Part shown: positions 1 to 64,000 of the stretch, piece by piece | How the letters are laid out: every line of letters starts with the position of its first letter | How positions within the stretch are numbered: the stretch's first letter is position 1 | Origin: Lachnospiraceae bacterium | GTDB taxonomy: Bacteria > Bacillota > Clostridia > Lachnospirales > Lachnospiraceae | DNA: 64,000 bases | Direction of reading: 5' to 3' | NCBI GenBank assembly: GCA_021770785.1 | Contig: JAETQH010000013.1 | Location: 1 to 64,000, forward strand | Position numbers and translations under genes: made by a program | The notes under the pieces: generated by a model | Seen by the model: the letters and a program-made list of their open reading frames with translations, nothing else | The model's database searches: none | What the model was told of the DNA's origin: nothing

Positions 1-38
1 TCTATGTCTTGGCAGAATATAAGCCGCAGTGCGCATTC

Positions 39-135
39 GAGAGCCGTGGGCTCTCTCATTCACGGGCATTCGCCCTATCAGGGCATAAAGAGACAAATTT
101 GCCAGTAAACTGTCAATTTGTCTCTCTACGCCCTG
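39..135. repeat. Cluster of inverted repeats upstream of ackA
   Basis: No convincing gene lies in positions 1-416. The left part is packed with inverted repeats. Positions 39-45 and 49-55 form GAGAGCC/GGCTCTC with a 3-nt loop. A longer hairpin pairs AGAGACAAATT (89-99) with AATTTGTCTCT (115-125) and continues outward with CAGGGC (79-84) and GCCCTG (130-135). GGGC at 64-67 and 81-84 can both pair with GCCC at 72-75, so alternative folds exist. There is no T-run to make it a terminator. It may be the 3' region of an upstream transcript, a dispersed palindrome or a small RNA; I cannot decide which. Confidence 0.55.
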
Positions 136-273
136 GCACTGCTCATTGCTTTCGTGGACATCATAACACAGTAGTTCACGGAATGGCAAATGATTATGTT
201 TTGTTAAAAAAATAACGTTAAAATTCTGTCAGGCTGTTTCTGATTTTATACAAAGGAATTGCCAAAAAGTACC

Positions 274-302
274 TTGTTTCTGGGGAATGACTGGCGTATA
301 CT
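274..302 (+). promoter_or_regulatory. Predicted sigma-A promoter of ackA
   Basis: A -35 box TTGTTT (274-279) and a -10 box TATACT (297-302) are separated by exactly 17 bp. The expected start near 309 leaves a leader of about 110 nt before ackA, so ackA can be transcribed without any gene upstream. Confidence 0.65.
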
Positions 303-416
303 AAAACTATATGTGGTTCGCTTACAAAACCGTATTCCGGTAATGTTGATGCGGCGGGACAAAAGATGCAAAAAGCAGCCCGGCGGTAAAAAGCTGGCAG
401 AAGAATGGAGGAAAAT

Positions 417-1607
417 ATGAACGTATTAGTTATTAACTGCGGAAGCTCGTCTCTGAAATACCAGTTAATCGATTCTGAGAGTGAGGCAGTACTGGCAAAG
501 GGACTTTGTGAAAGAATTGGGATTGACGGAAGGCTTGTATATCAGAAGGCCGGGCTTGACAAAGAGATTACCGAGGCAGATATGCCTACCCATAAACAGG
601 CAATCCAGATGGTGTTAGACGCTCTGGTAAATGAAAAAACAGGCGCCATCAAGAGTCTTGCAGAAATCGATGCAGTCGGCCATCGTGTGGTACATGGCGG
701 AGAGAAATTTGCTTCTTCCACCGTTCTTACGCCGGAAGTATTAAAAGTAATTGAAGAGTGCAACGATTTAGCGCCGCTCCATAATCCGGCAAACTTAATC
801 GGTATCGATGCCTGCAAAGAGCTGATGCCGGATGTTCCGATGGTAGGTGTGTTTGATACCGCTTTCCACCAGACCATGCCGAAAAAAGCATACCTTTACG
901 GTTTGCCTTATGAATATTATGAGAAATACAAGGTGAGAAGATATGGTTTCCACGGAACCAGCCACAGTTTTGTGTCAAAACGTACCGCGGAGTTTTTGAA
1001 TATGGACTTAAACCACTCTAAAATCATCGTGGCACACCTTGGAAACGGAGCTTCCATCAGTGCTGTATTAGACGGAAAATGCGTGGATACCTCCATGGGA
1101 CTTACTCCGTTAGAGGGACTTGTAATGGGAACCCGCTCCGGCGATATTGACCCGGCCATCATGGAGTTCATTGCAAAGAAAGAGAACCTCGACATTGAGG
1201 GTATCATGAACGTATTAAATAAGAAATCCGGCGTAGAGGGCCTGTCTAAACTTTCCAGCGACTTCCGTGATTTAGAGGCAGCCTACAATGAGGGCAATGA
1301 GTTGGCAATCAATGCCATTGAAGTGTTCTCTTACCGTGTGGCAAAATATATTGGCTCCTATGTGGCAGCCATGAATGGTGTGGACGCCATCGCATTTACC
1401 GCAGGTATCGGTGAGAATACCGAGTTGGTAAGGGAAAAAGTTCTGGCATACTTAGAGTATCTGGGAATTGGAGTAGACAAAGAGGCAAATAAGGTGCGTG
1501 GGGAAGAGCGTGTGATTTCCACTCCGGATTCCAAAGTAAAGGTTTGCGTCATCCCGACCAACGAAGAGCTTGCCATCGCAAGAGAGACCGTTGCCCTGGT
1601 AAAATAA
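417..1607 (+). CDS. ackA: Acetate kinase
   Basis: Acetate kinase makes ATP and acetate from acetyl phosphate and ADP, the last step of acetate fermentation in the cytoplasm. The protein is 396 residues, normal for the family, and starts with the phosphate-binding NCGSSSLKY block (about residues 7-15). FDTAFHQTMP (about 145-155) carries the catalytic aspartate, RRYGFHGTSH (about 174-183) the conserved His/Arg pair, and AHLGNGAS (about 207) and GIGENTELVRE (about 330) complete the ASKHA fold. I start it at 417, with GGAGG five bases upstream, rather than at the in-frame ATG at 405 that overlaps the binding site. The usual partner pta would lie to the left, but a promoter at 274-302 suggests independent transcription. 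Confidence 0.97.
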   Translation: MNVLVINCGSSSLKYQLIDSESEAVLAKGLCERIGIDGRLVYQKAGLDKEITEADMPTHKQAIQMVLDALVNEKTGAIKSLAEIDAVGHRVVHGGEKFASSTVLTPEVLKVIEECNDLAPLHNPANLIGIDACKELMPDVPMVGVFDTAFHQTMPKKAYLYGLPYEYYEKYKVRRYGFHGTSHSFVSKRTAEFLNMDLNHSKIIVAHLGNGASISAVLDGKCVDTSMGLTPLEGLVMGTRSGDIDPAIMEFIAKKENLDIEGIMNVLNKKSGVEGLSKLSSDFRDLEAAYNEGNELAINAIEVFSYRVAKYIGSYVAAMNGVDAIAFTAGIGENTELVREKVLAYLEYLGIGVDKEANKVRGEERVISTPDSKVKVCVIPTNEELAIARETVALVK

Positions 1608-1640
1608 AAAAATAAAAAAATAAATTTTCCAATAAAATTG

Positions 1641-1669
1641 TTGACAAAAAGCTTTCATCTATATATAAT
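1641..1669 (+). promoter_or_regulatory. Consensus promoter of the DUF177-rpmF operon
   Basis: Perfect TTGACA (1641-1646) and perfect TATAAT (1664-1669) are separated by 17 bp, the strongest promoter match in the window. The start should fall near 1676, so the GTG at 1679 would be almost leaderless and is unlikely to be the real start of the next gene. Confidence 0.88.
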
Positions 1670-1685
1670 TGTTTAGGTGTGAAAA

Positions 1686-1741
1686 ACCTCACTCGTGAGG
1701 TGATATCCCGTCGAGGGAAATTCCGTAAACGGAATAGGGAG
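1686..1741 (+). promoter_or_regulatory. Structured 5' leader of DUF177-rpmF
   Basis: Three hairpins follow each other between the promoter and the start codon: ACCTCA/TGAGGT with a CTCG loop (1686-1701), TCCC/GGGA (1706-1718) and TTCCGT/ACGGAA (1721-1734). The last ends one base before the AGGGAG binding site (1736-1741). TCCC at 1706 could pair instead with GGGA of the binding site, which would hide it. Autogenous control by L32 is a hypothesis only. Confidence 0.45.
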
Positions 1742-1747
1742 AAAGCC

Positions 1748-2272
1748 GTGGTTGTAGATATTTCAGACATGATATCTTGTGAGAACAAGGAAGTAACAAA
1801 AGAAGTTCCTATCGAGTTAAAGTCTTTTGTATCAAGATTAGGTGAGTTTCCCATTACAAAGGCGGCACCGATAGAACTGAAAATCGCAAACCGTGAGAAT
1901 AAGCAGCTGCTTATTCAGGGAGATGTGGATTTGACAGTATCGATTCCGTGCAGTCGTTGTCTGAAGGAAGTTCCGACAGACATCCGTTTTTCCATTGATA
2001 AGGAGATGAAGCTGGAAAATGCTGTTATCAACGATGAAGAAATGGAAGATGCCGACTACCTGATTGGATTACATCTGGATATAGATAAACTTGTCTATGG
2101 AGAGATTTTGGTGAACTGGCCGATGAAAGTTCTGTGCAAGGAAGATTGCAAAGGAATTTGTAAAGTCTGCGGACAAGACCTGAATAAGGGCGACTGCGGC
2201 TGCCAGAGAACAGAACTGGATCCAAGAATGGCAGCAATCCAGGATATCTTTAACAAATTTAAGGAGGTGTAA
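1748..2272 (+). CDS. DUF177 (YceD/YlbN family) protein
   Basis: This family is conserved next to rpmF in most bacteria and is linked to 23S rRNA or large-subunit metabolism; its biochemical role is not settled. The 174-residue protein has a metal-type CSRC pair in its middle and a Cys cluster near the C-terminus (CKEDC, CKVCG, DCGC), typical of Firmicutes members, and ends with the conserved IFNKFKEV. I choose GTG at 1748, preceded by AGGGAG, over the upstream in-frame GTG at 1679, which would sit within three bases of the predicted transcript start. rpmF begins 4 bp after the stop, so the two are cotranscribed. Confidence 0.88.
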   Translation: MVVDISDMISCENKEVTKEVPIELKSFVSRLGEFPITKAAPIELKIANRENKQLLIQGDVDLTVSIPCSRCLKEVPTDIRFSIDKEMKLENAVINDEEMEDADYLIGLHLDIDKLVYGEILVNWPMKVLCKEDCKGICKVCGQDLNKGDCGCQRTELDPRMAAIQDIFNKFKEV

Positions 2273-2276
2273 GTAA

Positions 2277-2456
2277 ATGTCAATCTGTCCAAAAAATAAA
2301 TCTTCCAAAGGAAGAAGAGATAAAAGAAGAGCAAACTGGAAAATGACTGCTCCTGCATTGGTAAAATGCAGCAAGTGTGGCGAATTAATGATGCCTCACA
2401 GAGTATGCAAGAACTGTGGCTCTTATAATAAGAAAGAAATCATTGCTCAGGACTAG
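2277..2456 (+). CDS. rpmF: 50S ribosomal protein L32
   Basis: This is a 59-residue protein of the large ribosomal subunit, beginning MSICPKNKSSKGRRDKRRAN, with the L32 zinc-ribbon cysteines CSKCG and CKNCG, so it is the zinc-binding (C+) form. A strong AAGGAGG site sits ahead of the ATG, overlapping the end of the DUF177 gene. It lies between that gene and a clear terminator, so DUF177-rpmF is a two-gene operon. Confidence 0.97.
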   Translation: MSICPKNKSSKGRRDKRRANWKMTAPALVKCSKCGELMMPHRVCKNCGSYNKKEIIAQD

Positions 2457-2468
2457 GCAATGTAGGGA

Positions 2469-2509
2469 AGCCCGCCAGGCGAAAGCGATTTTCGTGGCGG
2501 GCTTTTTTG
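2469..2509 (+). terminator. Rho-independent terminator after rpmF
   Basis: AAGCCCGCCA pairs with TGGCGGGCTT around a 15-nt loop and is followed by TTTTTT. Confidence 0.92.
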
Positions 2510-2615
2510 TGTTCTGAATAGCGGGTTTCATAGACATTTTGGGTGCAGCTTCTAAATGCTATTTGTAAACAGCATGTTTTTAGAATAATTTTATTTTTCT
2601 GCCCGTTTTCCGTTA

Positions 2616-2644
2616 TTGTGGGATGAATCGTTTTATGATATGAT
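2616..2644 (+). promoter_or_regulatory. Possible promoter of the YesL gene
   Basis: TTGTGG (2616-2621) and TATGAT (2639-2644) are 17 bp apart, downstream of the rpmF terminator. The -35 box is weak. Confidence 0.45.
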
Positions 2645-2685
2645 AATAAAATGCAAAAAAATAAATGGAACAAAGGAGAAGTGAA

Positions 2686-3408
2686 ATGGGAGAATTTTTT
2701 AACCTGGACAATAAATTTTTTCAGGCAATCAACAAGATTGTGGACTGTATTGCCTTAAGCGTGATCTGGATGGTGTGCTGCATTCCTGTGGCGTTTACGG
2801 GTTATCTTGCAATCGGGACAAAAACCTTGATTTTCTGGCTGCTTTCCTGTATTGCAGTGGTGCCGGCGGGAGTGGCGACAACAGCGATGTATTACGCCAT
2901 AAACAAAGTAATACGTCACGGCAGAAGCTATATCTGGACAGAATTTTGGCATTCTTTCCGGAGCAATTTCAAACAGGCAGCAGTGATTTCCGTCATTTTG
3001 TCATTGGCGGCAGTCCTTCTTGGGGTGGACGCCTATATTATGTATCAGCTTGCTCTGTCAGGTGATAAAACAGGGGCGTTTTACATTATCTTTATTGTAT
3101 TGCTGATATTTGAAGCAGCCTGGGCGCTTTACATCTTTCCTTATATGGCACGTTTTGAGAATACCACAAAACAGGTTTTGAAAAATACGGCGTACATCGC
3201 AGTGGCAAACCTGCCAAAGACCATCGTCATGGTAGTGGTCCTTGGGGCAGTGGTGTTGACGGTTTACCTGTTCCCGGTGATACTTGTGGTGATTCCCGCA
3301 GTTTTTATGCTGCTTATCAACCTGTTGATGGAAAAAGTGTTCCGCAAATATATGTCGGACGAGGATTTGGCAGCAGAGGAAGAGAGAGACAGAGAAGCTT
3401 ATAATTGA
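2686..3408 (+). CDS. YesL-like (DUF624) integral membrane protein
   Basis: The 240-residue protein matches the YesL/DUF624 family, whose members are often found near carbohydrate uptake genes; the molecular role is unknown. It has about six hydrophobic segments. The N-terminal FFNLDNKFF and the C-terminal acidic tail (DEDLAAEEERDRE) are typical. The start at 2686 has AAGGAG eight bases upstream; an in-frame ATG at 2665 lies ahead of that site and is less likely. It is flanked by its own weak promoter and by a new promoter before plsX, so it is probably monocistronic. No sugar transporter genes are adjacent here. Confidence 0.8.
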   Translation: MGEFFNLDNKFFQAINKIVDCIALSVIWMVCCIPVAFTGYLAIGTKTLIFWLLSCIAVVPAGVATTAMYYAINKVIRHGRSYIWTEFWHSFRSNFKQAAVISVILSLAAVLLGVDAYIMYQLALSGDKTGAFYIIFIVLLIFEAAWALYIFPYMARFENTTKQVLKNTAYIAVANLPKTIVMVVVLGAVVLTVYLFPVILVVIPAVFMLLINLLMEKVFRKYMSDEDLAAEEERDREAYN

Positions 3409-3416
3409 TTTTGCTG

Positions 3417-3445
3417 TTGATTTATAGAATAACTTATAGTATATT
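3417..3445 (+). promoter_or_regulatory. Predicted promoter of plsX-acpP
   Basis: TTGATT (3417-3422) and TATATT (3440-3445) are 17 bp apart, 27 bp ahead of the plsX start. Confidence 0.6.
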
Positions 3446-3472
3446 TTTTTATAGACATGCAGGAGGGTACTT

Positions 3473-4513
3473 ATGCAGCAGAATGAGTCACTTGGAATTA
3501 CAAAAGTTGCTTTGGATGCCATGGGCGGAGACAATGCTCCCGCTGAGATTGTAAAAGGCGCTGTGGCTGCGGTGGAGGGAAGAAAGGACGTTAAGATTTT
3601 TCTGGTGGGACAGAAGGATGTCGTACAGGAAGAATTAAGCCAGTATTCTTATCCGGCAGAGCAGATAGAAATCGTACATGCAGAAGAAGTAATTGAGACG
3701 GCAGAGCCGCCGGTGAATGCAATTCGCAAGAAAAAACAGTCATCAATCGTGGTGGGAATGAATATGGTAAAGCAGAAAGAGGCAGATGCCTTTGTTTCCG
3801 CAGGAAGTTCCGGAGCTATTCTGGTGGGCGGACAGGTCATCGTCGGGAGGATAAAAGGAATTGAGAGACCTCCTTTAGCGCCGCTGATTCCCACGGAAAA
3901 GGGAGTTTCCCTTCTGATTGACTGCGGGGCCAACGTAGATGCGAGGGCGTCCCATCTGGTACAGTTTGCGAAGATGGGTTCCATTTATATGGAAAATGTG
4001 CTTGGAATCAAAAATCCGAGAGTTGCCATCGTAAACATTGGCGCGGAAGAGGAAAAGGGCAATGCTCTAGTCAAAGAGACCTTTCCTCTGTTGAAGGCAT
4101 GCACGGACATTAATTTCGTGGGAAGTATTGAGGCGAGGGAAATCCCCCACGGCGAAGCGGATGTGATTGTGTGTGAGGCGTTTGTCGGCAATGTTATTTT
4201 AAAACTGTATGAAGGCTTGAGCGCTACTCTGGTAAGTGCCATAAAAACAGGCATGATGAGTACCTTAAAGAGTAAAATAGGTGCGGCGTTAGCCCTTCCA
4301 GCGTTAAAAGGGACGCTGAAAGCCTTTGATGCCAGCCAGTATGGCGGTGCACCCCTGTTAGGCTTAAACGGTCTGGTGGTGAAAACCCACGGCAGTGCAA
4401 AGGCGAAGGAGATTACAAATTCTATTTACCAGTGTGTCACATTTAAGGAGCAGGACATCAATGGAAAAATCAAGAAAAATATCATAAGTTCAACGGAACA
4501 GGAAGGAATGTAG
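3473..4513 (+). CDS. plsX: Phosphate acyltransferase PlsX
   Basis: PlsX converts acyl-ACP and phosphate to acyl phosphate, the substrate of PlsY (encoded at 31012), and so begins phospholipid synthesis on the cytoplasmic membrane face. The protein is 346 residues with the family hallmarks [12 protein letters not shown] near the N-terminus, [20 protein letters not shown] and [16 protein letters not shown] near the C-terminus. The ATG has AGGAGGG upstream. acpP follows after 2 bp, so the donor protein and the enzyme are made together. FapR sites sometimes precede this gene in Bacillus; I see no such palindrome here. Confidence 0.96.
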
Positions 4514-4515
4514 TT

Positions 4516-4749
4516 ATGGAATTTGAAAAACTGAAAAAAATCATTGCAGAAGTATTGAATGTGGATGAGGAAGAAATCGCCATGGAGACAACATTCGTAG
4601 ACGACCTTGGAGCGGACTCTTTAGATATCTTCCAGATTATTATGGGAATTGAAGAGGAATTTGATATTGAAATTGCAAATGAAGAAGCAGAAAACATTGT
4701 GACAGTTTCCGATGCAGTAGAAAAAATCAAGAATGCTTTAAACTCATAA
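4516..4749 (+). CDS. acpP: Acyl carrier protein
   Basis: The 77-residue acidic protein carries growing acyl chains on a phosphopantetheine arm. The attachment serine is in GADSLD at about residue 36, and the four-helix ACP pattern is complete (VDDLG before it, IEEEFDIEI after it). It is cotranscribed with plsX, which uses acyl-ACP. A strong terminator follows. Confidence 0.96.
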
Positions 4750-4772
4750 TAAATTTTTCATGATGTGACAGG

Positions 4773-4801
4773 AAAGCCCTTGTTTTTTACAAGGGCTTTT
4801 T
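4773..4801 (+). terminator. Rho-independent terminator after acpP
   Basis: AAAGCCCTTGT pairs with ACAAGGGCTTT around a T-rich loop and is followed by a T-run. Confidence 0.92.
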
Positions 4802-4802
4802 A

Positions 4803-4890
4803 TGCACACAGGTGCGGAGCGGAAGGTTGCAGCAGGAGCTGCCCGCACCCGGCGCAGCGAGTAGGGAAAGAAGAATCTTCCCTACTCGAT
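4803..4890 (+). repeat. Dispersed two-hairpin element, copy 1
   Basis: First of three related elements (others at 13495-13576 and 35271-35355). It begins TGCACA and has a variable hairpin, GGTGCGG (4811-4817) with CCGCACC (4843-4849) and an inner GCAGC/GCTGC stem. After a GGCGCAG linker comes the conserved hairpin CGAGTAGGGAA (4858-4868) with TTCCCTACTCG (4878-4888), then ATTA. It lies just after the acpP terminator and before rnc. No T-run follows, so it is not an ordinary terminator. Confidence 0.8.
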
Positions 4891-4979
4891 TACTATAACT
4901 TTATCGAAGGTTTTTTCCTGTCTTACGGAGCGGGTATCAGGTAACACAGAAAAAAGCCTCTGAGAAAACGGAGGATATT

Positions 4980-5666
4980 ATGTCAAAAATAGAAGAATTG
5001 CAGGAACGCATTGGCTATCAGTTTAAGGAGGAGGGGCTGTTGCGGCAGGCGCTGACCCACAGCTCTTACGCCAATGAAAAACATATGAAAAAGCTTTCGG
5101 ACAATGAGAGACTGGAATTTTTAGGGGATGCAGTGTTAGAAATCATTTCCAGTGAATTTTTATACCAAAATTATCCGAAGCTTCCCGAGGGAGATTTGAC
5201 GAAACTTCGGGCAAGTATTGTCTGTGAGCCTACCTTGGCGCTTTGTACCAGAGAAGTGGATTTAGGCGAGTATCTGCTCTTGGGCAAGGGGGAAAACTTA
5301 ACGGGAGGGAGAAACCGGAAATCCATTTTATCGGACGCCATGGAGGCGGTGATTGGAGCCATTTACCTCGACGGCGGTTTTGAGAGAGCAAAGACCTTTA
5401 TCCACAGGTTTATTTTGACAGATATTGAGCATAAAAAACTGTTTTATGACAGCAAGACCATTTTGCAGGAAGTGGTGCAGGGAAACTATGAGGAACCTCT
5501 TCACTATGAATTATTGTCAGAAGAAGGCCCGGACCATGACAAGAAATTTAAAGTAGAGGCAAGAATCGGGGCGCAGATCATTGGGACAGGCAGCGGACAC
5601 ACCAAAAAGGCTGCGGAGCAGGAAGCTGCGTATCAGGCGCTGCTACTGCTGAAACCGGAGCTCTAA
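4980..5666 (+). CDS. rnc: Ribonuclease III
   Basis: RNase III cleaves double-stranded RNA, including rRNA precursors and sense-antisense duplexes. The 228-residue protein has the catalytic signature ERLEFLGDAVLE at residues 43-54 and the second acidic site SDAMEAVIGAIYLDGG at about 117-132. The C-terminal double-stranded RNA-binding domain starts near 155 and ends with KKAAEQEAAYQALL. GGAGG lies upstream of the ATG. smc follows 41 bp later in the common Firmicutes order rnc-smc-ftsY. RNase III is relevant to the candidate antisense RNA system at 56.5 kb. Confidence 0.96.
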   Translation: MSKIEELQERIGYQFKEEGLLRQALTHSSYANEKHMKKLSDNERLEFLGDAVLEIISSEFLYQNYPKLPEGDLTKLRASIVCEPTLALCTREVDLGEYLLLGKGENLTGGRNRKSILSDAMEAVIGAIYLDGGFERAKTFIHRFILTDIEHKKLFYDSKTILQEVVQGNYEEPLHYELLSEEGPDHDKKFKVEARIGAQIIGTGSGHTKKAAEQEAAYQALLLLKPEL

Positions 5667-5707
5667 GCGGGCAGCGGCAGATACTGAAACGAGAAAAAGA
5701 GGTTTAT

Positions 5708-8700
5708 ATGTATTTAAAGAGCATTGAGGTTGTGGGCTTTAAGTCCTTTGCAAATAAAATTCTATTTGAATTCCATAACGGCATAACGGGAATTGTGGGA
5801 CCGAACGGGAGCGGAAAAAGCAATGTAGGCGATGCGGTGCGCTGGGTGTTGGGTGAGCAGAGCGCCAAGCAGCTCCGCGGTGCTAGTATGCAGGACGTTA
5901 TTTTTGCCGGAACGGAGAACAGGAAGCCCTTAAGCTATGCCTATGTGGCGATTACCATGGACAATTCCGACCACCAGCTTGCGGTGGACTATGAGGAAGT
6001 GACAGTGGCGAGGCGTGTTTACCGCTCCGGCGAGAGCGAGTATCTGATTAACGGAAATGCCTGCCGTCTGAAAGACGTCACGGAATTATTCTATGATACG
6101 GGTATCGGAAAAGAGGGGTATTCTATCATCGGTCAGGGACAGATTGAGCGTATCTTAAGCGGAAAGCCGGAGGAACGCCGGGAGCTTTTTGACGAGGCGG
6201 CGGGGATTGTTAAATATAAAAAGAGGAAAGCCACCGCTCAGAAGAAGTTAGAGAGCGAGCGGGAAAATCTGGTCCGTGTCAACGATATTTTATCGGAGTT
6301 AGAGCGCCAGGTAGGACCCCTAGAGCGTCAGGCGGAGAAAGCCCGCATTTATTTAAAGAAAAAAGAAGAGTTAAAAACCTATGATGTGAATATGTTCCTG
6401 ATGGAAGTGGAGCGCATTGAGGGGCAGTTAGAGGAAGTGGGCGGAAAATACCACATTGCCGATGCGCAGTTAAAAGAGGCAAACGAATCCTACGAGAATA
6501 TCAAAACCGAATATGAGCGGATGGAACGGGATATGGAGCAGATGGAGGAACATATCAATTCGCTCCGGGAAAATATCAGTAATTCCACCGTCTTAAAGGG
6601 AAAATTAGAGGGACAGATTAATGTCTTAAAGGAGCAGATACATACGGCGGAGCTGACGGATGAGCATTTACAGAGCCGTCTTTCCTCCATTGAAAGAGAG
6701 CGGGAGGAACGGGTAGAGTCAAAAACCACCTATGATGAGCAGAAGGCGGAGGCGGAACGTCAACTAGAGGAAATCAGTGAGCGCAGGGCAAAGGAACAAC
6801 AGGCGTTAGCAGAGCTGCAAGCAGAGATTGCAAAATGCAACGAGGGCATGGAGCGGGGGAAAAGTGAGATTATCGAGCTTTTGAATAACAAGGCGTCTAT
6901 CAAGGCAAGGCAGCAGCGCTACGATACCATGTTAGAGCAGGTAAATATCCGCAAGGCGCAGCTCACTCAGAGGCTTCTGGCAAGAAAAACGGAAGAGGCG
7001 GATTTAGAATCCGTACTGGCAGATTACCGGGAGGAGCTAGACGGGATAAATGCCGCTATTGCAGAATTAAAACAGAATGCTCTGGAGATGGAGGAAAAGG
7101 GCAGGGAGTGGAAACGGAAATCTGCCGAAACCAGCCAGAAATTAGAGCTGGATATCACCCGGTTTCACAAGGAGCAGTCCAGATTAGAGTCTTTAAAGAA
7201 CATTGCAGAGCGCTATGACGGCTACGGCAACAGTATCCGCAGGGTGATGGAACAGAAGGATGCCAATAAGGGGCTTCTCGGCGTGGTATCCGATTTGATA
7301 CAGGTGGAAAAGAAATACGAGACCGCCATTGAGACGGCGTTAGGCGGCAGTATCCAGAACATTGTCACCGAGGACGAAGCCACTGCAAAGAAAATGATTT
7401 CCTACTTAAAGGAGAACCGTTTCGGGCGTGCCACTTTCCTTCCCCTCACCAGCGTGGACGGAAGAGGAAAGTTCAAAAACAGCGAGGCGTTACAGGAGCC
7501 GGGGGTCATCGGTCTTGCCAGCACGCTGGTAAAAACGGAGAAAAAATACGAGGGTGTGACGGCTCATCTGTTAGGCAGAGTCGTTGTGACGGAGCATATC
7601 GATTATGCTGTTGCCCTGGCGAGAAAATACCATTATTCGCTCAATATTGTAACCTTAGACGGAGAGCATTTAAGCCCCGGCGGTTCCATGACAGGCGGTG
7701 CCTTTAGAAACAGCAGCAATCTGCTGGGAAGAAAGCGTGAGATAGAAGAGCTAGAGGGCAGCGTGGCAGCTTTAGAAGCTGCTATCAAGGAAGGAAAGAA
7801 CCGCTTAGAGGATATTAAAACCGCCCGTGCCCTGTTAGCAGAGGACGTGGAAGAGAACAAAGCGAAGCTGCAGGAGCAGTATATTTTACAGAATACGGCA
7901 AAAATAAACGTGGAGCGGGCAACGGAGCAGCGCAACGAGAGCGAATCGGTCTTTGCGGGGTTAAGGGCGGAAAACAGCGAATTAGAGAGCCAGCTTAAGG
8001 AAATTAACGAGAATAAAGAGAAGATTACGGAGGAAATTGCGGCTGCCGCAAAGCGGGAGACGGAAATCGAGGAGGAGAGCAGGCAGTATCAGGAGATTCT
8101 CGATAGGAATGCCGCTAAGGAAGGAGAGGCGGCAAAGGCGGTTTCCGATGTCCAGATGGAAGAAGCAAGAATCCGCCAGCAGGCAGAATTTATTCAGGTA
8201 AATATTGACCGTTTGGCAGGGGAGATTGACCGCTACGAGAAGGACAGGGAAGAACTGTTACAGCAGGCCAAAGAGGCAAAGGCAGACGCGGAGAAAAAAC
8301 GCAGTGACATTGAGGAAATCCAAAAGACTCTTCTTGCCTCCGACGACAGCTCTGCGGACTTAGAAAAAGAGCTTAAGGAAAGTATTGAAAAGAAAGAGGA
8401 AATGTCCGCTGTCTATAAGGGATTCTTCCAGAAAAGGGAGGATATTTCCAAGGAGATTTCCGATTTGGACAAGGAAATTTTCCGTCTGAGCAGCCAGCGG
8501 GAAAAATTAGAGGACGCCAGGGAATACCAGAATAATTACATGTGGGAAGAATATGAGCTGACCCTGCATGCCGCCATGGAGCTGCGGAATGAGGAGTATG
8601 ACGACCTTGCGGAGGTTAAGAAGCTGATTGCAGGCATTAAGGACGATATCAGGAAACTAGGAGATGTAAACGTCAATGCCATTGAGGATTACAAGGAGAT

Positions 8701-9268
8701 TTCTGAACGTTATGAGTTTTTAAAGACCCAGCATGATGATTTGGTGGAGGCGGAAAAGACCCTGGTAGGCATTATCGAAGAATTGGATACCGGAATGCGC
8801 AAACAGTTTATGGAAAAATTCGGAGAAATCCAGCGGGAGTTCGACCAGGTGTTTAAGGAACTTTTCGGAGGCGGAAAAGGTACGTTGGAACTGGTGGAGG
8901 ATGAGGATATTCTGGAGTGCGGTATCCGTATCATTGCCCAGCCGCCGGGAAAGAAGCTACAGAATATGATGCAGATGTCCGGCGGGGAGAAATCCCTGAC
9001 TGCCATTGCACTGCTGTTTGCCATTCAGAATCTGAAACCCTCCCCCTTCTGTCTGCTAGATGAGATTGAGGCGGCGCTTGACGATTCCAATGTCAGCCGT
9101 TTTGCGCAGTATTTACATAAGCTGACCAAGAATACCCAGTTTATCGTGATTACTCACCGCCGGGGCACCATGGCGGCAGCAGACAGGCTTTACGGTATCA
9201 CCATGCAGGAGAAGGGTGTTTCCACGCTGGTATCCGTAAACCTGATTGAGGATGATTTGGATAAATAG
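5708..9268 (+). CDS. smc: Chromosome partition protein SMC
   Basis: SMC organises and segregates the nucleoid as an ATP-driven ring together with ScpA and ScpB, which are not in this window. The 1186-residue protein has Walker A GPNGSGKSN at residues 31-39 and a long coiled coil from about 165 to 500. A hinge at about 515-680 is rich in glycine (GGSIQNIV, SPGGSMTGGA), and a return coil runs to about 1000. The C-terminal head holds the ABC signature MSGGEKSLTA (about 1089) and Walker B CLLDEIEAALDD (about 1113). Length and domain order are normal. Confidence 0.97.
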   Translation: MYLKSIEVVGFKSFANKILFEFHNGITGIVGPNGSGKSNVGDAVRWVLGEQSAKQLRGASMQDVIFAGTENRKPLSYAYVAITMDNSDHQLAVDYEEVTVARRVYRSGESEYLINGNACRLKDVTELFYDTGIGKEGYSIIGQGQIERILSGKPEERRELFDEAAGIVKYKKRKATAQKKLESERENLVRVNDILSELERQVGPLERQAEKARIYLKKKEELKTYDVNMFLMEVERIEGQLEEVGGKYHIADAQLKEANESYENIKTEYERMERDMEQMEEHINSLRENISNSTVLKGKLEGQINVLKEQIHTAELTDEHLQSRLSSIEREREERVESKTTYDEQKAEAERQLEEISERRAKEQQALAELQAEIAKCNEGMERGKSEIIELLNNKASIKARQQRYDTMLEQVNIRKAQLTQRLLARKTEEADLESVLADYREELDGINAAIAELKQNALEMEEKGREWKRKSAETSQKLELDITRFHKEQSRLESLKNIAERYDGYGNSIRRVMEQKDANKGLLGVVSDLIQVEKKYETAIETALGGSIQNIVTEDEATAKKMISYLKENRFGRATFLPLTSVDGRGKFKNSEALQEPGVIGLASTLVKTEKKYEGVTAHLLGRVVVTEHIDYAVALARKYHYSLNIVTLDGEHLSPGGSMTGGAFRNSSNLLGRKREIEELEGSVAALEAAIKEGKNRLEDIKTARALLAEDVEENKAKLQEQYILQNTAKINVERATEQRNESESVFAGLRAENSELESQLKEINENKEKITEEIAAAAKRETEIEEESRQYQEILDRNAAKEGEAAKAVSDVQMEEARIRQQAEFIQVNIDRLAGEIDRYEKDREELLQQAKEAKADAEKKRSDIEEIQKTLLASDDSSADLEKELKESIEKKEEMSAVYKGFFQKREDISKEISDLDKEIFRLSSQREKLEDAREYQNNYMWEEYELTLHAAMELRNEEYDDLAEVKKLIAGIKDDIRKLGDVNVNAIEDYKEISERYEFLKTQHDDLVEAEKTLVGIIEELDTGMRKQFMEKFGEIQREFDQVFKELFGGGKGTLELVEDEDILECGIRIIAQPPGKKLQNMMQMSGGEKSLTAIALLFAIQNLKPSPFCLLDEIEAALDDSNVSRFAQYLHKLTKNTQFIVITHRRGTMAAADRLYGITMQEKGVSTLVSVNLIEDDLDK

Positions 9269-9336
9269 AGGTATCTGTAAACTTATAGAATCTAAAATAG
9301 GAAAAGTTTGAGGATGACAGGAAAGGAAAGACGTGT

Positions 9337-10287
9337 ATGAGTGAAGAAAAGAAAGGGTTCTGGAGCCGTCTGGTTTCAGGATTAAGTAAGACCAGGGACA
9401 ACATTGTCTCGGGAATTGATTCCATTTTTAATGGTTTTTCCAGTATTGATGAGGATTTCTACGAGGAAATTGAAGAAATCCTGATTATGGGGGACATCGG
9501 CGTCAATGCCACCGAGGCGATTATTGAAAATCTGAAAGAAAAAGTAAAAGAAAACAAAATCAAAGACCCGGCAGAGTGCAAGGAGCTGTTGATTCGCAGC
9601 ATCAAAGAGCAGATGGACGTGGGAGAGACGGCGTACCGTTTTGAAAATGAGAAATCAGTGGTGTTAATCATCGGTGTCAACGGCGTCGGAAAGACCACTT
9701 CCGTGGGAAAACTGGCAGGAAAATTAAAAGATCAGGGGAAAAAGGTGGTGTTAGCGGCGGCAGATACCTTTCGTGCGGCGGCGGGCAACCAGCTGTTGGA
9801 GTGGGCGAACCGTGCCAATGTGGAAATGATTGGCGGTCAGGAGGGCGCTGACCCGGCAGCGGTGGTTTACGATGCGGTGGCGGCGGCAAAAGCGAGACAT
9901 GCGGACGTGCTGCTCTGCGATACGGCAGGAAGGCTTCACAATAAGAAGAATCTCATGGAAGAACTTCGGAAAATCAACCGTATTTTAGAGAAGGAATATC
10001 CTGACGCTTACCGGGAGACGTTGGTGGTGTTAGATGCCACCACAGGGCAGAATGCGCTGGCCCAGGCAAGGGAATTTGCGGAGGTGGCGGATATTACGGG
10101 TATTATTTTAACGAAGATGGACGGAACGGCCAAGGGCGGAATTGCAGTAGCAATCCACTCTGAGCTTGGTATTCCGGTGAAATACATTGGAGTGGGAGAG
10201 ACCATCGAGGATTTACAGAAATTTGACGCCAACGAGTTTGTCAACGCACTGTTTGAAAGGGAGGAAAAAGATGTTGACATTAGATAA
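9337..10287 (+). CDS. ftsY: Signal recognition particle receptor FtsY
   Basis: FtsY receives ribosome-SRP complexes at the membrane and is the GTPase partner of Ffh (encoded at 12148). It has 316 residues: a short N-terminal amphipathic region without the long acidic A domain of E. coli, an N domain of helices (about 20-95) and the G domain with GVNGVGKTT (about 112), DTAGRL (about 194) and TKMDGTAKGG (about 258). Its last 17 bases overlap the start of the threonine ammonia-lyase gene, so the two are translationally coupled. Confidence 0.96.
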   Translation: MSEEKKGFWSRLVSGLSKTRDNIVSGIDSIFNGFSSIDEDFYEEIEEILIMGDIGVNATEAIIENLKEKVKENKIKDPAECKELLIRSIKEQMDVGETAYRFENEKSVVLIIGVNGVGKTTSVGKLAGKLKDQGKKVVLAAADTFRAAAGNQLLEWANRANVEMIGGQEGADPAAVVYDAVAAAKARHADVLLCDTAGRLHNKKNLMEELRKINRILEKEYPDAYRETLVVLDATTGQNALAQAREFAEVADITGIILTKMDGTAKGGIAVAIHSELGIPVKYIGVGETIEDLQKFDANEFVNALFEREEKDVDIR

Positions 10288-11482
10288 GTTTGAAGAGGCA
10301 AGCGAAAAAGTAAAAGAGGTAACATTAGAGACAAAACTGGTTTACAGCGACTATTTGAGCGAACAGACAGGAAACAAAGTTTACTTAAAGCCGGAAAATA
10401 TGCAGTTTACAGGTGCCTATAAGGTGCGTGGGGCATATTACAAAATCAGCACTTTAACCGAAACGGAGAGAGAAAAAGGACTGATTACCGCATCTGCGGG
10501 TAACCATGCCCAGGGCGTTGCCTATGCGGCGAAATGCTATGGCTGTAAGGCAGTCATTGTTATGCCTACCACCACTCCTCTGATTAAAGTAAACAGAACT
10601 AAAAGCTATGGCGCCGAGGTGGTGCTTTACGGAGATGTTTATGACGAGGCGTGCCAGAAGGCCTATGAACTGGCGGAAAAACATGGATATACCTTTATCC
10701 ATCCCTTTGATGATCTGGCAGTGGCAACAGGACAGGGAAGCATCGCCATGGAAATCTTTAAGGAGCTTCCTTTAGTGGAGTATATTTTAGTGCCCATTGG
10801 CGGCGGCGGCCTTGCCACAGGTGTTTCCACCCTTGCAAAATTGCTGAATCCCAAGATTAAGGTCATCGGCGTGGAGCCGGCGGGGGCAAACTGTATGCAG
10901 GCGTCCTTTGCGGCGGGAAAGGTAACCACCCTCCCCACGGTAAACACCATTGCAGACGGTACGGCAGTAAAGACACCGGGCAGTAATATTTTCCCCTATA
11001 TCCAGAAAAACTTAGATGACATCATCACTGTGGAGGATGATGAGCTGGTGGTAGCGTTCCTCGACATGGTGGAAAACCACAAGATGGTAGTGGAAAACTC
11101 CGGGCTTCTTACGGTGGCGGCGTTGAAACATTTAGACGTAACGGACAAACGGGTGGTTTCCATCTTAAGCGGCGGAAACATGGACGTGATTACCATGTCC
11201 TCCGTGGTGCAGCAGGGGCTGATTTTCCGCGACCGTATCTTTACGGTATCTGTCTTATTGCCGGATAAGCCGGGAGAGCTTTCCAAGGTGTCTTCCGCCA
11301 TTGCGGCAGAGCAGGGAAATGTCATCAAGTTAGAGCATAACCAGTTTGTCACGACGAACCGCAATGCGGCGGTAGAGCTGCGGATTACTTTAGAGAGCTT
11401 TGGCACGGAGCATAAGAAACAGATTATGAAGGCCTTAGAGAAGAAAGGTTATAAGCCGAAGCTGGTGAGAACCCTGTTATAG
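10271..11482 (+). CDS. ilvA: Threonine ammonia-lyase, short form with ACT domain
   Basis: This PLP enzyme deaminates threonine to 2-oxobutanoate. The 403-residue protein has the PLP lysine in TGAYKVRGA (K51), the phosphate-binding loop PIGGGGLATG (about 175), and one C-terminal ACT domain (about 328-400). That architecture is the catabolic/short clade, often also called tdcB. The true start is ATG 10271 with AGGGAGG upstream; reading further upstream would only run inside ftsY. The location between ftsY and ylxM-ffh is unusual for the function but recurrent in Lachnospiraceae as far as I recall. No isoleucine biosynthesis genes are nearby. Confidence 0.92.
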   Translation: MLTLDKFEEASEKVKEVTLETKLVYSDYLSEQTGNKVYLKPENMQFTGAYKVRGAYYKISTLTETEREKGLITASAGNHAQGVAYAAKCYGCKAVIVMPTTTPLIKVNRTKSYGAEVVLYGDVYDEACQKAYELAEKHGYTFIHPFDDLAVATGQGSIAMEIFKELPLVEYILVPIGGGGLATGVSTLAKLLNPKIKVIGVEPAGANCMQASFAAGKVTTLPTVNTIADGTAVKTPGSNIFPYIQKNLDDIITVEDDELVVAFLDMVENHKMVVENSGLLTVAALKHLDVTDKRVVSILSGGNMDVITMSSVVQQGLIFRDRIFTVSVLLPDKPGELSKVSSAIAAEQGNVIKLEHNQFVTTNRNAAVELRITLESFGTEHKKQIMKALEKKGYKPKLVRTLL

Positions 11483-11540
11483 GAAAGGAAAACTGCGGGA
11501 AATCGTTGTAACGGCAGGAAAAAGCCGGGAAAGAGGCGGA

Positions 11541-11702
11541 ATGGGATATCTTTATTTGATGCCCCTTATCAGCGGGGCGGCGGTGTTTCTATTTTCCACC
11601 GCAGGATTTTTTCTGAATACGGGTAAGAAGGAAATGATTTATGGGGCATGCTCCATCTTAAGTGCAGCCTGTGTAGTGGTACAGGTGGGGATTTTGCTTT
11701 GA
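11541..11702 (+). CDS. Small two-segment membrane protein, unknown function
   Basis: A 53-residue reading frame starts MGYLYLMPLISGAAVFLFST and has two hydrophobic segments (about residues 3-25 and 36-53) around a polar turn NTGKKEM. A weak AGAGG-type site precedes the ATG by 5 bp. It begins 58 bp after the threonine ammonia-lyase gene and ends before the ylxM promoter, so it would be the last gene of the rnc-smc-ftsY-ilvA run. I recognise no family. The composition (regular hydrophobic spans, polar turn, stop at the end of the second span) favours a real gene, but conservation has not been tested. Confidence 0.5.
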   Translation: MGYLYLMPLISGAAVFLFSTAGFFLNTGKKEMIYGACSILSAACVVVQVGILL

Positions 11703-11738
11703 ATGTAGACGATACGCATAGAATTTAATAACATATAT

Positions 11739-11784
11739 GTGTCAAGAAAAAATACTTGACACCTTCCCTCTTTTATGCTAATCT
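11739..11784 (+). promoter_or_regulatory. ylxM-ffh promoter with overlapping inverted repeat
   Basis: TTGACA (11756-11761) and TAATCT (11779-11784) are 17 bp apart. The -35 box is part of a perfect inverted repeat, GTGTCAAG (11739-11746) and CTTGACAC (11755-11762), with an 8-nt spacer. The repeat could be an operator covering the -35 region, though half of it is explained by the promoter box itself. Confidence 0.6.
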
Positions 11785-11801
11785 AACATTCGGTGATTGA
11801 A

Positions 11802-12146
11802 ATGGAAGAAAAAATAGAGCAGGCATATCTCTATGATTTCTATGGAGAACTGCTGAACGAACATCAACGGAAGATATACGAAGATTTCGTTTTTAACGAT
11901 TTGTCACTGGGAGAGATTGCAGACGAGGAGGGCATCAGCCGTCAGGGGGTACACGATATGGTAAAGCGCTGTACAAAGACCTTAGAGGGCTATGAGGAAA
12001 AGCTTCACCTCATTGCAAAATTTCAGGCTGCGAAACAGAAAGTAGAGCAGATACACCGGTTGGCGGAACAGTTCCGTACCGACCATGACGAGAAAGTTTT
12101 TGCCGAAATCGAAGAGATTTCCAATCAGATATTAGAGGAGTTATAG
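11802..12146 (+). CDS. ylxM: YlxM-family helix-turn-helix protein (SRP-associated)
   Basis: YlxM (p13) proteins are small sigma-70 region 4-like proteins encoded directly before ffh; in streptococci the protein binds the SRP and affects targeting. The 114-residue protein contains [39 protein letters not shown]-type helix-turn-helix sequence across about residues 18-55, then a coiled coil. I choose ATG 11802 with GGTGA upstream; GTG 11793 is almost at the predicted transcript start. ffh begins 1 bp after the stop, so the two are tightly coupled. Confidence 0.88.
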
Positions 12147-12147
12147 G

Positions 12148-13494
12148 ATGGCATTTGACAGTTTATCTGAAAAACTTCAAAATGTATTTAAAAACCTTCG
12201 CAGCAAGGGACGCTTAACCGAGGATGATGTCAAGACAGCCTTAAAAGAAGTCAAGATGGCGCTTTTAGAGGCGGACGTCAATTTCAAGGTGGTAAAGCAG
12301 TTCGTGAAAGATGTGCAGGAGCGGGCGGTAGGACAGGACGTCATGAACGGCTTGAATCCGGGACAGATGGTCATCAAAATCGTAAACGAAGAGATGATTA
12401 AGCTGATGGGGTCCGAGACCACGGAGATTGCCCTAAGACCCGGCAAAGAGCTGACGATTATCATGATGGCAGGTCTGCAGGGTGCAGGTAAAACCACCAC
12501 CACCGCGAAGATAGCCGGAAAGCTGAAGGCGAAGGGCAAGAAGGTTCTCTTAGCAGCCTGTGACGTTTACCGTCCCGCAGCCATTGAACAGCTGCAGATT
12601 AACGGGGAAAAACAGGGTGTGGAAGTATTCTCCATGGGAGATAAGAACACTCCGGTAAATATTGCAAAAGCGGCTGTGGAACATGCCAGCAAGCATGAAT
12701 TTAATGTGCTGATTATCGATACCGCAGGACGTCTTCATATTGATGAGGACATGATGGCGGAATTGGTTTCCATAAAAGAAAATGTTCCGGTATTCCAAAC
12801 CCTGTTGGTGGTGGACTCCATGACAGGTCAGGACGCAGTGAATGTTGCCAAGATGTTTGATGAAAAAATCGGCATTGACGGCGTGGTACTGACGAAGTTA
12901 GACGGTGACACCAGAGGCGGTGCGGCCCTCTCTATCCGGGCGGTTACCGGAAAACCGATTTTGTATGCCGGTATGGGGGAAAAGCTTTCGGACTTAGAAC
13001 AGTTTTACCCTGAGCGTATGGCATCCCGTATTCTTGGCATGGGAGATGTGCTGACGCTGATTGAGAAGGCGCAGGAAGAATTCGATGAGGAAAAAGCGAA
13101 AAAAATCGAAGATAAAATGCGCAAAAATGAATTTGACTTTGAGATGTATTTAGAGTCCATGAGTCAGATGAAAAAAATGGGTGGTCTTTCGAGTATTCTT
13201 GGCATGATGCCGGGGCTTGGGGGAGGAAAAATGCCGGAGATTGACGAGGCGGCAGCGGAAAAGAGCATGGCGCGCACCGAGGCAATCATATTTTCCATGA
13301 CCGTAGAAGAAAGACAGAATCCGGCTCTGTTAAATCCCAGCAGAAAACGCAGGATTGCCCAGGGAGCCGGTGTGGATATTGCAGAGGTCAATCGTCTTGT
13401 AAAGCAGTTTGAGCAGACGAAAAAGATGATGAAGCAGATGCCCGGCATGATGAAAAAAGGCAAAAGAGGAATGTTTAAAGGCTTTCCTTTTTGA
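12148..13494 (+). CDS. ffh: Signal recognition particle protein Ffh
   Basis: Ffh binds signal sequences and 4.5S/6S-like SRP RNA and delivers ribosomes to FtsY. The 448-residue GTPase has an N domain (1-95), G motifs GLQGAGKTTTTAK (about 109), DTAGR (about 190) and TKLDGD (about 248), and a methionine-rich M domain (about 300-448) with GMMPGLGGG and the basic tail MMKKGKRGMFKGF. The SRP RNA gene is not in this window. Copy 2 of the dispersed two-hairpin element begins at the base after its stop codon. Confidence 0.97.
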   Translation: MAFDSLSEKLQNVFKNLRSKGRLTEDDVKTALKEVKMALLEADVNFKVVKQFVKDVQERAVGQDVMNGLNPGQMVIKIVNEEMIKLMGSETTEIALRPGKELTIIMMAGLQGAGKTTTTAKIAGKLKAKGKKVLLAACDVYRPAAIEQLQINGEKQGVEVFSMGDKNTPVNIAKAAVEHASKHEFNVLIIDTAGRLHIDEDMMAELVSIKENVPVFQTLLVVDSMTGQDAVNVAKMFDEKIGIDGVVLTKLDGDTRGGAALSIRAVTGKPILYAGMGEKLSDLEQFYPERMASRILGMGDVLTLIEKAQEEFDEEKAKKIEDKMRKNEFDFEMYLESMSQMKKMGGLSSILGMMPGLGGGKMPEIDEAAAEKSMARTEAIIFSMTVEERQNPALLNPSRKRRIAQGAGVDIAEVNRLVKQFEQTKKMMKQMPGMMKKGKRGMFKGFPF

Positions 13495-13576
13495 TGCACA
13501 GGGGTGCGTAATGTATATTGCTGCTTCGCAACACGCACCCCGCGCGGCGAGCAGGGAAAAATCTTCCCTACTCGAT
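13495..13576 (+). repeat. Dispersed two-hairpin element, copy 2
   Basis: TGCACA begins directly after the ffh stop. The variable hairpin is GGGGTGCGT (13501-13509) with ACGCACCCC (13533-13541). After GCGCGG comes CGAGCAGGGAA (13548-13558) with TTCCCTACTCG (13564-13574), one mismatch, and then ATTA. The first stem differs in sequence from copies 1 and 3 but is perfectly paired. It separates ffh from rpsP. Confidence 0.8.
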
Positions 13577-13613
13577 TAAATAATCAGTAAATTATTTAAG
13601 GAGGTGAAATGTA

Positions 13614-13859
13614 ATGGCAGTAAAAATCAGATTAAGAAGAATGGGACAGAAAAAGGCTCCTTTCTATAGAATTGTAGTTTCTGATTCCAGAGCTCCAAGA
13701 GATGGTAAATTCATCGAAGAGATTGGAACTTATGACCCGACCAAAGACCCAAGCGAGTATCATGTAAATGAAGAGTTAGCAAAGAAATGGTTAGCTAACG
13801 GCGCTCAGCCCACAGATACCGTAGCCAGAATTTTCAAAAATGCTGGTATTGAGAAATAG
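13614..13859 (+). CDS. rpsP: 30S ribosomal protein S16
   Basis: An 81-residue small-subunit protein beginning [20 protein letters not shown], the invariant S16 N-terminus, with the PTKDP and NGAQPTDTV regions in place. AAGGAGGTG precedes the ATG. It heads the classic rpsP-khpA-rimM-trmD-rplS set, here split by a secreted protein gene. Confidence 0.97.
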
Positions 13860-13877
13860 GATTAGTGAGGTGGACCT

Positions 13878-14108
13878 ATGAAAGAATTAGTAGAAGTAAT
13901 TGCCAAATCACTAGTCGATTGCCCGGATGAGGTTGTTGTAACCGAGACCGAGAACGAGAAAGCCATTGTTTTGGAATTACGTGTAGCGCAGTCCGACATG
14001 GGCAAGGTAATCGGCAAACAGGGCCGCATTGCGAAAGCAATCCGTGCCGTTGTGAAGGCTGCTGCCTCAAAGGAAGAAAAGAAAGTCATTGTAGAAATCA
14101 TGCAGTAA
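13878..14108 (+). CDS. khpA: KH-domain RNA-binding protein KhpA (YlqC)
   Basis: A 76-residue single KH domain with the RNA-contacting GKQG loop at residues 46-49 (VIGKQGRIAKAIR). KhpA pairs with KhpB and binds many RNAs; in Gram-positives it affects cell division and elongation. It lies 18 bp after rpsP and is followed by a terminator. Confidence 0.94.
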   Translation: MKELVEVIAKSLVDCPDEVVVTETENEKAIVLELRVAQSDMGKVIGKQGRIAKAIRAVVKAAASKEEKKVIVEIMQ

Positions 14109-14127
14109 ATTCTTTTCCGAAGAAGAT

Positions 14128-14166
14128 ACCGGATGTATCATTTTGTGATATATCCGGTTTTTTTTT
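14128..14166 (+). terminator. Rho-independent terminator after khpA
   Basis: ACCGGAT-TATCA pairs with TGATA-ATCCGGT and is followed by eight or more T. It ends the rpsP-khpA transcript. Confidence 0.9.
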
Positions 14167-14246
14167 CTTTACAAAGGGGTAATTTCTATAATAATATAAA
14201 ATCAGATATGAGGATAAAATAGGTAAGGAAAAAGGAGGGAAACGCT

Positions 14247-14996
14247 ATGCGAAAAATGAAAACAAGAGCATGGGGATGGTTTCTGGCTGTGGTGATGGTA
14301 CTTTCTGTTCCGTTTTCTGCGAAGGCTGCCCAGATGGAATTAGAAGACGGCACGATAGTGGAGGTAGAAGATGCGGAGAGTGAAGAAATAATAAATGAGA
14401 GAGAACTTACAAAACAACAGGAAATGAAGTATGCCGGTACGGCAACCATGACTTTTCCAAAGAAAATAAAGATACATACGGGAAATACAGTTCCATATGC
14501 CTATAATGTAGCCTATATGCCCGCCAATGGAAAAATAAAAAAGGTTGCCATATCCAACAAAAAGATTGCCCAGGTCAGTGCAAGGGAGGGCGGTATTGTG
14601 GTTAAAGCGAAAAAGGCGGGCTCTGCAACCATTACATTTTCTGTAAAATACGGCACAAAGACAAAAAAATTCAGTACTAAATTAAGAGTATACAAATACA
14701 CTAATCCCATAAAATCTTATGTCATTGGGGATCTGGAGCTGAAAACCAGGTATAAGACGGCGGCGAGCTACCAGGTAAAAATAAGGAAGGATATGAATGT
14801 GAAGCTTGACGTGAAAGCCAAATCAGGGTGGAAGATAACCTCTTTTACTTACTATTGCAGCGGAAAAGCCACGAGATACACCACCAATGCACCGATTATT
14901 CATCTGAAAAAAGTGCCCGGTTCTTCGATTCAGATAAATTTCAGGAATAAGAAAACGGGCTTAGTTGAAAATATTAAATTGTGGATTCGCATATAA
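14247..14996 (+). CDS. Secreted lysine-rich protein with a bacterial Ig-like (BIG2-type) region
   Basis: The 249-residue protein starts with a signal peptide (about residues 1-28, hydrophobic FLAVVMVLSVPFSA, probable cleavage after AKA). An acidic stretch (30-55) follows. Residues about 65-155 read like a BIG2/Ig-like fold (KKVAISNKKIAQVS, KAKKAGSATITFSV). The rest is rich in Lys, Tyr and Thr and has no motif I know. AGGAGG precedes the ATG. It sits between khpA with its terminator and rimM, splitting a normally continuous ribosomal operon, so it is probably an inserted, separately expressed gene acting outside the cell or at the wall. Function unknown. Confidence 0.72.
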   Translation: MRKMKTRAWGWFLAVVMVLSVPFSAKAAQMELEDGTIVEVEDAESEEIINERELTKQQEMKYAGTATMTFPKKIKIHTGNTVPYAYNVAYMPANGKIKKVAISNKKIAQVSAREGGIVVKAKKAGSATITFSVKYGTKTKKFSTKLRVYKYTNPIKSYVIGDLELKTRYKTAASYQVKIRKDMNVKLDVKAKSGWKITSFTYYCSGKATRYTTNAPIIHLKKVPGSSIQINFRNKKTGLVENIKLWIRI

Positions 14997-15087
14997 AAAA
15001 TATTTGCAAATAAAAGCTGGTAATTGTAACAGGAATGAAAGACGGAAAACAGCAAAAAAATGAAAACAACGGAAATATGGAGTTAAT

Positions 15088-15606
15088 ATGGAAGATTTAT
15101 TACAGGTAGGCGTCATCACCACTACCCACGGTGTCAGAGGGGAAGTAAAGGTATTCCCCACCACGGATGATGCGGCGCGTTTTAAGAAATTAAAACAGGT
15201 GATTTTAGACACCGGAAAAGAAAAAGTGGAATTGGAGATTGCAGGCGTTAAATTTTTTAAAAATCTGGTAATCCTCAAATTTAAAGGTATTGACGATATC
15301 AATGACGTGGAAAAATACCGGAAAAAGAGCCTTTACGTCACCAGGGAAAATGCGGTAAAGCTGAAAAAGGATGAGTATTTCATTGCGGATTTGATTGGAT
15401 TAAAAGTAACTTCTGATGAGGGAGAGGATTTAGGAACCATCAGCGATGTGTTGCAGACCGGGGCAAATGATGTTTACGTCATCAGCAAAGAGGGAATGGA
15501 CGAGCTTTTGGTTCCTGCTATCAGGGACTGTGTGAAAAACGTTGATATTGAAGGAGGAACGATGGAAATTCATCTTCTTCCGGGGCTTCGTGACATCAAC
15601 GGATAG
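15088..15606 (+). CDS. rimM: Ribosome maturation factor RimM
   Basis: RimM helps assemble the 30S head domain and binds S19. The 172-residue protein has the N-terminal barrel ([18 protein letters not shown]), a linker and the C-terminal PRC-like barrel ([11 protein letters not shown], ending [15 protein letters not shown]). trmD follows after 16 bp, the usual pairing. Confidence 0.95.
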
Positions 15607-15622
15607 ACGATAAGGAGGCAGC

Positions 15623-16339
15623 ATGAGATTTCATATCATGACCTTATTCCCGGAAATGGTGTTACAGGGCTTAAATACCAGTATCATCGGCAGGGCGGCA
15701 GAAAAGGGCCTGTTGTCCATCGAGGCAGTCAATATCCGGGACTATACTTTAGACAAACACAAAAAGGTGGATGATTACCCCTACGGCGGCGGGGCGGGTA
15801 TGCTGATGCAGGCACAGCCGGTGTACGACACGTGGGAATCCATTGTGGACAGAATTGGTTACCGTCCCAGAACCATCTACCTGACCCCCCAGGGGACAAC
15901 CTTCACCCAGCCTATGGCAAAGAAGTTTGCAAAGGAGGAAGATTTGATTTTTCTCTGCGGGCATTATGAGGGAATTGACGAGCGGGTGTTAGAGGAGATT
16001 GTGACGGATTATGTTTCCATCGGTGATTATGTGCTGACCGGAGGGGAACTGCCGGCAATGGTGTTAGCGGATGCCATTTCCCGTATGGTGCCGGGAGTGT
16101 TGACGAATGAAGAATCCGGCTCCACGGAATCCTTTGAGGGAAATCTGCTTGAATACCCCCAGTACAGCCGTCCGGAGGAGTGGATGGGGAAAAGGGTCCC
16201 GCCGGTGCTGCTGTCGGGAAACCATCAGAAGGTGGAGGAATGGCGCAGGGAGCAGGCAATCCTGCGGACGAAGGAGCGCAGACCGGATTTATTTGAAAAG
16301 GCACATCTGACAGAGAAAGAAAAGAAATTATTTTCTTAG
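15623..16339 (+). CDS. trmD: tRNA (guanine-37-N1)-methyltransferase
   Basis: TrmD methylates G37 next to the anticodon using S-adenosylmethionine, preventing +1 frameshifts. The 238-residue protein shows the SPOUT trefoil-knot motifs YPYGGGAGMLMQ, LCGHYEGIDERV and SIGDYVLTGGELPA, and ends with a helical domain (RPDLFEKAHLT). AAGGAGG lies upstream. It forms a two-gene unit with rimM. Confidence 0.96.
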   Translation: MRFHIMTLFPEMVLQGLNTSIIGRAAEKGLLSIEAVNIRDYTLDKHKKVDDYPYGGGAGMLMQAQPVYDTWESIVDRIGYRPRTIYLTPQGTTFTQPMAKKFAKEEDLIFLCGHYEGIDERVLEEIVTDYVSIGDYVLTGGELPAMVLADAISRMVPGVLTNEESGSTESFEGNLLEYPQYSRPEEWMGKRVPPVLLSGNHQKVEEWRREQAILRTKERRPDLFEKAHLTEKEKKLFS

Positions 16340-16398
16340 AAAAACAATTTTCTTAGAAAAGATTTCAGCGATACACCAGGAAAAGTTGTAAAAATTGC

Positions 16399-16427
16399 TT
16401 TACATTTCTAACCGGCTATGGTAAACT
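16399..16427 (+). promoter_or_regulatory. Predicted promoter of rplS
   Basis: TTTACA (16399-16404) and TAAACT (16422-16427) are 17 bp apart, so rplS is transcribed separately from rimM-trmD. Confidence 0.62.
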
Positions 16428-16434
16428 ATCATAG

Positions 16435-16500
16435 TTGTGAATAAATAGATGGTCCTCTGTTACGAATAGGCGTATTAAGAACATCCAAATAATAGGAGGT
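16435..16500 (+). ncRNA. Probable L19 leader
   Basis: The leader between the rplS promoter and start contains GATG near 16449 and CATC near 16482 as a possible closing pair and TACG/CGTA around an AATAGG loop. Firmicutes are known to carry an autoregulatory L19 leader at this place. Position and pattern agree with it, but I judged this from memory, not from a covariance model. Confidence 0.5.
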
Positions 16501-16506
16501 CACAAA

Positions 16507-16860
16507 ATGAACGCAAGTGAAATTATTAAAAGCATTGAAGCAGAACAGTTAAAAGCAGAAGTTCCGGAGTTCCGTGTTGGTGATACTGTAAAGGTTTACG
16601 GTAAAATCAAAGAGGGTAACCGTGAAAGAATCCAGATTTTTGAGGGAACTGTTATTAAAAGACAGGGCGGAAGCAACCGTGAGACCTTTACCGTTCGTAA
16701 ATTATCCAACGGTGTTGGCGTAGAGAAAACCTGGCCGTTACATTCTCCCAACGTTGAAAAAGTAGAAGTAGTTCGTCAGGGTAAAGTAAGACGTGCAAAA
16801 TTATTCTACTTAAGAGACCGTGTTGGTAAGAAAGCAAAAGTAAAAGAATTAGTAAAATAG
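16507..16860 (+). CDS. rplS: 50S ribosomal protein L19
   Basis: A 117-residue large-subunit protein located at the 30S-50S interface. The family blocks [41 protein letters not shown] and [19 protein letters not shown] are all present. TAGGAGGTC precedes the ATG. Codon choice is that of a highly expressed gene. Confidence 0.97.
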
Positions 16861-16865
16861 TTCCG

Positions 16866-16892
16866 AAAAGACCGCATTTTTGCGGTCTTTTT
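16866..16892 (+). terminator. Rho-independent terminator after rplS
   Basis: AAAGACCGCA pairs with TGCGGTCTTT around four T and is followed by a T-run. Confidence 0.92.
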
Positions 16893-16916
16893 GATTCGGA
16901 AAAAGGTGTCTTTTTC

Positions 16917-16945
16917 TTGCGCAGGGCAGGCCTTTATGATAAAAT
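16917..16945 (+). promoter_or_regulatory. Predicted promoter of the lepB-rbgA-lepB-rnhB run
   Basis: TTGCGC (16917-16922) and TAAAAT (16940-16945) are 17 bp apart, right after the rplS terminator. Confidence 0.5.
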
Positions 16946-16990
16946 AAATGGACGCAAAAACAGTGTTCATATACGGAAAGGAAGAGACTT

Positions 16991-17575
16991 GTGAGCAGAC
17001 GCAGAAGAGGCGGATTGAATTTTGGAAGACGGAAGAAGAAAGTAAACGTTGCTGTGGTAAAAGAAGTATTTGTCTGGATGATTGAGATTTTACTCACGGT
17101 GCTTCTGGCATTTACTTTTGTCTATTTTATCGGACTGCGCACCGGCGTGGTGGGACAGTCTATGGCAGAAACCCTAAACGGTGGAGATGAGATATTGGTA
17201 AACCGTTTTATCTATAAGGTGACAGATCCGAAATACAATGATATTATTGTATTCCTTCCTAACGGTAATGAGAAATCCCATTATTATGTAAAGCGTGTCA
17301 TAGCCGTGCCGGGGGATACCGTGCTGATACAAAACGGTACGGTATACGTCAACGGGGAGGTTTTTGAGGAAGAGGCGGAGGTTTCTTCCATCGAGGAGGC
17401 AGGACTTGCCGGGGAGGAAATTACCTTAGGCTCCGATGAATACTTTGTGCTGGGGGACAACCGCAACAACAGCGAGGACAGCCGTTATGCCAATATCGGA
17501 AATATAAAAAAGGAATATATCATAGGAAAGGCATGGTTTCGGGTGACGCCTTTCAGCGATTTTGGATTTATCTGA
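16991..17575 (+). CDS. lepB: Signal peptidase I (first copy)
   Basis: Type I signal peptidase removes signal peptides on the outer face of the membrane with a Ser-Lys dyad. The 194-residue protein has a basic N-terminus, one transmembrane segment (about 24-48), the nucleophile in GQSM (Ser57) and the base in VKRVIAVPGD (Lys101). The box GDNRNNSEDSR near the C-terminus completes the site. The start is GTG with GGAAAGGAAG upstream. A second, 41%-like rather than identical copy lies at 18515, on the far side of rbgA. Confidence 0.94.
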   Translation: MSRRRRGGLNFGRRKKKVNVAVVKEVFVWMIEILLTVLLAFTFVYFIGLRTGVVGQSMAETLNGGDEILVNRFIYKVTDPKYNDIIVFLPNGNEKSHYYVKRVIAVPGDTVLIQNGTVYVNGEVFEEEAEVSSIEEAGLAGEEITLGSDEYFVLGDNRNNSEDSRYANIGNIKKEYIIGKAWFRVTPFSDFGFI

Positions 17576-17582
17576 AGTGTGA

Positions 17583-17609
17583 AAAGAACGCAAAAGCGGC
17601 GTTCTTTCC
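17583..17609 (+). terminator. Hairpin between lepB and rbgA, weak terminator
   Basis: AAAGAACGC pairs with GCGTTCTTT around a 7-nt loop. The following T-run is short (CCTT), so it may only attenuate transcription. Confidence 0.5.
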
Positions 17610-17658
17610 TTGAATGTAGAGAAAAGGTGCGGGAAATTTCCGCAGAAATGAGGAAAAT

Positions 17659-18531
17659 ATGCAGTTTCAGTGGTATCCGGGGCATATGACGAAGGCAAAG
17701 CGTCAGATGCAGGAAGATATAAAGTTAATTGATTTGGTGATTGAGTTAGTGGATGCGCGTATCCCCTTAAGCAGCCGAAATCCTGATATTGACGAGTTAG
17801 GAAAAAATAAATTCCGGCTGATTTTGATGAATAAGTCGGATTTGTCCGATGAAAAGCAGAATCAGGAGTGGTCAGAGTATTTCAGAAAAAAAGGCTATTT
17901 TGTGGTCTGCCTGGATTCCCGGAGCAAAGCGGGAATGAAAACCGTGACAAACGTGGTGATGGAGGTCTGCAAGGAGAAAATTGAGCGTGACAGAAAACGG
18001 GGGATTTTAAACCGTCCGGTACGTGCCATGGTGGTTGGAATCCCCAATGTGGGAAAATCCACCTTTATTAACTCCTATGCGGGGAAAGCCTGCGCAAAGA
18101 CCGGAAATAAGCCCGGTGTCACCAAGGGAAAGCAGTGGATTCGGCTGAATAAAAACGTAGAGCTTTTGGATACGCCGGGAATCCTGTGGCCCAAATTTGA
18201 GGATCAGTCGGTGGGGCTTAGGTTAGCGCTGATTGGGGCAATCAAGGATGAAATTTTAAATATTGACGAGTTATCTTTAGAATTAATCAAGCTGTTAAAG
18301 GCGCATTATCCGGGAGTACTGAAGGAGCGTTACCAGTTAGAGGAAGAAGCGGAGCCGGTGGAAATCCTAAAACAGATTGCAGAAAACAGGAAATGTGTCG
18401 CCAAAGGCAGTGAGTTAGACTATAGCAAGGCGGCAGCTTTATTGATTGATGAATTTCGAAGTGGAAAATTAGGCAGAATTACCATGGAATTTCCCGGTGG
18501 GGTGAAAGAAAGCGATGAAGGAAACAACTAG
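17659..18531 (+). CDS. rbgA: Ribosome biogenesis GTPase RbgA (YlqF)
   Basis: RbgA drives late 50S assembly. The 290-residue protein has the circularly permuted G-motif order of the family: G4 NKSD at residues 58-61 comes before G1 GIPNVGKSTF (about 127-136) and G3 DTPG (about 174). MQFQWYPGHMTKA is the typical N-terminus. Its stop lies 17 bp inside the next signal peptidase gene, so the two are coupled. Confidence 0.96.
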   Translation: MQFQWYPGHMTKAKRQMQEDIKLIDLVIELVDARIPLSSRNPDIDELGKNKFRLILMNKSDLSDEKQNQEWSEYFRKKGYFVVCLDSRSKAGMKTVTNVVMEVCKEKIERDRKRGILNRPVRAMVVGIPNVGKSTFINSYAGKACAKTGNKPGVTKGKQWIRLNKNVELLDTPGILWPKFEDQSVGLRLALIGAIKDEILNIDELSLELIKLLKAHYPGVLKERYQLEEEAEPVEILKQIAENRKCVAKGSELDYSKAAALLIDEFRSGKLGRITMEFPGGVKESDEGNN

Positions 18532-19072
18532 AAAAACAGCGCTGGTTTCCTTTCTTCTCTATGTGGCGGCAGTCTTTGGCATTACCTTCCTGCTGCTGCA
18601 TTTTGTGGGACAGAGGACGGTGGTTCTGGGGGCTTCCATGGAGCCTGCCCTCTATGACGGAGATAACCTCATTGTGGATAAAATTTCTTACCGCTTTCAT
18701 GAGCCGGAGCGCTATGATGTGATTGTATTTCCCTATGAGGACGGTACCTATTACATTAAGCGCATTATAGGTTTGCCGGGGGAGGCGGTGTTGATTGACG
18801 AAAACGGCAGCATTTATATCAACGGGGAACGGATATCGGAATCCTATGGAAAGGAAGTCATAGAAGATCCGGGGTGTGCCGGAGAGGAAATAACGCTGGG
18901 AGAGACGGAGTATTTTGTGCTGGGAGATAACCGGAATAACAGCATGGACAGCCGGGATGAGAGAGTGGGCCTCATTGAGAGAGATGCCATCATAGGAAAA
19001 GCCTTTGTACGGATTTTTCCGCTCAACCAAATCGGTGTGGTAAGCAGTAAAATACAGAAAAGCTTAAGGTAA
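18515..19072 (+). CDS. lepB: Signal peptidase I (second copy)
   Basis: A 185-residue type I signal peptidase with one transmembrane segment (about 9-30), nucleophile in GASM (Ser41), base in IKRIIGLPGE (Lys82) and the GDNRNNSMDSRD box. It lacks the basic N-terminal extension of the first copy and has different sequence around the active site, so the copies are old paralogues, possibly with different substrate ranges. It overlaps the end of rbgA by 17 bp. Confidence 0.94.
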   Translation: MKETTRKTALVSFLLYVAAVFGITFLLLHFVGQRTVVLGASMEPALYDGDNLIVDKISYRFHEPERYDVIVFPYEDGTYYIKRIIGLPGEAVLIDENGSIYINGERISESYGKEVIEDPGCAGEEITLGETEYFVLGDNRNNSMDSRDERVGLIERDAIIGKAFVRIFPLNQIGVVSSKIQKSLR

Positions 19073-19120
19073 AACGGTAACAGAGTTAGGCAGAAACAGG
19101 AAAGGCATGGAAGTACCATC

Positions 19121-19882
19121 ATGGAAGAGAAAAAAATCGGAGAGATTAAAGAGGAGCTTAGGGCAGCAGAAGACACCATGCTGCCTCATTTTATAGAAAG
19201 CTACAAAGCGGACCGGCGTGCCGGGGTGGTAAAAATCGTGGAGCAGGCGAAAAAGCGGCTGTCAAAGTATGAGGAAGAGCTTGAGCGAATTGAATTACTC
19301 AAAAGCTACGAAAGGGAATATGATTACTGCGAATATATCTGCGGCATTGATGAAGCAGGACGTGGACCTTTGGCGGGGCCCGTGGTGGCAGGGGCGGTGA
19401 TTTTGCCGAAGGACTGCGGCATTCTTTACATCAATGATTCCAAGAAGCTTTCTGCGGCAAAGCGGGAGGAACTCTACGATGTTATTATGGAAAAAGCGGT
19501 GGCAGTGGGCGTGGGCATGGCAGGTCCGGCACGGATTGATGAAATCAATATTTTGCAGGCAACCTATGAGGCAATGAGGGAGGCTATAAGCAAATTGGCA
19601 GTAAAACCCGATATATTATTAAATGATGCAGTGACAATACCGGGAGTTTCCACTCCTCAGGTTCCCATTATCAAAGGAGATGCCAAGAGCATTTCCATTG
19701 GTGCGGCGAGTATTATTGCCAAAGTAACCAGGGACCGTCTGATGGTGGAGTACGATAAAATCATGCCGGAATACGGATTTGCCTCCCATAAAGGATATGG
19801 ATCGGCGGAGCATATCAAGGCAATTAAGACCTATGGACCGTCACCTATTCACCGTGCCAGCTTTATAAAAAATTTCCTCTGA
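19121..19882 (+). CDS. rnhB: Ribonuclease HII
   Basis: RNase HII removes ribonucleotides from DNA. The 253-residue protein has an N-terminal helical extension (about 1-65) seen in Firmicutes enzymes, then the catalytic CGIDEAGRGPLAGPVV (Asp77, Glu78), INDSKKLS, and the late ASIIAKVTRDR and HKGYGSAEH motifs. The order rplS, ylqF, rnhB, ylqG, ylqH matches that of Bacillus subtilis. Confidence 0.96.
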   Translation: MEEKKIGEIKEELRAAEDTMLPHFIESYKADRRAGVVKIVEQAKKRLSKYEEELERIELLKSYEREYDYCEYICGIDEAGRGPLAGPVVAGAVILPKDCGILYINDSKKLSAAKREELYDVIMEKAVAVGVGMAGPARIDEINILQATYEAMREAISKLAVKPDILLNDAVTIPGVSTPQVPIIKGDAKSISIGAASIIAKVTRDRLMVEYDKIMPEYGFASHKGYGSAEHIKAIKTYGPSPIHRASFIKNFL

Positions 19883-20005
19883 TTTTTGGGGAAAATATCA
19901 GTCATCCGACGGGGAAACCAGAAAGCCTTTGTCCGGCGGGGAAAATAGAAAGCTGCCATGGGACAGAGGAAAATCCGGGAAAAGTGTAAAAAGTGAGGAA
20001 TCAGA

Positions 20006-22006
20006 ATGCGGATATCGGATATGCTTGGTCAGTATAACAGAAATGTAACCAACGGTTCGGAGGAACTGCGCAGTGCCCAGAGTGCGGGGAAAATGGTGTC
20101 TACCATAAGCGAATTAGAGACAGGGAGCATTTTTGAGGGAACAGTAAACAGCATAAAGGGCGGCAGGGTTACCTTAGCCCTCAGCAACGGACAAATGATT
20201 TCTGCCCGCTTAGACGGGAAAGTCAGCTTAAATACGGGGGATTCCATGTTCTTTCAGGTGCGCTCTAACGACGGTGCCACCGTGGCGATAAAGCCTTATA
20301 CCACGGAGAGCGGAATCAGCAATCCGATTTTACTGAATGCCCTTTCTGCAGCGGGGATTCCGGCAACGGAGCGCAGCGTCTCCATGGTGGATGCCATGAT
20401 GCGGGAGCAGATGTCCATCGGTAAACAGAGCATTCTTGATATGGTAAAAATTTTAAATAATAACCCGGAGGTCAAGGTTTCCACCCTGGTTCAGATGACC
20501 AAAATCGGACTTCCCGTTTCGGTGGATATGGCAGCCCAGTTTGAAAATTATATGGCAAACCAACATGCCATTTTAGGGGAAGTGGAGCAGGCAATCGGAC
20601 AGCTGGCAGAGGCTTTGGGGAGTGAGGATATTTCTGCCCCGGAGGCATTTTTGCTCTACAGCCGGGTGCTGGACATTTTGCAGCAGGACGGACTTTTCGG
20701 GGAAGATTTTCAGACCCAGAACGGAGCCGCAGGAGAAACTGCGCTGCAGCAAACTGCGCTGCAGCAAGGCGGAGTTTCCGGGGAGACTTTAGGACAGCAG
20801 GTTTCCGGGGAAACTGCCGGAGCGCAGCAGGCGGGAACTGCGGGAGAGACAACGGGAGGCAGCGCGGCGCAGCAGGCGGGACAGAGCGCTGTTTTAGAGG
20901 AATTATTCCAGAATATCAATGGAAATACAGCGGAAACTGCCGGGAATCCGGAGCAGATGTTATACCGGACTGCGGGGCAGGAGAGTGGGGGGGCAGCAGT
21001 GCAGCAGGCGGGGCAGGAAAATGTGGGCAAATCCGGCACCGGAGCTGTGGAGCGCCAGTTGGCGGCCGCTCCACAAACCTTAGAGCAGCTGTTAGACGGA
21101 AGGCAGCTGGAAAATTTAAAACAGCTGCTACAGAATATTCCCACCTTAACCGGAAATACGGAGCTTTTTGTCCGGCCCGACACGGAGGACGTTTTTGTCA
21201 ACACCATGCTGGGGGAAGAGGCGGACAGCAAGGCCGTGGTGCAGCAGACGGAGGGAAATGCGGCCCTTCCGGAGGCGGAATTTCAGAAAAATATGACAGC
21301 GTCCCAGTTTTTAAATACGGTAAGGGAGGCATTAGCCCAGAACAGCCAATATGGGTTTGCCGGGGTGCATAAGCTTTTTGCCAGCAAGGAATTTCAGCTT
21401 TTGCTAAAGAATATGGTGGAACAGCAATGGCTCATAAAGCCGGGTGAGCTGAAAGAAGAAAATAAAATCAATGAACTCTACCAGCGGATGGAGCATCAGA
21501 TGAAGCAGATGGAGCAGGCGCTGAAATTGACAGGCGCAGCGGAAAACAGCTTTAGTACCACGGCGTCCCAGGTGCGGGGCAACATTGAGTTCATGAATCA
21601 GATTAATCAGATTTATACCTATGTGCAGTTACCCTTAAAGCTGACAGGACAGAATGCCTCCGGTGAACTCTATGTGTATACCAACAAGAAAAACTTAAGG
21701 GACCCGGATGTGGAATTGACGGCGTTTCTCCATCTGGATTTGGAAAATTTAGGTTCTACAGACGTCTCTGTAAAAATGCTGCGGAAAAAAGTACAGACGA
21801 AATTTTATATCGACAATGATGCGTCCTATGATTTGTTGGAAAAGCATTTGCCTGTTTTAGAAAAACGGTTGAAAAGCAAGGGATATACCTGTAGCATTAC
21901 CGTCAGCAATGAGAAAAAGCAGGTGGATTTTGTGGGGGATTTTCTCCAGAAGGATATGCCGCCTGCGGGGACACTGCACAGGTATTCCTTTGACATGAAG
22001 GCATAG
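20006..22006 (+). CDS. FliK-like (YlqG) flagellar hook-length control domain protein
   Basis: A 666-residue protein. Residues about 40-90 form a small beta domain (GSIFEGTVNSIKGGRVTLALSNGQ). Residues about 230-350 are low-complexity Gln/Gly/Ala/Thr with internal repeats such as ALQQTALQQ and GQQVSGETAG. The C-terminal 180 residues resemble the Flg_hook domain of FliK (LPLKLTGQNASGELYVY, then a domain ending in VDFVGDF). Position next to rnhB and an FlhB-like gene matches ylqG of Bacillus. No flagellar structural genes are near, so its role in export or elsewhere is unknown. Confidence 0.68.
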   Translation: MRISDMLGQYNRNVTNGSEELRSAQSAGKMVSTISELETGSIFEGTVNSIKGGRVTLALSNGQMISARLDGKVSLNTGDSMFFQVRSNDGATVAIKPYTTESGISNPILLNALSAAGIPATERSVSMVDAMMREQMSIGKQSILDMVKILNNNPEVKVSTLVQMTKIGLPVSVDMAAQFENYMANQHAILGEVEQAIGQLAEALGSEDISAPEAFLLYSRVLDILQQDGLFGEDFQTQNGAAGETALQQTALQQGGVSGETLGQQVSGETAGAQQAGTAGETTGGSAAQQAGQSAVLEELFQNINGNTAETAGNPEQMLYRTAGQESGGAAVQQAGQENVGKSGTGAVERQLAAAPQTLEQLLDGRQLENLKQLLQNIPTLTGNTELFVRPDTEDVFVNTMLGEEADSKAVVQQTEGNAALPEAEFQKNMTASQFLNTVREALAQNSQYGFAGVHKLFASKEFQLLLKNMVEQQWLIKPGELKEENKINELYQRMEHQMKQMEQALKLTGAAENSFSTTASQVRGNIEFMNQINQIYTYVQLPLKLTGQNASGELYVYTNKKNLRDPDVELTAFLHLDLENLGSTDVSVKMLRKKVQTKFYIDNDASYDLLEKHLPVLEKRLKSKGYTCSITVSNEKKQVDFVGDFLQKDMPPAGTLHRYSFDMKA

Positions 22007-22014
22007 GAGGGACT

Positions 22015-22317
22015 ATGGTGAGAAAGGAAGAAAAAAAGAAGCCAAAGACCGCTGTCGCCCTCGCCTACGAGCCGGGGGACATGGCACCGAAGATACTTGC
22101 CACCGGAAAAGGAGAAGTGGCGGAGCGGATTATAGAGACGGCGAAGGAGAATGATGTTCCTTTTTATAAGGATAATAAACTGGCGGAGACGCTTTCAAAG
22201 CTGGAAATCGGGGACACCATACCACCGGAGCTTTACGATGTGGTGGCGGAGATACTGGTGTTTGTGGATGATATGGACAGGATGAAGGCGAAGCTGAACA
22301 AGGCGGGATTGCTGTAG
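22015..22317 (+). CDS. FlhB-like C-terminal domain protein (YlqH)
   Basis: A 100-residue protein corresponding to the cytoplasmic C-terminal domain of FlhB/YscU export switch proteins, without any membrane part. AVALAYEPGDMAPKILATGKG and ENDVPFYKDNKLAETLSKLEIGD-type sequence are typical; the autocleavage NPTH is replaced by region YEPGD. The stop of the FliK-like gene is 8 bp upstream with GGAGG between, so the substrate-like and switch-like proteins are made together. Confidence 0.85.
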   Translation: MVRKEEKKKPKTAVALAYEPGDMAPKILATGKGEVAERIIETAKENDVPFYKDNKLAETLSKLEIGDTIPPELYDVVAEILVFVDDMDRMKAKLNKAGLL

Positions 22318-22366
22318 GGTACGGACGCGGTTGAACGGAAAAAAATAAAAAGGAGCAGAATACAGT

Positions 22367-22744
22367 TTGGGGGAGACAGGAAAAAACAGTAACCGCAGAG
22401 CTGTGGGAAGCACATATGAGAAGCTGGCAGGGGAATATCTCACGTCCTTGGGATATGAGATTTTAGAATATAATTTCCGCTGCCGCAGCGGCGAGATTGA
22501 TATTGTGGCAAGAGAGGGGAAGTATCTGGTTTTTGCAGAGGTGAAATACCGGGACAGCGGCAAAAGCGGCAGTCCCCTTGAGGCAGTGACGGTAAAAAAA
22601 CAGCGAATTATCAGCAGGGTGGCGTCATATTATTGTCTGATTCATGGATTTGGAGAGGAAACACCCTGCCGTTTTGATGTGGTGGGTATTCTGGGGGAGG
22701 AAATCACCTTGCTTAGAAACGCTTTTGAGTATCAGGGGTATTGA
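22367..22744 (+). CDS. YraN family (UPF0102) nuclease-like protein
   Basis: A 125-residue protein with the restriction-endonuclease-like core GEIDIVAREGKYLVFAEVKY: the Asp and the E-x-K triad are intact, so metal-dependent nuclease activity is plausible. The family's cellular role is unknown; it often sits next to rnhB as here. The apparent start is TTG at 22367 with AAAAAGGAG somewhat far upstream; a later GTG is possible. Confidence 0.86.
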   Translation: MGETGKNSNRRAVGSTYEKLAGEYLTSLGYEILEYNFRCRSGEIDIVAREGKYLVFAEVKYRDSGKSGSPLEAVTVKKQRIISRVASYYCLIHGFGEETPCRFDVVGILGEEITLLRNAFEYQGY

Positions 22745-22831
22745 ATTAGCGTTATGCCCGTTTAAAAATTCCGTATGGAATAAGTAGAAACGTAGGGAAT
22801 AAGAAGGACAGAGACAGGAGAGGACAGAAAA

Positions 22832-23707
22832 TTGTATCAGTTTGAAAGAAAAGACAGCAAAGAGAGGTTATGGCAGGAAAGTTATCCCCAGGGGGACGGT
22901 ACAGAATTAATATTGTTAAAATATCCGCTGTTAGAGCAGACGGGCATGGTGGAGCACTGCTTTACCACAAGGCTTGGGGGCGTCAGCGAAGGAATGTTTT
23001 CCTCCATGAATTTAAGCTTTTCGCGGGGAGATAAAAAAGAGGCGGTGGAAGAAAATTTCCGCAGGCTTGCGGCGGCGCTGGGGAAGGAAACGGGAAAATT
23101 TGTCTTTACGGATCAGACCCACACCGTTAATGTGAGGAAAGTAACCGCAGCCGATGCGGGGAAGGGACTTACCAGAGAGAGGGATTACAGGGACGTGGAT
23201 GGACTGATTACCGATGAACCGGGATTGGTGCTATCCGCATTTTTTGCGGACTGTGTGCCCCTTTATTTTGTAGATACGGTGCACCATGCCATCGGTTTAA
23301 GCCATTCCGGCTGGAGAGGGACGGTGAGGCGGATGGGGGCTGTTACCTTAGAAGCAATGGAGAAAGCCTATGGGACGCAGCCGAAGGATGTTATTTGCGC
23401 CATAGGTCCCTCCATCTGTCAGGACTGTTATGAGGTCAGTGAGGATGTGGCGGAGGAGTTTGCAAAGGAATTTCCCGGCAGGGAGCGGGAGATTTTAGCC
23501 GATAAAGGAGCGGGAAAATACCGGCTGGATTTGTGGCGGGCGAATGCCCTTGTGCTTAAAAGTGCAGGCGTTTTGCCGGAGCATATAGCAGTGACTGATA
23601 TCTGTACCTGCTGCAACGAAAAGCTTCTGTTTTCCCACAGGGCGAGCCATGGGAAAAGAGGAAACCTTGGGGCGTTTTTAACCATAAAAGAAAACTATTT
23701 TGGTTGA
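22832..23707 (+). CDS. pgeF: Peptidoglycan editing factor PgeF (YlmD/LACC1 family)
   Basis: This family was once annotated as polyphenol oxidase. Members are copper/zinc-associated enzymes acting on purine nucleosides and, in E. coli, on misplaced residues in peptidoglycan precursors. The 291-residue protein has FTTRLGGVS, FTDQTHT, FADCVPL, GLSHSGWRGTV and AIGPSICQDCYEV, with the conserved His and Cys metal ligands. Start is TTG with a weak upstream purine stretch. Confidence 0.9.
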   Translation: MYQFERKDSKERLWQESYPQGDGTELILLKYPLLEQTGMVEHCFTTRLGGVSEGMFSSMNLSFSRGDKKEAVEENFRRLAAALGKETGKFVFTDQTHTVNVRKVTAADAGKGLTRERDYRDVDGLITDEPGLVLSAFFADCVPLYFVDTVHHAIGLSHSGWRGTVRRMGAVTLEAMEKAYGTQPKDVICAIGPSICQDCYEVSEDVAEEFAKEFPGREREILADKGAGKYRLDLWRANALVLKSAGVLPEHIAVTDICTCCNEKLLFSHRASHGKRGNLGAFLTIKENYFG

Positions 23708-23812
23708 TATTGGCGCAATATCCGTGTATGATAAAAGGGCAGCAGGGTCTGGATAAAACAGGAAATGCCGCAAACAGCATGGAACGTCAGAAAAAAGAAA
23801 GGCATAAGAGAG

Positions 23813-24850
23813 ATGGAACAGAAACAGTATGTAGACTACATTGTAGAAGAAACAAAGAAAATTTTAGCCATTGACAGCCCTTCCGGTTACACGAAACAGG
23901 TGGCGGAGTATGTCATGGGAGAATATAAGGCGCTGGGGTATGAGCCCCGGATGACGGTAAAAGGCGGTATTCTGGTAGCCTTAGGCGGCAAAAATGAGAA
24001 AGACGCCGTAATGCTAGAGGCGCATATCGACACCTTAGGAGGCATGGTCAGCGAGATTAAATCCAACGGAAGGCTGAGGGTGACACCCATCGGCGGCATG
24101 AATGCCAACAACGCAGAGGCGGAAAACTGCCGCATTGCCACCCGTTTTGCGGGGATTTTTGAGGGGACGTTCCAGCTTTCCAACGCCTCGATCCATGTCA
24201 ACGGGGATTATAACGATACCAAGAGAACCTTTGACGATATGGAAGTGGTGTTAGACGAGAGGGTTTCTTCCAAAGAGGAGACGGAAAAGTTAGGCATTAT
24301 GGTGGGGGATTTCGTCTGCTTTGAGCCGAGAACTGTAGTGACAGAGAGCGGTTACATCAAGAGCCGCTTCTTAGACGATAAGTTAAGCGTGGGCATTCTG
24401 TTAGGCTATGCAAAATATTTAAAAGAAGAGGGAATAACGCCGGAGCGGGCTGTTTACCAGCATATTACCGTGTACGAGGAGGTGGGGCACGGCGGAGCGG
24501 CTTCTATTCCGGCAGGCGTGACCGAGGTGATTTCCGTAGACATGGGCTGCGTGGGAGACGGGCTGAATTGTAAGGAAACCCAGGTTTCCATCTGTGCGAA
24601 GGACAGCAGGGGTCCTTACAATTATGATGTGGTGACGGGGCTTGTGCAGGCGGCGAAGGAGAAAGAACTGGATTTTGCCGTAGATGTGTATCCCTATTAC
24701 GGTTCGGATGCAGATGTGGCGCTGACGGCAGGCTACGATGTGCGCCACGGGTTAATTGGCGCCGGGGTTTATGCCTCCCACGGTTATGAGCGCAGCCATA
24801 AGGACGGGGTGAAAAATACCTTTGCACTTTTGTGTGCGTATCTTGGCTAA
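23813..24850 (+). CDS. M42 family metallopeptidase (glutamyl aminopeptidase-like)
   Basis: M42 peptidases are large cytosolic aminopeptidases using two metal ions. The 345-residue protein has the first ligands in EAHIDTLG, a second-shell KSRFLDDKLSVG, the catalytic pair in YEEVGHGGAAS, a ligand Asp in SVDMGC and the last His in SHGYERSH. I start it at ATG 23813; the frame continues upstream to 23765 but lacks a suitable binding site there. Substrate preference cannot be read from sequence. It appears to be the last gene of its run. Confidence 0.88.
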   Translation: MEQKQYVDYIVEETKKILAIDSPSGYTKQVAEYVMGEYKALGYEPRMTVKGGILVALGGKNEKDAVMLEAHIDTLGGMVSEIKSNGRLRVTPIGGMNANNAEAENCRIATRFAGIFEGTFQLSNASIHVNGDYNDTKRTFDDMEVVLDERVSSKEETEKLGIMVGDFVCFEPRTVVTESGYIKSRFLDDKLSVGILLGYAKYLKEEGITPERAVYQHITVYEEVGHGGAASIPAGVTEVISVDMGCVGDGLNCKETQVSICAKDSRGPYNYDVVTGLVQAAKEKELDFAVDVYPYYGSDADVALTAGYDVRHGLIGAGVYASHGYERSHKDGVKNTFALLCAYLG

Positions 24851-24924
24851 AGGAAAAGAACCCGCCTTGGGGAAAGCCGGTTCAGGCTTAAGAATATCTT
24901 AATAATATCATAGGAATCTCTTTA

Positions 24925-24953
24925 TTGAACGAACTTACCTTCCATGCTATATT
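24925..24953 (+). promoter_or_regulatory. Predicted promoter of the GntR-ABC operon
   Basis: TTGAAC (24925-24930) and TATATT (24948-24953) are 17 bp apart. Short repeats follow (AGTAC-GGTT-AGTAC at about 24973-24985), a possible operator for autoregulation by the first gene. Confidence 0.65.
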
Positions 24954-25002
24954 AACTGTATTAAAACAGATAGTACGGTTAGTACAGATGGGAGGTATTT
25001 CT

Positions 25003-25377
25003 TTGATACAGTTAAATTACCGGGATTCCAAACCGATTTACGAACAGATCAAAGACGGGCTAAGAAAACTGGTGATATCAAGTTCTCTGACAGCCAATGA
25101 AAAACTGCCCTCCGTCCGGGAACTTGCGTCGAGCCTTGCCATCAATCCGAATACCATACAGAAAGCGTACCGGGAGTTAGAGGGCGAGGGGTATATTTAT
25201 ACGGTGGCAGGCAAAGGGACTTTTGTGGCGGAGCAGCAGGAGATTTTCAATGTGAGACAGCAGGAACTGTTGGGAAAATTTGATGAAGTCGTGGAGGAAT
25301 TATTCTTCCTGTCCGTCGATGAGGCAGAACTGAAGGAACGTATGACAAGACTAGCGAGAGGAGGGGAACATCAGTGA
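25003..25377 (+). CDS. GntR family regulator, YtrA subfamily
   Basis: YtrA-type regulators repress linked ABC exporters and usually respond to cell-envelope stress. The 124-residue protein has the N-terminal winged helix (YRDSKPIYEQIKDGLRKLV, then LPSVRELASSLAINPNTIQKAYRELE) and only a short C-terminal helix for dimerisation, as in YtrA. The start is TTG 25003 with GGGAGG eight bases upstream; the frame upstream of it runs through the promoter. The ATPase gene starts inside its stop codon. Confidence 0.9.
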   Translation: MIQLNYRDSKPIYEQIKDGLRKLVISSSLTANEKLPSVRELASSLAINPNTIQKAYRELEGEGYIYTVAGKGTFVAEQQEIFNVRQQELLGKFDEVVEELFFLSVDEAELKERMTRLARGGEHQ

Positions 25378-26273
25378 TACAGGTAACGCAGCTTAAAAAA
25401 TCCTTTGATGGGTTTCGGGCGTTAGACGGAGTAGATATGCACGTGGGACGGGGCAATATTTATGGGCTGGTCGGACCGAACGGAGCAGGAAAATCCACAC
25501 TGATACGCCACATTACCGGAGTGTACCGCCCTGATTTCGGACAGATTTTAGTGGCAGGGGAACCGGTGTTTGAAAATAAGGCGGTAAAAGCAAAATTTGC
25601 CTACATACCCGACGATTTGTTTTATTTTATGCAGGCGGATACCATGGAGATGAAACGGTTTTATGAGGGGATTTATCCGCAGTTTGACAGCAAGCTTTTT
25701 TATAAAATGCAGGAATTTTTCCCTAATATAGATGTGAAACGAAATATCAGAAGGCTCTCAAAGGGAATGCAGAAACAGGTAGCGTTTTGGCTTGCCATCT
25801 GCTGTAAGCCGGAGCTTCTGATTTTAGACGAACCGGTGGACGGATTAGACCCGGTGATGCGCAGGCAGATTTGGAGCATTATCATGGCGGAAGTGGCAGA
25901 GCAGGAAATGACGGTACTGGTATCCTCCCATAACCTCCGTGAGTTAGAGGACGTCTGTGATCATGTGGGAATTATGCACAGGGGAAGAGTGATGGTGGAG
26001 CGTTCCTTAAGCGATTTGCAGGGAAGCGTTACGAAAATTCAGGTGGCGTGCCAGAGCGGCGTGCCAAAACTTCCGGAAGGCTTTGAGGTGCTTCATATGT
26101 CAAATACGGGAAGAGTTTATACGCTGATTGTGAAGGGAGATCCAGCGGAGGCAGAGCGGGCGTTGTCACAGGATAATCCGATGATTGTGGATGTACTGCC
26201 CCTGACTTTAGAAGAAATCTTTATTTATGAAATGGGAGGTGCTGATTATGAAGTCAAAGACATCCTGTTTTAA
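25374..26273 (+). CDS. ABC transporter ATP-binding protein
   Basis: A 299-residue ATPase with Walker A GPNGAGKST (about 34-42), Walker B LLILDEPVDGLDP and a D-loop and H-loop (SSHNLREL). The ABC signature reads RLSKGMQKQ in place of LSGGQ, as in several YtrB/BcrA-like drug or peptide exporters. It starts with GTG overlapping the previous stop and ends 26 bp inside the permease gene. With the YtrA regulator this points to export or detoxification, not uptake; the substrate is unknown. Confidence 0.92.
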   Translation: MIQVTQLKKSFDGFRALDGVDMHVGRGNIYGLVGPNGAGKSTLIRHITGVYRPDFGQILVAGEPVFENKAVKAKFAYIPDDLFYFMQADTMEMKRFYEGIYPQFDSKLFYKMQEFFPNIDVKRNIRRLSKGMQKQVAFWLAICCKPELLILDEPVDGLDPVMRRQIWSIIMAEVAEQEMTVLVSSHNLRELEDVCDHVGIMHRGRVMVERSLSDLQGSVTKIQVACQSGVPKLPEGFEVLHMSNTGRVYTLIVKGDPAEAERALSQDNPMIVDVLPLTLEEIFIYEMGGADYEVKDILF

Positions 26274-28173
26274 TGTGGTGATTTTTAAGAAAAACATTTC
26301 CCATTACTGGCCGGTGTGGGTACTGTTCCTGTGTTACCTGTTTGTTGTTCTCCCTGTGAATATCTGGGCGGCTGCCACCAATGCTTATTATTTTGAAAAC
26401 ATGCCGGCCGCTGTCCGGAATCATCAGATTATCGGTAGTGCCGTAAGAATGGCGATTACTCCGGCACCTATCTTTCTATTTGCGGCAGTGATGGCGTTGG
26501 CGGTATTTTCCTATTTGTATACGGCGAAAAACGCCAATGCGATTCATGCATTGCCGGTGAACCGCCTGGAATTATTTATCACCAATTATCTGTCCGGGCT
26601 GCTGTTTCTCTTGGTGCCGGAAATTCTTGCCTTTGTGGCGGCGGTGATGGTGAGCCTGACAAACCAGATTACCTCTATTGAATATCTTTTCTGGTGGCTG
26701 CTTTGCGTGGGTGGAGTCAGCTTTTTTGCCTATTCCTTTGCAGTCTTTGTGGCGATGTTTACGGGGCTGGCATTTGCGATGCCCTTCTATTTTGTGATTG
26801 CAAATTACTTATATGTAGGCTGCATGTACTTGGTCTTTGTAGTGAAAAACCTGCTCTGCTATGGTCTGATGGATAGTGAGTGGAATCCGGGAAAAAGCTG
26901 TATCTTATCCCCGCTGTATTATTTGTCGAATAATCTGAGGGCGAGGGTTATTTACGATGATAACGGCACTGCTGTGGGAATTTCCGTATACGGCTGGAAA
27001 CTGGTAGCAGGTTACGCAGCGGCAGCCCTTGTGTTTACCATAGCGGCGTACCTGCTTTACAAACGGCGGCAGATAGAAAATGCAGGGGATTTTGTCAGCA
27101 TCGCAGCTGTGAAACCGGTATTCCGGTGGGGCGTGGCGCTTTGCGGCGGTACGGCATTGACTTTATTTGTGATGGGAATCATTCAGGAAGCCCGCGGAAT
27201 GGTAAATACCTTTCCCTATGTATTGATTTGTATGGTGTTTTTCTGCGGCTTCTGTTTCTGGTTAGCGGAAATGCTGCTGCAGAAAAATTTTAGGGTATTT
27301 AAGAAAAAGAAGCTGGTAGAATGGGCGGCGGTTCTGGCAGTTTCCATCTGTTTTGTACTGTTGTTTAAGCTAGACGTGTTCGGAATTGAGAAACGTGTGC
27401 CGGAACTGTCGGAGGTGAAAACAGCATTTGTGAATATGGATTATCCCATAGAGCTGACGGAGGAAGAACTCCCGGAATTACTGACACTGCATCGGGAAAT
27501 CATTCAAAATAAAAAAGAATACCAGGAAAATGAGGAAGCGAAGGACGGAAAGTATTATTATACAACCCTGCGTTATTATTTAAAGGACGGGGAAGTCTTA
27601 GAGCGCCGATATGCACTTCCGGTGACGGAGGTTTACCTGGCGGATGAAAATTCCCCCACTGCAAAATTCATTGCATGGGAAAAACAGCCGGAACGGTTGA
27701 AACAGCAGATGCTTGGTTTTGCCTATGAGAGCAATGAATATTATGCCGGATATATAGATTTGTTTTCGGAAGAGGGGGAGAATATCACCTACTATTTTGA
27801 TAGGGAGGAGTTAGAACAGCTTGTGGCGGCAATCAAAAAGGATGTGGAAGAGGGGAATTTCAATGCTTACCAGCTGTTCAGCGAACAGCAGGAAAAGGAA
27901 TTTTATGCCAATGGCATTGGACTGAGTTATTACAATCCACAGAATAGTTACAGTATCTGGGATTACTACAATGATTACGGCAAATATCAGGGATGGAACA
28001 ATCAGATTTCGGGCAATGGATTGTTTGTAACCGCCACAGATAACAGTAATTATATCAGCTTTGGAGCGGACTGTGTCAATGTCATAGGGACCTTGGAGGA
28101 TCTTGGAGTCATCAATGATAAATGGCAGCTTTACACCAGTGAGGAATGGGAAAAAGTAAGCCTGAAACAATAA
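26248..28173 (+). CDS. ABC transporter permease with large extracytoplasmic domain
   Basis: A 641-residue membrane protein. Residues about 15-380 contain about nine hydrophobic segments resembling ABC-2 type permeases (YtrC/YtrD-like). Residues about 385-641 are hydrophilic and rich in Tyr, Glu and Asn (ESNEYYAGYIDLFSEE, NPQNSYSIWDYYNDY) with no known motif, probably facing outside. GGGAGG precedes ATG 26248, which is preferred over 26227. It works with the ATPase encoded immediately upstream; a terminator follows. Confidence 0.8.
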   Translation: MKSKTSCFNVVIFKKNISHYWPVWVLFLCYLFVVLPVNIWAAATNAYYFENMPAAVRNHQIIGSAVRMAITPAPIFLFAAVMALAVFSYLYTAKNANAIHALPVNRLELFITNYLSGLLFLLVPEILAFVAAVMVSLTNQITSIEYLFWWLLCVGGVSFFAYSFAVFVAMFTGLAFAMPFYFVIANYLYVGCMYLVFVVKNLLCYGLMDSEWNPGKSCILSPLYYLSNNLRARVIYDDNGTAVGISVYGWKLVAGYAAAALVFTIAAYLLYKRRQIENAGDFVSIAAVKPVFRWGVALCGGTALTLFVMGIIQEARGMVNTFPYVLICMVFFCGFCFWLAEMLLQKNFRVFKKKKLVEWAAVLAVSICFVLLFKLDVFGIEKRVPELSEVKTAFVNMDYPIELTEEELPELLTLHREIIQNKKEYQENEEAKDGKYYYTTLRYYLKDGEVLERRYALPVTEVYLADENSPTAKFIAWEKQPERLKQQMLGFAYESNEYYAGYIDLFSEEGENITYYFDREELEQLVAAIKKDVEEGNFNAYQLFSEQQEKEFYANGIGLSYYNPQNSYSIWDYYNDYGKYQGWNNQISGNGLFVTATDNSNYISFGADCVNVIGTLEDLGVINDKWQLYTSEEWEKVSLKQ

Positions 28174-28182
28174 ATTCAGAGA

Positions 28183-28217
28183 AAAAGGCGGGAATAGTTG
28201 TTATTCCGCCTTTTTTA
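28183..28217 (+). terminator. Rho-independent terminator after the ABC operon
   Basis: AAGGCGGGAATA pairs with TTATTCCGCCTT and is followed by a T-run. Confidence 0.9.
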
Positions 28218-28300
28218 TTGTAAACTATGATTAGGGTGTCAAAAGGGACTGTTGGTAGGGTTATGGGGAAATGGCACAAAACAGAAAGGCATTAGTTTTT

Positions 28301-29653
28301 ATGAAGAAAAGACAGCATGTGATAGGCAGGATAGAGCCGGGCAGCATTGCGGAGGAAATGGAGATAGAACCGGGTGATATTCTTCTTAGCATTAACGGAA
28401 AAGAAATAGAGGATGTGTTTGATTATCACTATCTTGTGAATGATGATTATTTAGAGGTTTTGATACAGAAGCCAGACGGTGAGCAGTGGGAGCTTGAAAT
28501 AGAGAAGGAATATCAGGAGGATTTGGGCATTGAGTTTGAAAACGGCTTGATGGATGACTACAAATCCTGCCATAACAAATGTATTTTCTGCTTTATCGAC
28601 CAGATGCCAAAGGGGATGCGGGAGACGCTCTATTTTAAGGATGACGATTCCAGACTCTCCTTTTTGCAGGGAAATTACGTGACCCTGACTAATATGAAGG
28701 ACAGGGATTTACAGCGGATTATTGATTATAAATTAGCACCCATTAATATTTCTGTACAGACTACCAATCCAAAGCTTCGGTGTAAAATGTTAAATAACCG
28801 CTTTGCGGGGGAGGCATTGAAAAAGATTGACCTGCTCTATGAGGCGGGAATTGGGATGAACGGGCAGATTGTATTGTGTAAAGGAATCAATGACGGAGAA
28901 GAGCTTGAGCGCTCTATCCGGGATTTGACGAAATACCTTCCTTATATGGAGAGCGTGTCGGTGGTTCCAGTGGGGCTGTCAAAATACAGGGAAGGGCTTT
29001 TTCCCTTAGAGCCCTTTACCAGAGAGGATGCCATCGGGGTGTTAAACACTGTCCATAAGTGGCAGCAGGCCTGTATGGAAAGTCATGGAACCCATTTTAT
29101 CCATGCCAGCGACGAATGGTATCTGCTGGCGGAACAGGAACTGCCGGGGGAGGAAAACTATGACGGCTATATCCAGTTAGAGAACGGTGTAGGCATGATA
29201 AGGCTGCTGTTAGACGAGTTCCGGGAGGCACTGCGGGAACTGGCAAAGAAAAAGGCAGAGGGCAGTGTGCCGGAGGCATTGCAGGGGAAAGCGGGGGAAA
29301 AACATATCCGTTCCCTTGCTACCGGATTGTTAGCGGCTCCCTTTATCATGCAGTTAGCGGGGGAATGTATGGAGGAGTTCCCTGATTGTGATATCCGGGT
29401 TTATCCTATCCGCAACGACTTTTTCGGGGAGCGGATTACTGTGTCGGGGCTTTTGACCGGACGGGATTTAGAGGCCCAGCTAAAGGAAAAGGAATTAGGA
29501 GAAAAACTGCTTTTGCCCTGTAATCTTCTGCGCAGCGGCGAGGAAGTGTTCTTAGACGACATGACCTTAGGGGAACTGAAAACCGCTTTACAAGTGGAAA
29601 TAGATATTGTAAAATCAAGCGGTCAGGATTTGTTAGAAGCGATGTTGCTCTGA
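28301..29653 (+). CDS. DUF512 protein with PDZ and radical-SAM-like domains
   Basis: A 450-residue member of a conserved family of unknown function. Residues about 1-75 form a PDZ-like domain (IGRIEPGSIAEEMEIEPGDILLSINGKEI). A radical-SAM-like iron-sulfur motif follows, CHNKCIFCF, with cysteines spaced CxxxCxxC, then the DUF512 region (SFLQGNYVTLTNM, SVSVVPVGLSKYR). I choose ATG 28301, where homologous proteins usually start; an in-frame ATG at 28271 is possible. It sits 33 bp before der, a frequent pairing in Clostridia, which hints at ribosome or membrane-linked roles but proves nothing. Confidence 0.87.
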   Translation: MKKRQHVIGRIEPGSIAEEMEIEPGDILLSINGKEIEDVFDYHYLVNDDYLEVLIQKPDGEQWELEIEKEYQEDLGIEFENGLMDDYKSCHNKCIFCFIDQMPKGMRETLYFKDDDSRLSFLQGNYVTLTNMKDRDLQRIIDYKLAPINISVQTTNPKLRCKMLNNRFAGEALKKIDLLYEAGIGMNGQIVLCKGINDGEELERSIRDLTKYLPYMESVSVVPVGLSKYREGLFPLEPFTREDAIGVLNTVHKWQQACMESHGTHFIHASDEWYLLAEQELPGEENYDGYIQLENGVGMIRLLLDEFREALRELAKKKAEGSVPEALQGKAGEKHIRSLATGLLAAPFIMQLAGECMEEFPDCDIRVYPIRNDFFGERITVSGLLTGRDLEAQLKEKELGEKLLLPCNLLRSGEEVFLDDMTLGELKTALQVEIDIVKSSGQDLLEAMLL

Positions 29654-29686
29654 CAGCTAATGTTATGAAGAGAGGTAAGGTTGAAA

Positions 29687-31012
29687 ATGAGTAAACCAGT
29701 TGTTGCGATTGTCGGACGCCCCAATGTGGGGAAATCCACATTATTTAACACCCTTGCGGGGGAGCGGATTTCAATCGTAAAGGATACGCCGGGAGTGACC
29801 AGAGACCGTATTTATGCGGAGGTTACCTGGCTGAACTATGAATTTACCCTGATAGATACCGGAGGTATTGAGCCGGACAGCAGAGATGTAATTTTATCCC
29901 AGATGAGGGAGCAGGCAGAGATTGCCATTGCCACTGCAGATGTGATTATGTTTATCACCGACGTGCGGCAGGGCTTGCAGGATTCCGATGCCAAGGTGGC
30001 GGACATGCTGCGCCGTTCCGGGAAACCCGTGGTTCTGGTGGTGAATAAGGTGGACAGTTTCGAGAAATACATGCCGGATGTCTATGAATTTTATAATTTG
30101 GGAATTGGCGAGCCCTTCCCGGTTTCCGCAGCATCCATGTTAGGGTTGGGGGATATGTTAGACGAAGTGGTGAAATATTTTCCGGAATATAACAAAGAAG
30201 AGGAGGAGGACGAGCGCCCCAAGGTTGCCATTATCGGAAAACCCAACGTAGGAAAATCCTCCCTCATTAATAAACTGGCGCAGGAGGACCGCGTCATTGT
30301 ATCGGATATTGCAGGAACCACCCGTGATGCCATTGATACGGACATTAAATATAACGGAAAAGAATATGTATTTATTGATACCGCAGGACTGCGCCGGAAA
30401 AATAAGATAAAAGAGGAAATCGAGCGTTACAGCATTATCCGTGCCGTGACTGCCGTGGAGCGTGCGGACGTCTGCATTATCGTCATTGATGCCACGGAGG
30501 GCGTGACGGAGCAGGATGCTAAGATTGCAGGCATTGCCCACGATAGGGGAAAGGGTATCATCATTGCCGTCAATAAATGGGACGCTATTGAAAAGGATGA
30601 TAAGACGATCTACCGGCATACGGAGAAAATCCGCCAGATTCTGAGTTTTATGCCCTATGCGGAGATATTGTTTATTTCCGCAAAGTCAGGACAGCGGTTG
30701 AATAAGCTGTTTGAGATGATTGATGTGGTCATTGAAAACAACAGTATGCGTGTTGCTACCGGAGTGCTAAATGAAATTGTGGCAGAGGCAGTGGCAATGC
30801 AGCAGCCCCCTTCCGATAAGGGAAAACGGCTGAAGATTTATTATACCACCCAGGTGGCAGTCAAACCGCCGACCTTTGTTATTTTTGTCAATGATAAGGA
30901 ATTGATGCACTTTTCTTATACCCGTTATCTGGAAAACCGGATTCGTGATACCTTTGGTTTCCGCGGAACGGCGCTTAAGTTTATCATTCGAGAGAGAAAG
31001 GAAGAAAAATAA
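29687..31012 (+). CDS. der: Ribosome biogenesis GTPase Der (EngA)
   Basis: Der is a double-GTPase essential for 50S assembly. The 441-residue protein has G1 motifs GRPNVGKST (10-18) and GKPNVGKSS (about 183), paired with DTGG and DTAG switch II motifs and NKVD and NKWD specificity motifs. A KH-like C-terminal domain (about 350-441) follows. ATG 29687 is preferred over the TTG six bases upstream. The last base of its stop codon is the first base of plsY. Confidence 0.97.
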
Positions 31013-31659
31013 TGATTGGGGCAAGGATATTAGCAATTCTATTGGGGTATGTGTTTGGACTTTTACAGACAGGATATTTCTACGGAAAGAGACACGGTGT
31101 GGATATCCGCACTCAGGGCAGCGGAAATGCAGGAGCAACCAATACCTTAAGGGTACTGGGCTTAAAGGCGGGGCTGGTTACCTTCCTTGGGGATTTGTTC
31201 AAAGCAATTTTTGCGGTGCTGGTAATCCATCTGTTGTTTCGGGAGCGTTATCCTGACGCCGTTAAGGTGCTGGAGCTGTATGCCGGATTTGGCGCAGTGC
31301 TGGGGCACAATTTCCCCTTCTATCTGAAATTTAAAGGGGGAAAAGGAATTGCCTGTACTTCCGGCGTGATTTTGGCAGTATGTCCTCTGGCAGCCCCGAT
31401 TTGTCTTGCCTTATTTATTATTCTTGTAGCAACGACGAGATATGTGTCCTTAGGTTCTATCGTGGTGGTAGTTGCATACCTGATTCAGGCGGTTATTTTC
31501 GGACAGATGGGATATCTTAGTATAGAGGCGGCATATCTGCCGGAGTTTTATATTGTGAGTGCCTGCTTTACTGCCATGGCATTGTGGCGGCATCGGGCGA
31601 ATATCAAACGTCTTTTGACCGGAACGGAAAACAAGTTTGGTGTTAAGGCGAAGGAATAG
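31012..31659 (+). CDS. plsY: Glycerol-3-phosphate acyltransferase PlsY
   Basis: PlsY moves the acyl group from acyl phosphate (made by PlsX, at 3473) to glycerol 3-phosphate in the membrane. The 215-residue protein has several membrane spans and the three conserved loops: GSGNAGATNTLR, GHNFPFYLKFKGGKGIA and the region before the last helix (ALWRHRANIKRL). gpsA, which makes the acceptor substrate, follows after 13 bp, a functional pairing. Confidence 0.95.
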   Translation: MIGARILAILLGYVFGLLQTGYFYGKRHGVDIRTQGSGNAGATNTLRVLGLKAGLVTFLGDLFKAIFAVLVIHLLFRERYPDAVKVLELYAGFGAVLGHNFPFYLKFKGGKGIACTSGVILAVCPLAAPICLALFIILVATTRYVSLGSIVVVVAYLIQAVIFGQMGYLSIEAAYLPEFYIVSACFTAMALWRHRANIKRLLTGTENKFGVKAKE

Positions 31660-31672
31660 GAGAACAGATTTC

Positions 31673-32689
31673 ATGAAGAAAAAAGTAGCGGTTATCGGAG
31701 CCGGAAGCTGGGGAACTGCATTATCACTGGTGCTGCACACCAATGGAAATGAGGTGACGGTCTGGTCCATTATGGAATCCGAGATTACGATGTTAAAGGA
31801 AAAACATGAGCATGTGGAGAAGCTTCCCGGGGTAAAGCTGCCGGAGGATATCTGCTTTACCACAGATTTAGAGAGCGCCATCACGGATAAGGATTTTCTG
31901 ATTCTGGCGGTGCCTTCCGTATTTACCAGAAGCACGGCAAAGAGCATGGCTCCCTTTGTGAAAGAGGGACAGGTGATTGTCTGCGTGGCAAAGGGGATTG
32001 AGGAAGAAACTCTGATGACCATTTCCGAGGTGGTGCAGCAGGAGATTCCCGTGGCAGAGGTGGCGGTGATGTGCGGCCCAAGCCATGCGGAGGAAGTGGG
32101 AATAGGACTTCCTACTACAGTAGTAGCCGGCGCAAAAAAGAAAGCGGTGGCGGAGAGCATTCAGGATATTTTCATGAATGAGGTGTTTCGTGTGTACACC
32201 AGCCCGGATGTGCTGGGGATGGAATTAGGCGGTTCCCTTAAAAATGTCATTGCATTAGCGGCGGGTATGGCGGACGGTTTAGGTTACGGAGATAACACCA
32301 AAGCGGCGCTGATTACCAGAGGAATCACGGAAATCGGACGTCTTGCCATCAAAATGGGAGCAAGCTATGAGACGCTGAGCGGTCTGACCGGAATCGGCGA
32401 TTTGATTGTGACCTGTGAGAGTAAGCACAGCAGAAACCGGAAAGCGGGAATGCTGATAGGACAGGGGTACACCATGAAACAGGCCACCGAGGAAGTGAAA
32501 ATGGTGGTGGAGGGAATTTATTCCGCCAAGGCTGCCATTGCCTTAGCAAGAAAATACGGGGAAGATATGCCGATTATTGAGGTGGTAAATAAGGTATTGT
32601 TTGAGGATCTGCCGGCACAGGAGGCAGTCCGGGAGCTGATGGTTCGGGATAAGCGGGCAGAGCACAGTGATTTGGAATGGAAAGCGTGA
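31673..32689 (+). CDS. gpsA: Glycerol-3-phosphate dehydrogenase (NAD(P)+)
   Basis: GpsA reduces dihydroxyacetone phosphate to glycerol 3-phosphate for phospholipid synthesis. The 338-residue protein has the Rossmann motif VIGAGSWGTALS (7-18), the CGPSHAEEV block and the catalytic-lysine region LGGSLKNVIALAAG followed by GYGDNTKAALITRG. ATG 31673 follows AGGAG by ten bases; the upstream in-frame codons overlap plsY and are unlikely to be translated. Confidence 0.96.
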   Translation: MKKKVAVIGAGSWGTALSLVLHTNGNEVTVWSIMESEITMLKEKHEHVEKLPGVKLPEDICFTTDLESAITDKDFLILAVPSVFTRSTAKSMAPFVKEGQVIVCVAKGIEEETLMTISEVVQQEIPVAEVAVMCGPSHAEEVGIGLPTTVVAGAKKKAVAESIQDIFMNEVFRVYTSPDVLGMELGGSLKNVIALAAGMADGLGYGDNTKAALITRGITEIGRLAIKMGASYETLSGLTGIGDLIVTCESKHSRNRKAGMLIGQGYTMKQATEEVKMVVEGIYSAKAAIALARKYGEDMPIIEVVNKVLFEDLPAQEAVRELMVRDKRAEHSDLEWKA

Positions 32690-32762
32690 GAAGAAGCTTC
32701 GGAGGTTACATCGGAGAACGCAAAACGGTGTTTTCTGATTGGGCGGCAGAGAGGAAAGAAAA

Positions 32763-33203
32763 ATGGAACAGGAAAAGATTAAAATAAAATACCACTCCGA
32801 TAAAATCAGTAAACTGGAATATATTGACGGGAAGAGCGACTGGATTGATTTGCGGGCGGCGGAGGACGTGACCTTAAAAAAAGGCGAGTTTAAGCTTATC
32901 AGCCTTGGGATTTCCATGGAGCTTCCGGCGGGGTATGAGGCGGTAATCGTGCCGAGAAGCTCCACCTACAAGAATTTTGGGATTATCCAGACCAACCACA
33001 TGGGGGTCATTGACGAGAGCTACTGTGGAGACGATGATGTATATAAGATGCCGGTGCTTGCCCTGCGGGATACGGAGATTCATGTGAATGACAGAATCTG
33101 CCAGTTCCGTATTCAGCGGCACCAGCCAAAGATAGTGTTTGAAGAGGTGGAGAGCCTTGGAAATAAAAACCGTGGGGGAATTGGCAGCACGGGAAGAAAC
33201 TAA
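32763..33203 (+). CDS. dUTP diphosphatase-like protein
   Basis: Trimeric dUTPases hydrolyse dUTP to dUMP, keeping uracil out of DNA. The 146-residue protein shows the five family motifs: [35 protein letters not shown] and the C-terminal RGGIGSTGR. The last lacks the phenylalanine of the usual RGxxGFGSTG, as in the YncF-type branch. dCTP deaminase relatives share the fold, but motif 3 favours dUTPase. Start ATG 32763 has GAGAGG upstream. Confidence 0.87.
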
Positions 33204-33246
33204 TCATGGGGGAACACCCATCAGGCAGTGAAAGGAGAACGTGTTT

Positions 33247-33888
33247 ATGGAAAGCAGAATGGTAAAATTTTATTCAAAAGAGAGCAACAGAGTGGCAATT
33301 CATGCGATACCGGGACATTTTGCCACTAGTCATTCTCATATCAATTATTACATTGATGTGACCAGTTTGAAAACCAGAGTGCAGGAGGCGAAGGAATTAG
33401 CGAAGGTGCTGTATCACCACATAGGCAGACTTTCTTACATAGATACCATCGTCTGCATGGATGGGACGGAGGTTATCGGAGCCTTTTTAGCGGAGGAATT
33501 TGAAAAGGGTGAGTTTGTTTCAACGAACCGTCATGAAACTCTTTACGTGGTAGAGCCGGAGATAAACAGCAGCAACCAGATGCTGTTTCGGGATAATATT
33601 AAGCCCAGCATTAATGGAAAACATGTGCTTCTGCTGTCTGCTACCACAACCACAGGAAAAACCATCCGCCGCAGCTTAGAGGGAATCCGCTATTACGGCG
33701 GAAAGGTAGAGGCGGTGGCATCCATTTTCAGTACGGTGAAGAGCGTGGACGACATGCAGGTAATCAGCGTATTTTCCGAGGCGGATTTGCCGGGCTATGC
33801 AGCCTACATGGCGGAGGAATGTCCCTTCTGTAAAAACGGGGAACGCTTAGAGGCAGTGGTCAACGGCTTTGGTTATTCACGGCTGTAG
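33247..33888 (+). CDS. Phosphoribosyltransferase-like protein
   Basis: A 213-residue protein resembling type I phosphoribosyltransferases. The PRPP loop is altered: the expected acidic pair before the threonine loop is replaced (VLLLSATTTTGKTIRRSL), as in orotate phosphoribosyltransferase-like proteins of unknown activity. A C-terminal CPFCKNGERLEA resembles the CxxC tail seen in Clostridia homologues and could bind metal. It is probably a nucleotide or pyrimidine-related enzyme; I do not assign pyrE. The dUTPase-like gene upstream supports a nucleotide context. Confidence 0.7.
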   Translation: MESRMVKFYSKESNRVAIHAIPGHFATSHSHINYYIDVTSLKTRVQEAKELAKVLYHHIGRLSYIDTIVCMDGTEVIGAFLAEEFEKGEFVSTNRHETLYVVEPEINSSNQMLFRDNIKPSINGKHVLLLSATTTTGKTIRRSLEGIRYYGGKVEAVASIFSTVKSVDDMQVISVFSEADLPGYAAYMAEECPFCKNGERLEAVVNGFGYSRL

Positions 33889-34036
33889 ACGGCTTCGTCA
33901 TTTTGTATAAAAAAAAATAGGGAATCCGTCAGTTTGACGAAAAAGCAGAAAAACAGTCGAAAGCACTGTGATATTCCACAAGAAAAGAAGAAATTCTTTG
34001 TGTAGGAGGCATATGGTGTTTTCGGCTGTTTTTTTG

Positions 34037-34065
34037 TATAGTATAGCTATCAGGAAACGTAAACA
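34037..34065 (+). promoter_or_regulatory. Probable CcpA (cre) site and -10 region upstream of the MsmX gene
   Basis: CAGGAAACGTAAACA (34051-34065) matches 13 of 15 positions of the cre consensus WTGNAARCGNWWWCA, including the whole 13-base core from G to CA. It follows a TATAGT -10-like box (34037-34042) whose -35 box is weak. A site in this place would block transcription when CcpA is active. Confidence 0.6.
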
Positions 34066-34088
34066 AATTTTAGGAGGTATTTAGACCA

Positions 34089-35201
34089 ATGGCAAGTTTA
34101 TCTTTAAAAAACATTTGCAAAGTATATCCTAACGGTTTTGAGGCTGTTAAGGATTTCAACCTTGAAGTAGAAGATCAGGAGTTCATCATCTTCGTAGGAC
34201 CATCCGGATGTGGTAAATCTACCACCCTTCGTATGATTGCTGGTCTGGAAGAGATTTCTTCCGGCGAGTTCAAGATCGACGGAAAATTAATGAACGATGT
34301 TGAGCCGAAGGACAGAGATATCGCAATGGTATTCCAGAACTACGCGCTGTATCCGCATATGACCGTATTTGACAATATGGCATTCGGATTAAAATTAAGA
34401 AAAGTTCCGAAGGACGAGATTAAGAGAAAAGTAGAAGAAGCTGCTAAAATCCTTGACCTTGAGAAATTATTAGACCGTAAACCAAAGGCTTTATCCGGTG
34501 GACAGAGACAGCGTGTTGCTATGGGTCGTGCTATCGTTCGTAATCCTAAGGTATTCCTTATGGATGAGCCGTTATCCAACCTGGATGCAAAATTACGTGT
34601 GCAGATGCGTTCCGAGATTTCAGCTTTACATAACAGATTAAAAGCTACCATCATCTACGTTACACATGATCAGACCGAGGCTATGACCTTAGGTACCAGA
34701 ATCGTTGTATTAAAAGACGGTGTTATCATGCAGGTTGACTCTCCGCAGAAATTATACAATGAGCCGAACAACTTATTTGTTGCAGGATTCATTGGTTCTC
34801 CGCAGATGAACTTTGTAGATGCTACCTGTAGGGTAGAGGGCGACAAAGTAAGCCTTACTTTCGATAATACAACTATCGTATTACCACCGGCAAAAGCAAA
34901 GAAACTTGCAGATGCAGGCTGCAACGGCAAGACTGTTGTTATGGGTATCAGACCGGAGGATATCGGCGATTCCGAAATCGAAATCGAAGCACATAAAGAC
35001 TGCACTTTTGAGGCAGATATCACAGGATACGAGTTATTAGGTTCTGAGGTATTATTATACTTCAAAGCAGCAGGCGCAAGCATGACAGCAAAGGTTGACT
35101 CCAGAACAACCGCTCGTATGGGGGACCATATTAAATTAGCGATTGACCCGGAGAAAATTCATGTATTCAACAAAGAAACTGAATTGACAATCACCAACTA
35201 A
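34089..35201 (+). CDS. msmX: Multi-sugar ABC transporter ATPase (MsmX/UgpC type)
   Basis: This ATPase energises several carbohydrate importers whose permeases are encoded elsewhere. The 370-residue protein has Walker A GPSGCGKST, signature LSGGQRQRVAMGR, Walker B VFLMDEPLSNLDAKLR, and a C-terminal OB/TOBE regulatory domain (about 235-370). It is a single gene with no permease or binding protein beside it, which fits a shared ATPase. Codon use is that of a highly expressed gene. AGGAGG precedes the start; a probable cre site upstream suggests carbon catabolite control. Confidence 0.94.
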   Translation: MASLSLKNICKVYPNGFEAVKDFNLEVEDQEFIIFVGPSGCGKSTTLRMIAGLEEISSGEFKIDGKLMNDVEPKDRDIAMVFQNYALYPHMTVFDNMAFGLKLRKVPKDEIKRKVEEAAKILDLEKLLDRKPKALSGGQRQRVAMGRAIVRNPKVFLMDEPLSNLDAKLRVQMRSEISALHNRLKATIIYVTHDQTEAMTLGTRIVVLKDGVIMQVDSPQKLYNEPNNLFVAGFIGSPQMNFVDATCRVEGDKVSLTFDNTTIVLPPAKAKKLADAGCNGKTVVMGIRPEDIGDSEIEIEAHKDCTFEADITGYELLGSEVLLYFKAAGASMTAKVDSRTTARMGDHIKLAIDPEKIHVFNKETELTITN

Positions 35202-35233
35202 TCCGATAAAATTAAATAGACAATATAAGATGG

Positions 35234-35264
35234 AAACTGGGTACAATCTATGTACCCAGTTTTT
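35234..35264 (+). terminator. Rho-independent terminator after msmX
   Basis: AAACTGGGTAC pairs with GTACCCAGTTT around a 7-nt loop and is followed by TTTTT. Confidence 0.92.
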
Positions 35265-35270
35265 GTTCGT

Positions 35271-35355
35271 TGCACAGCCCCATGCAGAGGAAGTATGCCG
35301 CTGAAGCGGCGCATGGGGCGCGCGGCGAGTAGGGGAAAATTCTTCCCTACTCGAT
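35271..35355 (+). repeat. Dispersed two-hairpin element, copy 3
   Basis: TGCACA is followed by the variable hairpin GCCCCATGC (35277-35285) with GCATGGGGC (35311-35319) and an inner CCGCT/AGCGG stem. GCGCGG then leads into CGAGTAGGGGAA (35326-35337) with TTCCCTACTCG (35343-35353) and ATTT. It lies between the msmX terminator and the CdaR-like regulator. The first stem is fully paired yet unrelated in sequence to those of copies 1 and 2. Confidence 0.8.
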
Positions 35356-35396
35356 TTTTAAATAACGGTTTTCAGAAAGGGATTGTAGGAAAATAT

Positions 35397-36482
35397 ATGA
35401 TTTCTAACCATAAGATTCAGGCGGCGTTAGATGAGATTAAAGAGATATCGAGAATCGATTTGGCGCTTTATACAGAAAAAGGAAAATTAGTTGCCGCTAC
35501 CTTTTCCATAGAAGAGGATTTGGAGGGGGCGGTTGCCTCTTTTGCGGAATCCATGGCGGAAAGCCAGATGTTAGCGGGCTGCCATTTTTTTAAGGTGGTG
35601 GTGGAGGGGGAAGTGGAATATATTCTTCTGACGAAATCCTCTGCGGAGGACGCTTATATGGTGGGCAGGCTGGCAGTCTGCCAGATACGGAATTTAGCGG
35701 CGGCTTATATGGAGCAATTTGACCGCAACAATTTCATGCAGAACATTCTGCTGGGAAATATGCTTGTGGTGGATATGTACAATAAAGCAAAAAAGCTTCA
35801 TGTGGAGCAGGCGGAGCGGGTGGTCTATGTCATTGATTTAGGGGATAAGAAGGATTCCTCTGCGGTGGAATTGGTGAAGAACCTTTTTGTTACCAAAACG
35901 CGGGACTATGTGACGGAGGTGGACGAGCAGAGCATTGTGCTGATTAAGGACGTCCGTGATATTCCGGGGGCAGAAGAATTGCAGAGCCTTGCCAATATGA
36001 TTGTGGACAATATGCACACAGAGATTATGGTCCGAGCCAGAGTGGGTTACGGCAACCGGGTTACCAATCTGCAGGATATCACCCGCTCCTATCAGGAGGC
36101 GAAGATGGCGTTAGAGGTGGGCAGGATTTTCTATGCAGAGCGGGAAACCATAGCCTATAGCTGTCTGGGGATAGGAAGGCTGATTTACCAGCTTCCCATG
36201 AGCTTATGTGAAATGTTTATCCATGAGGTGTTCGGAGATGAAATTCCAGACGTATTCAACGAGGAAATTACCACCACCATCCAGAAATTCTTTGAGAATA
36301 ACCTGAATATTTCGGAGACGGCAAGACAGCTGTATGTACATAGAAATACGTTAGTCTACCGTTTGGAGCGGTTAGAGAAAATGATAGGTCTTGACATCAG
36401 GAAATTTGATGATGCGATGACCTTTAAAATTGCGCTGATGGTACTGGCGCATATGAATTATCAGAAAGCAGAGGAGCAGTAG
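35397..36482 (+). CDS. CdaR/PucR-type transcriptional regulator
   Basis: A 361-residue protein with a C-terminal PucR-type helix-turn-helix (NLNISETARQLYVHRNTLVYRLERLEK, about 305-335). N-terminal sequence resembles a putative sugar diacid recognition region. Family members control sugar-acid or purine use. I start it at ATG 35397; the frame reaches back into the dispersed element, where no binding site exists. It ends 2 bp before the topoisomerase B gene, but nothing links its function to supercoiling. Confidence 0.8.
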   Translation: MISNHKIQAALDEIKEISRIDLALYTEKGKLVAATFSIEEDLEGAVASFAESMAESQMLAGCHFFKVVVEGEVEYILLTKSSAEDAYMVGRLAVCQIRNLAAAYMEQFDRNNFMQNILLGNMLVVDMYNKAKKLHVEQAERVVYVIDLGDKKDSSAVELVKNLFVTKTRDYVTEVDEQSIVLIKDVRDIPGAEELQSLANMIVDNMHTEIMVRARVGYGNRVTNLQDITRSYQEAKMALEVGRIFYAERETIAYSCLGIGRLIYQLPMSLCEMFIHEVFGDEIPDVFNEEITTTIQKFFENNLNISETARQLYVHRNTLVYRLERLEKMIGLDIRKFDDAMTFKIALMVLAHMNYQKAEEQ

Positions 36483-36484
36483 TT

Positions 36485-38407
36485 ATGGCGAACAAGACAT
36501 CCTATGATGAGCACAGCATTGCGGTGTTAGAGGGACTAGAAGCGGTGCGGAAACGGCCGGGAATGTATATCGGCAGTGTGTCAAGAAAGGGGCTAAATCA
36601 CCTGATTTACGAGATTGTGGACAATGCGGTGGACGAGCATTTGGCAGGGGCATGTGACACCATTCATGTGATACTAGAGGCGGACGGTTCCTGTACGGTG
36701 GAGGACAACGGAAGGGGCGTCCCGGTGGGAATGCACGCAAAGGGAGTGTCTGCGGCGCGTATTGTATACACTACGCTTCATGCCGGAGGCAAATTTGACG
36801 ATTCCGCCTATAAGACCAGCGGCGGTCTGCACGGCGTGGGCTCTTCCGTAGTCAATGCCCTTTCCACTTACATGGATGTGGAAATCAGCAGGGATGGATT
36901 TGTGCACCATGATCGTTATGAGCGGGGCGTACCCGTGGTGGAGCTTGAAGGCGGCTTGCTGCCGAAAATAGGAAAGACGAAAAAGACCGGGACAAAGATT
37001 AATTTCCTGCCGGACCCGGAAATTTTTGAAAAGACAAGATTTAAAGAAGATGAAGTCAAGAGCCGTATGCACGAAACGGCTTATTTAAATCCTGCCCTTA
37101 CTATTATCTATGAGGACCGCCGGGGGGAAGAGCCGGAGCATATCGTGTACCATGAGGAAGAGGGTATCATCGGCTTTGTCAAGGATTTGAACAAGAATGC
37201 GGAGGTTCTTCACGATGTGATTTATTTTAAGGGTGAGGCGGAAAATATCACCGTGGAAGCGGCATTTCAGTATACCAATGAATTTCATGAGAATATTTTA
37301 GGCTTCTGCAACAATATTTTTAATGCGGAGGGCGGAACCCATATTACCGGATTTAAGACTGTATTTACTACGGTTATTAACTCCTATGCCAGGGAGCTTG
37401 GCATTTTAAAGGAAAAGGATACCAATTTCACAGGGGCGGACGTCAGAAATGGTATGACGGCGGTGGTGTCCATCAAGCACCCGGACCCCAGGTTCGAAGG
37501 ACAGACAAAGACGAAATTAGACAACCAGGACGCCTCCCGTGTGACGGCGAAGGTCACCGGGGACGAAATCCAACTGTATTTTGATAAAAATTTAGAGACC
37601 TTAAAGACCGTGATTTCCTGTGCGGAGAAAGCGGCAAAAATCCGTAAGACGGAGGAAAAAGCAAAGACCAACCTGCTGACGAAGCAGAAATTTTCCTTTG
37701 ATTCCAACGGAAAGCTGGCAAACTGTGAGAGCAGGGATGCCTCTGTCTGTGAAATTTTCATCGTGGAGGGAGATTCTGCGGGAGGCTCCGCAAAGACTGC
37801 CAGGGATAGGAGCTTTCAGGCAATTCTGCCTATCCGGGGTAAAATTTTGAATGTGGAGAAGGCAAGTATTGATAAAGTCCTTGCCAATGCAGAAATCAAG
37901 ACTATGATTAATGCCTTCGGCTGTGGATTTTCAGAGGGCTACGGCAATGATTTTGACATTACCAAGCTGCGCTACGATAAAATTATTATCATGGCGGATG
38001 CCGATGTGGACGGAGCACATATTTCTAACCTGCTTTTGACACTATTTTACCGTTTTATGCCGGAGCTGATTTACGAAGGGCATGTCTATGTGGCAATGCC
38101 GCCCCTTTATAAGGCGATTCCGGCGAAGGGAGAGGAAGAGTACCTCTATGATGACGCAGCGCTGGAGAAATACCGGAAAAGCCACAAGGGCAGCTTCACC
38201 CTGCAGCGCTACAAAGGTCTCGGAGAGATGGATGCAGAGCAGCTCTGGGAGACAACCTTAAACCCCGAGACAAGAATTTTGAAACGAGTGGAGATTGAGG
38301 ACGGAAGAATGGCATCTGACATCACAGAGCTTTTAATGGGAAATGACGTCCTTCCCCGTAAAATGTTTATCTACGAGCACGCCCAGGATGCAAGTCTTGA
38401 TGTGTAG
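36485..38407 (+). CDS. parE: Type IIA DNA topoisomerase subunit B (topoisomerase IV-like)
   Basis: Subunit B is the ATPase half of gyrase or topoisomerase IV. The 640-residue protein has the GHKL ATPase motifs EIVDNAVDEH, DNGRGVPVG and GGLHGVGSSVVNAL, the Toprim EGDSAGGSA and DADVDGAH, and the C-terminal GLGEMDAEQLWETT. Sequence alone barely separates GyrB from ParE; I use ParE because the partner A subunit lacks a GyrA box and because dnaA/recF, the usual gyrB neighbours, are absent. Confidence 0.85.
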   Translation: MANKTSYDEHSIAVLEGLEAVRKRPGMYIGSVSRKGLNHLIYEIVDNAVDEHLAGACDTIHVILEADGSCTVEDNGRGVPVGMHAKGVSAARIVYTTLHAGGKFDDSAYKTSGGLHGVGSSVVNALSTYMDVEISRDGFVHHDRYERGVPVVELEGGLLPKIGKTKKTGTKINFLPDPEIFEKTRFKEDEVKSRMHETAYLNPALTIIYEDRRGEEPEHIVYHEEEGIIGFVKDLNKNAEVLHDVIYFKGEAENITVEAAFQYTNEFHENILGFCNNIFNAEGGTHITGFKTVFTTVINSYARELGILKEKDTNFTGADVRNGMTAVVSIKHPDPRFEGQTKTKLDNQDASRVTAKVTGDEIQLYFDKNLETLKTVISCAEKAAKIRKTEEKAKTNLLTKQKFSFDSNGKLANCESRDASVCEIFIVEGDSAGGSAKTARDRSFQAILPIRGKILNVEKASIDKVLANAEIKTMINAFGCGFSEGYGNDFDITKLRYDKIIIMADADVDGAHISNLLLTLFYRFMPELIYEGHVYVAMPPLYKAIPAKGEEEYLYDDAALEKYRKSHKGSFTLQRYKGLGEMDAEQLWETTLNPETRILKRVEIEDGRMASDITELLMGNDVLPRKMFIYEHAQDASLDV

Positions 38408-38457
38408 CAATGAGCTGCCGCAGTTTCTTAGATAAGTAGAAAAAAGAGGAATTAAAA

Positions 38458-40695
38458 ATGAGACAGGAAGAACAGATTATCCGCACGGAATACTCAGAAC
38501 TAATGCAGAAATCATTTATTGACTACGCCATGAGCGTCATTGTCGCCCGTGCCCTCCCGGATGTGCGGGACGGGTTAAAGCCGGTACAAAGACGTACCCT
38601 ATATGACATGTATGAGCTTGGCATCCGTTATGATAAACCTTACCGTAAAAGCGCCCGTATCGTTGGTGATACCATGGGTAAATACCACCCCCACGGCGAC
38701 AGCTCCATCTACGGTGCCCTTGTGGTGTTAGCCCAGGATTTTAAAATGGGGATGCCCTTAGTGGACGGCCACGGTAATTTTGGCTCCATCGAGGGAGACG
38801 GTGCAGCTGCCATGCGTTATACGGAAGCGAGGTTACAGAAAATTACCCAGGAAGCCTATTTGTCAGACCTTGACAAAGATGTGGTGGATTTTGTACCGAA
38901 CTTTGATGAAACAGAGAAGGAACCGGAGGTGCTTCCGGTAAAAGTGCCGAACCTTTTAATCAACGGTTCCGAGGGTATCGCCGTGGGTATGACCACCAAT
39001 ATCCCGCCCCATAATTTCGGCGAGGTGATTGACGGTGTCATTGCCTATATGAAGAATCCGGATATTAACACGGAACAGATGATGCAGTACATTCCGGGAC
39101 CGGATTTCCCCACCGGAGGTATTGTGGCAAATAAGGACGAGCTTCTGGCGGTTTATTCCACCGGAACAGGAAAAATCAAAATTCGTGGGAAAGTGGAAGT
39201 GGAACAGGGAAAGGGCGGCAGGGAACGCCTGGTGATTACAGAAATCCCCTATCCCATGATAGGGGCAAACATCGGTAAATTTTTGAATGATGTATACAGC
39301 CTTGTGGAGACGAAAAAGACCAACGATATCGTGGATATTACGAACCAGTCCTCTAAGGAGGGAATCCGTATTGTATTAGAATTGCGGAAAGGGGCAGATG
39401 CGGAAAATCTGAAAAATCTGCTCTACAAAAAAACAAAGCTGGAGGATACCTTTGGGGTCAACATGCTTGCCGTGGCGGAGGGCAGACCGGAAACCATGGG
39501 AATTGTGCCGATGATCCGTCATCATGTGAATTTCCAGTATGAGCTTGCCACCAGAAAATATCAGACACTTCTGGCAAAGGAGTTAGACAAAAAAGAAATT
39601 CAGGAGGGCTTGATAAAGGCGACGGACGTGATTGACCTGATTATTGAGATACTCCGGGGCAGTAAAAATGTGAAGGACGCAAGAGCCTGCCTGACAGAGG
39701 GTATCACGGATAACATTGCTTTTAAGTCTGCCCAGTCGAAGAAAGATGCGGCAAAACTCCGTTTTACGGAACGGCAGACCACAGCCATTTTAGAAATGCG
39801 TCTGCAGAAGTTAATCGGTTTGGAGTTAGAAGCTCTCATGAAGGAACATGAGCAGACTTTAAAGAACATTGCCCGGTATGAGGATATTTTAGGCAGCCGT
39901 TCTGTTATGGCTAAGGTTATCATCAAGGAGTTAGAGGGCTACAAGAAGGAATACAGCCATCCCAGAAAGACCGTCATCGATAATTTAGAAGAAGCGGTGG
40001 TGGAAGAGAAGAAGATAGAAGAGATGGACGTGGTATTTTTAATGGACCGCTTCGGCTATGCGAAAACTATTGATACTGCCACCTATGAGAGAAATAAGGA
40101 GGCGGCGGACACGGAAAACCGCTATGTACTGACCTGTAAAAATACGGACAAAATCTGTATTTTTACCAATACGGGGCAGCTGCACCTGCTTAAGGTATTA
40201 GATTTGCCCTTTGGAAAATTCCGTGATAAGGGAACGCCCATTGACAATATCAGCAATTATGACAGCAGCACGGAAAATTTCATTTATATCATGAATTTAG
40301 CGGCAATCAGCAATACAAAAGTGATTTTCGGAACGAAGAATGCCATGCTAAAGGTGGTGGACGGCGTGGAATTTGATGTGTCAAAGCGCACTACGGCGGC
40401 CACCAAGTTGAATGACGGGGACGAAGTTATTTTTGTGAAAGCCTTTTCTATGGAAGAGACACTTGTAATGCAGTCGGAAAAGGACTTCTTCCTGCGGATT
40501 GACGCCTCCACCATACCGGAGAAGAAGAAGGGAGCGGTGGGCGTCCGGGGCATGAAGCTTGGCGCCGGGGATGCCCTTACGGCGATATACCTGCTTTCCG
40601 CCGGGGAGGAGCAGAGTGTGGAAGTCAAGGGGAAGGAAGTGGCGCTGCACCGGCTGCATGTGGCAAACAGAGATACCAAAGGAACGAAGAAGTAA
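38458..40695 (+). CDS. parC: Type IIA DNA topoisomerase subunit A (topoisomerase IV-like)
   Basis: The A subunit cuts and religates DNA. The 745-residue protein has the winged-helix core VQRRTLYDMYELG, GKYHPHGDSSIYGA and the catalytic tyrosine in AAMRYTEARL (about residue 121), and a C-terminal beta-pinwheel of about 220 residues. The GyrA box (QRRGGKG) needed for introducing supercoils is absent; that position reads ERNKEAADTENRY. This supports topoisomerase IV-like decatenation or relaxation. It is 50 bp downstream of the B subunit. Confidence 0.85.
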   Translation: MRQEEQIIRTEYSELMQKSFIDYAMSVIVARALPDVRDGLKPVQRRTLYDMYELGIRYDKPYRKSARIVGDTMGKYHPHGDSSIYGALVVLAQDFKMGMPLVDGHGNFGSIEGDGAAAMRYTEARLQKITQEAYLSDLDKDVVDFVPNFDETEKEPEVLPVKVPNLLINGSEGIAVGMTTNIPPHNFGEVIDGVIAYMKNPDINTEQMMQYIPGPDFPTGGIVANKDELLAVYSTGTGKIKIRGKVEVEQGKGGRERLVITEIPYPMIGANIGKFLNDVYSLVETKKTNDIVDITNQSSKEGIRIVLELRKGADAENLKNLLYKKTKLEDTFGVNMLAVAEGRPETMGIVPMIRHHVNFQYELATRKYQTLLAKELDKKEIQEGLIKATDVIDLIIEILRGSKNVKDARACLTEGITDNIAFKSAQSKKDAAKLRFTERQTTAILEMRLQKLIGLELEALMKEHEQTLKNIARYEDILGSRSVMAKVIIKELEGYKKEYSHPRKTVIDNLEEAVVEEKKIEEMDVVFLMDRFGYAKTIDTATYERNKEAADTENRYVLTCKNTDKICIFTNTGQLHLLKVLDLPFGKFRDKGTPIDNISNYDSSTENFIYIMNLAAISNTKVIFGTKNAMLKVVDGVEFDVSKRTTAATKLNDGDEVIFVKAFSMEETLVMQSEKDFFLRIDASTIPEKKKGAVGVRGMKLGAGDALTAIYLLSAGEEQSVEVKGKEVALHRLHVANRDTKGTKK

Positions 40696-40709
40696 AAACG
40701 GAGCGGTCT

Positions 40710-41507
40710 ATGAAAAAAAGCAGATTTGAATTTTGGCAGATTTTATATCCCATTGCCATTTATTATGTGGTTATGAGTTTATCCTATTTTGGACTGGAAG
40801 TGATATTAGGAGCCACCACTGGGGAAAATTATATGGTGCGCCAGCTTTTGTGCGGGGCAATTACCATTCCGTTTCTTTTGCGGTTTTATCTGTCGGATAA
40901 AAAGATGCGGGACGTGGTTTACGGGGAGAAGAAATTCAAACCGAATGGAAAGCAGATAAAAACGATTCTCCTCACTATTGCAACGGCGGCCACGGCGGGG
41001 ATAGCGGTCAATAATTTGATTGCCATGACGCCTATGGTGGAGCTGTCCCAGGGATTTCAGGACGCAAATGCCTCCTTCTTTGGTGGGGAGGTGCTGTTTC
41101 AGATATTAGGTTCCTGCATAATTATTCCCATTGCGGAGGAACTGGTTTTCCGGGGCGTGGTGTACCAAAGGCTGCGGATACATTTTGATGTGCCGAAGGC
41201 GCTGATTCTTTCTGCCGTTATTTTTGGAATTGTGCATACCAATGTGGTGCAGTTTATTTATGCGGCGCTGCTTGGAAGCCTGCTGGCATTCCTCTATGAG
41301 AAGAGCGGTTTTTTCTACGTTCCGGTGCTGGGCCATGCCGTGGCAAACACCATAGCGGTCATCCGCACTGCCACCGGGTGGCTTATGTTTTCTTATGAAC
41401 CGACGGCTGCCGGGATTGGAGTTACGCTGGCGTTTCTTGTAGCTGCGGCGGGACTGATTTGGTATCAGGTGCGGGAGTGGCAGGCAGAAAGGAAAGGTAA
41501 AATATGA
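40710..41507 (+). CDS. CPBP family intramembrane metalloprotease
   Basis: A 265-residue membrane protein with about seven spans and the CAAX-protease/bacteriocin-processing motifs: EELVFRGVVYQRL (about 142), FGIVHTNVVQF and GHAVANT. The Glu-Glu and His residues are the predicted active site. These proteins act in bacteriocin self-immunity or prenyl-protein processing; no bacteriocin gene is adjacent. The last 4 bases of its stop overlap the ATG of sbcD. Confidence 0.85.
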   Translation: MKKSRFEFWQILYPIAIYYVVMSLSYFGLEVILGATTGENYMVRQLLCGAITIPFLLRFYLSDKKMRDVVYGEKKFKPNGKQIKTILLTIATAATAGIAVNNLIAMTPMVELSQGFQDANASFFGGEVLFQILGSCIIIPIAEELVFRGVVYQRLRIHFDVPKALILSAVIFGIVHTNVVQFIYAALLGSLLAFLYEKSGFFYVPVLGHAVANTIAVIRTATGWLMFSYEPTAAGIGVTLAFLVAAAGLIWYQVREWQAERKGKI

Positions 41508-42661
41508 AATTTCTACATTTAGGAGATCTGCACTTAGGAAAAACACTGGGTGATTTTGATTTGATTGAGGATCAGAGGTATATCCTTGATCAGCTTCTTT
41601 GTATCGCAGATAATGAATCCATAGACGGCGTATTTATCGCCGGAGATGTGTATGATAAATCTGTTCCAAGCGAGGCTGCTACGAAGCTTTTAGATTATTT
41701 TCTGATTAAACTGGCAGAAAAAGGAATCAGGGTATTTATGGTGAGTGGAAACCATGATTCGGATAATCGTTTAAATTACGGAAGTACTCTGTTTGCACAT
41801 AATCAGATATACATATCGGCTGTCTTTGACGGAATACTTCATAAGCAGAGCTTTGCTGAGGGGGATACAGAGATTGATATTTATATGCTTCCGTTTGTAA
41901 AAGCTTCCCAGGTAAGACATTATTTCCCAGGCGAGGATATAGAAAATTACGATGATGCAGTTCGAACCATTATAAGAAACACGCACATAGACAGAAAAAA
42001 TAAGAACATTCTGGTGGCGCATCAATTTGTTGCGGGGAAGGGAGAGGATCCCGCACTTGCAGGCTCCGAAAGCATTGGAACGCAGAGCGTAGGTATGGTT
42101 GAAAAAATTGGATATGATTGCTTTGATGATTTTGATTATGTGGCATTAGGTCATATTCATTCTCCTCAAAGAGTTGGAAAAGACGAGATCCGATATTCGG
42201 GTTCTCCTCTTAAATATTCCCTTAGCGAAGCGAATAATGAAAAGTCTGTTCCTCTTATTACGGTATCAGCAGAGGAGAGGGTTAAGATAGAGCTTGTTCC
42301 CTTAAAACCCATGAGAGACATGAGACATATAAAGGGGACGCTGAGGGAGTTGTTGGATAAAAAGAATATAAAAGCGCCAGAGGATTTCATTTATGCAACA
42401 TTGACAGATGAGGATATCGTCAATGATGCAATGGGAATATTTCAACAGGTATATCCGAATACAGTTCGAATTGATTACGACAATTCACATACAAGAGAGA
42501 TTGAGCAGGTGGATATCAGCAGAATTGCCGAAAACAAATCATTCCCGGAGTTGATCGGAGATTTTTACAGACTGATGTATGGCTGTGAGATTACGGAAGA
42601 GGAAATGGACGTCATGAGGACGGCGGCACGAGAGGCAGGTGTTATAAATGAAGCCGATTAA
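41504..42661 (+). CDS. sbcD: Exonuclease SbcCD subunit D
   Basis: SbcD is the Mre11-like nuclease that, with SbcC, cuts hairpins and protein-blocked DNA ends. The 385-residue protein has the phosphoesterase motifs GDLHLGK, GDVYDK, SGNHDS and LGHIHSPQ with their metal ligands. It overlaps sbcC by 14 bp. It uses more CTT/CTA leucine and AGA arginine codons and less TTA-GAG phrasing than the genes on either side. The palindromes elsewhere in this window are the kind of substrate SbcCD attacks when extruded. Confidence 0.93.
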   Translation: MKFLHLGDLHLGKTLGDFDLIEDQRYILDQLLCIADNESIDGVFIAGDVYDKSVPSEAATKLLDYFLIKLAEKGIRVFMVSGNHDSDNRLNYGSTLFAHNQIYISAVFDGILHKQSFAEGDTEIDIYMLPFVKASQVRHYFPGEDIENYDDAVRTIIRNTHIDRKNKNILVAHQFVAGKGEDPALAGSESIGTQSVGMVEKIGYDCFDDFDYVALGHIHSPQRVGKDEIRYSGSPLKYSLSEANNEKSVPLITVSAEERVKIELVPLKPMRDMRHIKGTLRELLDKKNIKAPEDFIYATLTDEDIVNDAMGIFQQVYPNTVRIDYDNSHTREIEQVDISRIAENKSFPELIGDFYRLMYGCEITEEEMDVMRTAAREAGVINEAD

Positions 42662-45600
42662 ACTGATCATAAGCGCAATTGGTCCATATGCGGAGAAACT
42701 TCCGGAAATAGAGTTTGCTGCCTTTGAAGAAAAGGGGCTGTTTTTGATATCCGGGGACACCGGCGCGGGGAAAACCACGATATTTGATGCGATATGTTTT
42801 GCGTTATATGGAACGACCAGCGGAACATACAGGGATACGAAAAATTTAAGAAGCGAATACGCTAAGGATTCTGCTCAGAGCTATGTGGACTTTTATTTTT
42901 CACATCAGGGGCGGGAATTCCATGTTTGGAGACAACCGTCTTACGAAAGACAGAAACAGCGTGGCTGCGGTAAGATATTAGAGAAAGAAAAGGCGATTCT
43001 TTATGAAGAGGGACAGGTGCCGATAGAGGGTCTGACTCAGGTAAATAATGCCGTAAAAGAACTGCTGCATATAGATGAGAAGCAGTTTAAACAGATTGTA
43101 ATGATTGCGCAGGGGGAATTCTGGGATTTATTGAATGCGAAAACGGATCAGAGAACAGAGATACTGCGAACTATATTTTTAACAAACGGCTATAAAAACA
43201 TTGAATACAAATTGAAAGATCGAATGGATGCAAGCTACAAAGTTAAGGTAAAGGCTGAAGACAGTATCATTCAGCATTTTGAGGATGTGGCGGCAGACAA
43301 AGAAGATGAGCTTTTTGAAGAACTGGAGGAGCTTAAAAGCAGAGCTGGACGAACCGGAAGTACATGGAATTTAGATGAAATCTTAGACGTAATGCAACGC
43401 TTGAACCTGTCGGACAGAGAAAGGCTAAAGTGTATGAAAGCAGATCTGAAAAAAGCAGAGGAAGAGCTAAAGAAGAACAATGAGAAGCTTGCGCTGGCTA
43501 AGATTAATAACGGATTCATCGAAAAGAGGGATAAGCTTCAAAAGGAAAAAGAAGAGCTTGAAAAAAGAAAGACGGAAATTGATGAATTAATACAGCGTCT
43601 GGACAAACAAAAGAAGGCCACCCGTAATGTGAATCCGTCTTATATTGCGTGGGCTAGGAAGTGTGATGAGGTATCTTCGACCAAAAAACAGATTCAAACA
43701 GCGCAATCTAAGTTAGAGGCAGCCGTGGCGAATGTAAAACAGACCGAAGCTGTGCTTGACGATGCCCAAAAGCTGGAGCCGGAGGCTGACAAATTAAAGC
43801 AGACGATAAGCAGGATTGACGATGAAGAAAAGAAATATCGGCAAAAAGAGGAGCTGGAAGAAAGACTAAAAGAACTTGAAGAATACGATAATAATATCAG
43901 CGCAGAAGAAAAGAATTTAAAAGAATCTGAGAAAACCCTTAAGGAGAAGATAAAAGCCCTTAATAAAACAGTTAAGGAATTAAAAGGCAAGCCAGCTGAA
44001 TTGATAGAGGCAAAAAACGAGAGTGAAAAGCTTACGGAGCTTCTGACGGAGTTAGATGTGATTATAGACCATCAGATTCCGGAAAGGGAAAAAAGGAAAA
44101 GGTCTCTTTCCAGAAAACAGAAAACATTTTTAGACACGCGTGATAGATATCAGGAGGCGAGCAGCAGAAGAGAAGAGGCGGAACACATTCTTGAAGACAG
44201 TAGAGCAGGTATCTTAGCGAGAAAACTTGTAGAAGGAGAAAAGTGCCCGGTGTGTGGGTCCGTGCACCATCCGGATCCGGCTAAGCTGAAAGAGACTTCG
44301 ATTTCAGAGGATGATTTTAAAAAATTTCAGGAAGAAGAGTCCGAGCTTCAAGAGAAAAAGAACAAAGCAAATACCGAAGCGGAAATAGCAAAAACATCGC
44401 TAGAAGAATTCGAGGAGCAGCTTAGGATAACTATCTTAGATTATATGAGCAACCCGTTTCTGAGTATGAACAGGGAGGAAGAGTCTCTCGATGAGCTAAT
44501 CAGGGAAGTTAAGGATACAAAGACTCAGGCTGAGGCGATGTCAAAGGAGAATATTAAAAAATGTAATTCCCTTGGGAAGGAATGCAAAAGACTTAAGAGG
44601 GCTGAAGAAGATCTCGAAACGGCACAGGGAGATGAAACAGAAAAACTCAATTCGAAAAAAGAAGAGCTCGACAAAAACAGGCAAAAAAATAAGCAGGAAC
44701 TGACGGAAGCGAAAGCCATATTAAAAACGCTTGAAAAATTGAGTTACCCAGATTGGAAAACGGCAAAAAAAGAGAGAAAGCAGGCGGAAACGAAGAAAAA
44801 TAAGATATTAGATGATATCAGGAAGGCGGAGCAGGAAAAGAAAAAAGCTGATAACAATGTTACTGCTGTCAAGTCAAAGTTAGAAACGCTGAAGGGCAGT
44901 GTGAAACAGCAGGAAACAGATGAAAAAGCTTTAAGGGAAAAGTTGGATAAAGAAGTCGATGCAAATGGTTTCTCTTCTGTAGAGGAAATGCGGATATGTG
45001 TTGTAGACGAATCTGAAATTGCATTGTCGGACAAAGTGATTAATGAATATAATCAGGCTGTTGCAACGAATAAGGAACAGCTTTTAGATGCTAAGTCGGA
45101 TGCAAAAGGGAAAAAGATGATAGACATTGAAGGGTTAAAGGTTGTGTGTGATGAACAGGACACAAATGTCGAGTTGATAAGGAAGAACTGTAACAATAGC
45201 GAAAGCAGAATAGGTACGAATGAAGAGAAACAGAAGAGTATTTTTGGCAGGAGAGAAGAATTAGAAAAGGCATGCAAAGAGAATACAATCTGTCAGCGGC
45301 TTTATAATTTAGTCAAAGGCACAACTGGAAACGGAAAGATCACACTGGAGCAGTACATACAGGCTGCAGGATTTGACGGGATTATCGCTGCTGCAAACAG
45401 GCGGCTGTTGCCGATGAGCGATGGGCAGTATGAACTTTATCGCCAGGAGGATTCTCTTGGTAAAAGAAGTAATAATTTTCTTGACCTTGAAGTCTTAGAC
45501 AATCATACGGGACACAGAAGGCCGGTGGGAAACCTCTCCGGCGGAGAAAGCTTTAAGGCATCACTGAGTCTTGCTTTGGGATTATCTGATACCGTATCAT

Positions 45601-45830
45601 CTAATCTTGGCGGAGTGCAGATGGATGCACTCTTTGTGGATGAAGGTTTTGGAACGTTAGACCGGAAATCGATAGACAGTGCAATGGAAATTTTGATAAA
45701 CCTGACCGGAAGTAATAAGCTGGTGGGAATTATTAGCCACAGGGAAGAGCTTATGGAGAATATTCCCCAGCAGATTAAGGTTAAGAAGACAAAAGACGGA
45801 AGTCAGATTACCGTTGAGTGTGGCTTATAG
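42648..45830 (+). CDS. sbcC: Exonuclease SbcCD subunit C
   Basis: SbcC is the Rad50-like ATPase of the complex. The 1060-residue protein has Walker A GDTGAGKTTIFD (about 38-49), two long coiled coils, a zinc hook CPVCG (about residue 536), and the C-terminal signature LSGGESFKASLSLALGLSD with Walker B DALFVDEGFGTLD. Domain order and length are normal. The coiled coils are rich in Lys and Glu with AAA/GAA codons, giving a lower GC content than smc upstream. Confidence 0.94.
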   Translation: MKPIKLIISAIGPYAEKLPEIEFAAFEEKGLFLISGDTGAGKTTIFDAICFALYGTTSGTYRDTKNLRSEYAKDSAQSYVDFYFSHQGREFHVWRQPSYERQKQRGCGKILEKEKAILYEEGQVPIEGLTQVNNAVKELLHIDEKQFKQIVMIAQGEFWDLLNAKTDQRTEILRTIFLTNGYKNIEYKLKDRMDASYKVKVKAEDSIIQHFEDVAADKEDELFEELEELKSRAGRTGSTWNLDEILDVMQRLNLSDRERLKCMKADLKKAEEELKKNNEKLALAKINNGFIEKRDKLQKEKEELEKRKTEIDELIQRLDKQKKATRNVNPSYIAWARKCDEVSSTKKQIQTAQSKLEAAVANVKQTEAVLDDAQKLEPEADKLKQTISRIDDEEKKYRQKEELEERLKELEEYDNNISAEEKNLKESEKTLKEKIKALNKTVKELKGKPAELIEAKNESEKLTELLTELDVIIDHQIPEREKRKRSLSRKQKTFLDTRDRYQEASSRREEAEHILEDSRAGILARKLVEGEKCPVCGSVHHPDPAKLKETSISEDDFKKFQEEESELQEKKNKANTEAEIAKTSLEEFEEQLRITILDYMSNPFLSMNREEESLDELIREVKDTKTQAEAMSKENIKKCNSLGKECKRLKRAEEDLETAQGDETEKLNSKKEELDKNRQKNKQELTEAKAILKTLEKLSYPDWKTAKKERKQAETKKNKILDDIRKAEQEKKKADNNVTAVKSKLETLKGSVKQQETDEKALREKLDKEVDANGFSSVEEMRICVVDESEIALSDKVINEYNQAVATNKEQLLDAKSDAKGKKMIDIEGLKVVCDEQDTNVELIRKNCNNSESRIGTNEEKQKSIFGRREELEKACKENTICQRLYNLVKGTTGNGKITLEQYIQAAGFDGIIAAANRRLLPMSDGQYELYRQEDSLGKRSNNFLDLEVLDNHTGHRRPVGNLSGGESFKASLSLALGLSDTVSSNLGGVQMDALFVDEGFGTLDRKSIDSAMEILINLTGSNKLVGIISHREELMENIPQQIKVKKTKDGSQITVECGL

Positions 45831-45946
45831 GCTGCTTGATTCGATACATTTCGTGTAAATATTTTAACATTTCATGCAAAAGATAAATATTATTTCTCTG
45901 ATCAAGTATAGTAAACCTATCATATAGATTTTTAGGAGGAATAATT

Positions 45947-46594
45947 ATGAAGAAAAAAGTAATTAGTGTAATTTTGGCATCGATGACTGCGCTTTCAGTA
46001 GCTGCATGTGGTGGTTCTCCTGAGCCGGCTGCTACACAGGACAAACCTGCTGTGGAAGAAAACAAAGAAGATACTACACCGGTTGCTACAGAGGAAAAGA
46101 AAGAGGCTGCTGAGCCGGAAACGACTGCTGCAGAAGAGGAAAACGTTTCTACAACAGAGGAGGATGGGACCGCTGCAGAAGAGGGGGCTGATTTCACGAT
46201 TCTTGATGTGACGGCTGATTTAGTTGATGCCGGTATTTATGCGACTGACGACAGCAATACAGAGTATGTGATTACTCTTTTCCATGACCCGGATCAAAAT
46301 CCATATATTTCCTTGATGCAAGTGGATGAAAATGGTTCCGGTGATCTCATTTGCGGTGCATATGATGATAGCTGTGTAGAAATTATACCGGATGAAGAAA
46401 ATGGTGTTGACTGGACAGTATTTAGCATTACTGATGTTTACACGGAAACAGACTATACAATCATTTTTGCTGAGGGTGATGATGGTTCTGTAGCAATTAC
46501 GAACGAGGACTTCTCTGTAATAATGGAAGGCGAGTATCTTTCTAATGAAGAAGCTGTCACATGTATGGGTGTAGCTGTTGCATTCATTGAATAG
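45947..46594 (+). CDS. Acidic putative lipoprotein, unknown function
   Basis: A 215-residue protein with a lipoprotein signal peptide: a lysine start, hydrophobic core and lipobox LSVAAC, so Cys21 would be lipidated. Residues about 25-80 are a low-complexity Glu/Thr/Ala/Pro linker. The rest is a strongly acidic domain (FTILDVTADLVDAGIYATDD, then repeated Asp/Glu turns) with no family I recognise. AGGAGG precedes the start. It has a clear terminator of its own, so it is monocistronic. A surface role is likely, and the neighbouring sensor kinase could respond to envelope signals, but no link is shown. Confidence 0.78.
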   Translation: MKKKVISVILASMTALSVAACGGSPEPAATQDKPAVEENKEDTTPVATEEKKEAAEPETTAAEEENVSTTEEDGTAAEEGADFTILDVTADLVDAGIYATDDSNTEYVITLFHDPDQNPYISLMQVDENGSGDLICGAYDDSCVEIIPDEENGVDWTVFSITDVYTETDYTIIFAEGDDGSVAITNEDFSVIMEGEYLSNEEAVTCMGVAVAFIE

Positions 46595-46606
46595 TTATTT
46601 AGGAAG

Positions 46607-46650
46607 AATACAGAAAGAATCACAAACCAAAAGATTCTTTCTGTATTTTT
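46607..46650 (+). terminator. Rho-independent terminator after the lipoprotein gene
   Basis: AATACAGAAAGAATC pairs with GATTCTTTCTGTATT around a 10-nt loop and is followed by TTTTT. Confidence 0.92.
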
Positions 46651-46735
46651 GCACATACAGAGCGAGGGCATCGTTCAATCATTTCATTTAATGTTTCCAC
46701 GTCCCCCCCTTTTTAGAATAAAAGGAATATAGACT

Positions 46736-48010
46736 ATGGTCCAAATTGATATCATGACGATACGATATATCGTAACGCTGTTATTTGGCGTTGCTACGAC
46801 TGCCTCATTTGCAGGAATATTGCAAAAAAAGAATACTGTTAAACTGGTTTGTATCGTATGTTTTTTATTGTTGCTGCAAGGTGTTTTCTTTGTGTCCTTT
46901 GGATTGGATGCAGTTGTGACTTCCTATCCGATCCATACGCATATGGTACTTGTGGGGGCACTTGTGCTTTGTTTTCAATGCACGGTTAAGGATGCAACAA
47001 TCTGCACGCTTTTGGCATATATGTGCTGCCAGATTCCGGCGTGGATATCCAGATGGACTATGTATACGATGTATCATAGCAGCATAAGAGAGTTTTTGAT
47101 ATACTTTTTCGCAGCATTGATTACATTCTGGATGATTGTAAAATATGCAGCAGCTCCAATACATGAATTGCTGCAGGGATCAAAAGCAGAAACCATGGTG
47201 ATGGGGATTGTGCCAGTTACATACTATTTGTTTGATTATTTAACAACTGTGTGGACGAAGGTGTTGTACACAGGGAATTACCATGTAGCACAGTTTATGC
47301 CCTCTGTAATATGTGTGGCATATCTTGTTTTTGCAGTGGTATTCAGTCATGAGCAGAAGCGAAGAACGGAGGCAATGGAGGAAAGAACCATCCTTCAGAA
47401 TGAATTATACATCGTAGAAACGGAGACCGAGAGTTTAAGAGAGTTGTCAAAATTAGCAAGAATTCATAGACATGACATGCGGCATCATCTGGCTTTGATT
47501 CTTCATTTGATCGAAGAGAATCATATCGAGGAGGCGCGGGAATACATACGGGAGAATATCGAGAGGATTGATGAATTTACGCCACACAGATTCTGCGAGA
47601 TGGAAATGCTGAATCTGATTCTTTCGCATTTTGAAAGCCAGGCAGAAGAAATGAAAGCCCAATATCGTTTTGGTGTTGAATTGCCCGCGCAGATGCCGCT
47701 TACCAAACCGGAGTTGTGTGCGTTGGTGTCAAATGCCTTGGAAAATGCTTTTCATGCAGTGAGAGAACTGCCGGAAGAAAAGCGATTCGTGGATGCAAGG
47801 CTGTGTGAGCTCAATGGAAAATTAATTTTCTCTGTAGACAATTCCTGTGATGACAGGATTCAGATAACAGGTAACAGGCCGAAGACTGATAAGGCGGGGC
47901 ATGGATATGGCACACGAAGTATTATGACAATTGCCAATGAACATAATGGTATGGCTGTATTTCAGTCAGAAAATGGAATGTTTTCTTTGATGGTGACGAT
48001 ACCATTATGA
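46736..48010 (+). CDS. AgrC-like sensor histidine kinase (GHKL type)
   Basis: A 424-residue membrane kinase. Residues about 1-205 contain six or seven membrane spans; then a coiled coil leads to the phospho-acceptor HRHDMRHH (about 243) and a GHKL ATPase with N box LVSNALENAFHA and G box GHGYGTRS. This is the class paired with LytTR regulators. Its partner is encoded on the opposite strand, tail to tail, with one base between the stops. No signal peptide precursor gene is obvious beside it. A weak AAAAGGA site precedes the ATG. Confidence 0.88.
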   Translation: MVQIDIMTIRYIVTLLFGVATTASFAGILQKKNTVKLVCIVCFLLLLQGVFFVSFGLDAVVTSYPIHTHMVLVGALVLCFQCTVKDATICTLLAYMCCQIPAWISRWTMYTMYHSSIREFLIYFFAALITFWMIVKYAAAPIHELLQGSKAETMVMGIVPVTYYLFDYLTTVWTKVLYTGNYHVAQFMPSVICVAYLVFAVVFSHEQKRRTEAMEERTILQNELYIVETETESLRELSKLARIHRHDMRHHLALILHLIEENHIEEAREYIRENIERIDEFTPHRFCEMEMLNLILSHFESQAEEMKAQYRFGVELPAQMPLTKPELCALVSNALENAFHAVRELPEEKRFVDARLCELNGKLIFSVDNSCDDRIQITGNRPKTDKAGHGYGTRSIMTIANEHNGMAVFQSENGMFSLMVTIPL

Positions 48011-48011
48011 T

Positions 48012-48734
48012 TTATTTCCTAATGGCTGAATGAAGGTATTCAATATAGCGCTTTTTTATAGCAGGTAACAAATTCCGTGAAATAGGGACTTCATTTCCTG
48101 TAAGGGTAATAAAACTCTTTTGATTCATGGATTTCATGAAATCCATGTTGATGATATAAGAACGATGGATTTTGAGAAATTCCGAATGCCTGAGCAACGC
48201 GTCTTCATAATCTGAAAGACGTCCCGATATGGACGTAACCGTTCTGTCAATCAGGTGAAAGGACAAAGTGCGGCTATTGATTTCTACAAATTCAATCTGG
48301 GAAAGGGAAAGCATATAAATTGCCTTTGTAGTTTGAAACATAATAGATTTCTTCAGAGTACTTTCTGTCGTTGCATAGGCTTTATCCAAAGCCTCGAATA
48401 AAGCATTCCGATCCACGGGCTTCATTAAATAGTCAAAGGCATGTACTCTGTAGCTCTCTACTGCAAATTCCCGGCTGGTGGTAAGAAATATAATGGGTAT
48501 CTTTTCGTTGGATTCCCTGATTTCTCTGGCAGTCTCGATTCCGGTAAACCTGGGCATAAGGATATCTAAAAGCAAAACATCATAAGGGTGCGTATTGATA
48601 GAATTCAGCAGATCCAGCCCATTGTAGTAAACATCGTATTGAACATACTCACCGGCCGGTGTGCGATAAGAATCTAAAGCCGCAGTAAGGATATTTTGTT
48701 GTGCAGTGTTGTCTTCACAAATTGCGATTTTCAT
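48012..48734 (-). CDS. LytTR family response regulator
   Basis: A 240-residue regulator with a receiver domain (acidic pocket ICEDN, phospho-acceptor in LLLDILMP, conserved Thr in LTTS and Lys in LMKPVD) and a C-terminal LytTR DNA-binding domain (about 135-238: VEINSRTLSFHL, LKIHRSYIINMDFM, VPISRN). It is the likely partner of the convergent AgrC-like kinase. It has its own consensus-like promoter at 48775-48802. Because the stops of the pair are one base apart with no terminator between, both transcripts are likely to overlap. Confidence 0.92.
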   Translation of the reverse strand: MKIAICEDNTAQQNILTAALDSYRTPAGEYVQYDVYYNGLDLLNSINTHPYDVLLLDILMPRFTGIETAREIRESNEKIPIIFLTTSREFAVESYRVHAFDYLMKPVDRNALFEALDKAYATTESTLKKSIMFQTTKAIYMLSLSQIEFVEINSRTLSFHLIDRTVTSISGRLSDYEDALLRHSEFLKIHRSYIINMDFMKSMNQKSFITLTGNEVPISRNLLPAIKKRYIEYLHSAIRK

Positions 48735-48774
48735 AGTATCAGTTCCTAACCTATCTTGCTCAATGAATATAAAA

Positions 48775-48802
48775 AGTATAGCAGAAACGGGAACGATGTC
48801 AA
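48775..48802 (-). promoter_or_regulatory. Predicted promoter of the LytTR regulator
   Basis: Read on the minus strand: TTGACA (48802-48797) and TATACT (48780-48775), 16 bp apart. This is nearly consensus. Confidence 0.8.
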
Positions 48803-48831
48803 GAATTGTCGTGGAGCCAATAGAAAATTTC

Positions 48832-48860
48832 TTGAGAAAAGCATGGTAATACGCTAAAAT
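48832..48860 (+). promoter_or_regulatory. Predicted promoter of the SpoU methyltransferase
   Basis: TTGAGA (48832-48837) and TAAAAT (48855-48860) are 17 bp apart, diverging from the LytTR regulator promoter 30 bp away. Confidence 0.62.
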
Positions 48861-48885
48861 GAAATGAGAAAGCGAGAAATCAGAT

Positions 48886-49725
48886 ATGGCAAATGTAATG
48901 GAAATAACCGATTTTCAGGCTCCGGAACTTGATATTTATGCGAGAAAAAACGAAGCACAGCTTTTACATCTGTATGAACCGGACGGCGGGATTTTTATTG
49001 CAGAAAGCCCCAAGGTGATTGAGCGGGCATTAGATGCAGGCTGTGTTCCTATATCCCTCTTGTCTGAACATAAGCATGTGGAAGGGCAGGCGAAAGATAT
49101 CATTGCGCGTTGCGGAGATATCCCTGTGTATACGGCAGAACTCGACGTACTTACTCAAATCACGGGGTTTGCACTGACAAGGGGACTGCTCTGTGCCATG
49201 CACCGTCCGAAACTGCCGACGGTTGAGGAGGTATGCCGGGACGCCGGCAGAATTGCAGTACTGGAAAATGTGGTAAATCCTACCAATATAGGCGCTATTT
49301 TCCGCTCGGCGGCGGCGCTTGGCATGGATGCGGTACTGCTCACGGCGGCATGCAGCAACCCACTCTATCGGCGTGCTATCAGGGTGAGTATGGGAACTGT
49401 CTTTCAGATACCGTGGACATTTTTGGATTCCTCCGTGGAAATAAGCTCCTTGCATGAGCTGGGCTTTCAAACGGCGGCAATGGCATTGAGCGGGCACTCG
49501 GTTTCCATCGAAGACGAGCGGCTAAAAAGGGAACGAAAGCTGGCGGTGGTTCTTGGAACGGAGGGGGACGGGCTGGCGGAAAAAACCATTTCGGACTGCG
49601 ATTATACGGTGCGTATCCCTATGTTCCACGGCGTAGATTCCCTGAATGTGGCGGCAGCTTCGGCGGTGGCGTTCTGGGAGCTGGGAGGCAGGAGGAATTT
49701 TGAGGCTGTACAGGAAGCGCTTTAG
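48886..49725 (+). CDS. SpoU/TrmH family RNA 2'-O-methyltransferase
   Basis: A 279-residue SPOUT-class enzyme that methylates ribose in rRNA or tRNA with S-adenosylmethionine. An N-terminal L30e-like substrate-binding domain (about 1-115) precedes the knot domain with motifs ENVVNPTNIGAIFRSA, VLGTEGDGL and IPMFHGVDSLNVAAASAVA. The exact RNA target cannot be told. It has its own promoter and terminator, so it stands alone. Confidence 0.9.
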   Translation: MANVMEITDFQAPELDIYARKNEAQLLHLYEPDGGIFIAESPKVIERALDAGCVPISLLSEHKHVEGQAKDIIARCGDIPVYTAELDVLTQITGFALTRGLLCAMHRPKLPTVEEVCRDAGRIAVLENVVNPTNIGAIFRSAAALGMDAVLLTAACSNPLYRRAIRVSMGTVFQIPWTFLDSSVEISSLHELGFQTAAMALSGHSVSIEDERLKRERKLAVVLGTEGDGLAEKTISDCDYTVRIPMFHGVDSLNVAAASAVAFWELGGRRNFEAVQEAL

Positions 49726-49792
49726 TAGAGAAAGAAAAGCCTGATTATTTCAACACAATTTAGAAACAATTTAACCGAATACCCTAAAATGC

Positions 49793-49833
49793 AAAGGTGC
49801 AGAAAATTTTATTGAAAATTTTTTGCACCTTTT
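49793..49833 (+). terminator. Rho-independent terminator after the methyltransferase
   Basis: AAAGGTGCA-AAAATTTT pairs with AAAATTTT-TGCACCTTT around an ATTG loop, ending in TTTTC. Confidence 0.85.
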
Positions 49834-49917
49834 CTATTGCTGAATTGTTTTTGATACCAGCTTTTGAAAAGAAAAATAAATAAAAATTCAGATAATTTTA
49901 TTGAAAACATATAAATT

Positions 49918-49980
49918 CACATATTATCAGACAATATGTGAAAAATACAGGTAGACAAATGGACTTGAAAGTTGTATATT
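49918..49980 (+). promoter_or_regulatory. gltB promoter with upstream palindrome
   Basis: TAGACA (49952-49957) and TATATT (49975-49980) are 17 bp apart. A perfect inverted repeat CACATATT (49918-49925) and AATATGTG (49933-49940), with a 7-nt spacer, ends 11 bp before the -35 box, where an activator such as a LysR-type regulator would bind. The whole 49834-50062 stretch is AT-rich and otherwise empty. Confidence 0.6.
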
Positions 49981-50062
49981 AGGTTATAACAAATCAAGAA
50001 AAAGACAACTGTTTTTCCTATAAAGACAGTTTCTGGCAATACACGAAGTGGAAAGGAAGAAA

Positions 50063-53000
50063 ATGATGAAAGATAAGTTGAACCGTTTTTCTGCAGCAGG
50101 TGCCCCTGACACCGAACAGGGTATGTACAGCCCGTCCTTTGAGCATGACAACTGCGGTATTGGTGCCGTAGTAAATATCAAAGGGATCAAGACCCACGAT
50201 ACCGTGGCAAATGCCTTAAAGATTGTGGAGAACTTAAAGCACAGGGCAGGAAAGGACGCAGAGGGAAAAACCGGTGACGGTGTTGGTATTTTGTTACAGG
50301 TTTCCCACAAATTCTTTTCAAAGGTAACAAAGCCTCTGGGAATCGAAATCGGTGACGAGAGAGATTACGGCGTGGGTATGTTCTTTTTTCCACAGGATGA
50401 GCTGAAACGCAACCGGGCAAAGAAAATGTTCGAGGTTATCGTAGAGAAAGAGGGCATGAAGTTCTTAGGCTGGAGGGAAGTGCCTACCGACCCTACGAAG
50501 TTAGGGCAGAAAGCCGTTGACTGTATGCCTTACATTATGCAGGGCTTTGTAGGGCGTCCTGCGGAGGTGGATAAAGGTCTTGCCTTTGACCGCAAGCTCT
50601 ATGTAGTACGCCGGGTGTTTGAGCAATCCAATGATGATACTTATGTGGTTTCTTTATCCAGCAGAACCATCGTATACAAGGGTATGTTCTTAGTAGAGCA
50701 GCTCCGGTTGTTCTTCGGAGATTTGCAGGATAAAGATTATGAATCAGCTATTGCAACGGTGCACTCCCGTTTCTCTACCAACACAAACCCTAGCTGGGAG
50801 AGGGCACATCCGAACCGATTTATCGTACATAATGGTGAGATTAACACCATTAAGGGAAATGCGGATAAGATGTTAGCCCGTGAAGAAACCATGGAGTCCG
50901 AGCATTTAAAGGGAGAGCTGCAGAAGGTGCTTCCGGTTATCAATACCGAGGGTTCTGACTCAGCCATGTTAGATAACACCTTAGAATTTTTGGTTATGAG
51001 CGGTATGGATTTACCCCTTGCCGTAATGATTATGATACCGGAGCCCTGGGCGAACAACCGTATCATGTCCCAGAAAAAAAAGGATTTCTACCAGTATTAT
51101 GCAACTATGATGGAACCCTGGGACGGTCCTGCTTCCATTCTTTTCTCCGACGGAGATATGATGGGTGCGGTGCTTGACCGCAATGGTCTGCGTCCTTCCC
51201 GTTACTATATCACCGATGATGATTATTTAATTCTTTCCTCTGAGGTGGGCGTGTTAGACATTGACTCGACGAAGATTGTGGTAAAAGAGCGTCTCCGTCC
51301 CGGAAAAATGCTCTTAGTGGATACCGTTAAGGGAAAGGTTATTGATGATGACGAATTAAAAGAGACCTATGCCGGTAAGCAGCCCTACGGGGAGTGGCTT
51401 GACCGCAACCTGCTGGAGCTGGCAGATTTAAAAATTCCAAACCAGCGTGTGCCGGAGTACAGCAAAGAAGAGCGCCAGAGAATGCAGAAGGCGTTCGGTT
51501 ATACCTATGAATCCTTAAGGGAGGCAATTTTACCGATGGCAAAGAGCGGCGGTGAGGGAACCTCCGCCATGGGTATTGATACCCCACTGGCAGTCTTAGC
51601 AGGCGACCACCAGCCCTTATTTAATTACTTTAAACAATTATTTGCTCAGGTAACCAATCCGCCTATCGACTCTATCCGTGAGAAGGTTGTTACCTCCACC
51701 ACCGTATATATCGGAGAGGACGGCAACCTGTTAGAGGAGGCGGCAGCGAACTGTCAGGTGTTAAAGGTAAACAATCCGATTCTGACCAACACCGATTTGA
51801 TGAAAATCAAATGTATGAAGGTAGAGGGCTTTAAGGTAGAGGTTCTTCCGATTATCTACTATAAAAACACCAGCTTAGAGAAAGCCATTGACCGTCTCTT
51901 TGTGGAGGCGGACCGTGCGTACCGTGACGGGGCGAATATTTTAATTCTTTCTGATCGGGGCGTGGATGAAAACCATGTGCCGATTCCGTCCCTGTTAGCA
52001 GTGTCTGCATTGCAGCAGCACTTAGTAAGAACCAAAAAGAGAACGTCCTTAGCCATGATTTTGGAGTCCGGCGAGCCGAGAGAGGTACATCATTTTGCTA
52101 CCCTGTTAGGCTACGGTGCCTGTGCCATCAACCCGTATTTGGCACAGGATACGGTAAAACAGTTAGTGGATGAGCACATGCTTGACAAGGATTATTATGC
52201 AGCGGTGCAGGATTACAATTACGCTATCTTAAACGGTATTGTAAAGATTGCGTCTAAGATGGGGATTTCCACCATTCAGTCCTATGAAGGTTCTAAAATT
52301 TTTGAGGCAATCGGTATTGATAAAAATGTCATTGACAAATATTTTACCAACACCGTGAGCCGTATCGGAGGCATCACCTTAAAGGATATCGAGGAGGATG
52401 TAAACGAACTGCATTCCGCAGCTTACGACCCCTTGGGCTTAGAGAATGACCTGACTTTAGACAGCAGAGGACGCCATAAGATGAGAAGCGGCGCAGACCC
52501 GCACCTTTACAATCCTGCCACTATTCATTTATTGCAGGAGGCAACCAGACGGGGCGATTACGAACTGTTCAAACAGTATACCGAATTGGTAAATAAAGAA
52601 GAGACAGAAATTACTCTCCGTGGGTTGATGGACTTTAACTATCCGAAAAAGGGCGTACCCATCGAGGAAGTAGAGAGCGTGGATTCTATTGTCACCAGAT
52701 TTAAGACAGGAGCCATGTCTTACGGCTCCATTTCCCAGGAGGCACATGAGACCTTAGCCATCGCCATGAACCGCCTCCACGGAAAATCAAACTCCGGCGA
52801 GGGCGGTGAGGACGCAGAGCGTATTGCCAGCAAGAACAGCCCGGTCAACCGTTGTTCTGCCATTAAGCAGGTGGCATCCGGACGTTTCGGCGTTACCAGC
52901 CAGTATTTAGTCAGCGCAGAGGAAATCCAGATTAAGATGGCACAGGGAGCAAAGCCGGGTGAGGGAGGACACCTTCCGGGCAAAAAGGTATATCCGTGGA

Positions 53001-54637
53001 TTGCAAAGACAAGGCTTTCCACACCGGGCGTATCCTTAATTTCCCCGCCGCCTCATCACGATATTTACTCGATTGAGGACTTAGAGCAGTTGATTTACGA
53101 CTTAAAGAACTCAAACCGTGCGGCAAGAATCACCGTAAAACTGGTATCGGAAGCCGGAGTCGGAACGGTGGCAGCCGGTGTTGCCAAAGCCGGGGCACAG
53201 GTAGTTTTGATTTCCGGTTATGACGGAGGTACGGGAGCGGCGCCGTCAAGTTCTATCCACAATGCGGGGCTTCCCTGGGAGCTTGGTTTAGCGGAGACAC
53301 ACCAGACATTGATTATGAACGGACTTCGTAATAAAGTGCGCATCGAGACAGACGGTAAGCTGATGAGCGGACGTGACGTTGCCATTGCAGCATTGCTGGG
53401 GGCGGAGGAATACGGTTTTGCCACGGCTCCCCTTGTAACCTTAGGCTGTGTCATGATGCGTGTATGTAACTTAGACACCTGTCCGGCAGGGATCGCCACC
53501 CAGAATCCGGAGCTTCGGAAACGTTTTGCAGGAAAACCGGAGTACGTGGAGAACTTTATGCGGTTCATCGCCCAGGATTTAAGAGAATATATGGCAAAAT
53601 TGGGCTGCAAGACCATTGACGAGATGGTGGGAAGAGGAGATTTGTTGAAGGTTCGTGATGATTTATCCGGACGTGACAAAGAAATTGACTTATCCCGCAT
53701 TTTAAATAATCCATTTGCAGAGCAGAAACAGAAAGTAATCTTCGATCCGAAACAGGTATATGATTTTGAGTTAGAGAAAACCAAGGACATTACCTTGCTG
53801 TTAAAACAGTTAGGTCCCGCATTAGAGAAAAAACAGCGCAGAAGCATTGATGTGGAGGTTACCAATACAGACCGTTCCTTCGGTACGATTTTCGGTTCGG
53901 AAATCACCAAAAAATACGGTGGTGAGGGCTTAGAGGAAGATACCTTCATTGTAAAATGTACAGGAGCCGGCGGACAGAGCTTCGGGGCATTTATTCCGAA
54001 GGGACTGACCTTAGAGCTGGTGGGAGATTCCAACGACTACTTTGGAAAGGGACTTTCCGGCGGCAAGCTGGTAGTTTATGCTCCGGCAGGGGTGAAATAC
54101 AAGAAGGACGAGAACATTATCATCGGTAACGTGGCGCTTTACGGAGCCACCAGCGGAAAGGCATTTATCAGCGGTGTGGCAGGCGAACGTTTCTGTGTCC
54201 GCAACTCCGGCGCTTCCGCAGTCGTAGAGGGTGTGGGTGACCACGGTTGTGAGTATATGACAGGCGGACGTGTGGCAGTTCTCGGGAAAACCGGGAAAAA
54301 CTTTGCTGCAGGTATGAGCGGCGGTATCGCTTATGTGTTAGACGAGGATAACGATTTATATACCCGTATCAATAAAGAAATGGTATTCTCCGAGGAAGTC
54401 AGCAACAAGTATGACGTTATGGAGTTAAAGGAAATGATTAACGAGCATGTGGCGCTGACCAACTCCGAAAAAGGAAAGGAAATCTTAGATAATTTCAGTG
54501 AGTACCTGCCGAAATTCAAAAAGGTAGTTCCATATGATTATAACCGTATGCTTATGGCGATTGTGCAGATGGAAGAAAAGGGATTGTCCTCTGAGCAGGC
54601 ACAGATTGAGGCGTTTTATGCTAATACAAGAAACTAA
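50063..54637 (+). CDS. gltB: Glutamate synthase large subunit
   Basis: Glutamate synthase makes two glutamates from glutamine and 2-oxoglutarate using NADPH delivered through GltD. The 1524-residue protein has a class II glutaminase domain whose nucleophile Cys31 (DNCGIG) is exposed after removal of a 30-residue propeptide. The FMN-binding synthase domain contains GEGGEDAERIASKNS, PGEGGHLPGKKV and GTGAAPSS, the [3Fe-4S] cysteines are in CNLDTCPAGIATQ, and a C-terminal GXGXG beta-helix follows. ATG 50063 is five bases after AAGGAAG; ATG 50066 is equally possible. A palindrome-bearing promoter precedes it. It is followed by an 85-bp tandem repeat before gltD. Confidence 0.97.
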   Translation: MMKDKLNRFSAAGAPDTEQGMYSPSFEHDNCGIGAVVNIKGIKTHDTVANALKIVENLKHRAGKDAEGKTGDGVGILLQVSHKFFSKVTKPLGIEIGDERDYGVGMFFFPQDELKRNRAKKMFEVIVEKEGMKFLGWREVPTDPTKLGQKAVDCMPYIMQGFVGRPAEVDKGLAFDRKLYVVRRVFEQSNDDTYVVSLSSRTIVYKGMFLVEQLRLFFGDLQDKDYESAIATVHSRFSTNTNPSWERAHPNRFIVHNGEINTIKGNADKMLAREETMESEHLKGELQKVLPVINTEGSDSAMLDNTLEFLVMSGMDLPLAVMIMIPEPWANNRIMSQKKKDFYQYYATMMEPWDGPASILFSDGDMMGAVLDRNGLRPSRYYITDDDYLILSSEVGVLDIDSTKIVVKERLRPGKMLLVDTVKGKVIDDDELKETYAGKQPYGEWLDRNLLELADLKIPNQRVPEYSKEERQRMQKAFGYTYESLREAILPMAKSGGEGTSAMGIDTPLAVLAGDHQPLFNYFKQLFAQVTNPPIDSIREKVVTSTTVYIGEDGNLLEEAAANCQVLKVNNPILTNTDLMKIKCMKVEGFKVEVLPIIYYKNTSLEKAIDRLFVEADRAYRDGANILILSDRGVDENHVPIPSLLAVSALQQHLVRTKKRTSLAMILESGEPREVHHFATLLGYGACAINPYLAQDTVKQLVDEHMLDKDYYAAVQDYNYAILNGIVKIASKMGISTIQSYEGSKIFEAIGIDKNVIDKYFTNTVSRIGGITLKDIEEDVNELHSAAYDPLGLENDLTLDSRGRHKMRSGADPHLYNPATIHLLQEATRRGDYELFKQYTELVNKEETEITLRGLMDFNYPKKGVPIEEVESVDSIVTRFKTGAMSYGSISQEAHETLAIAMNRLHGKSNSGEGGEDAERIASKNSPVNRCSAIKQVASGRFGVTSQYLVSAEEIQIKMAQGAKPGEGGHLPGKKVYPWIAKTRLSTPGVSLISPPPHHDIYSIEDLEQLIYDLKNSNRAARITVKLVSEAGVGTVAAGVAKAGAQVVLISGYDGGTGAAPSSSIHNAGLPWELGLAETHQTLIMNGLRNKVRIETDGKLMSGRDVAIAALLGAEEYGFATAPLVTLGCVMMRVCNLDTCPAGIATQNPELRKRFAGKPEYVENFMRFIAQDLREYMAKLGCKTIDEMVGRGDLLKVRDDLSGRDKEIDLSRILNNPFAEQKQKVIFDPKQVYDFELEKTKDITLLLKQLGPALEKKQRRSIDVEVTNTDRSFGTIFGSEITKKYGGEGLEEDTFIVKCTGAGGQSFGAFIPKGLTLELVGDSNDYFGKGLSGGKLVVYAPAGVKYKKDENIIIGNVALYGATSGKAFISGVAGERFCVRNSGASAVVEGVGDHGCEYMTGGRVAVLGKTGKNFAAGMSGGIAYVLDEDNDLYTRINKEMVFSEEVSNKYDVMELKEMINEHVALTNSEKGKEILDNFSEYLPKFKKVVPYDYNRMLMAIVQMEEKGLSSEQAQIEAFYANTRN

Positions 54638-54815
54638 GAGTCTCTAAGGCGATAAAAAAATATCGCCTAAGACACTCTAAGTTTCTCGAAGAATGCCACG
54701 AGGGCATTCTTCCCAGAGTTAGGAGCCTTTAAGGCGATAAAAGACATCGCCTAAGACACTCTAAGTTTCTCGAAGAATGCCGCAAGGGCATTCTTCCCCA
54801 GAACTAAGAGTGTCT
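54634..54815 (+). repeat. Two-and-a-bit copies of an 85-bp hairpin repeat between gltB and gltD
   Basis: Unit 1 (54634-54718) and unit 2 (54719-54803) are direct repeats; a partial third copy (CTAAGAG) begins at 54804. Each unit contains AGGCGAT/ATCGCCT and GAAGAATGCC/GGCATTCTTC stems. The first unit starts inside the gltB stop codon. No long T-run follows any stem. It may stabilise the gltB mRNA end, attenuate gltD, or be an expanded dispersed palindrome. Confidence 0.85.
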
Positions 54816-54842
54816 AAATTTCCAAAAGAAAGGAAGATAAAG

Positions 54843-56327
54843 ATGGGAAAACCAACGGGATTTATGGATTATGATAGAGAAGATGCGAAAGCGGTGGCGC
54901 CCAAGGAGCGTATTAAAAATTTTAATGAGTTCCATACGCCGCTTTCCAGGGAAAAACAGCAGATCCAGGGCGCGAGATGTATGAACTGCGGCGTTCCGTT
55001 CTGCCAGGCGGGGATGAATATCATGGGAATGACCAGCGGCTGTCCGCTGCACAATCTGGTGCCGGAGTGGAACGATCTGGTGTATACCGGAAACTGGGAG
55101 CAGGCGTATAATCGTCTGAAAAAGACCAACAACTTTCCGGAATTTACCTCCCGGGTGTGTCCGGCGCTCTGTGAGGCGGCATGTACCTGCGGTCACTGGG
55201 AGGATCCGGTGACCTGTAAGGCAAATGAGTACGGTATCATTGAAAATGCTTATGAGCAGGGGTATGCAGCGGCAAAACCGCCGAAGGTGCGCACCGGGAA
55301 AAAGGTGGCAGTCATCGGTTCCGGTCCGGCAGGGCTGGCAGCTGCTGACCAGTTAAACAAACGGGGACATTCCGTAACGGTTTATGAGAGAGACGACCGT
55401 GTGGGCGGACTTTTGATGTACGGTATTCCGAATATGAAGTTAGAGAAATGGGTCATTGACCGTAAAGTGGATATCATGAAGGAAGAGGGCATTGAGTTTG
55501 TTACCGGGGTCAATGTGGGAAAAGATGTCAAGGCGGCGAAATTGCTGAAGGAATATGACCGTGTGATTTTAGCATGCGGAGCAAAAAATCCGAGGGATAT
55601 TAAAGCTCCGGGACGTGACGCAAAGGGAATTTATTTTGCAGTGGATTTTTTAAAGGCAACCACCAAGAGCCTGTTAGATTCCGATTTGAAAGACAATAAC
55701 TATATTTCTGCCAAGGGAAAAAAAGTGGTGATTATCGGCGGCGGCGATACCGGAAACGACTGTGTGGGAACTTCTATCCGCCACGGCTGTGCCAGCGTGA
55801 CCCAGCTTGAGATGATGCCTAAAGCGCCGGATACCAGGGCGGAGAACAACCCATGGCCGGAGTGGCCGAAGGTTTGCAAGACAGACTACGGTCAGGAGGA
55901 AGCAATTGCTGTGTTCGGGCATGACCCGCGTATTTACCAGACCACCGTCAAAGAGTTTTTGAAGGATAAAAACGGCAATCTAAACGGACTGATTACCGTA
56001 AAATTAGAGAGTAAAAAGGACGAAAAGACAGGACGTATGGTGATGGCGGAGGTAGCCGGTTCCGAGAAGAAATTAGAGGCGGATCTGGTACTCATTGCAG
56101 CAGGCTTTTTGGGAACAGAGAAGTATGTGGCAGATGCCTTTGGCGTGGAATTAAATGCCAGAACTAATGTGGCAACTGCGGGGGACGCTTATGCCACCAA
56201 CGTGAAAAACGTGTTTGCGGCGGGAGACGTTCACAGAGGACAGTCCTTAGTGGTATGGGCAATCCGTGAGGGACGGGAAGTTGCAAGAGAGGTGGACGAA
56301 AGCCTGATGGGGTATTCTAATTTGTAG
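54843..56327 (+). CDS. gltD: Glutamate synthase small subunit
   Basis: GltD passes electrons from NADPH through FAD and iron-sulfur clusters to GltB. The 494-residue protein has N-terminal cluster cysteines (CMNCGVPFC, GCPLHN, CPALCEAACTCG), an FAD Rossmann motif IGSGPAGLAAADQL, an NADPH motif IGGGDTGNDC and the C-terminal FAD motif VFAAGDVHRGQSLVVWA. ATG 54843 follows AAAGGAAG; upstream in-frame codons lie in the tandem repeat. Cotranscription with gltB across the repeat is expected but would have to pass four hairpins. Confidence 0.95.
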   Translation: MGKPTGFMDYDREDAKAVAPKERIKNFNEFHTPLSREKQQIQGARCMNCGVPFCQAGMNIMGMTSGCPLHNLVPEWNDLVYTGNWEQAYNRLKKTNNFPEFTSRVCPALCEAACTCGHWEDPVTCKANEYGIIENAYEQGYAAAKPPKVRTGKKVAVIGSGPAGLAAADQLNKRGHSVTVYERDDRVGGLLMYGIPNMKLEKWVIDRKVDIMKEEGIEFVTGVNVGKDVKAAKLLKEYDRVILACGAKNPRDIKAPGRDAKGIYFAVDFLKATTKSLLDSDLKDNNYISAKGKKVVIIGGGDTGNDCVGTSIRHGCASVTQLEMMPKAPDTRAENNPWPEWPKVCKTDYGQEEAIAVFGHDPRIYQTTVKEFLKDKNGNLNGLITVKLESKKDEKTGRMVMAEVAGSEKKLEADLVLIAAGFLGTEKYVADAFGVELNARTNVATAGDAYATNVKNVFAAGDVHRGQSLVVWAIREGREVAREVDESLMGYSNL

Positions 56328-56387
56328 GCAGGTTTCCGGTTTTAAGGTTACGGTAACGACCGTAGGGAGGAAATAGTAACCGCCAGT

Positions 56388-56434
56388 AAAGTATTGACAC
56401 AAACAGTTGCTAATAAAGCGTTGACACAAACCAT
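56388..56434 (+). repeat. Imperfect 27-bp direct repeat with two TTGACACAAAC boxes
   Basis: TAAAG-TA/CG-TTGACACAAAC occurs twice (TTGACACAAAC at 56394-56404 and 56421-56431), 27 bp apart. Each contains a perfect -35 hexamer but no good -10 lies 17 bp downstream, so they may be regulator sites or promoter remnants. Confidence 0.6.
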
Positions 56435-56445
56435 GAAAAGACCGC

Positions 56446-56474
56446 TTGCGTTTACAAGCGGTCTGGTATATAAT
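56446..56474 (+). promoter_or_regulatory. Candidate antisense-RNA promoter within a hairpin
   Basis: A TATAAT box (56469-56474) has TTGCGT (56446-56451) 17 bp upstream. A perfect 9-bp palindrome GACCGCTTG (56440-56448) with CAAGCGGTC (56455-56463) covers the -35 side. Transcription rightward would run into the convergent toxin-like gene. Confidence 0.5.
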
Positions 56475-56480
56475 CTACTT

Positions 56481-56587
56481 AGAAAGGTACATCGGATGTG
56501 ATATCCGATTTGCCCTCAGTAAAATTGTTTTAGTAAAAAAGAATTAGCATCTTCACTTAGGGCGTGGGATGCTATTTCTTTTTGTTA
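56481..56587 (+). ncRNA. Candidate antisense antitoxin RNA
   Basis: Predicted as the + strand transcript from the promoter at 56446-56474 to the shared terminator. It contains a perfect hairpin ATCGGAT/ATCCGAT at 56491-56509, and its 3' third is complementary to the last codons and 3' end of the toxin-like mRNA. No transcript data exist here; the call rests on promoter, terminator and geometry. Confidence 0.45.
56535..56583. terminator. Bidirectional terminator of the toxin/antisense pair
   Basis: TAGCATC (56545-56551) pairs with GATGCTA (56568-56574). T-rich sequence follows on the + strand (56575-56583) and six A precede it (56535-56540), which is a T-run for the minus strand. Confidence 0.7.
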
Positions 56588-56658
56588 TAATGATTATCTA
56601 AAAAAGACAGAGCCGTAAAAATTACTAGCAATAAAGTCAAGACTTCCATTGTGTTCAT
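56572..56658 (-). CDS. Hydrophobic 28-residue toxin-like peptide (holin-like toxin type)
   Basis: On the minus strand, AAAGGAGGGTG is followed by an ATG and a 28-residue frame MNTMEVLTLLLVIFTALSFL with tail DNHYNKKK. It has one membrane span and a charged end, the form of type I toxins of Gram-positives (TxpA and the putative holin-like toxins). A strong promoter on the minus strand, TTGAAC (56768-56763) and TATAAT (56745-56740) with 17 bp between, drives it. Its stop lies within the shared bidirectional terminator. An overlapping frame in another phase (start at the GTGATG) is less likely. Confidence 0.6.
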   Translation of the reverse strand: MNTMEVLTLLLVIFTALSFLDNHYNKKK

Positions 56659-56739
56659 AGGGCATCACCCTCCTTTATGTACTAGAGGGCATCTAACATC
56701 GGAAAATCGCATCCGCTTTCCTTTGGATTATATAATGAC

Positions 56740-56768
56740 ATTATAACTCATGAAGAACATATGTTCAA
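56740..56768 (-). promoter_or_regulatory. Predicted promoter of the toxin-like gene
   Basis: Minus-strand TTGAAC (56768-56763) and TATAAT (56745-56740), 17 bp apart; a leader of about 75 nt would precede the peptide start. Confidence 0.72.
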
Positions 56769-56854
56769 GTGAAAAGGAGATAGGAACCAATGAAAAGTTA
56801 AGGACAGCAAGAAGGATAATGAAAAATAGCATGGTTTTTGGAAGGGGGAATCAC

Positions 56855-57421
56855 ATGTCTAACACAACGAAACTGGCATTAGAGGCTTCACTGAAAAAAA
56901 TGCTGCTAAAAAAGCCAATCGACAAGATTACGATTAACGATTTAACCTCGGATTGCGGTATCAGCCGCATGTCCTTTTACTACCATTTCAAGGATATCTA
57001 CGATTTGGTGGAGTGGGTATGTGTAGAGGACGGAAAACAGGCGCTGCAGGATAAGAAAACCTATGACACCTGGCAGGAGGGGCTTGAGCAGATTTTTGAA
57101 GCGGTTTTGGAAAATAAGCCCTTTATTCTCAATGTATCCAATACGGTCAGCAGGAAAAAGATGGAGAGTTATCTGAATAAACTTACCTACGAACTGATTG
57201 CGGGAGTGGTGGAGGAAAAATGCAGCGGCATTGATTTGCCTGAGGAGGATAAAGCGTTTATCGCAGATTTTTATAAATATGGCTTTGTCGGGGTAATGCT
57301 GGACTGGATTGACCATGGAATGAAAGAGGATTATAAGAAAATTGTAGAAAAGATGAGTATTACCCTTCACGGAACCTTTGCAAATTCTATTCATAACTTT
57401 GAGCAGAAAAAGAAAAATTAA
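56855..57421 (+). CDS. TetR family regulator (DhaS-like C-terminus)
   Basis: A 188-residue repressor with an N-terminal helix-turn-helix (ITINDLTSDCGISRMSFYYHFKDIYDLVEW, about 22-52) and a C-terminal domain like that of dihydroxyacetone-kinase-type TetR proteins. I start it at ATG 56855 with GGGGG upstream. It lies ahead of the oleate hydratase gene on the same strand and is a good candidate to control it; small fatty-acid-responsive TetR proteins often sit beside such genes. It is inferred, not shown. Confidence 0.82.
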   Translation: MSNTTKLALEASLKKMLLKKPIDKITINDLTSDCGISRMSFYYHFKDIYDLVEWVCVEDGKQALQDKKTYDTWQEGLEQIFEAVLENKPFILNVSNTVSRKKMESYLNKLTYELIAGVVEEKCSGIDLPEEDKAFIADFYKYGFVGVMLDWIDHGMKEDYKKIVEKMSITLHGTFANSIHNFEQKKKN

Positions 57422-57433
57422 TTTTATCAAAAC

Positions 57434-57470
57434 AAGCGGAGTGATAAGTTTTTTGTCATTCCGCTTATTT
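57434..57470 (+). terminator. Rho-independent terminator after the TetR gene
   Basis: AAGCGGA-TGA-AA pairs with TT-TCA-TCCGCTT and is followed by ATTTTG. Confidence 0.78.
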
Positions 57471-57578
57471 TGTAAGTGGAAATTAGCATTTGGAAAGTAT
57501 AAGATAGGGGCATAAAAAATAAGCTATTAACTCAGAAACTTAGGGGTAAAAACAGCCTCTTTGGACATTCTAATTCCT

Positions 57579-57736
57579 AGGAACTGTCAACAAATAACTT
57601 TTAATATTGCTTGTCTTTTTCTCCAATAGCACCACTCAAAAATCAGTTACATAGCCCGCTATGCGCCTAATTTTTGAGCGGCGCTCTCGAAGAAAAATCC
57701 GGCGCACTATTCAAAAGTTATTTGTTGACAGTTCCT
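57579..57736. mobile_element. MITE-like foldback element
   Basis: A 158-bp element with 24-bp perfect terminal inverted repeats, beginning AGGAACTGTCAACAAATAAC at 57579 and ending with its complement at 57736. The interior also pairs along its whole length (CACTCAAAAAT with ATTTTTGAG, CATAGC with GCTATG at the centre). It has no coding capacity and no obvious target duplication. It lies between the TetR terminator and oleate hydratase, so it would be part of the 5' leader of the latter if the promoter is upstream. Confidence 0.75.
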
Positions 57737-57763
57737 TAAAATGAAGAAAGGTGGTCAATTTAT

Positions 57764-59755
57764 ATGGCAAGTAAAAAAAGTATCGGAATCGGTGTGGCGG
57801 CAGTTGCGGCGGCAGGCGCAGGAGCAGCGGCGATTGCAGCAAAAAATTATAAAAAAGCAGGGAAGAATGCAGAAAAAAAGCCGGAGCAGAAGGCGGTATC
57901 TGCGGAAACTAATGAATACCGGAATACGGAGCGGGGAAAAGACGCAAAGAACAGCAAGGGCATTTATTATACAAATGGTAACTATGAGGCGTTTGCAAGA
58001 CCGAAAAAGCCGGAGGGTGTGGAGGAAAAAAATGCGTACATCGTAGGCAGCGGTTTAGCAGCATTGGCAGCAGCCTGTTTTCTGGTGCGTGACGGGCAGA
58101 TGCCGGGTTCCCACATCCATATCTTAGAGGCAATGGACATTGCGGGAGGCGCCTGTGACGGTATCTATGACGCCACAAGGGGCTATGTGATGAGAGGCGG
58201 ACGTGAAATGGAGAACCATTTTGAGTGCCTGTGGGATTTGTTCCACAGCATTCCTTCTATTGAAACTCCCGGCGTATCCGTGTTGGATGAGTATTACTGG
58301 CTGAATAAGGAGGACCCGAACTATTCCCTGTGCCGTGCCACGGAAAAACGGGGGCAGGATGCCCATACCGACGGAAAATTCAATTTAAGCCAGAAGGGCT
58401 GCATGGAAATTATGAAACTTTTCATGATGAAGGATGAGGATTTATACGATAAGACCATCGAAGATGTATTTGACGAGGAAGTCTTTGATTCTACCTTCTG
58501 GCTGTACTGGAGAACCATGTTTGCTTTCGAAAACTGGCACAGTGCATTGGAAATGAAACTTTATTTCCAGAGATTTATCCATCACATTGGGGGACTGCCG
58601 GATTTCTCTGCATTGAAATTTACCAAGTACAACCAGTATGAATCCCTGATTCTTCCGATGCAGAAATATTTAGAGGAAGCGGGGGTTGACTTCCGGTTCA
58701 ATACTGAGGTGACCAACGTCATTTTTGAAATAAAAGACAATAAAAAGGTGGCAAAAGCTATTGAGTGTAAGGTGAAAGGCGTGGAGCAGGGAATCACTCT
58801 GACGGAAAATGACCTTGTGTTTGTCACCAACGGCAGCTGTACCGAGGGCACGATTTACGGTGACCAGAACCATGCACCAAACGGAGATGCTGAGGTGAGA
58901 ACCAGCGGCTGCTGGAGTTTATGGAAAAATATTGCAAAGCAGGATGAGGCGTTTGGACATCCGGAAAAATTCTGCTCTGATGTAACAAAGACAAATTGGG
59001 AGTCTGCTACTGTTACCACATTGGATGATAAGATTCTTCCCTATATTAAGAATATCTGCAAGCGTGACCCGAAGAGCGGCAAAGTGGTAACCGGAGGCAT
59101 TGTAACCTGTCAGGATTCTGGCTGGCTGATGAGCTGGACCATTAACAGGCAGGGGCAGTTTAAAGATCAGGACAAAGATAAGGTATGTGTCTGGGTATAT
59201 GGCCTGTTTACCGATGTGCCGGGGGATTTCGTGAAGAAACCTATGAAAGAATGTACCGGTAAGGAAATCACGGAGGAGTGGCTGTATCATCTGGGTGTTC
59301 CAACGGAGCAGATTCCGGAACTGGCGGAAAACAGTGCGGTCTGCGTTCCGACGATGATGCCTTATATTACGGCATTCTTTATGCCGAGAACCAAGGGGGA
59401 CCGCCCGGACGTGATTCCCGATGGTTGTGTGAACTTTGCATTTTTAGGACAGTTTGCGGAGACGCCGAGGGATACGGTGTTTACCACGGAGTATTCTGTG
59501 AGAACGGCAATGGAGGCGGTGTACGGTCTGCTTGGCGTAGACAGAGGCGTGCCGGAGGTATGGGGCAGCGTTTATGATATCCGGGAGCTGTTAGACAGTA
59601 CGGTGAAGCTGATGGATGGAAAATCCCCGCTGGAAATCAGGCTGCCGGGGCCGCTCAATGCCTTGAAGAAGCCGCTGCTTCGTGTGGTGAAAGGAACGGT
59701 GGTTGAGAAGGTGCTTAAGGACCACGATGTGATTAAGGAAGGGATGCTTTTTTAA
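57764..59755 (+). CDS. ohyA: Oleate hydratase
   Basis: Oleate hydratase adds water to the cis-9 double bond of unsaturated fatty acids, giving 10-hydroxy fatty acids, and uses FAD. The 663-residue protein has the FAD Rossmann motif YIVGSGLAALAAACFL (about residues 91-106), EAMDIAGGACDG, the RGGREMENHFECLWDL block, and C-terminal FLGQFAETPRDTVFTTEYSVR. Residues about 1-80 are an extension with a hydrophobic Ala/Gly segment (about 7-27) and a charged linker, not part of the usual family core, suggesting membrane association. The TetR protein upstream may regulate it. Confidence 0.93.
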   Translation: MASKKSIGIGVAAVAAAGAGAAAIAAKNYKKAGKNAEKKPEQKAVSAETNEYRNTERGKDAKNSKGIYYTNGNYEAFARPKKPEGVEEKNAYIVGSGLAALAAACFLVRDGQMPGSHIHILEAMDIAGGACDGIYDATRGYVMRGGREMENHFECLWDLFHSIPSIETPGVSVLDEYYWLNKEDPNYSLCRATEKRGQDAHTDGKFNLSQKGCMEIMKLFMMKDEDLYDKTIEDVFDEEVFDSTFWLYWRTMFAFENWHSALEMKLYFQRFIHHIGGLPDFSALKFTKYNQYESLILPMQKYLEEAGVDFRFNTEVTNVIFEIKDNKKVAKAIECKVKGVEQGITLTENDLVFVTNGSCTEGTIYGDQNHAPNGDAEVRTSGCWSLWKNIAKQDEAFGHPEKFCSDVTKTNWESATVTTLDDKILPYIKNICKRDPKSGKVVTGGIVTCQDSGWLMSWTINRQGQFKDQDKDKVCVWVYGLFTDVPGDFVKKPMKECTGKEITEEWLYHLGVPTEQIPELAENSAVCVPTMMPYITAFFMPRTKGDRPDVIPDGCVNFAFLGQFAETPRDTVFTTEYSVRTAMEAVYGLLGVDRGVPEVWGSVYDIRELLDSTVKLMDGKSPLEIRLPGPLNALKKPLLRVVKGTVVEKVLKDHDVIKEGMLF

Positions 59756-59820
59756 GAGAGGTTAAAGAAAATTTAAGAAAAGAAAAAGTGAAGCTTAAGG
59801 GTTTTGTTATGGTTTTGAAA

Positions 59821-59860
59821 CAGGTGTTGTCTATGATGGTAGGCAGCACTTGTTTTTTTT
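59821..59860 (+). terminator. Terminator after oleate hydratase
   Basis: CAGGTGTTGTC pairs with GGCAGCACTTG using several G-T pairs and is followed by eight T. Confidence 0.65.
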
Positions 59861-59873
59861 GTGGGGGTGGGAC

Positions 59874-60194
59874 GCTTTGGGCGGCAAAAGGGGGGCTGGA
59901 GTTACGGTTATGGGGGCGGAGCGCACAGGGAGGGCTTTGTTTTTGTTTCGTTGTCCGGAGATAAGATGTTCTAAGAAATCTGCTGCGGGGGGTGGCGGGG
60001 GAGGGACGTAAACGGTCCGAAGGCGCCGTCCCTGGCGCCGTCGAACCTCGCCCAGCCTTCCGTGGCTGGGCGTTACTGTGTATCGGGCAGATTTCTAAGA
60101 ACATCTAATCTCCTCCCAAAGTCACAAAAACAAAGCCCTCCCTGTGCACTCTGTCCCATAACCGTAACTCCAGCTCCTTTTGCCGCCCGAAGCT
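59874..60194. mobile_element. ~320-bp palindromic element, copy A
   Basis: The two ends of this element are about 105-bp inverted copies of each other (GGCGGCAAAAGG and GGAGTTACGGTTATGGG near 59880-59915, complemented near 60150-60187; AAGAAATCTGC at 59972-59982 complemented at 60087-60097). The centre contains a perfect GCCCAGCC/GGCTGGGC hairpin (60050-60071) and GGCGCC repeats. No transposase is encoded. Copy B lies at 61413-61732 in the same orientation; the C39-like peptidase lies between. Confidence 0.82.
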
Positions 60195-60380
60195 GCTTTA
60201 CTGGCGCTGGGAGGTTTTTGGGTGCGTTAGATAGAGGGGGTGTGCCGGAACGGTATTGGGGTTGGTGTTGCGGGGAGGGGATTTTAAATGATTTTTAAGG
60301 TTGTTTAAAGGGGAGATAAAGAGAGAGTTGTTAGAATTTAGAGGTGGATTTAGAAGCAAAAGAAAAGATGGGAGGAAGTA

Positions 60381-61391
60381 ATGGGAACGATGAGAGGAAA
60401 TGGGAAAGAGCAGAGGAACAGGCAGCGGCGTGTCAGGGAGCAGAGGAAGAGGGCGAGGAGGAGACGGAGGGTTGTGCTTTTTTTGTGGCAGATTGTGATA
60501 GTTGGGGGAATTGGGATTTTGTTGTGGGATATTTGGGGGAAGGTTTCTGGGACGGAGAATGGTGTGGAAGGGAGTGGAGGGTGGCAGAGGGAGGTAAGTT
60601 CTGTTTTAGGGGGCGAGAAAGGGAGTAGTGGAAGTGAGTTGGGGGATTATGCGGGAAAGATTGATGAGATTGAGGTGGAGGCTCCGGTGAAGAGGGAGGA
60701 AAGTGAGGTTTTGCTGAGGTTAGAGGAGTTGGCGGAGGAAAATGATGTGATAAGGGAAATTTTGGGGAATGTGGAGGCGTATCCGGAGAATCTGCTGGAG
60801 GCGTTGGCGAATAATCCGGAGATGGTGGATTTTGCGGCGGGGTATCTGACGGCGGAACGGACGGTGCAGGGGGGATTGACGAAAGAGGAGAGGAAGCAGG
60901 AGCATCCTTTGTTTTTGCAGTGGGATCCCAGGTGGGGGTATGTGCCCTATGGGGACGACAGCAATATCGGGCTGGCGGGGTGTGGACCGACTTGTTTGTC
61001 TATGGCGCTTTTTGAACTGACCGGAGACGAGACCCTGACGCCGGATAAGATAGCGGGGTATGCGATGGAAAACGGGTATTATATGTCGGGGACGGGAACG
61101 GCGTGGGCGCTGATGGAGGATGTGCCGGGGGTTTACGGGGTTTCTGTAAATAAGCCGGGAATCAGTGACAGTATTATGAAAGGTGAGCTGGATTCCGGGC
61201 ATGTGCTGATTTGCGCCATGCGTCCAGGGGATTTTACGGCGGCTGGGCATTTTATTTTGATTTACGGGTATGGTGAGACGGGATTTTTGGTCAATGATCC
61301 GAATTGTGTGGCGAGAAGTAAAAAGACTTGGAGTTATGAACGGATTGGAGGGCAGATAAAGCAGATGTGGGCGCTTGGGGCGGAAAAGTAA
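60381..61391 (+). CDS. C39-like cysteine peptidase, membrane-anchored
   Basis: A 336-residue protein. A very basic N-terminus (Arg-rich, about 6-32) precedes one membrane segment (VLFLWQIVIVGGIGILLW, about 33-50). A polar linker follows. The C-terminal papain-like C39 domain (about 178-336) has the catalytic Cys in AGCGPTCLSM, the His in AAGHFILIYGYG and the acid residue in VNDPN, so the active site appears complete and outside the cell. Its first half is extremely G-rich and C-poor on this strand. It is enclosed by copies A and B of a palindromic element. No cargo peptide or ABC exporter is adjacent. Cleavage target unknown. Confidence 0.82.
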   Translation: MGTMRGNGKEQRNRQRRVREQRKRARRRRRVVLFLWQIVIVGGIGILLWDIWGKVSGTENGVEGSGGWQREVSSVLGGEKGSSGSELGDYAGKIDEIEVEAPVKREESEVLLRLEELAEENDVIREILGNVEAYPENLLEALANNPEMVDFAAGYLTAERTVQGGLTKEERKQEHPLFLQWDPRWGYVPYGDDSNIGLAGCGPTCLSMALFELTGDETLTPDKIAGYAMENGYYMSGTGTAWALMEDVPGVYGVSVNKPGISDSIMKGELDSGHVLICAMRPGDFTAAGHFILIYGYGETGFLVNDPNCVARSKKTWSYERIGGQIKQMWALGAEK

Positions 61392-61412
61392 GTGGTGTTG
61401 GGGGGAAGGGAC

Positions 61413-61732
61413 GCTTCGGGCAGCAAAAGGGGGCTGGAGTTACGGTTATGGGAGCAGCGGGCATAGGGAGGGCTTTGTTTTTGTTCCGATGTTCGGAGAT
61501 AAAATGTTTTAAGAAATCTGCTGCCGGGGGGTGGCGGGGTAGGGACGTAAACGGTTCGAAGGCGCCGTCCCTGGCGCCGTCGGACCTCGCCCAGCCATCC
61601 GCGGCTGGGCGTTACTGGGTATCTGGCAGATTTCTAAGAACATCTAATCTCCTTCCAAAGTCACAAAAATAAAGCCCTCCCTGTGCCCGCTGTCCATAAC
61701 CGTAACTTCAGCCCCTTTTGCCGCCCGAAGCT
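61413..61732. mobile_element. ~320-bp palindromic element, copy B
   Basis: Very similar to copy A over its whole length, in direct orientation, with the same arms and the same central GCCCAGCC/GGCTGGGC hairpin (61589-61610; loop ATCCGC, against TTCCGT in copy A). Variation is scattered. No reading frame of note. It begins 21 bp after the C39-like gene stop. Confidence 0.82.
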
Positions 61733-61780
61733 GAGGGGGGCTGCTGCCGGAGAAAATCGGAAAGGAGTGTTTGGGGGATA

Positions 61781-61809
61781 TTGTAAAAAATGGGATTTTT
61801 CGTTATAAT
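61781..61809 (+). promoter_or_regulatory. Predicted promoter of the coiled-coil membrane protein
   Basis: TTGTAA (61781-61786) and perfect TATAAT (61804-61809) are 17 bp apart, 34 bp before the start codon. Confidence 0.72.
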
Positions 61810-61842
61810 GGTAACAGCGCAAAGGAGGAGAAGCTGTTATTC

Positions 61843-62982
61843 ATGAGGGAAGAAATGACGGAAGAAAAAAGTGCTTTATCAGAAGAGAGGGTACAGGAGG
61901 AGGCAGGGACGCAGGAGAGGGAAACGGATGTTGTTGTGGCGGAAATCGAAGATCCTCGGGAAGCGGAGGTTAAGATTACGGACAAAACGCCGGATTTTTC
62001 TACTGTGGAGGTGAAAAATCCACGGATTGGAAAGGTGTTGAAGCTTCAGGAGGAAACGGAGCGGCAGAAGGAGTTAGAGGTGCTGCGCAGCAAACGTATT
62101 CGTCAGGAGCAGGAATACATAGACCGGATGCTGCTTTCGGTGGAGGAAAATTTAAAGAATACGAAGGAAGAGCAGAGAATTAATGAGGAATTTGAGGAGC
62201 ATATCCGCAGGGAAGTTTACCGTATGCACGGTATCAGCGAGGATAAGCTGCAGGGAATGACGGAGCGGAAAACTGCGTGGTATCAGGGGGCGGCATTTGC
62301 TCTGTTCTTTTTGTCTCTGGTGATGATAGCTTTGTGTGGAATTTTGCATGGCTTTGGATCGGAGATTTGTATTTTTATGGCATTTTATACTGCCATTGAG
62401 GGAACACTTTTGTCAAACGGGAGAAAGCAGTCCGTGGTGTTAGAAGGGCTGATTAAGCTGCTGTATCTGCTGCTGTTTCCGATGATGATGGTGATTTTCG
62501 TGTGCTATGAGCTAGGCTTTGAGGAATACCAGTGGCTGGTGCCGGTTTTTGTGGTGGCAGGCGTTGTGGTGCTGATGCTTGGAGCGGTTTCCTATTTCCT
62601 GTATGACCCGTACCGGGCGGACCGCAGGAATAAAAAGAAGGCGTTGAATTACATCAAAGAGATGGAGAAAACGGCGTTAAAGGAAGTGCGGTTGAAGGAA
62701 AAGAAGCTGGAAAAAATGGAAAAGCAGCGGAAGAAAGAGGAAGAAAAAGCGGAGAAAACAAGGCTGCGCAGGGAGCAGAAAGACGAAAAAAAGGAGCAGA
62801 GGCAGGAAGAAAAAGAGGAAAAGGCGGCTTTAAGAAAAGTGCACAGCGAGGAAAGAAAGCAGAACATAGATACATGGTGGAAACAGCATAAGCCGTTTGG
62901 AAAAAATAAAGAAGAAATACCGGAAAAAACAGAGATTGCACCAAAAGAAAGTGTATCGGAGGAAACGGAAGATACCATATAA
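61843..62982 (+). CDS. Membrane protein with N- and C-terminal charged coiled coils, unknown function
   Basis: A 379-residue protein. Residues about 1-140 are Glu/Arg/Lys-rich and predicted helical (EETERQKELEVLRSKRIRQE). Four hydrophobic segments lie between about 150 and 260 (AAFALFFLSLVMIALCGIL, LIKLLYLLLFPMMMVIFV, LVPVFVVAGVVVLMLGAV). Residues about 275-355 are a second, strongly charged coil (KKEEEKAEKTRLRREQKDE). I recognise no family. AAAGGAGGAG precedes ATG 61843, the start I prefer over an upstream in-frame codon at 61771 that lies before the promoter. It follows copy B of the palindrome. Confidence 0.75.
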   Translation: MREEMTEEKSALSEERVQEEAGTQERETDVVVAEIEDPREAEVKITDKTPDFSTVEVKNPRIGKVLKLQEETERQKELEVLRSKRIRQEQEYIDRMLLSVEENLKNTKEEQRINEEFEEHIRREVYRMHGISEDKLQGMTERKTAWYQGAAFALFFLSLVMIALCGILHGFGSEICIFMAFYTAIEGTLLSNGRKQSVVLEGLIKLLYLLLFPMMMVIFVCYELGFEEYQWLVPVFVVAGVVVLMLGAVSYFLYDPYRADRRNKKKALNYIKEMEKTALKEVRLKEKKLEKMEKQRKKEEEKAEKTRLRREQKDEKKEQRQEEKEEKAALRKVHSEERKQNIDTWWKQHKPFGKNKEEIPEKTEIAPKESVSEETEDTI

Positions 62983-63018
62983 GGTTTGTAGAAAAATTAG
63001 GTTAAGATGAGGAGAAAG

Positions 63019-63111
63019 GTTGAAAAAATCATATATCGGAATTTTTTCAACTCCAAGTTTGCGCGCACACGCCCAAACTTGAGATGCACAAAAGGCGTGT
63101 GCGCATGGAGG
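63019..63111 (+). promoter_or_regulatory. Structured leader of the M3 peptidase gene with loop-tail pairing
   Basis: A first AT stem pairs 63019-63029 with 63041-63051. A second hairpin pairs CAAGTTTG (63054-63061) with CAAACTTG (63074-63081). Its loop contains GCGCACACGCC (63063-63073), which is perfectly complementary to GGCGTGTGCGC (63094-63104), two bases before the GGAGG binding site (63107-63111). The pairings would make a pseudoknot or two exclusive folds. Confidence 0.6.
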
Positions 63112-63116
63112 AAAGA

Positions 63117-64000
63117 ATGGATCAGAATTTTAAATTTACAACACTAGAGTACAGAAGACCGGATTTTGAAAAAATCGCAGCAACTGCGGAAAAAGCAGCG
63201 GAGACAGTGAAATGTGCTTCTTCTTATGAGGAAGTAAAGGCGGCAATGAAACAGATGGAGGAACTGTCAAGTGAATATATGACGGACAGTACCATAGCGT
63301 CCATCCGCCATACCTTAGACACCACAGATGCCTTTTATGAGAAAGAGGACGAATACATCAATGACACCATACCTACGATTATGCCCAAAATTCTGGCATT
63401 TGACGCAGCGCTGATGGAGTCGTCTTTCCGCAGCGAAATTGAAAAAGAATATGGGAAACAGTATTTTGTGCAGATGGAGTTGAACCAAAAGACTTTCTGT
63501 GAAGAGAATATTCCACTGATGCAGCAGGAGGCAAAGCTGACTAATGAATATCAGAAAATCATGGCGACAGCAGAGATACCTTTTGACGGAAAAACGTTAA
63601 ATCTTTACGGCGTGCAGAAGTATTTTGAGCATGAGGACCGGGAAATGCGCCGGGCGGCAGTGAGAGCTTATTCCGACTTTTATCATCAGCATGAGAAACG
63701 CTTAGAGGAAATCTGGCAGGAGCTTATCACCATAAGAAACAAGATGGGAAAAAATTTAGGCTACGATAATTTTATTCCGGTGGGTTATTTACAGCAGGGA
63801 AGAACGGATTACGGCATGGAAGAGGTGGAGTCCTTCCGCAAACAGGTGCAGGAGGTGATTGTTCCTCTCTGTGAGAAGCTCTATGAAGCGCAGAAAAAAC
63901 GGCTGGGCGTAGACGAGCTGATGGTTTATGATGAAAAACGGGTATTTTCTGACGGAAATGCTGTCCCTGCCGGGGATGATGATTTCATGGTGGAACAGGC
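63117..64000 (+). CDS. M3 family oligoendopeptidase (partial, runs off the window)
   Basis: The first 294 residues of a cytosolic metallopeptidase, cut by the window end before the HEXXH zinc site. The N-terminus (MDQNFKFTTLEYRRPDFEKI) and the sequences NMGKNLGYDNF-like IRNKMGKNLGYDNFIPVGY and FRKQVQEVIVPLCEKLYEAQ match the clade close to, but distinct from, PepF. The start has GGAGG six bases upstream and a structured leader before it. Function is inferred from family only. Confidence 0.85.
   Translation, partial: MDQNFKFTTLEYRRPDFEKIAATAEKAAETVKCASSYEEVKAAMKQMEELSSEYMTDSTIASIRHTLDTTDAFYEKEDEYINDTIPTIMPKILAFDAALMESSFRSEIEKEYGKQYFVQMELNQKTFCEENIPLMQQEAKLTNEYQKIMATAEIPFDGKTLNLYGVQKYFEHEDREMRRAAVRAYSDFYHQHEKRLEEIWQELITIRNKMGKNLGYDNFIPVGYLQQGRTDYGMEEVESFRKQVQEVIVPLCEKLYEAQKKRLGVDELMVYDEKRVFSDGNAVPAGDDDFMVEQ

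Follow-up and report, generated by a model that had tools for sequence, protein, structure and literature searches.

The DNA stretch analyzed in the current work (hereafter "the window", 64,000 nucleotides in length) carries three copies of a short structured repeat, all located on the + strand, at positions 4803-4891, 13495-13577 and 35271-35356, which is within one base of the ends given in a preliminary description of the same sequence. That description had also placed all copies between genes, and this is borne out by the Pfam assignments of their neighbors. Copy 1 is found in the vicinity of genes specifying a PlsX-type protein, an acyl carrier protein and RNase III, being situated between the latter two, while copy 2 is flanked by the genes for Ffh and ribosomal protein S16, and copy 3 by those for an ABC transporter ATPase and a PucR-type regulator. 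The repeat folds into a stem interrupted by an 11-nt bulge of GGAA type (hairpin B) plus a second hairpin (hairpin C), and each copy is preceded by a further hairpin with a T-run, here referred to as its target (Table 1).

Table 1. Positions of the three window copies, their constituent hairpins and the hairpins preceding them
Feature	Position	Strand	Basis
Copy 1 target: terminator-like hairpin AAAGCCCTTGT/ACAAGGGCTTT with T-run	4773..4801	+	sequence reading
Copy 1, 88-bp insert, GCACA...CGATT	4804..4891	+	empty site in G070; R1 95.1 bits
Copy 1 hairpin B	4803..4857	+	covariation
Copy 1 hairpin C (CGAGTAGGGAA/TTCCCTACTCG)	4858..4888	+	
Copy 2 target: weak hairpin AAAGG/CCTTT with T-run, at the end of ffh	13477..13492	+	sequence reading
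Copy 2, 82-bp insert	13496..13577	+	empty in G070 and further relatives; R1 77.7 bits
Copy 2 hairpin C, with one mismatch, CGAGCAGGGAA	13548..13574	+	
Copy 3 target: terminator-like hairpin AACTGGGTACA/TGTACCCAGTT with T-run	35235..35264	+	sequence reading
Copy 3, ~85-bp insert	35272..35356	+	empty in G070; R1 106.1 bits
Copy 3 hairpin C, followed by ATTTTT	35326..35353	+	terminator-like in consensus terminator scan

In copy 1, hairpin B is composed, in this order, of a TGC foot, a 9-bp stem, the 11-nt bulge with its GGAA, an inner stem and a GC-rich foot. The conserved 11-bp hairpin of the preliminary description, corresponding to hairpin C, does recur in all copies, but its stem is perfect in copy 1 only, there being one mismatch in two of the three 5' arms. 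The arm CGAGTAGGGAA is encountered six times in the window when one mismatch is allowed, as compared to a mean of 1.0 and a maximum of 4 in shuffled sequence. Comparison with empty sites (see below) indicates that the inserts, reading GCACA...CGATT, begin one base after the start previously assigned to them.

The target hairpin of copy 1 is located 3' of the acyl-carrier-protein gene and occurs without an insert in the related genome G070; that of copy 2, whose start is immediately preceded by the ffh stop codon, also occurs in relatives whose site is empty, and that of copy 3 is found in relatives that lack the insert. None of these three upstream hairpins was listed by the consensus terminator scan, the absence of the copy 1 target probably being due to a pairing that uses up the T-run.

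A search of the whole window against Rfam 15 returned only two hits, both elsewhere than the copies and both representing TwoAYGGAY RNA motifs (RF01731) on the - strand, at 59950-60120 and 61488-61659, with scores of 131 and 118 bits and approximately 1.5 kb between them. In a permissive Rfam 15 search with copies 1 and 3, E-values were 0.27 or worse and scores far under the gathering scores.

Copy number, fold and relatives of the family

The genome that contains the window (246 contigs totaling 4,991,463 bases; contamination listed as 6.93%) harbors 41 occurrences of the 11-mer TTCCCTACTCG, the reversed control being present once. A covariance model, designated R1 and made from 16 full copies aligned by sequence, yielded 58 matches at E<=0.01 in this genome, 54 of which are below 1e-4. 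Counting by covariance model, as suggested in the preliminary description, thus revealed many more copies, and together with the absence of an Rfam family this supports the view expressed there that the copies represent a new family of structured elements between genes; had a named element been matched exactly, this would have spoken against that view, but no such match was obtained in the libraries searched. The elements are approximately 82-90 bp in size and contain no ORF. Subfamilies within the genome differ strongly in their stems (for example GCCCCATGC/GCATGGGGC, CGGGTGCGG/CCGCACCCG and CGGGCACCC/GGGTGCCCG), whereas their feet and the 11-nt bulge (about AGNGGAAG) are alike and the second hairpin is the same, and near-identical copies occur at unrelated places. 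At four loci of this genome (L099, L102, L061 and L088) one to three units of the small palindrome GAAGATAAATCTTC are added to hairpin C, so that hairpins are nested in hairpins.

The fold displays compensatory changes. In the alignment of the 16 copies, for which the structure was assigned after single-copy folds (DNA z-scores of -3.5 to -7.1), all nine stem-1 pairs are changed on both sides in some copies and 95.1% of the cells pair. The covariation score amounts to 0.373, as compared to 0.155 for shuffled alignments and 0.024-0.111 for slid controls, and two weaker measures give 12 versus 9.3 (shuffled) for pairs changed on both sides, a value reached by 10 of 500 shuffles, and 22 versus 21.3 for further pair types, reached by 226 of 500. 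In a many-genome alignment of 99 rows (96 of these distinct), which was fitted to the structure and so leans towards the fold, 27 of 28 pairs are changed on both sides, 95.8% of the cells pair and covariation reaches a score of 0.580 versus 0.165, with no shuffle reaching any of five measures.

Departures of the G-U and A-C type, counted with the outer three pairs left out, were present in ratios of 11:15 (16 rows), 75:55 (96 rows), 92:59 (100 rows) and 14:7 (39 rows), G-U thus being 0.7 to 2 times as frequent as A-C and higher in three of the four alignments. Since an A-C mismatch corresponds to a G-U pair on the opposite strand, a strand kept as RNA should favor G-U more clearly than this, and the G-U excess arises in part from the models themselves, in which G-U is scored better. 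The pattern is read as pairing that is maintained in the mobile lineage as a whole although individual copies decay, a role as RNA also being compatible with it.

Among 62 genomes of the same genus, 26 are positive for R1 at E<=1e-4, the highest number in a relative being 24 matches, while a broader model (R2) detected the element in 60 of 392 genomes of the order, distributed across 33 of 173 genera and families f1, f8, f11, f17 and f24; the R2 copy counts represent lower bounds because 11 candidates were scored per genome. The hairpin C pattern was retrieved from at least 114 stretches in named genomes, most of whose titles give Lachnospiraceae or genera which we take to be close to them, and one of which is Thalassobacillus. 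When R1 was applied to 100 of these (at least 114) hairpin C loci, 87 matched, 85 of them over at least 70 nt, and 13 did not, and of 19 loci inspected by eye 17 carry hairpin C without hairpin B. Such a stand-alone palindrome, AATCGAGTAGGG...CCCTACTCGATT, is found at L163, L208, L217, L229, L233, L238, L254, L256 and others, in some cases with extended arms and in one case in the Thalassobacillus record (L171). The element was not found in plasmid and phage collections; in IMG/VR two contigs match hairpin C, of which one (L281) carries the full element, and two other patterns gave no match.

Sister subtypes were also recognized, in which hairpin B is kept and hairpin C is replaced by another palindrome, often with a T-run, while an extra palindrome (hairpin A) is located in front of hairpin B. 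One of these is 98-99% identical over 129-133 nt across seven genera (genomes G459, G532, G758, G063, G399, G696 and G564); in total, 34 of 397 family genomes match it in a search that scored two candidates per genome. This identity across genera is taken as a sign that the subtype spread horizontally. Several further arrangements were observed among the sister subtypes. At L405, L447 and L448, where hairpin A is that of the G030-like subtype, palindromes such as CCCCCACC...GGTGGGGG are nested between its arms. The arm sequences of hairpins A and C coincide (TAGTAAACGAC; GGAAACGC) at L423, L424, L438, L439 (family f11) and L415, an arrangement that gives the impression of a single palindrome placed on either side of hairpin B. 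A TCC/GGA combination in front of hairpin B (TAC/GTA in L423), noticed by eye, could form a pseudoknot.

Insertion sites and their polarity

Genome G070, which is 91-98% identical around the sites, is devoid of all three window copies. Its ffh-rpsP spacer reads TTTTTGAT/AAATAATC, where the filled site reads TTTTTGAT/GCACA...CGATT/AAATAATC, and its empty site between the acyl-carrier-protein and RNase III genes reads GGCTTTTTAT/ACTATAAC. At these two exact junctions the inserts of 88 and 82 bp are precise and are not accompanied by target duplication, with one end T being ambiguous; the right junction of copy 3 is approximate because its flank differs in G070. In addition to G070, at least five genomes (G018, G061, G080, G005 and G025) are empty at ffh-rpsP, whereas in G031 (L149) a copy of a different subfamily occupies the same point. 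For two of the seven copies in G070, comparison with the copy loci of our genome (best 12 matches each) gave alignments limited to the element plus a few bases. The family is therefore best read as a compact mobile element, non-coding and non-autonomous, and the empty sites in relatives lend support to the MITE-like character proposed in the preliminary description. In some relatives (L143, L145, L147, L158 and L159) the ffh-rpsP spacer carries another small palindrome, about TTAGAATTGCG...CGCATTCTAA, nearly at the place of window copy 2.

The sequence context of the copies was assessed for those matches whose left foot is complete and which have 45 nt of flanking sequence, the target and tandem counts being confined to these, using a hairpin plus T-run test that is looser than the consensus terminator scan and was applied under the same rule to random window positions. 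Most copies of the genome are placed behind a hairpin with a T-run: TTTT is present within 10 nt upstream in 41 of 50 copies, a predicted hairpin in 46 and both in 38, the remaining 12 failing the joint test. For copies on other contigs these values are 60, 78 and 55 of 86, and for random window positions 244, 959 and 37 of 4000. Downstream TTTT was found for only 3 of 49 own copies, 4 of 84 contig copies and 1 of 19 copies in relatives, as opposed to 41, 60 and 10 with upstream TTTT in the same comparison sets. As to orientation relative to genes, a count likewise suggested in the preliminary description, 49 of 53 own copies share the strand of the upstream ORF, three are opposite to it and one has no upstream ORF, as judged with a crude ORF caller that placed 12 copies inside some ORF; this count covers 53 of the 58 own copies, four copies that follow another copy and window copy 2 having been omitted. 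Copies located directly behind the hairpin C of another copy were observed in 2 of 49 own cases and 6 of 84 others. From the upstream, strand and tandem counts it follows that sense hairpins with a T-rich tail represent the main target for the own type, and that the 3' end of the element itself is usable as a target too.

For the sister subtypes with a TAGGAAA-type hairpin A, a hairpin plus T-run precedes hairpin A in 26 of 30 rows, or in at least 24 of 28 given that two of the rows are reverse-strand readings. The G030-like subtype, near-identical across genera, departs from the rule: TTT precedes 16 of 17 distinct copies, a hairpin is in front of 3 and the joint test is passed by 1. In an order-wide set (A6), the sequence right before hairpin B contains TTTT in 8 of 39 cases, a hairpin in 25 and both in 8, with a further hairpin usually intervening before hairpin B.

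Candidate mobilizing enzymes and competing explanations

Among 16 protein clusters that recur at five or more places around 227 (partly redundant) element rows, no transposase was recognized by eye, the clusters consisting of frames across the element or of ordinary genes, such as one for an ABC ATPase. An autonomous copy was sought as hairpin C arms set far apart, and with the pattern used none was found within 5 kb at the loci examined; where hairpin A arms are 87-149 nt apart (L405 and L448), only further palindromes are present between them.

Our favored explanation, which we consider probable though far from certain, is that the window copies belong to a non-autonomous mobile family which docks behind terminators by means of a folded strand and an enzyme acting in trans. 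The element would travel as a folded single DNA strand, and the trans-acting enzyme would perform both its cleavage and its joining. This enzyme would read a hairpin plus a short T-rich stretch at the 3' end of the element (hairpin C with ATT) and the same signal at the target (terminator hairpin and T-run), with hairpin B and its conserved bulge as a putative recognition handle, and would cut after the target T and after the T of the donor 3' end prior to strand exchange. The anatomy of the element fits such a strand transfer, with the chemistry that the available portion of PMC7290912 gives for IS200/IS605. The terminator would thus be left intact in front of the element, with a terminator-like hairpin behind it. 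Such a scheme would explain the strand polarity, the lack of target duplication and the head-to-tail copies, and copies could persist without benefit to the host because the space behind terminators would represent a low-cost niche. A more far-reaching proposition, which we regard as doubtful, is that a recombinase of this order recognizes "hairpin plus T-tract" structurally, both at the end of the element and at terminators, and that this constitutes a new kind of DNA mobility; terminators across the genome would then act as docking sites for modular folded elements spreading both inside genera and from one genus to another.

Y1 transposases are the best known enzymes with IS200/IS605-type chemistry, and it is conceivable, if unlikely, that the repeat is REPIN-like or derived from IS200/IS605 and is moved by a Y1 (HUH) transposase, either RAYT or TnpA, which is present now or was so recently; hairpins B and C would then represent the left and right end hairpins. 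The lack of target duplication and of terminal inverted repeats, the hairpins at both ends and the insertion 3' of a T-rich stretch match the description of IS200/IS605 in the available portion of PMC7290912. However, Y1 genes occur in 9 of the 26 genomes of the genus in which the element was detected and in 13 of the 36 in which it was not, and as a consequence 17 of the 26 positive ones lack such a gene, including G064, G072, G077 and G082 with 12-24 copies each; the identification of the repeat as a REP in the strict sense, offered as an option in the preliminary description, is unsupported in view of these copy-rich relatives. The genome under study does contain a single Y1 gene (L031, contig C239; an open frame of 133 aa), judged to be IS200-type, yet its locus is without an R1 match and its end hairpins are unlike those of the element. 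When R1, which may miss sister subtypes at such places, was applied to 30 of 55 Y1 places, it matched one, L336 of G030 (contig C26), where the element is located approximately 500 nt from a Y1 gene (258-aa ORF) that we take to be RAYT-like. This gene is, by eye, followed by a different palindrome, GGGGACGGGG...CCCCGTCCCC, which is absent from a repeat listing with a 40-nt limit. No guide complementary to the T-run was recognized by eye in the own type, but in sister subtypes an A-run is located behind hairpin A.

Group IIC introns target terminator hairpins with T-runs, a preference shared by the element, and RNA-templated insertion, in which a reverse transcriptase of the group IIC intron type copies the RNA of the element into DNA at terminators, may thus be envisaged, although we deem it quite improbable. 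In G005 (L134, contig C107) what is presumably a group II intron-like 5' end begins directly behind hairpin C, and a weak GIIM match (L367; 23.8 bits at a cut-off of 23) lies approximately 1.3 kb beyond it; hairpin C may serve such an intron as a terminator-like target in this genome. Application of R1, with the same reservation concerning sister subtypes, to 30 of 53 GIIM places gave a match at L367 and, weakly, at L356 of G019 (E 0.022). Against this explanation, GIIM is present in 9 of 26 element-positive versus 12 of 36 element-negative genomes and absent from G072, G077, G082, G083 and G031, and the 86-nt element is too small for ribozyme domains and has no Rfam match. Two genomes, G072 (19 matches) and G077 (12 matches), both 99% complete, possess neither Y1 nor GIIM, while G064, with 12 matches, many of them equal-scoring, on two contigs, has no Y1 but three GIIM domains. 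Given the lack of association and these copy-rich genomes without both, neither Y1 nor GIIM looks like a general mobilizer, though either protein may have been present earlier and recently lost. The cis-acting RNA at transcript ends that the preliminary description had considered, be it a second terminator, an RNA stabilizer or a processing site under selection, likewise appears to have little likelihood. The strong covariation and slight sense bias would fit an RNA too, as would the sense orientation behind genes, the preponderance of G-U over A-C in three of four alignments, and the hairpin C with T-run of sister subtypes, which by eye resembles a terminator. Nevertheless, most own copies follow a terminator-like hairpin, at which the bulk of transcription should already have ended, sites are empty in a close relative, A-C mismatches are nearly as frequent as G-U pairs, and near-identical copies are present at unrelated places.

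If the favored explanation of a trans-mobilized, terminator-docking element is correct, it would define an abundant and apparently unnamed minimal mobile family in bacteria that are common in the gut, whose unusual insertion preference, behind terminators and on one strand, leaves genes intact. It would also account for many "extra hairpins" behind terminators that can be mistaken for regulatory RNAs, and an enzyme that reads structure, should it indeed move the element, could represent a new tool and a new class of transposition.

Comparison with known systems

The element shares with group IIC introns an insertion behind a terminator hairpin and T-run, as seen for 38 of 50 own copies but for 1 of 17 G030-like copies; it differs from them in being 86 nt long without ribozyme domains or reverse transcriptase, and in showing no association with GIIM. 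A classical (DDE) MITE is rejected, as there is no target duplication at two exact junctions and the GCACA and CGATT ends are not inverted repeats.

REPs and REPINs are small palindromic non-coding extragenic repeats associated with RAYT, according to the accessible part of PMC3116915, and resemble the element in being multi-copy small palindromes that form tandem clusters and are presumed to be mobilized in trans. Unlike a REPIN, which in the same partial source is an inverted doublet of one REP linked to a RAYT, the element consists of two unlike hairpins in a fixed order, is present in Y1-free genomes and docks behind terminators. An inverted doublet was not observed in the own copies, but a few sister subtypes share arms between hairpins A and C; a RAYT gene with the repeat beside it was not encountered in the own genome, L336 of G030 being the one RAYT-adjacent case among the 30 Y1 places searched with R1. 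With IS200/IS605, as described in the portion of PMC7290912 referred to above, the element has in common the absence of terminal inverted repeats and target duplication, the end hairpins and the insertion 3' of a short target. It differs in lacking tnpA and tnpB, several copy-rich hosts being without a Y1 gene, in the conserved 11-nt bulge of hairpin B and in the terminator hairpin that precedes the target in most own copies.

The BOX, RUP and SPRITE repeats of Streptococcus pneumoniae are likewise structured, dispersed, non-coding repeats of a Firmicute, BOX being modular and SPRITE resembling a terminator, as far as the available part of PMC3049150 describes them. Whereas the inverted ends of BOX and RUP pair together (same part of PMC3049150), the ends of the element are unlike each other, and most own copies are located behind T-runs. 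Within the open-licence literature searched, no description of such a repeat was found: a search with the hairpin sequences gave no title on such a repeat among the matches listed, and none of six terms looked for occurs in the main text of PMC3733652. As far as these searches go, a small non-autonomous mobile repeat is of a known kind, while the fold and the docking preference of the present family are new within that literature.
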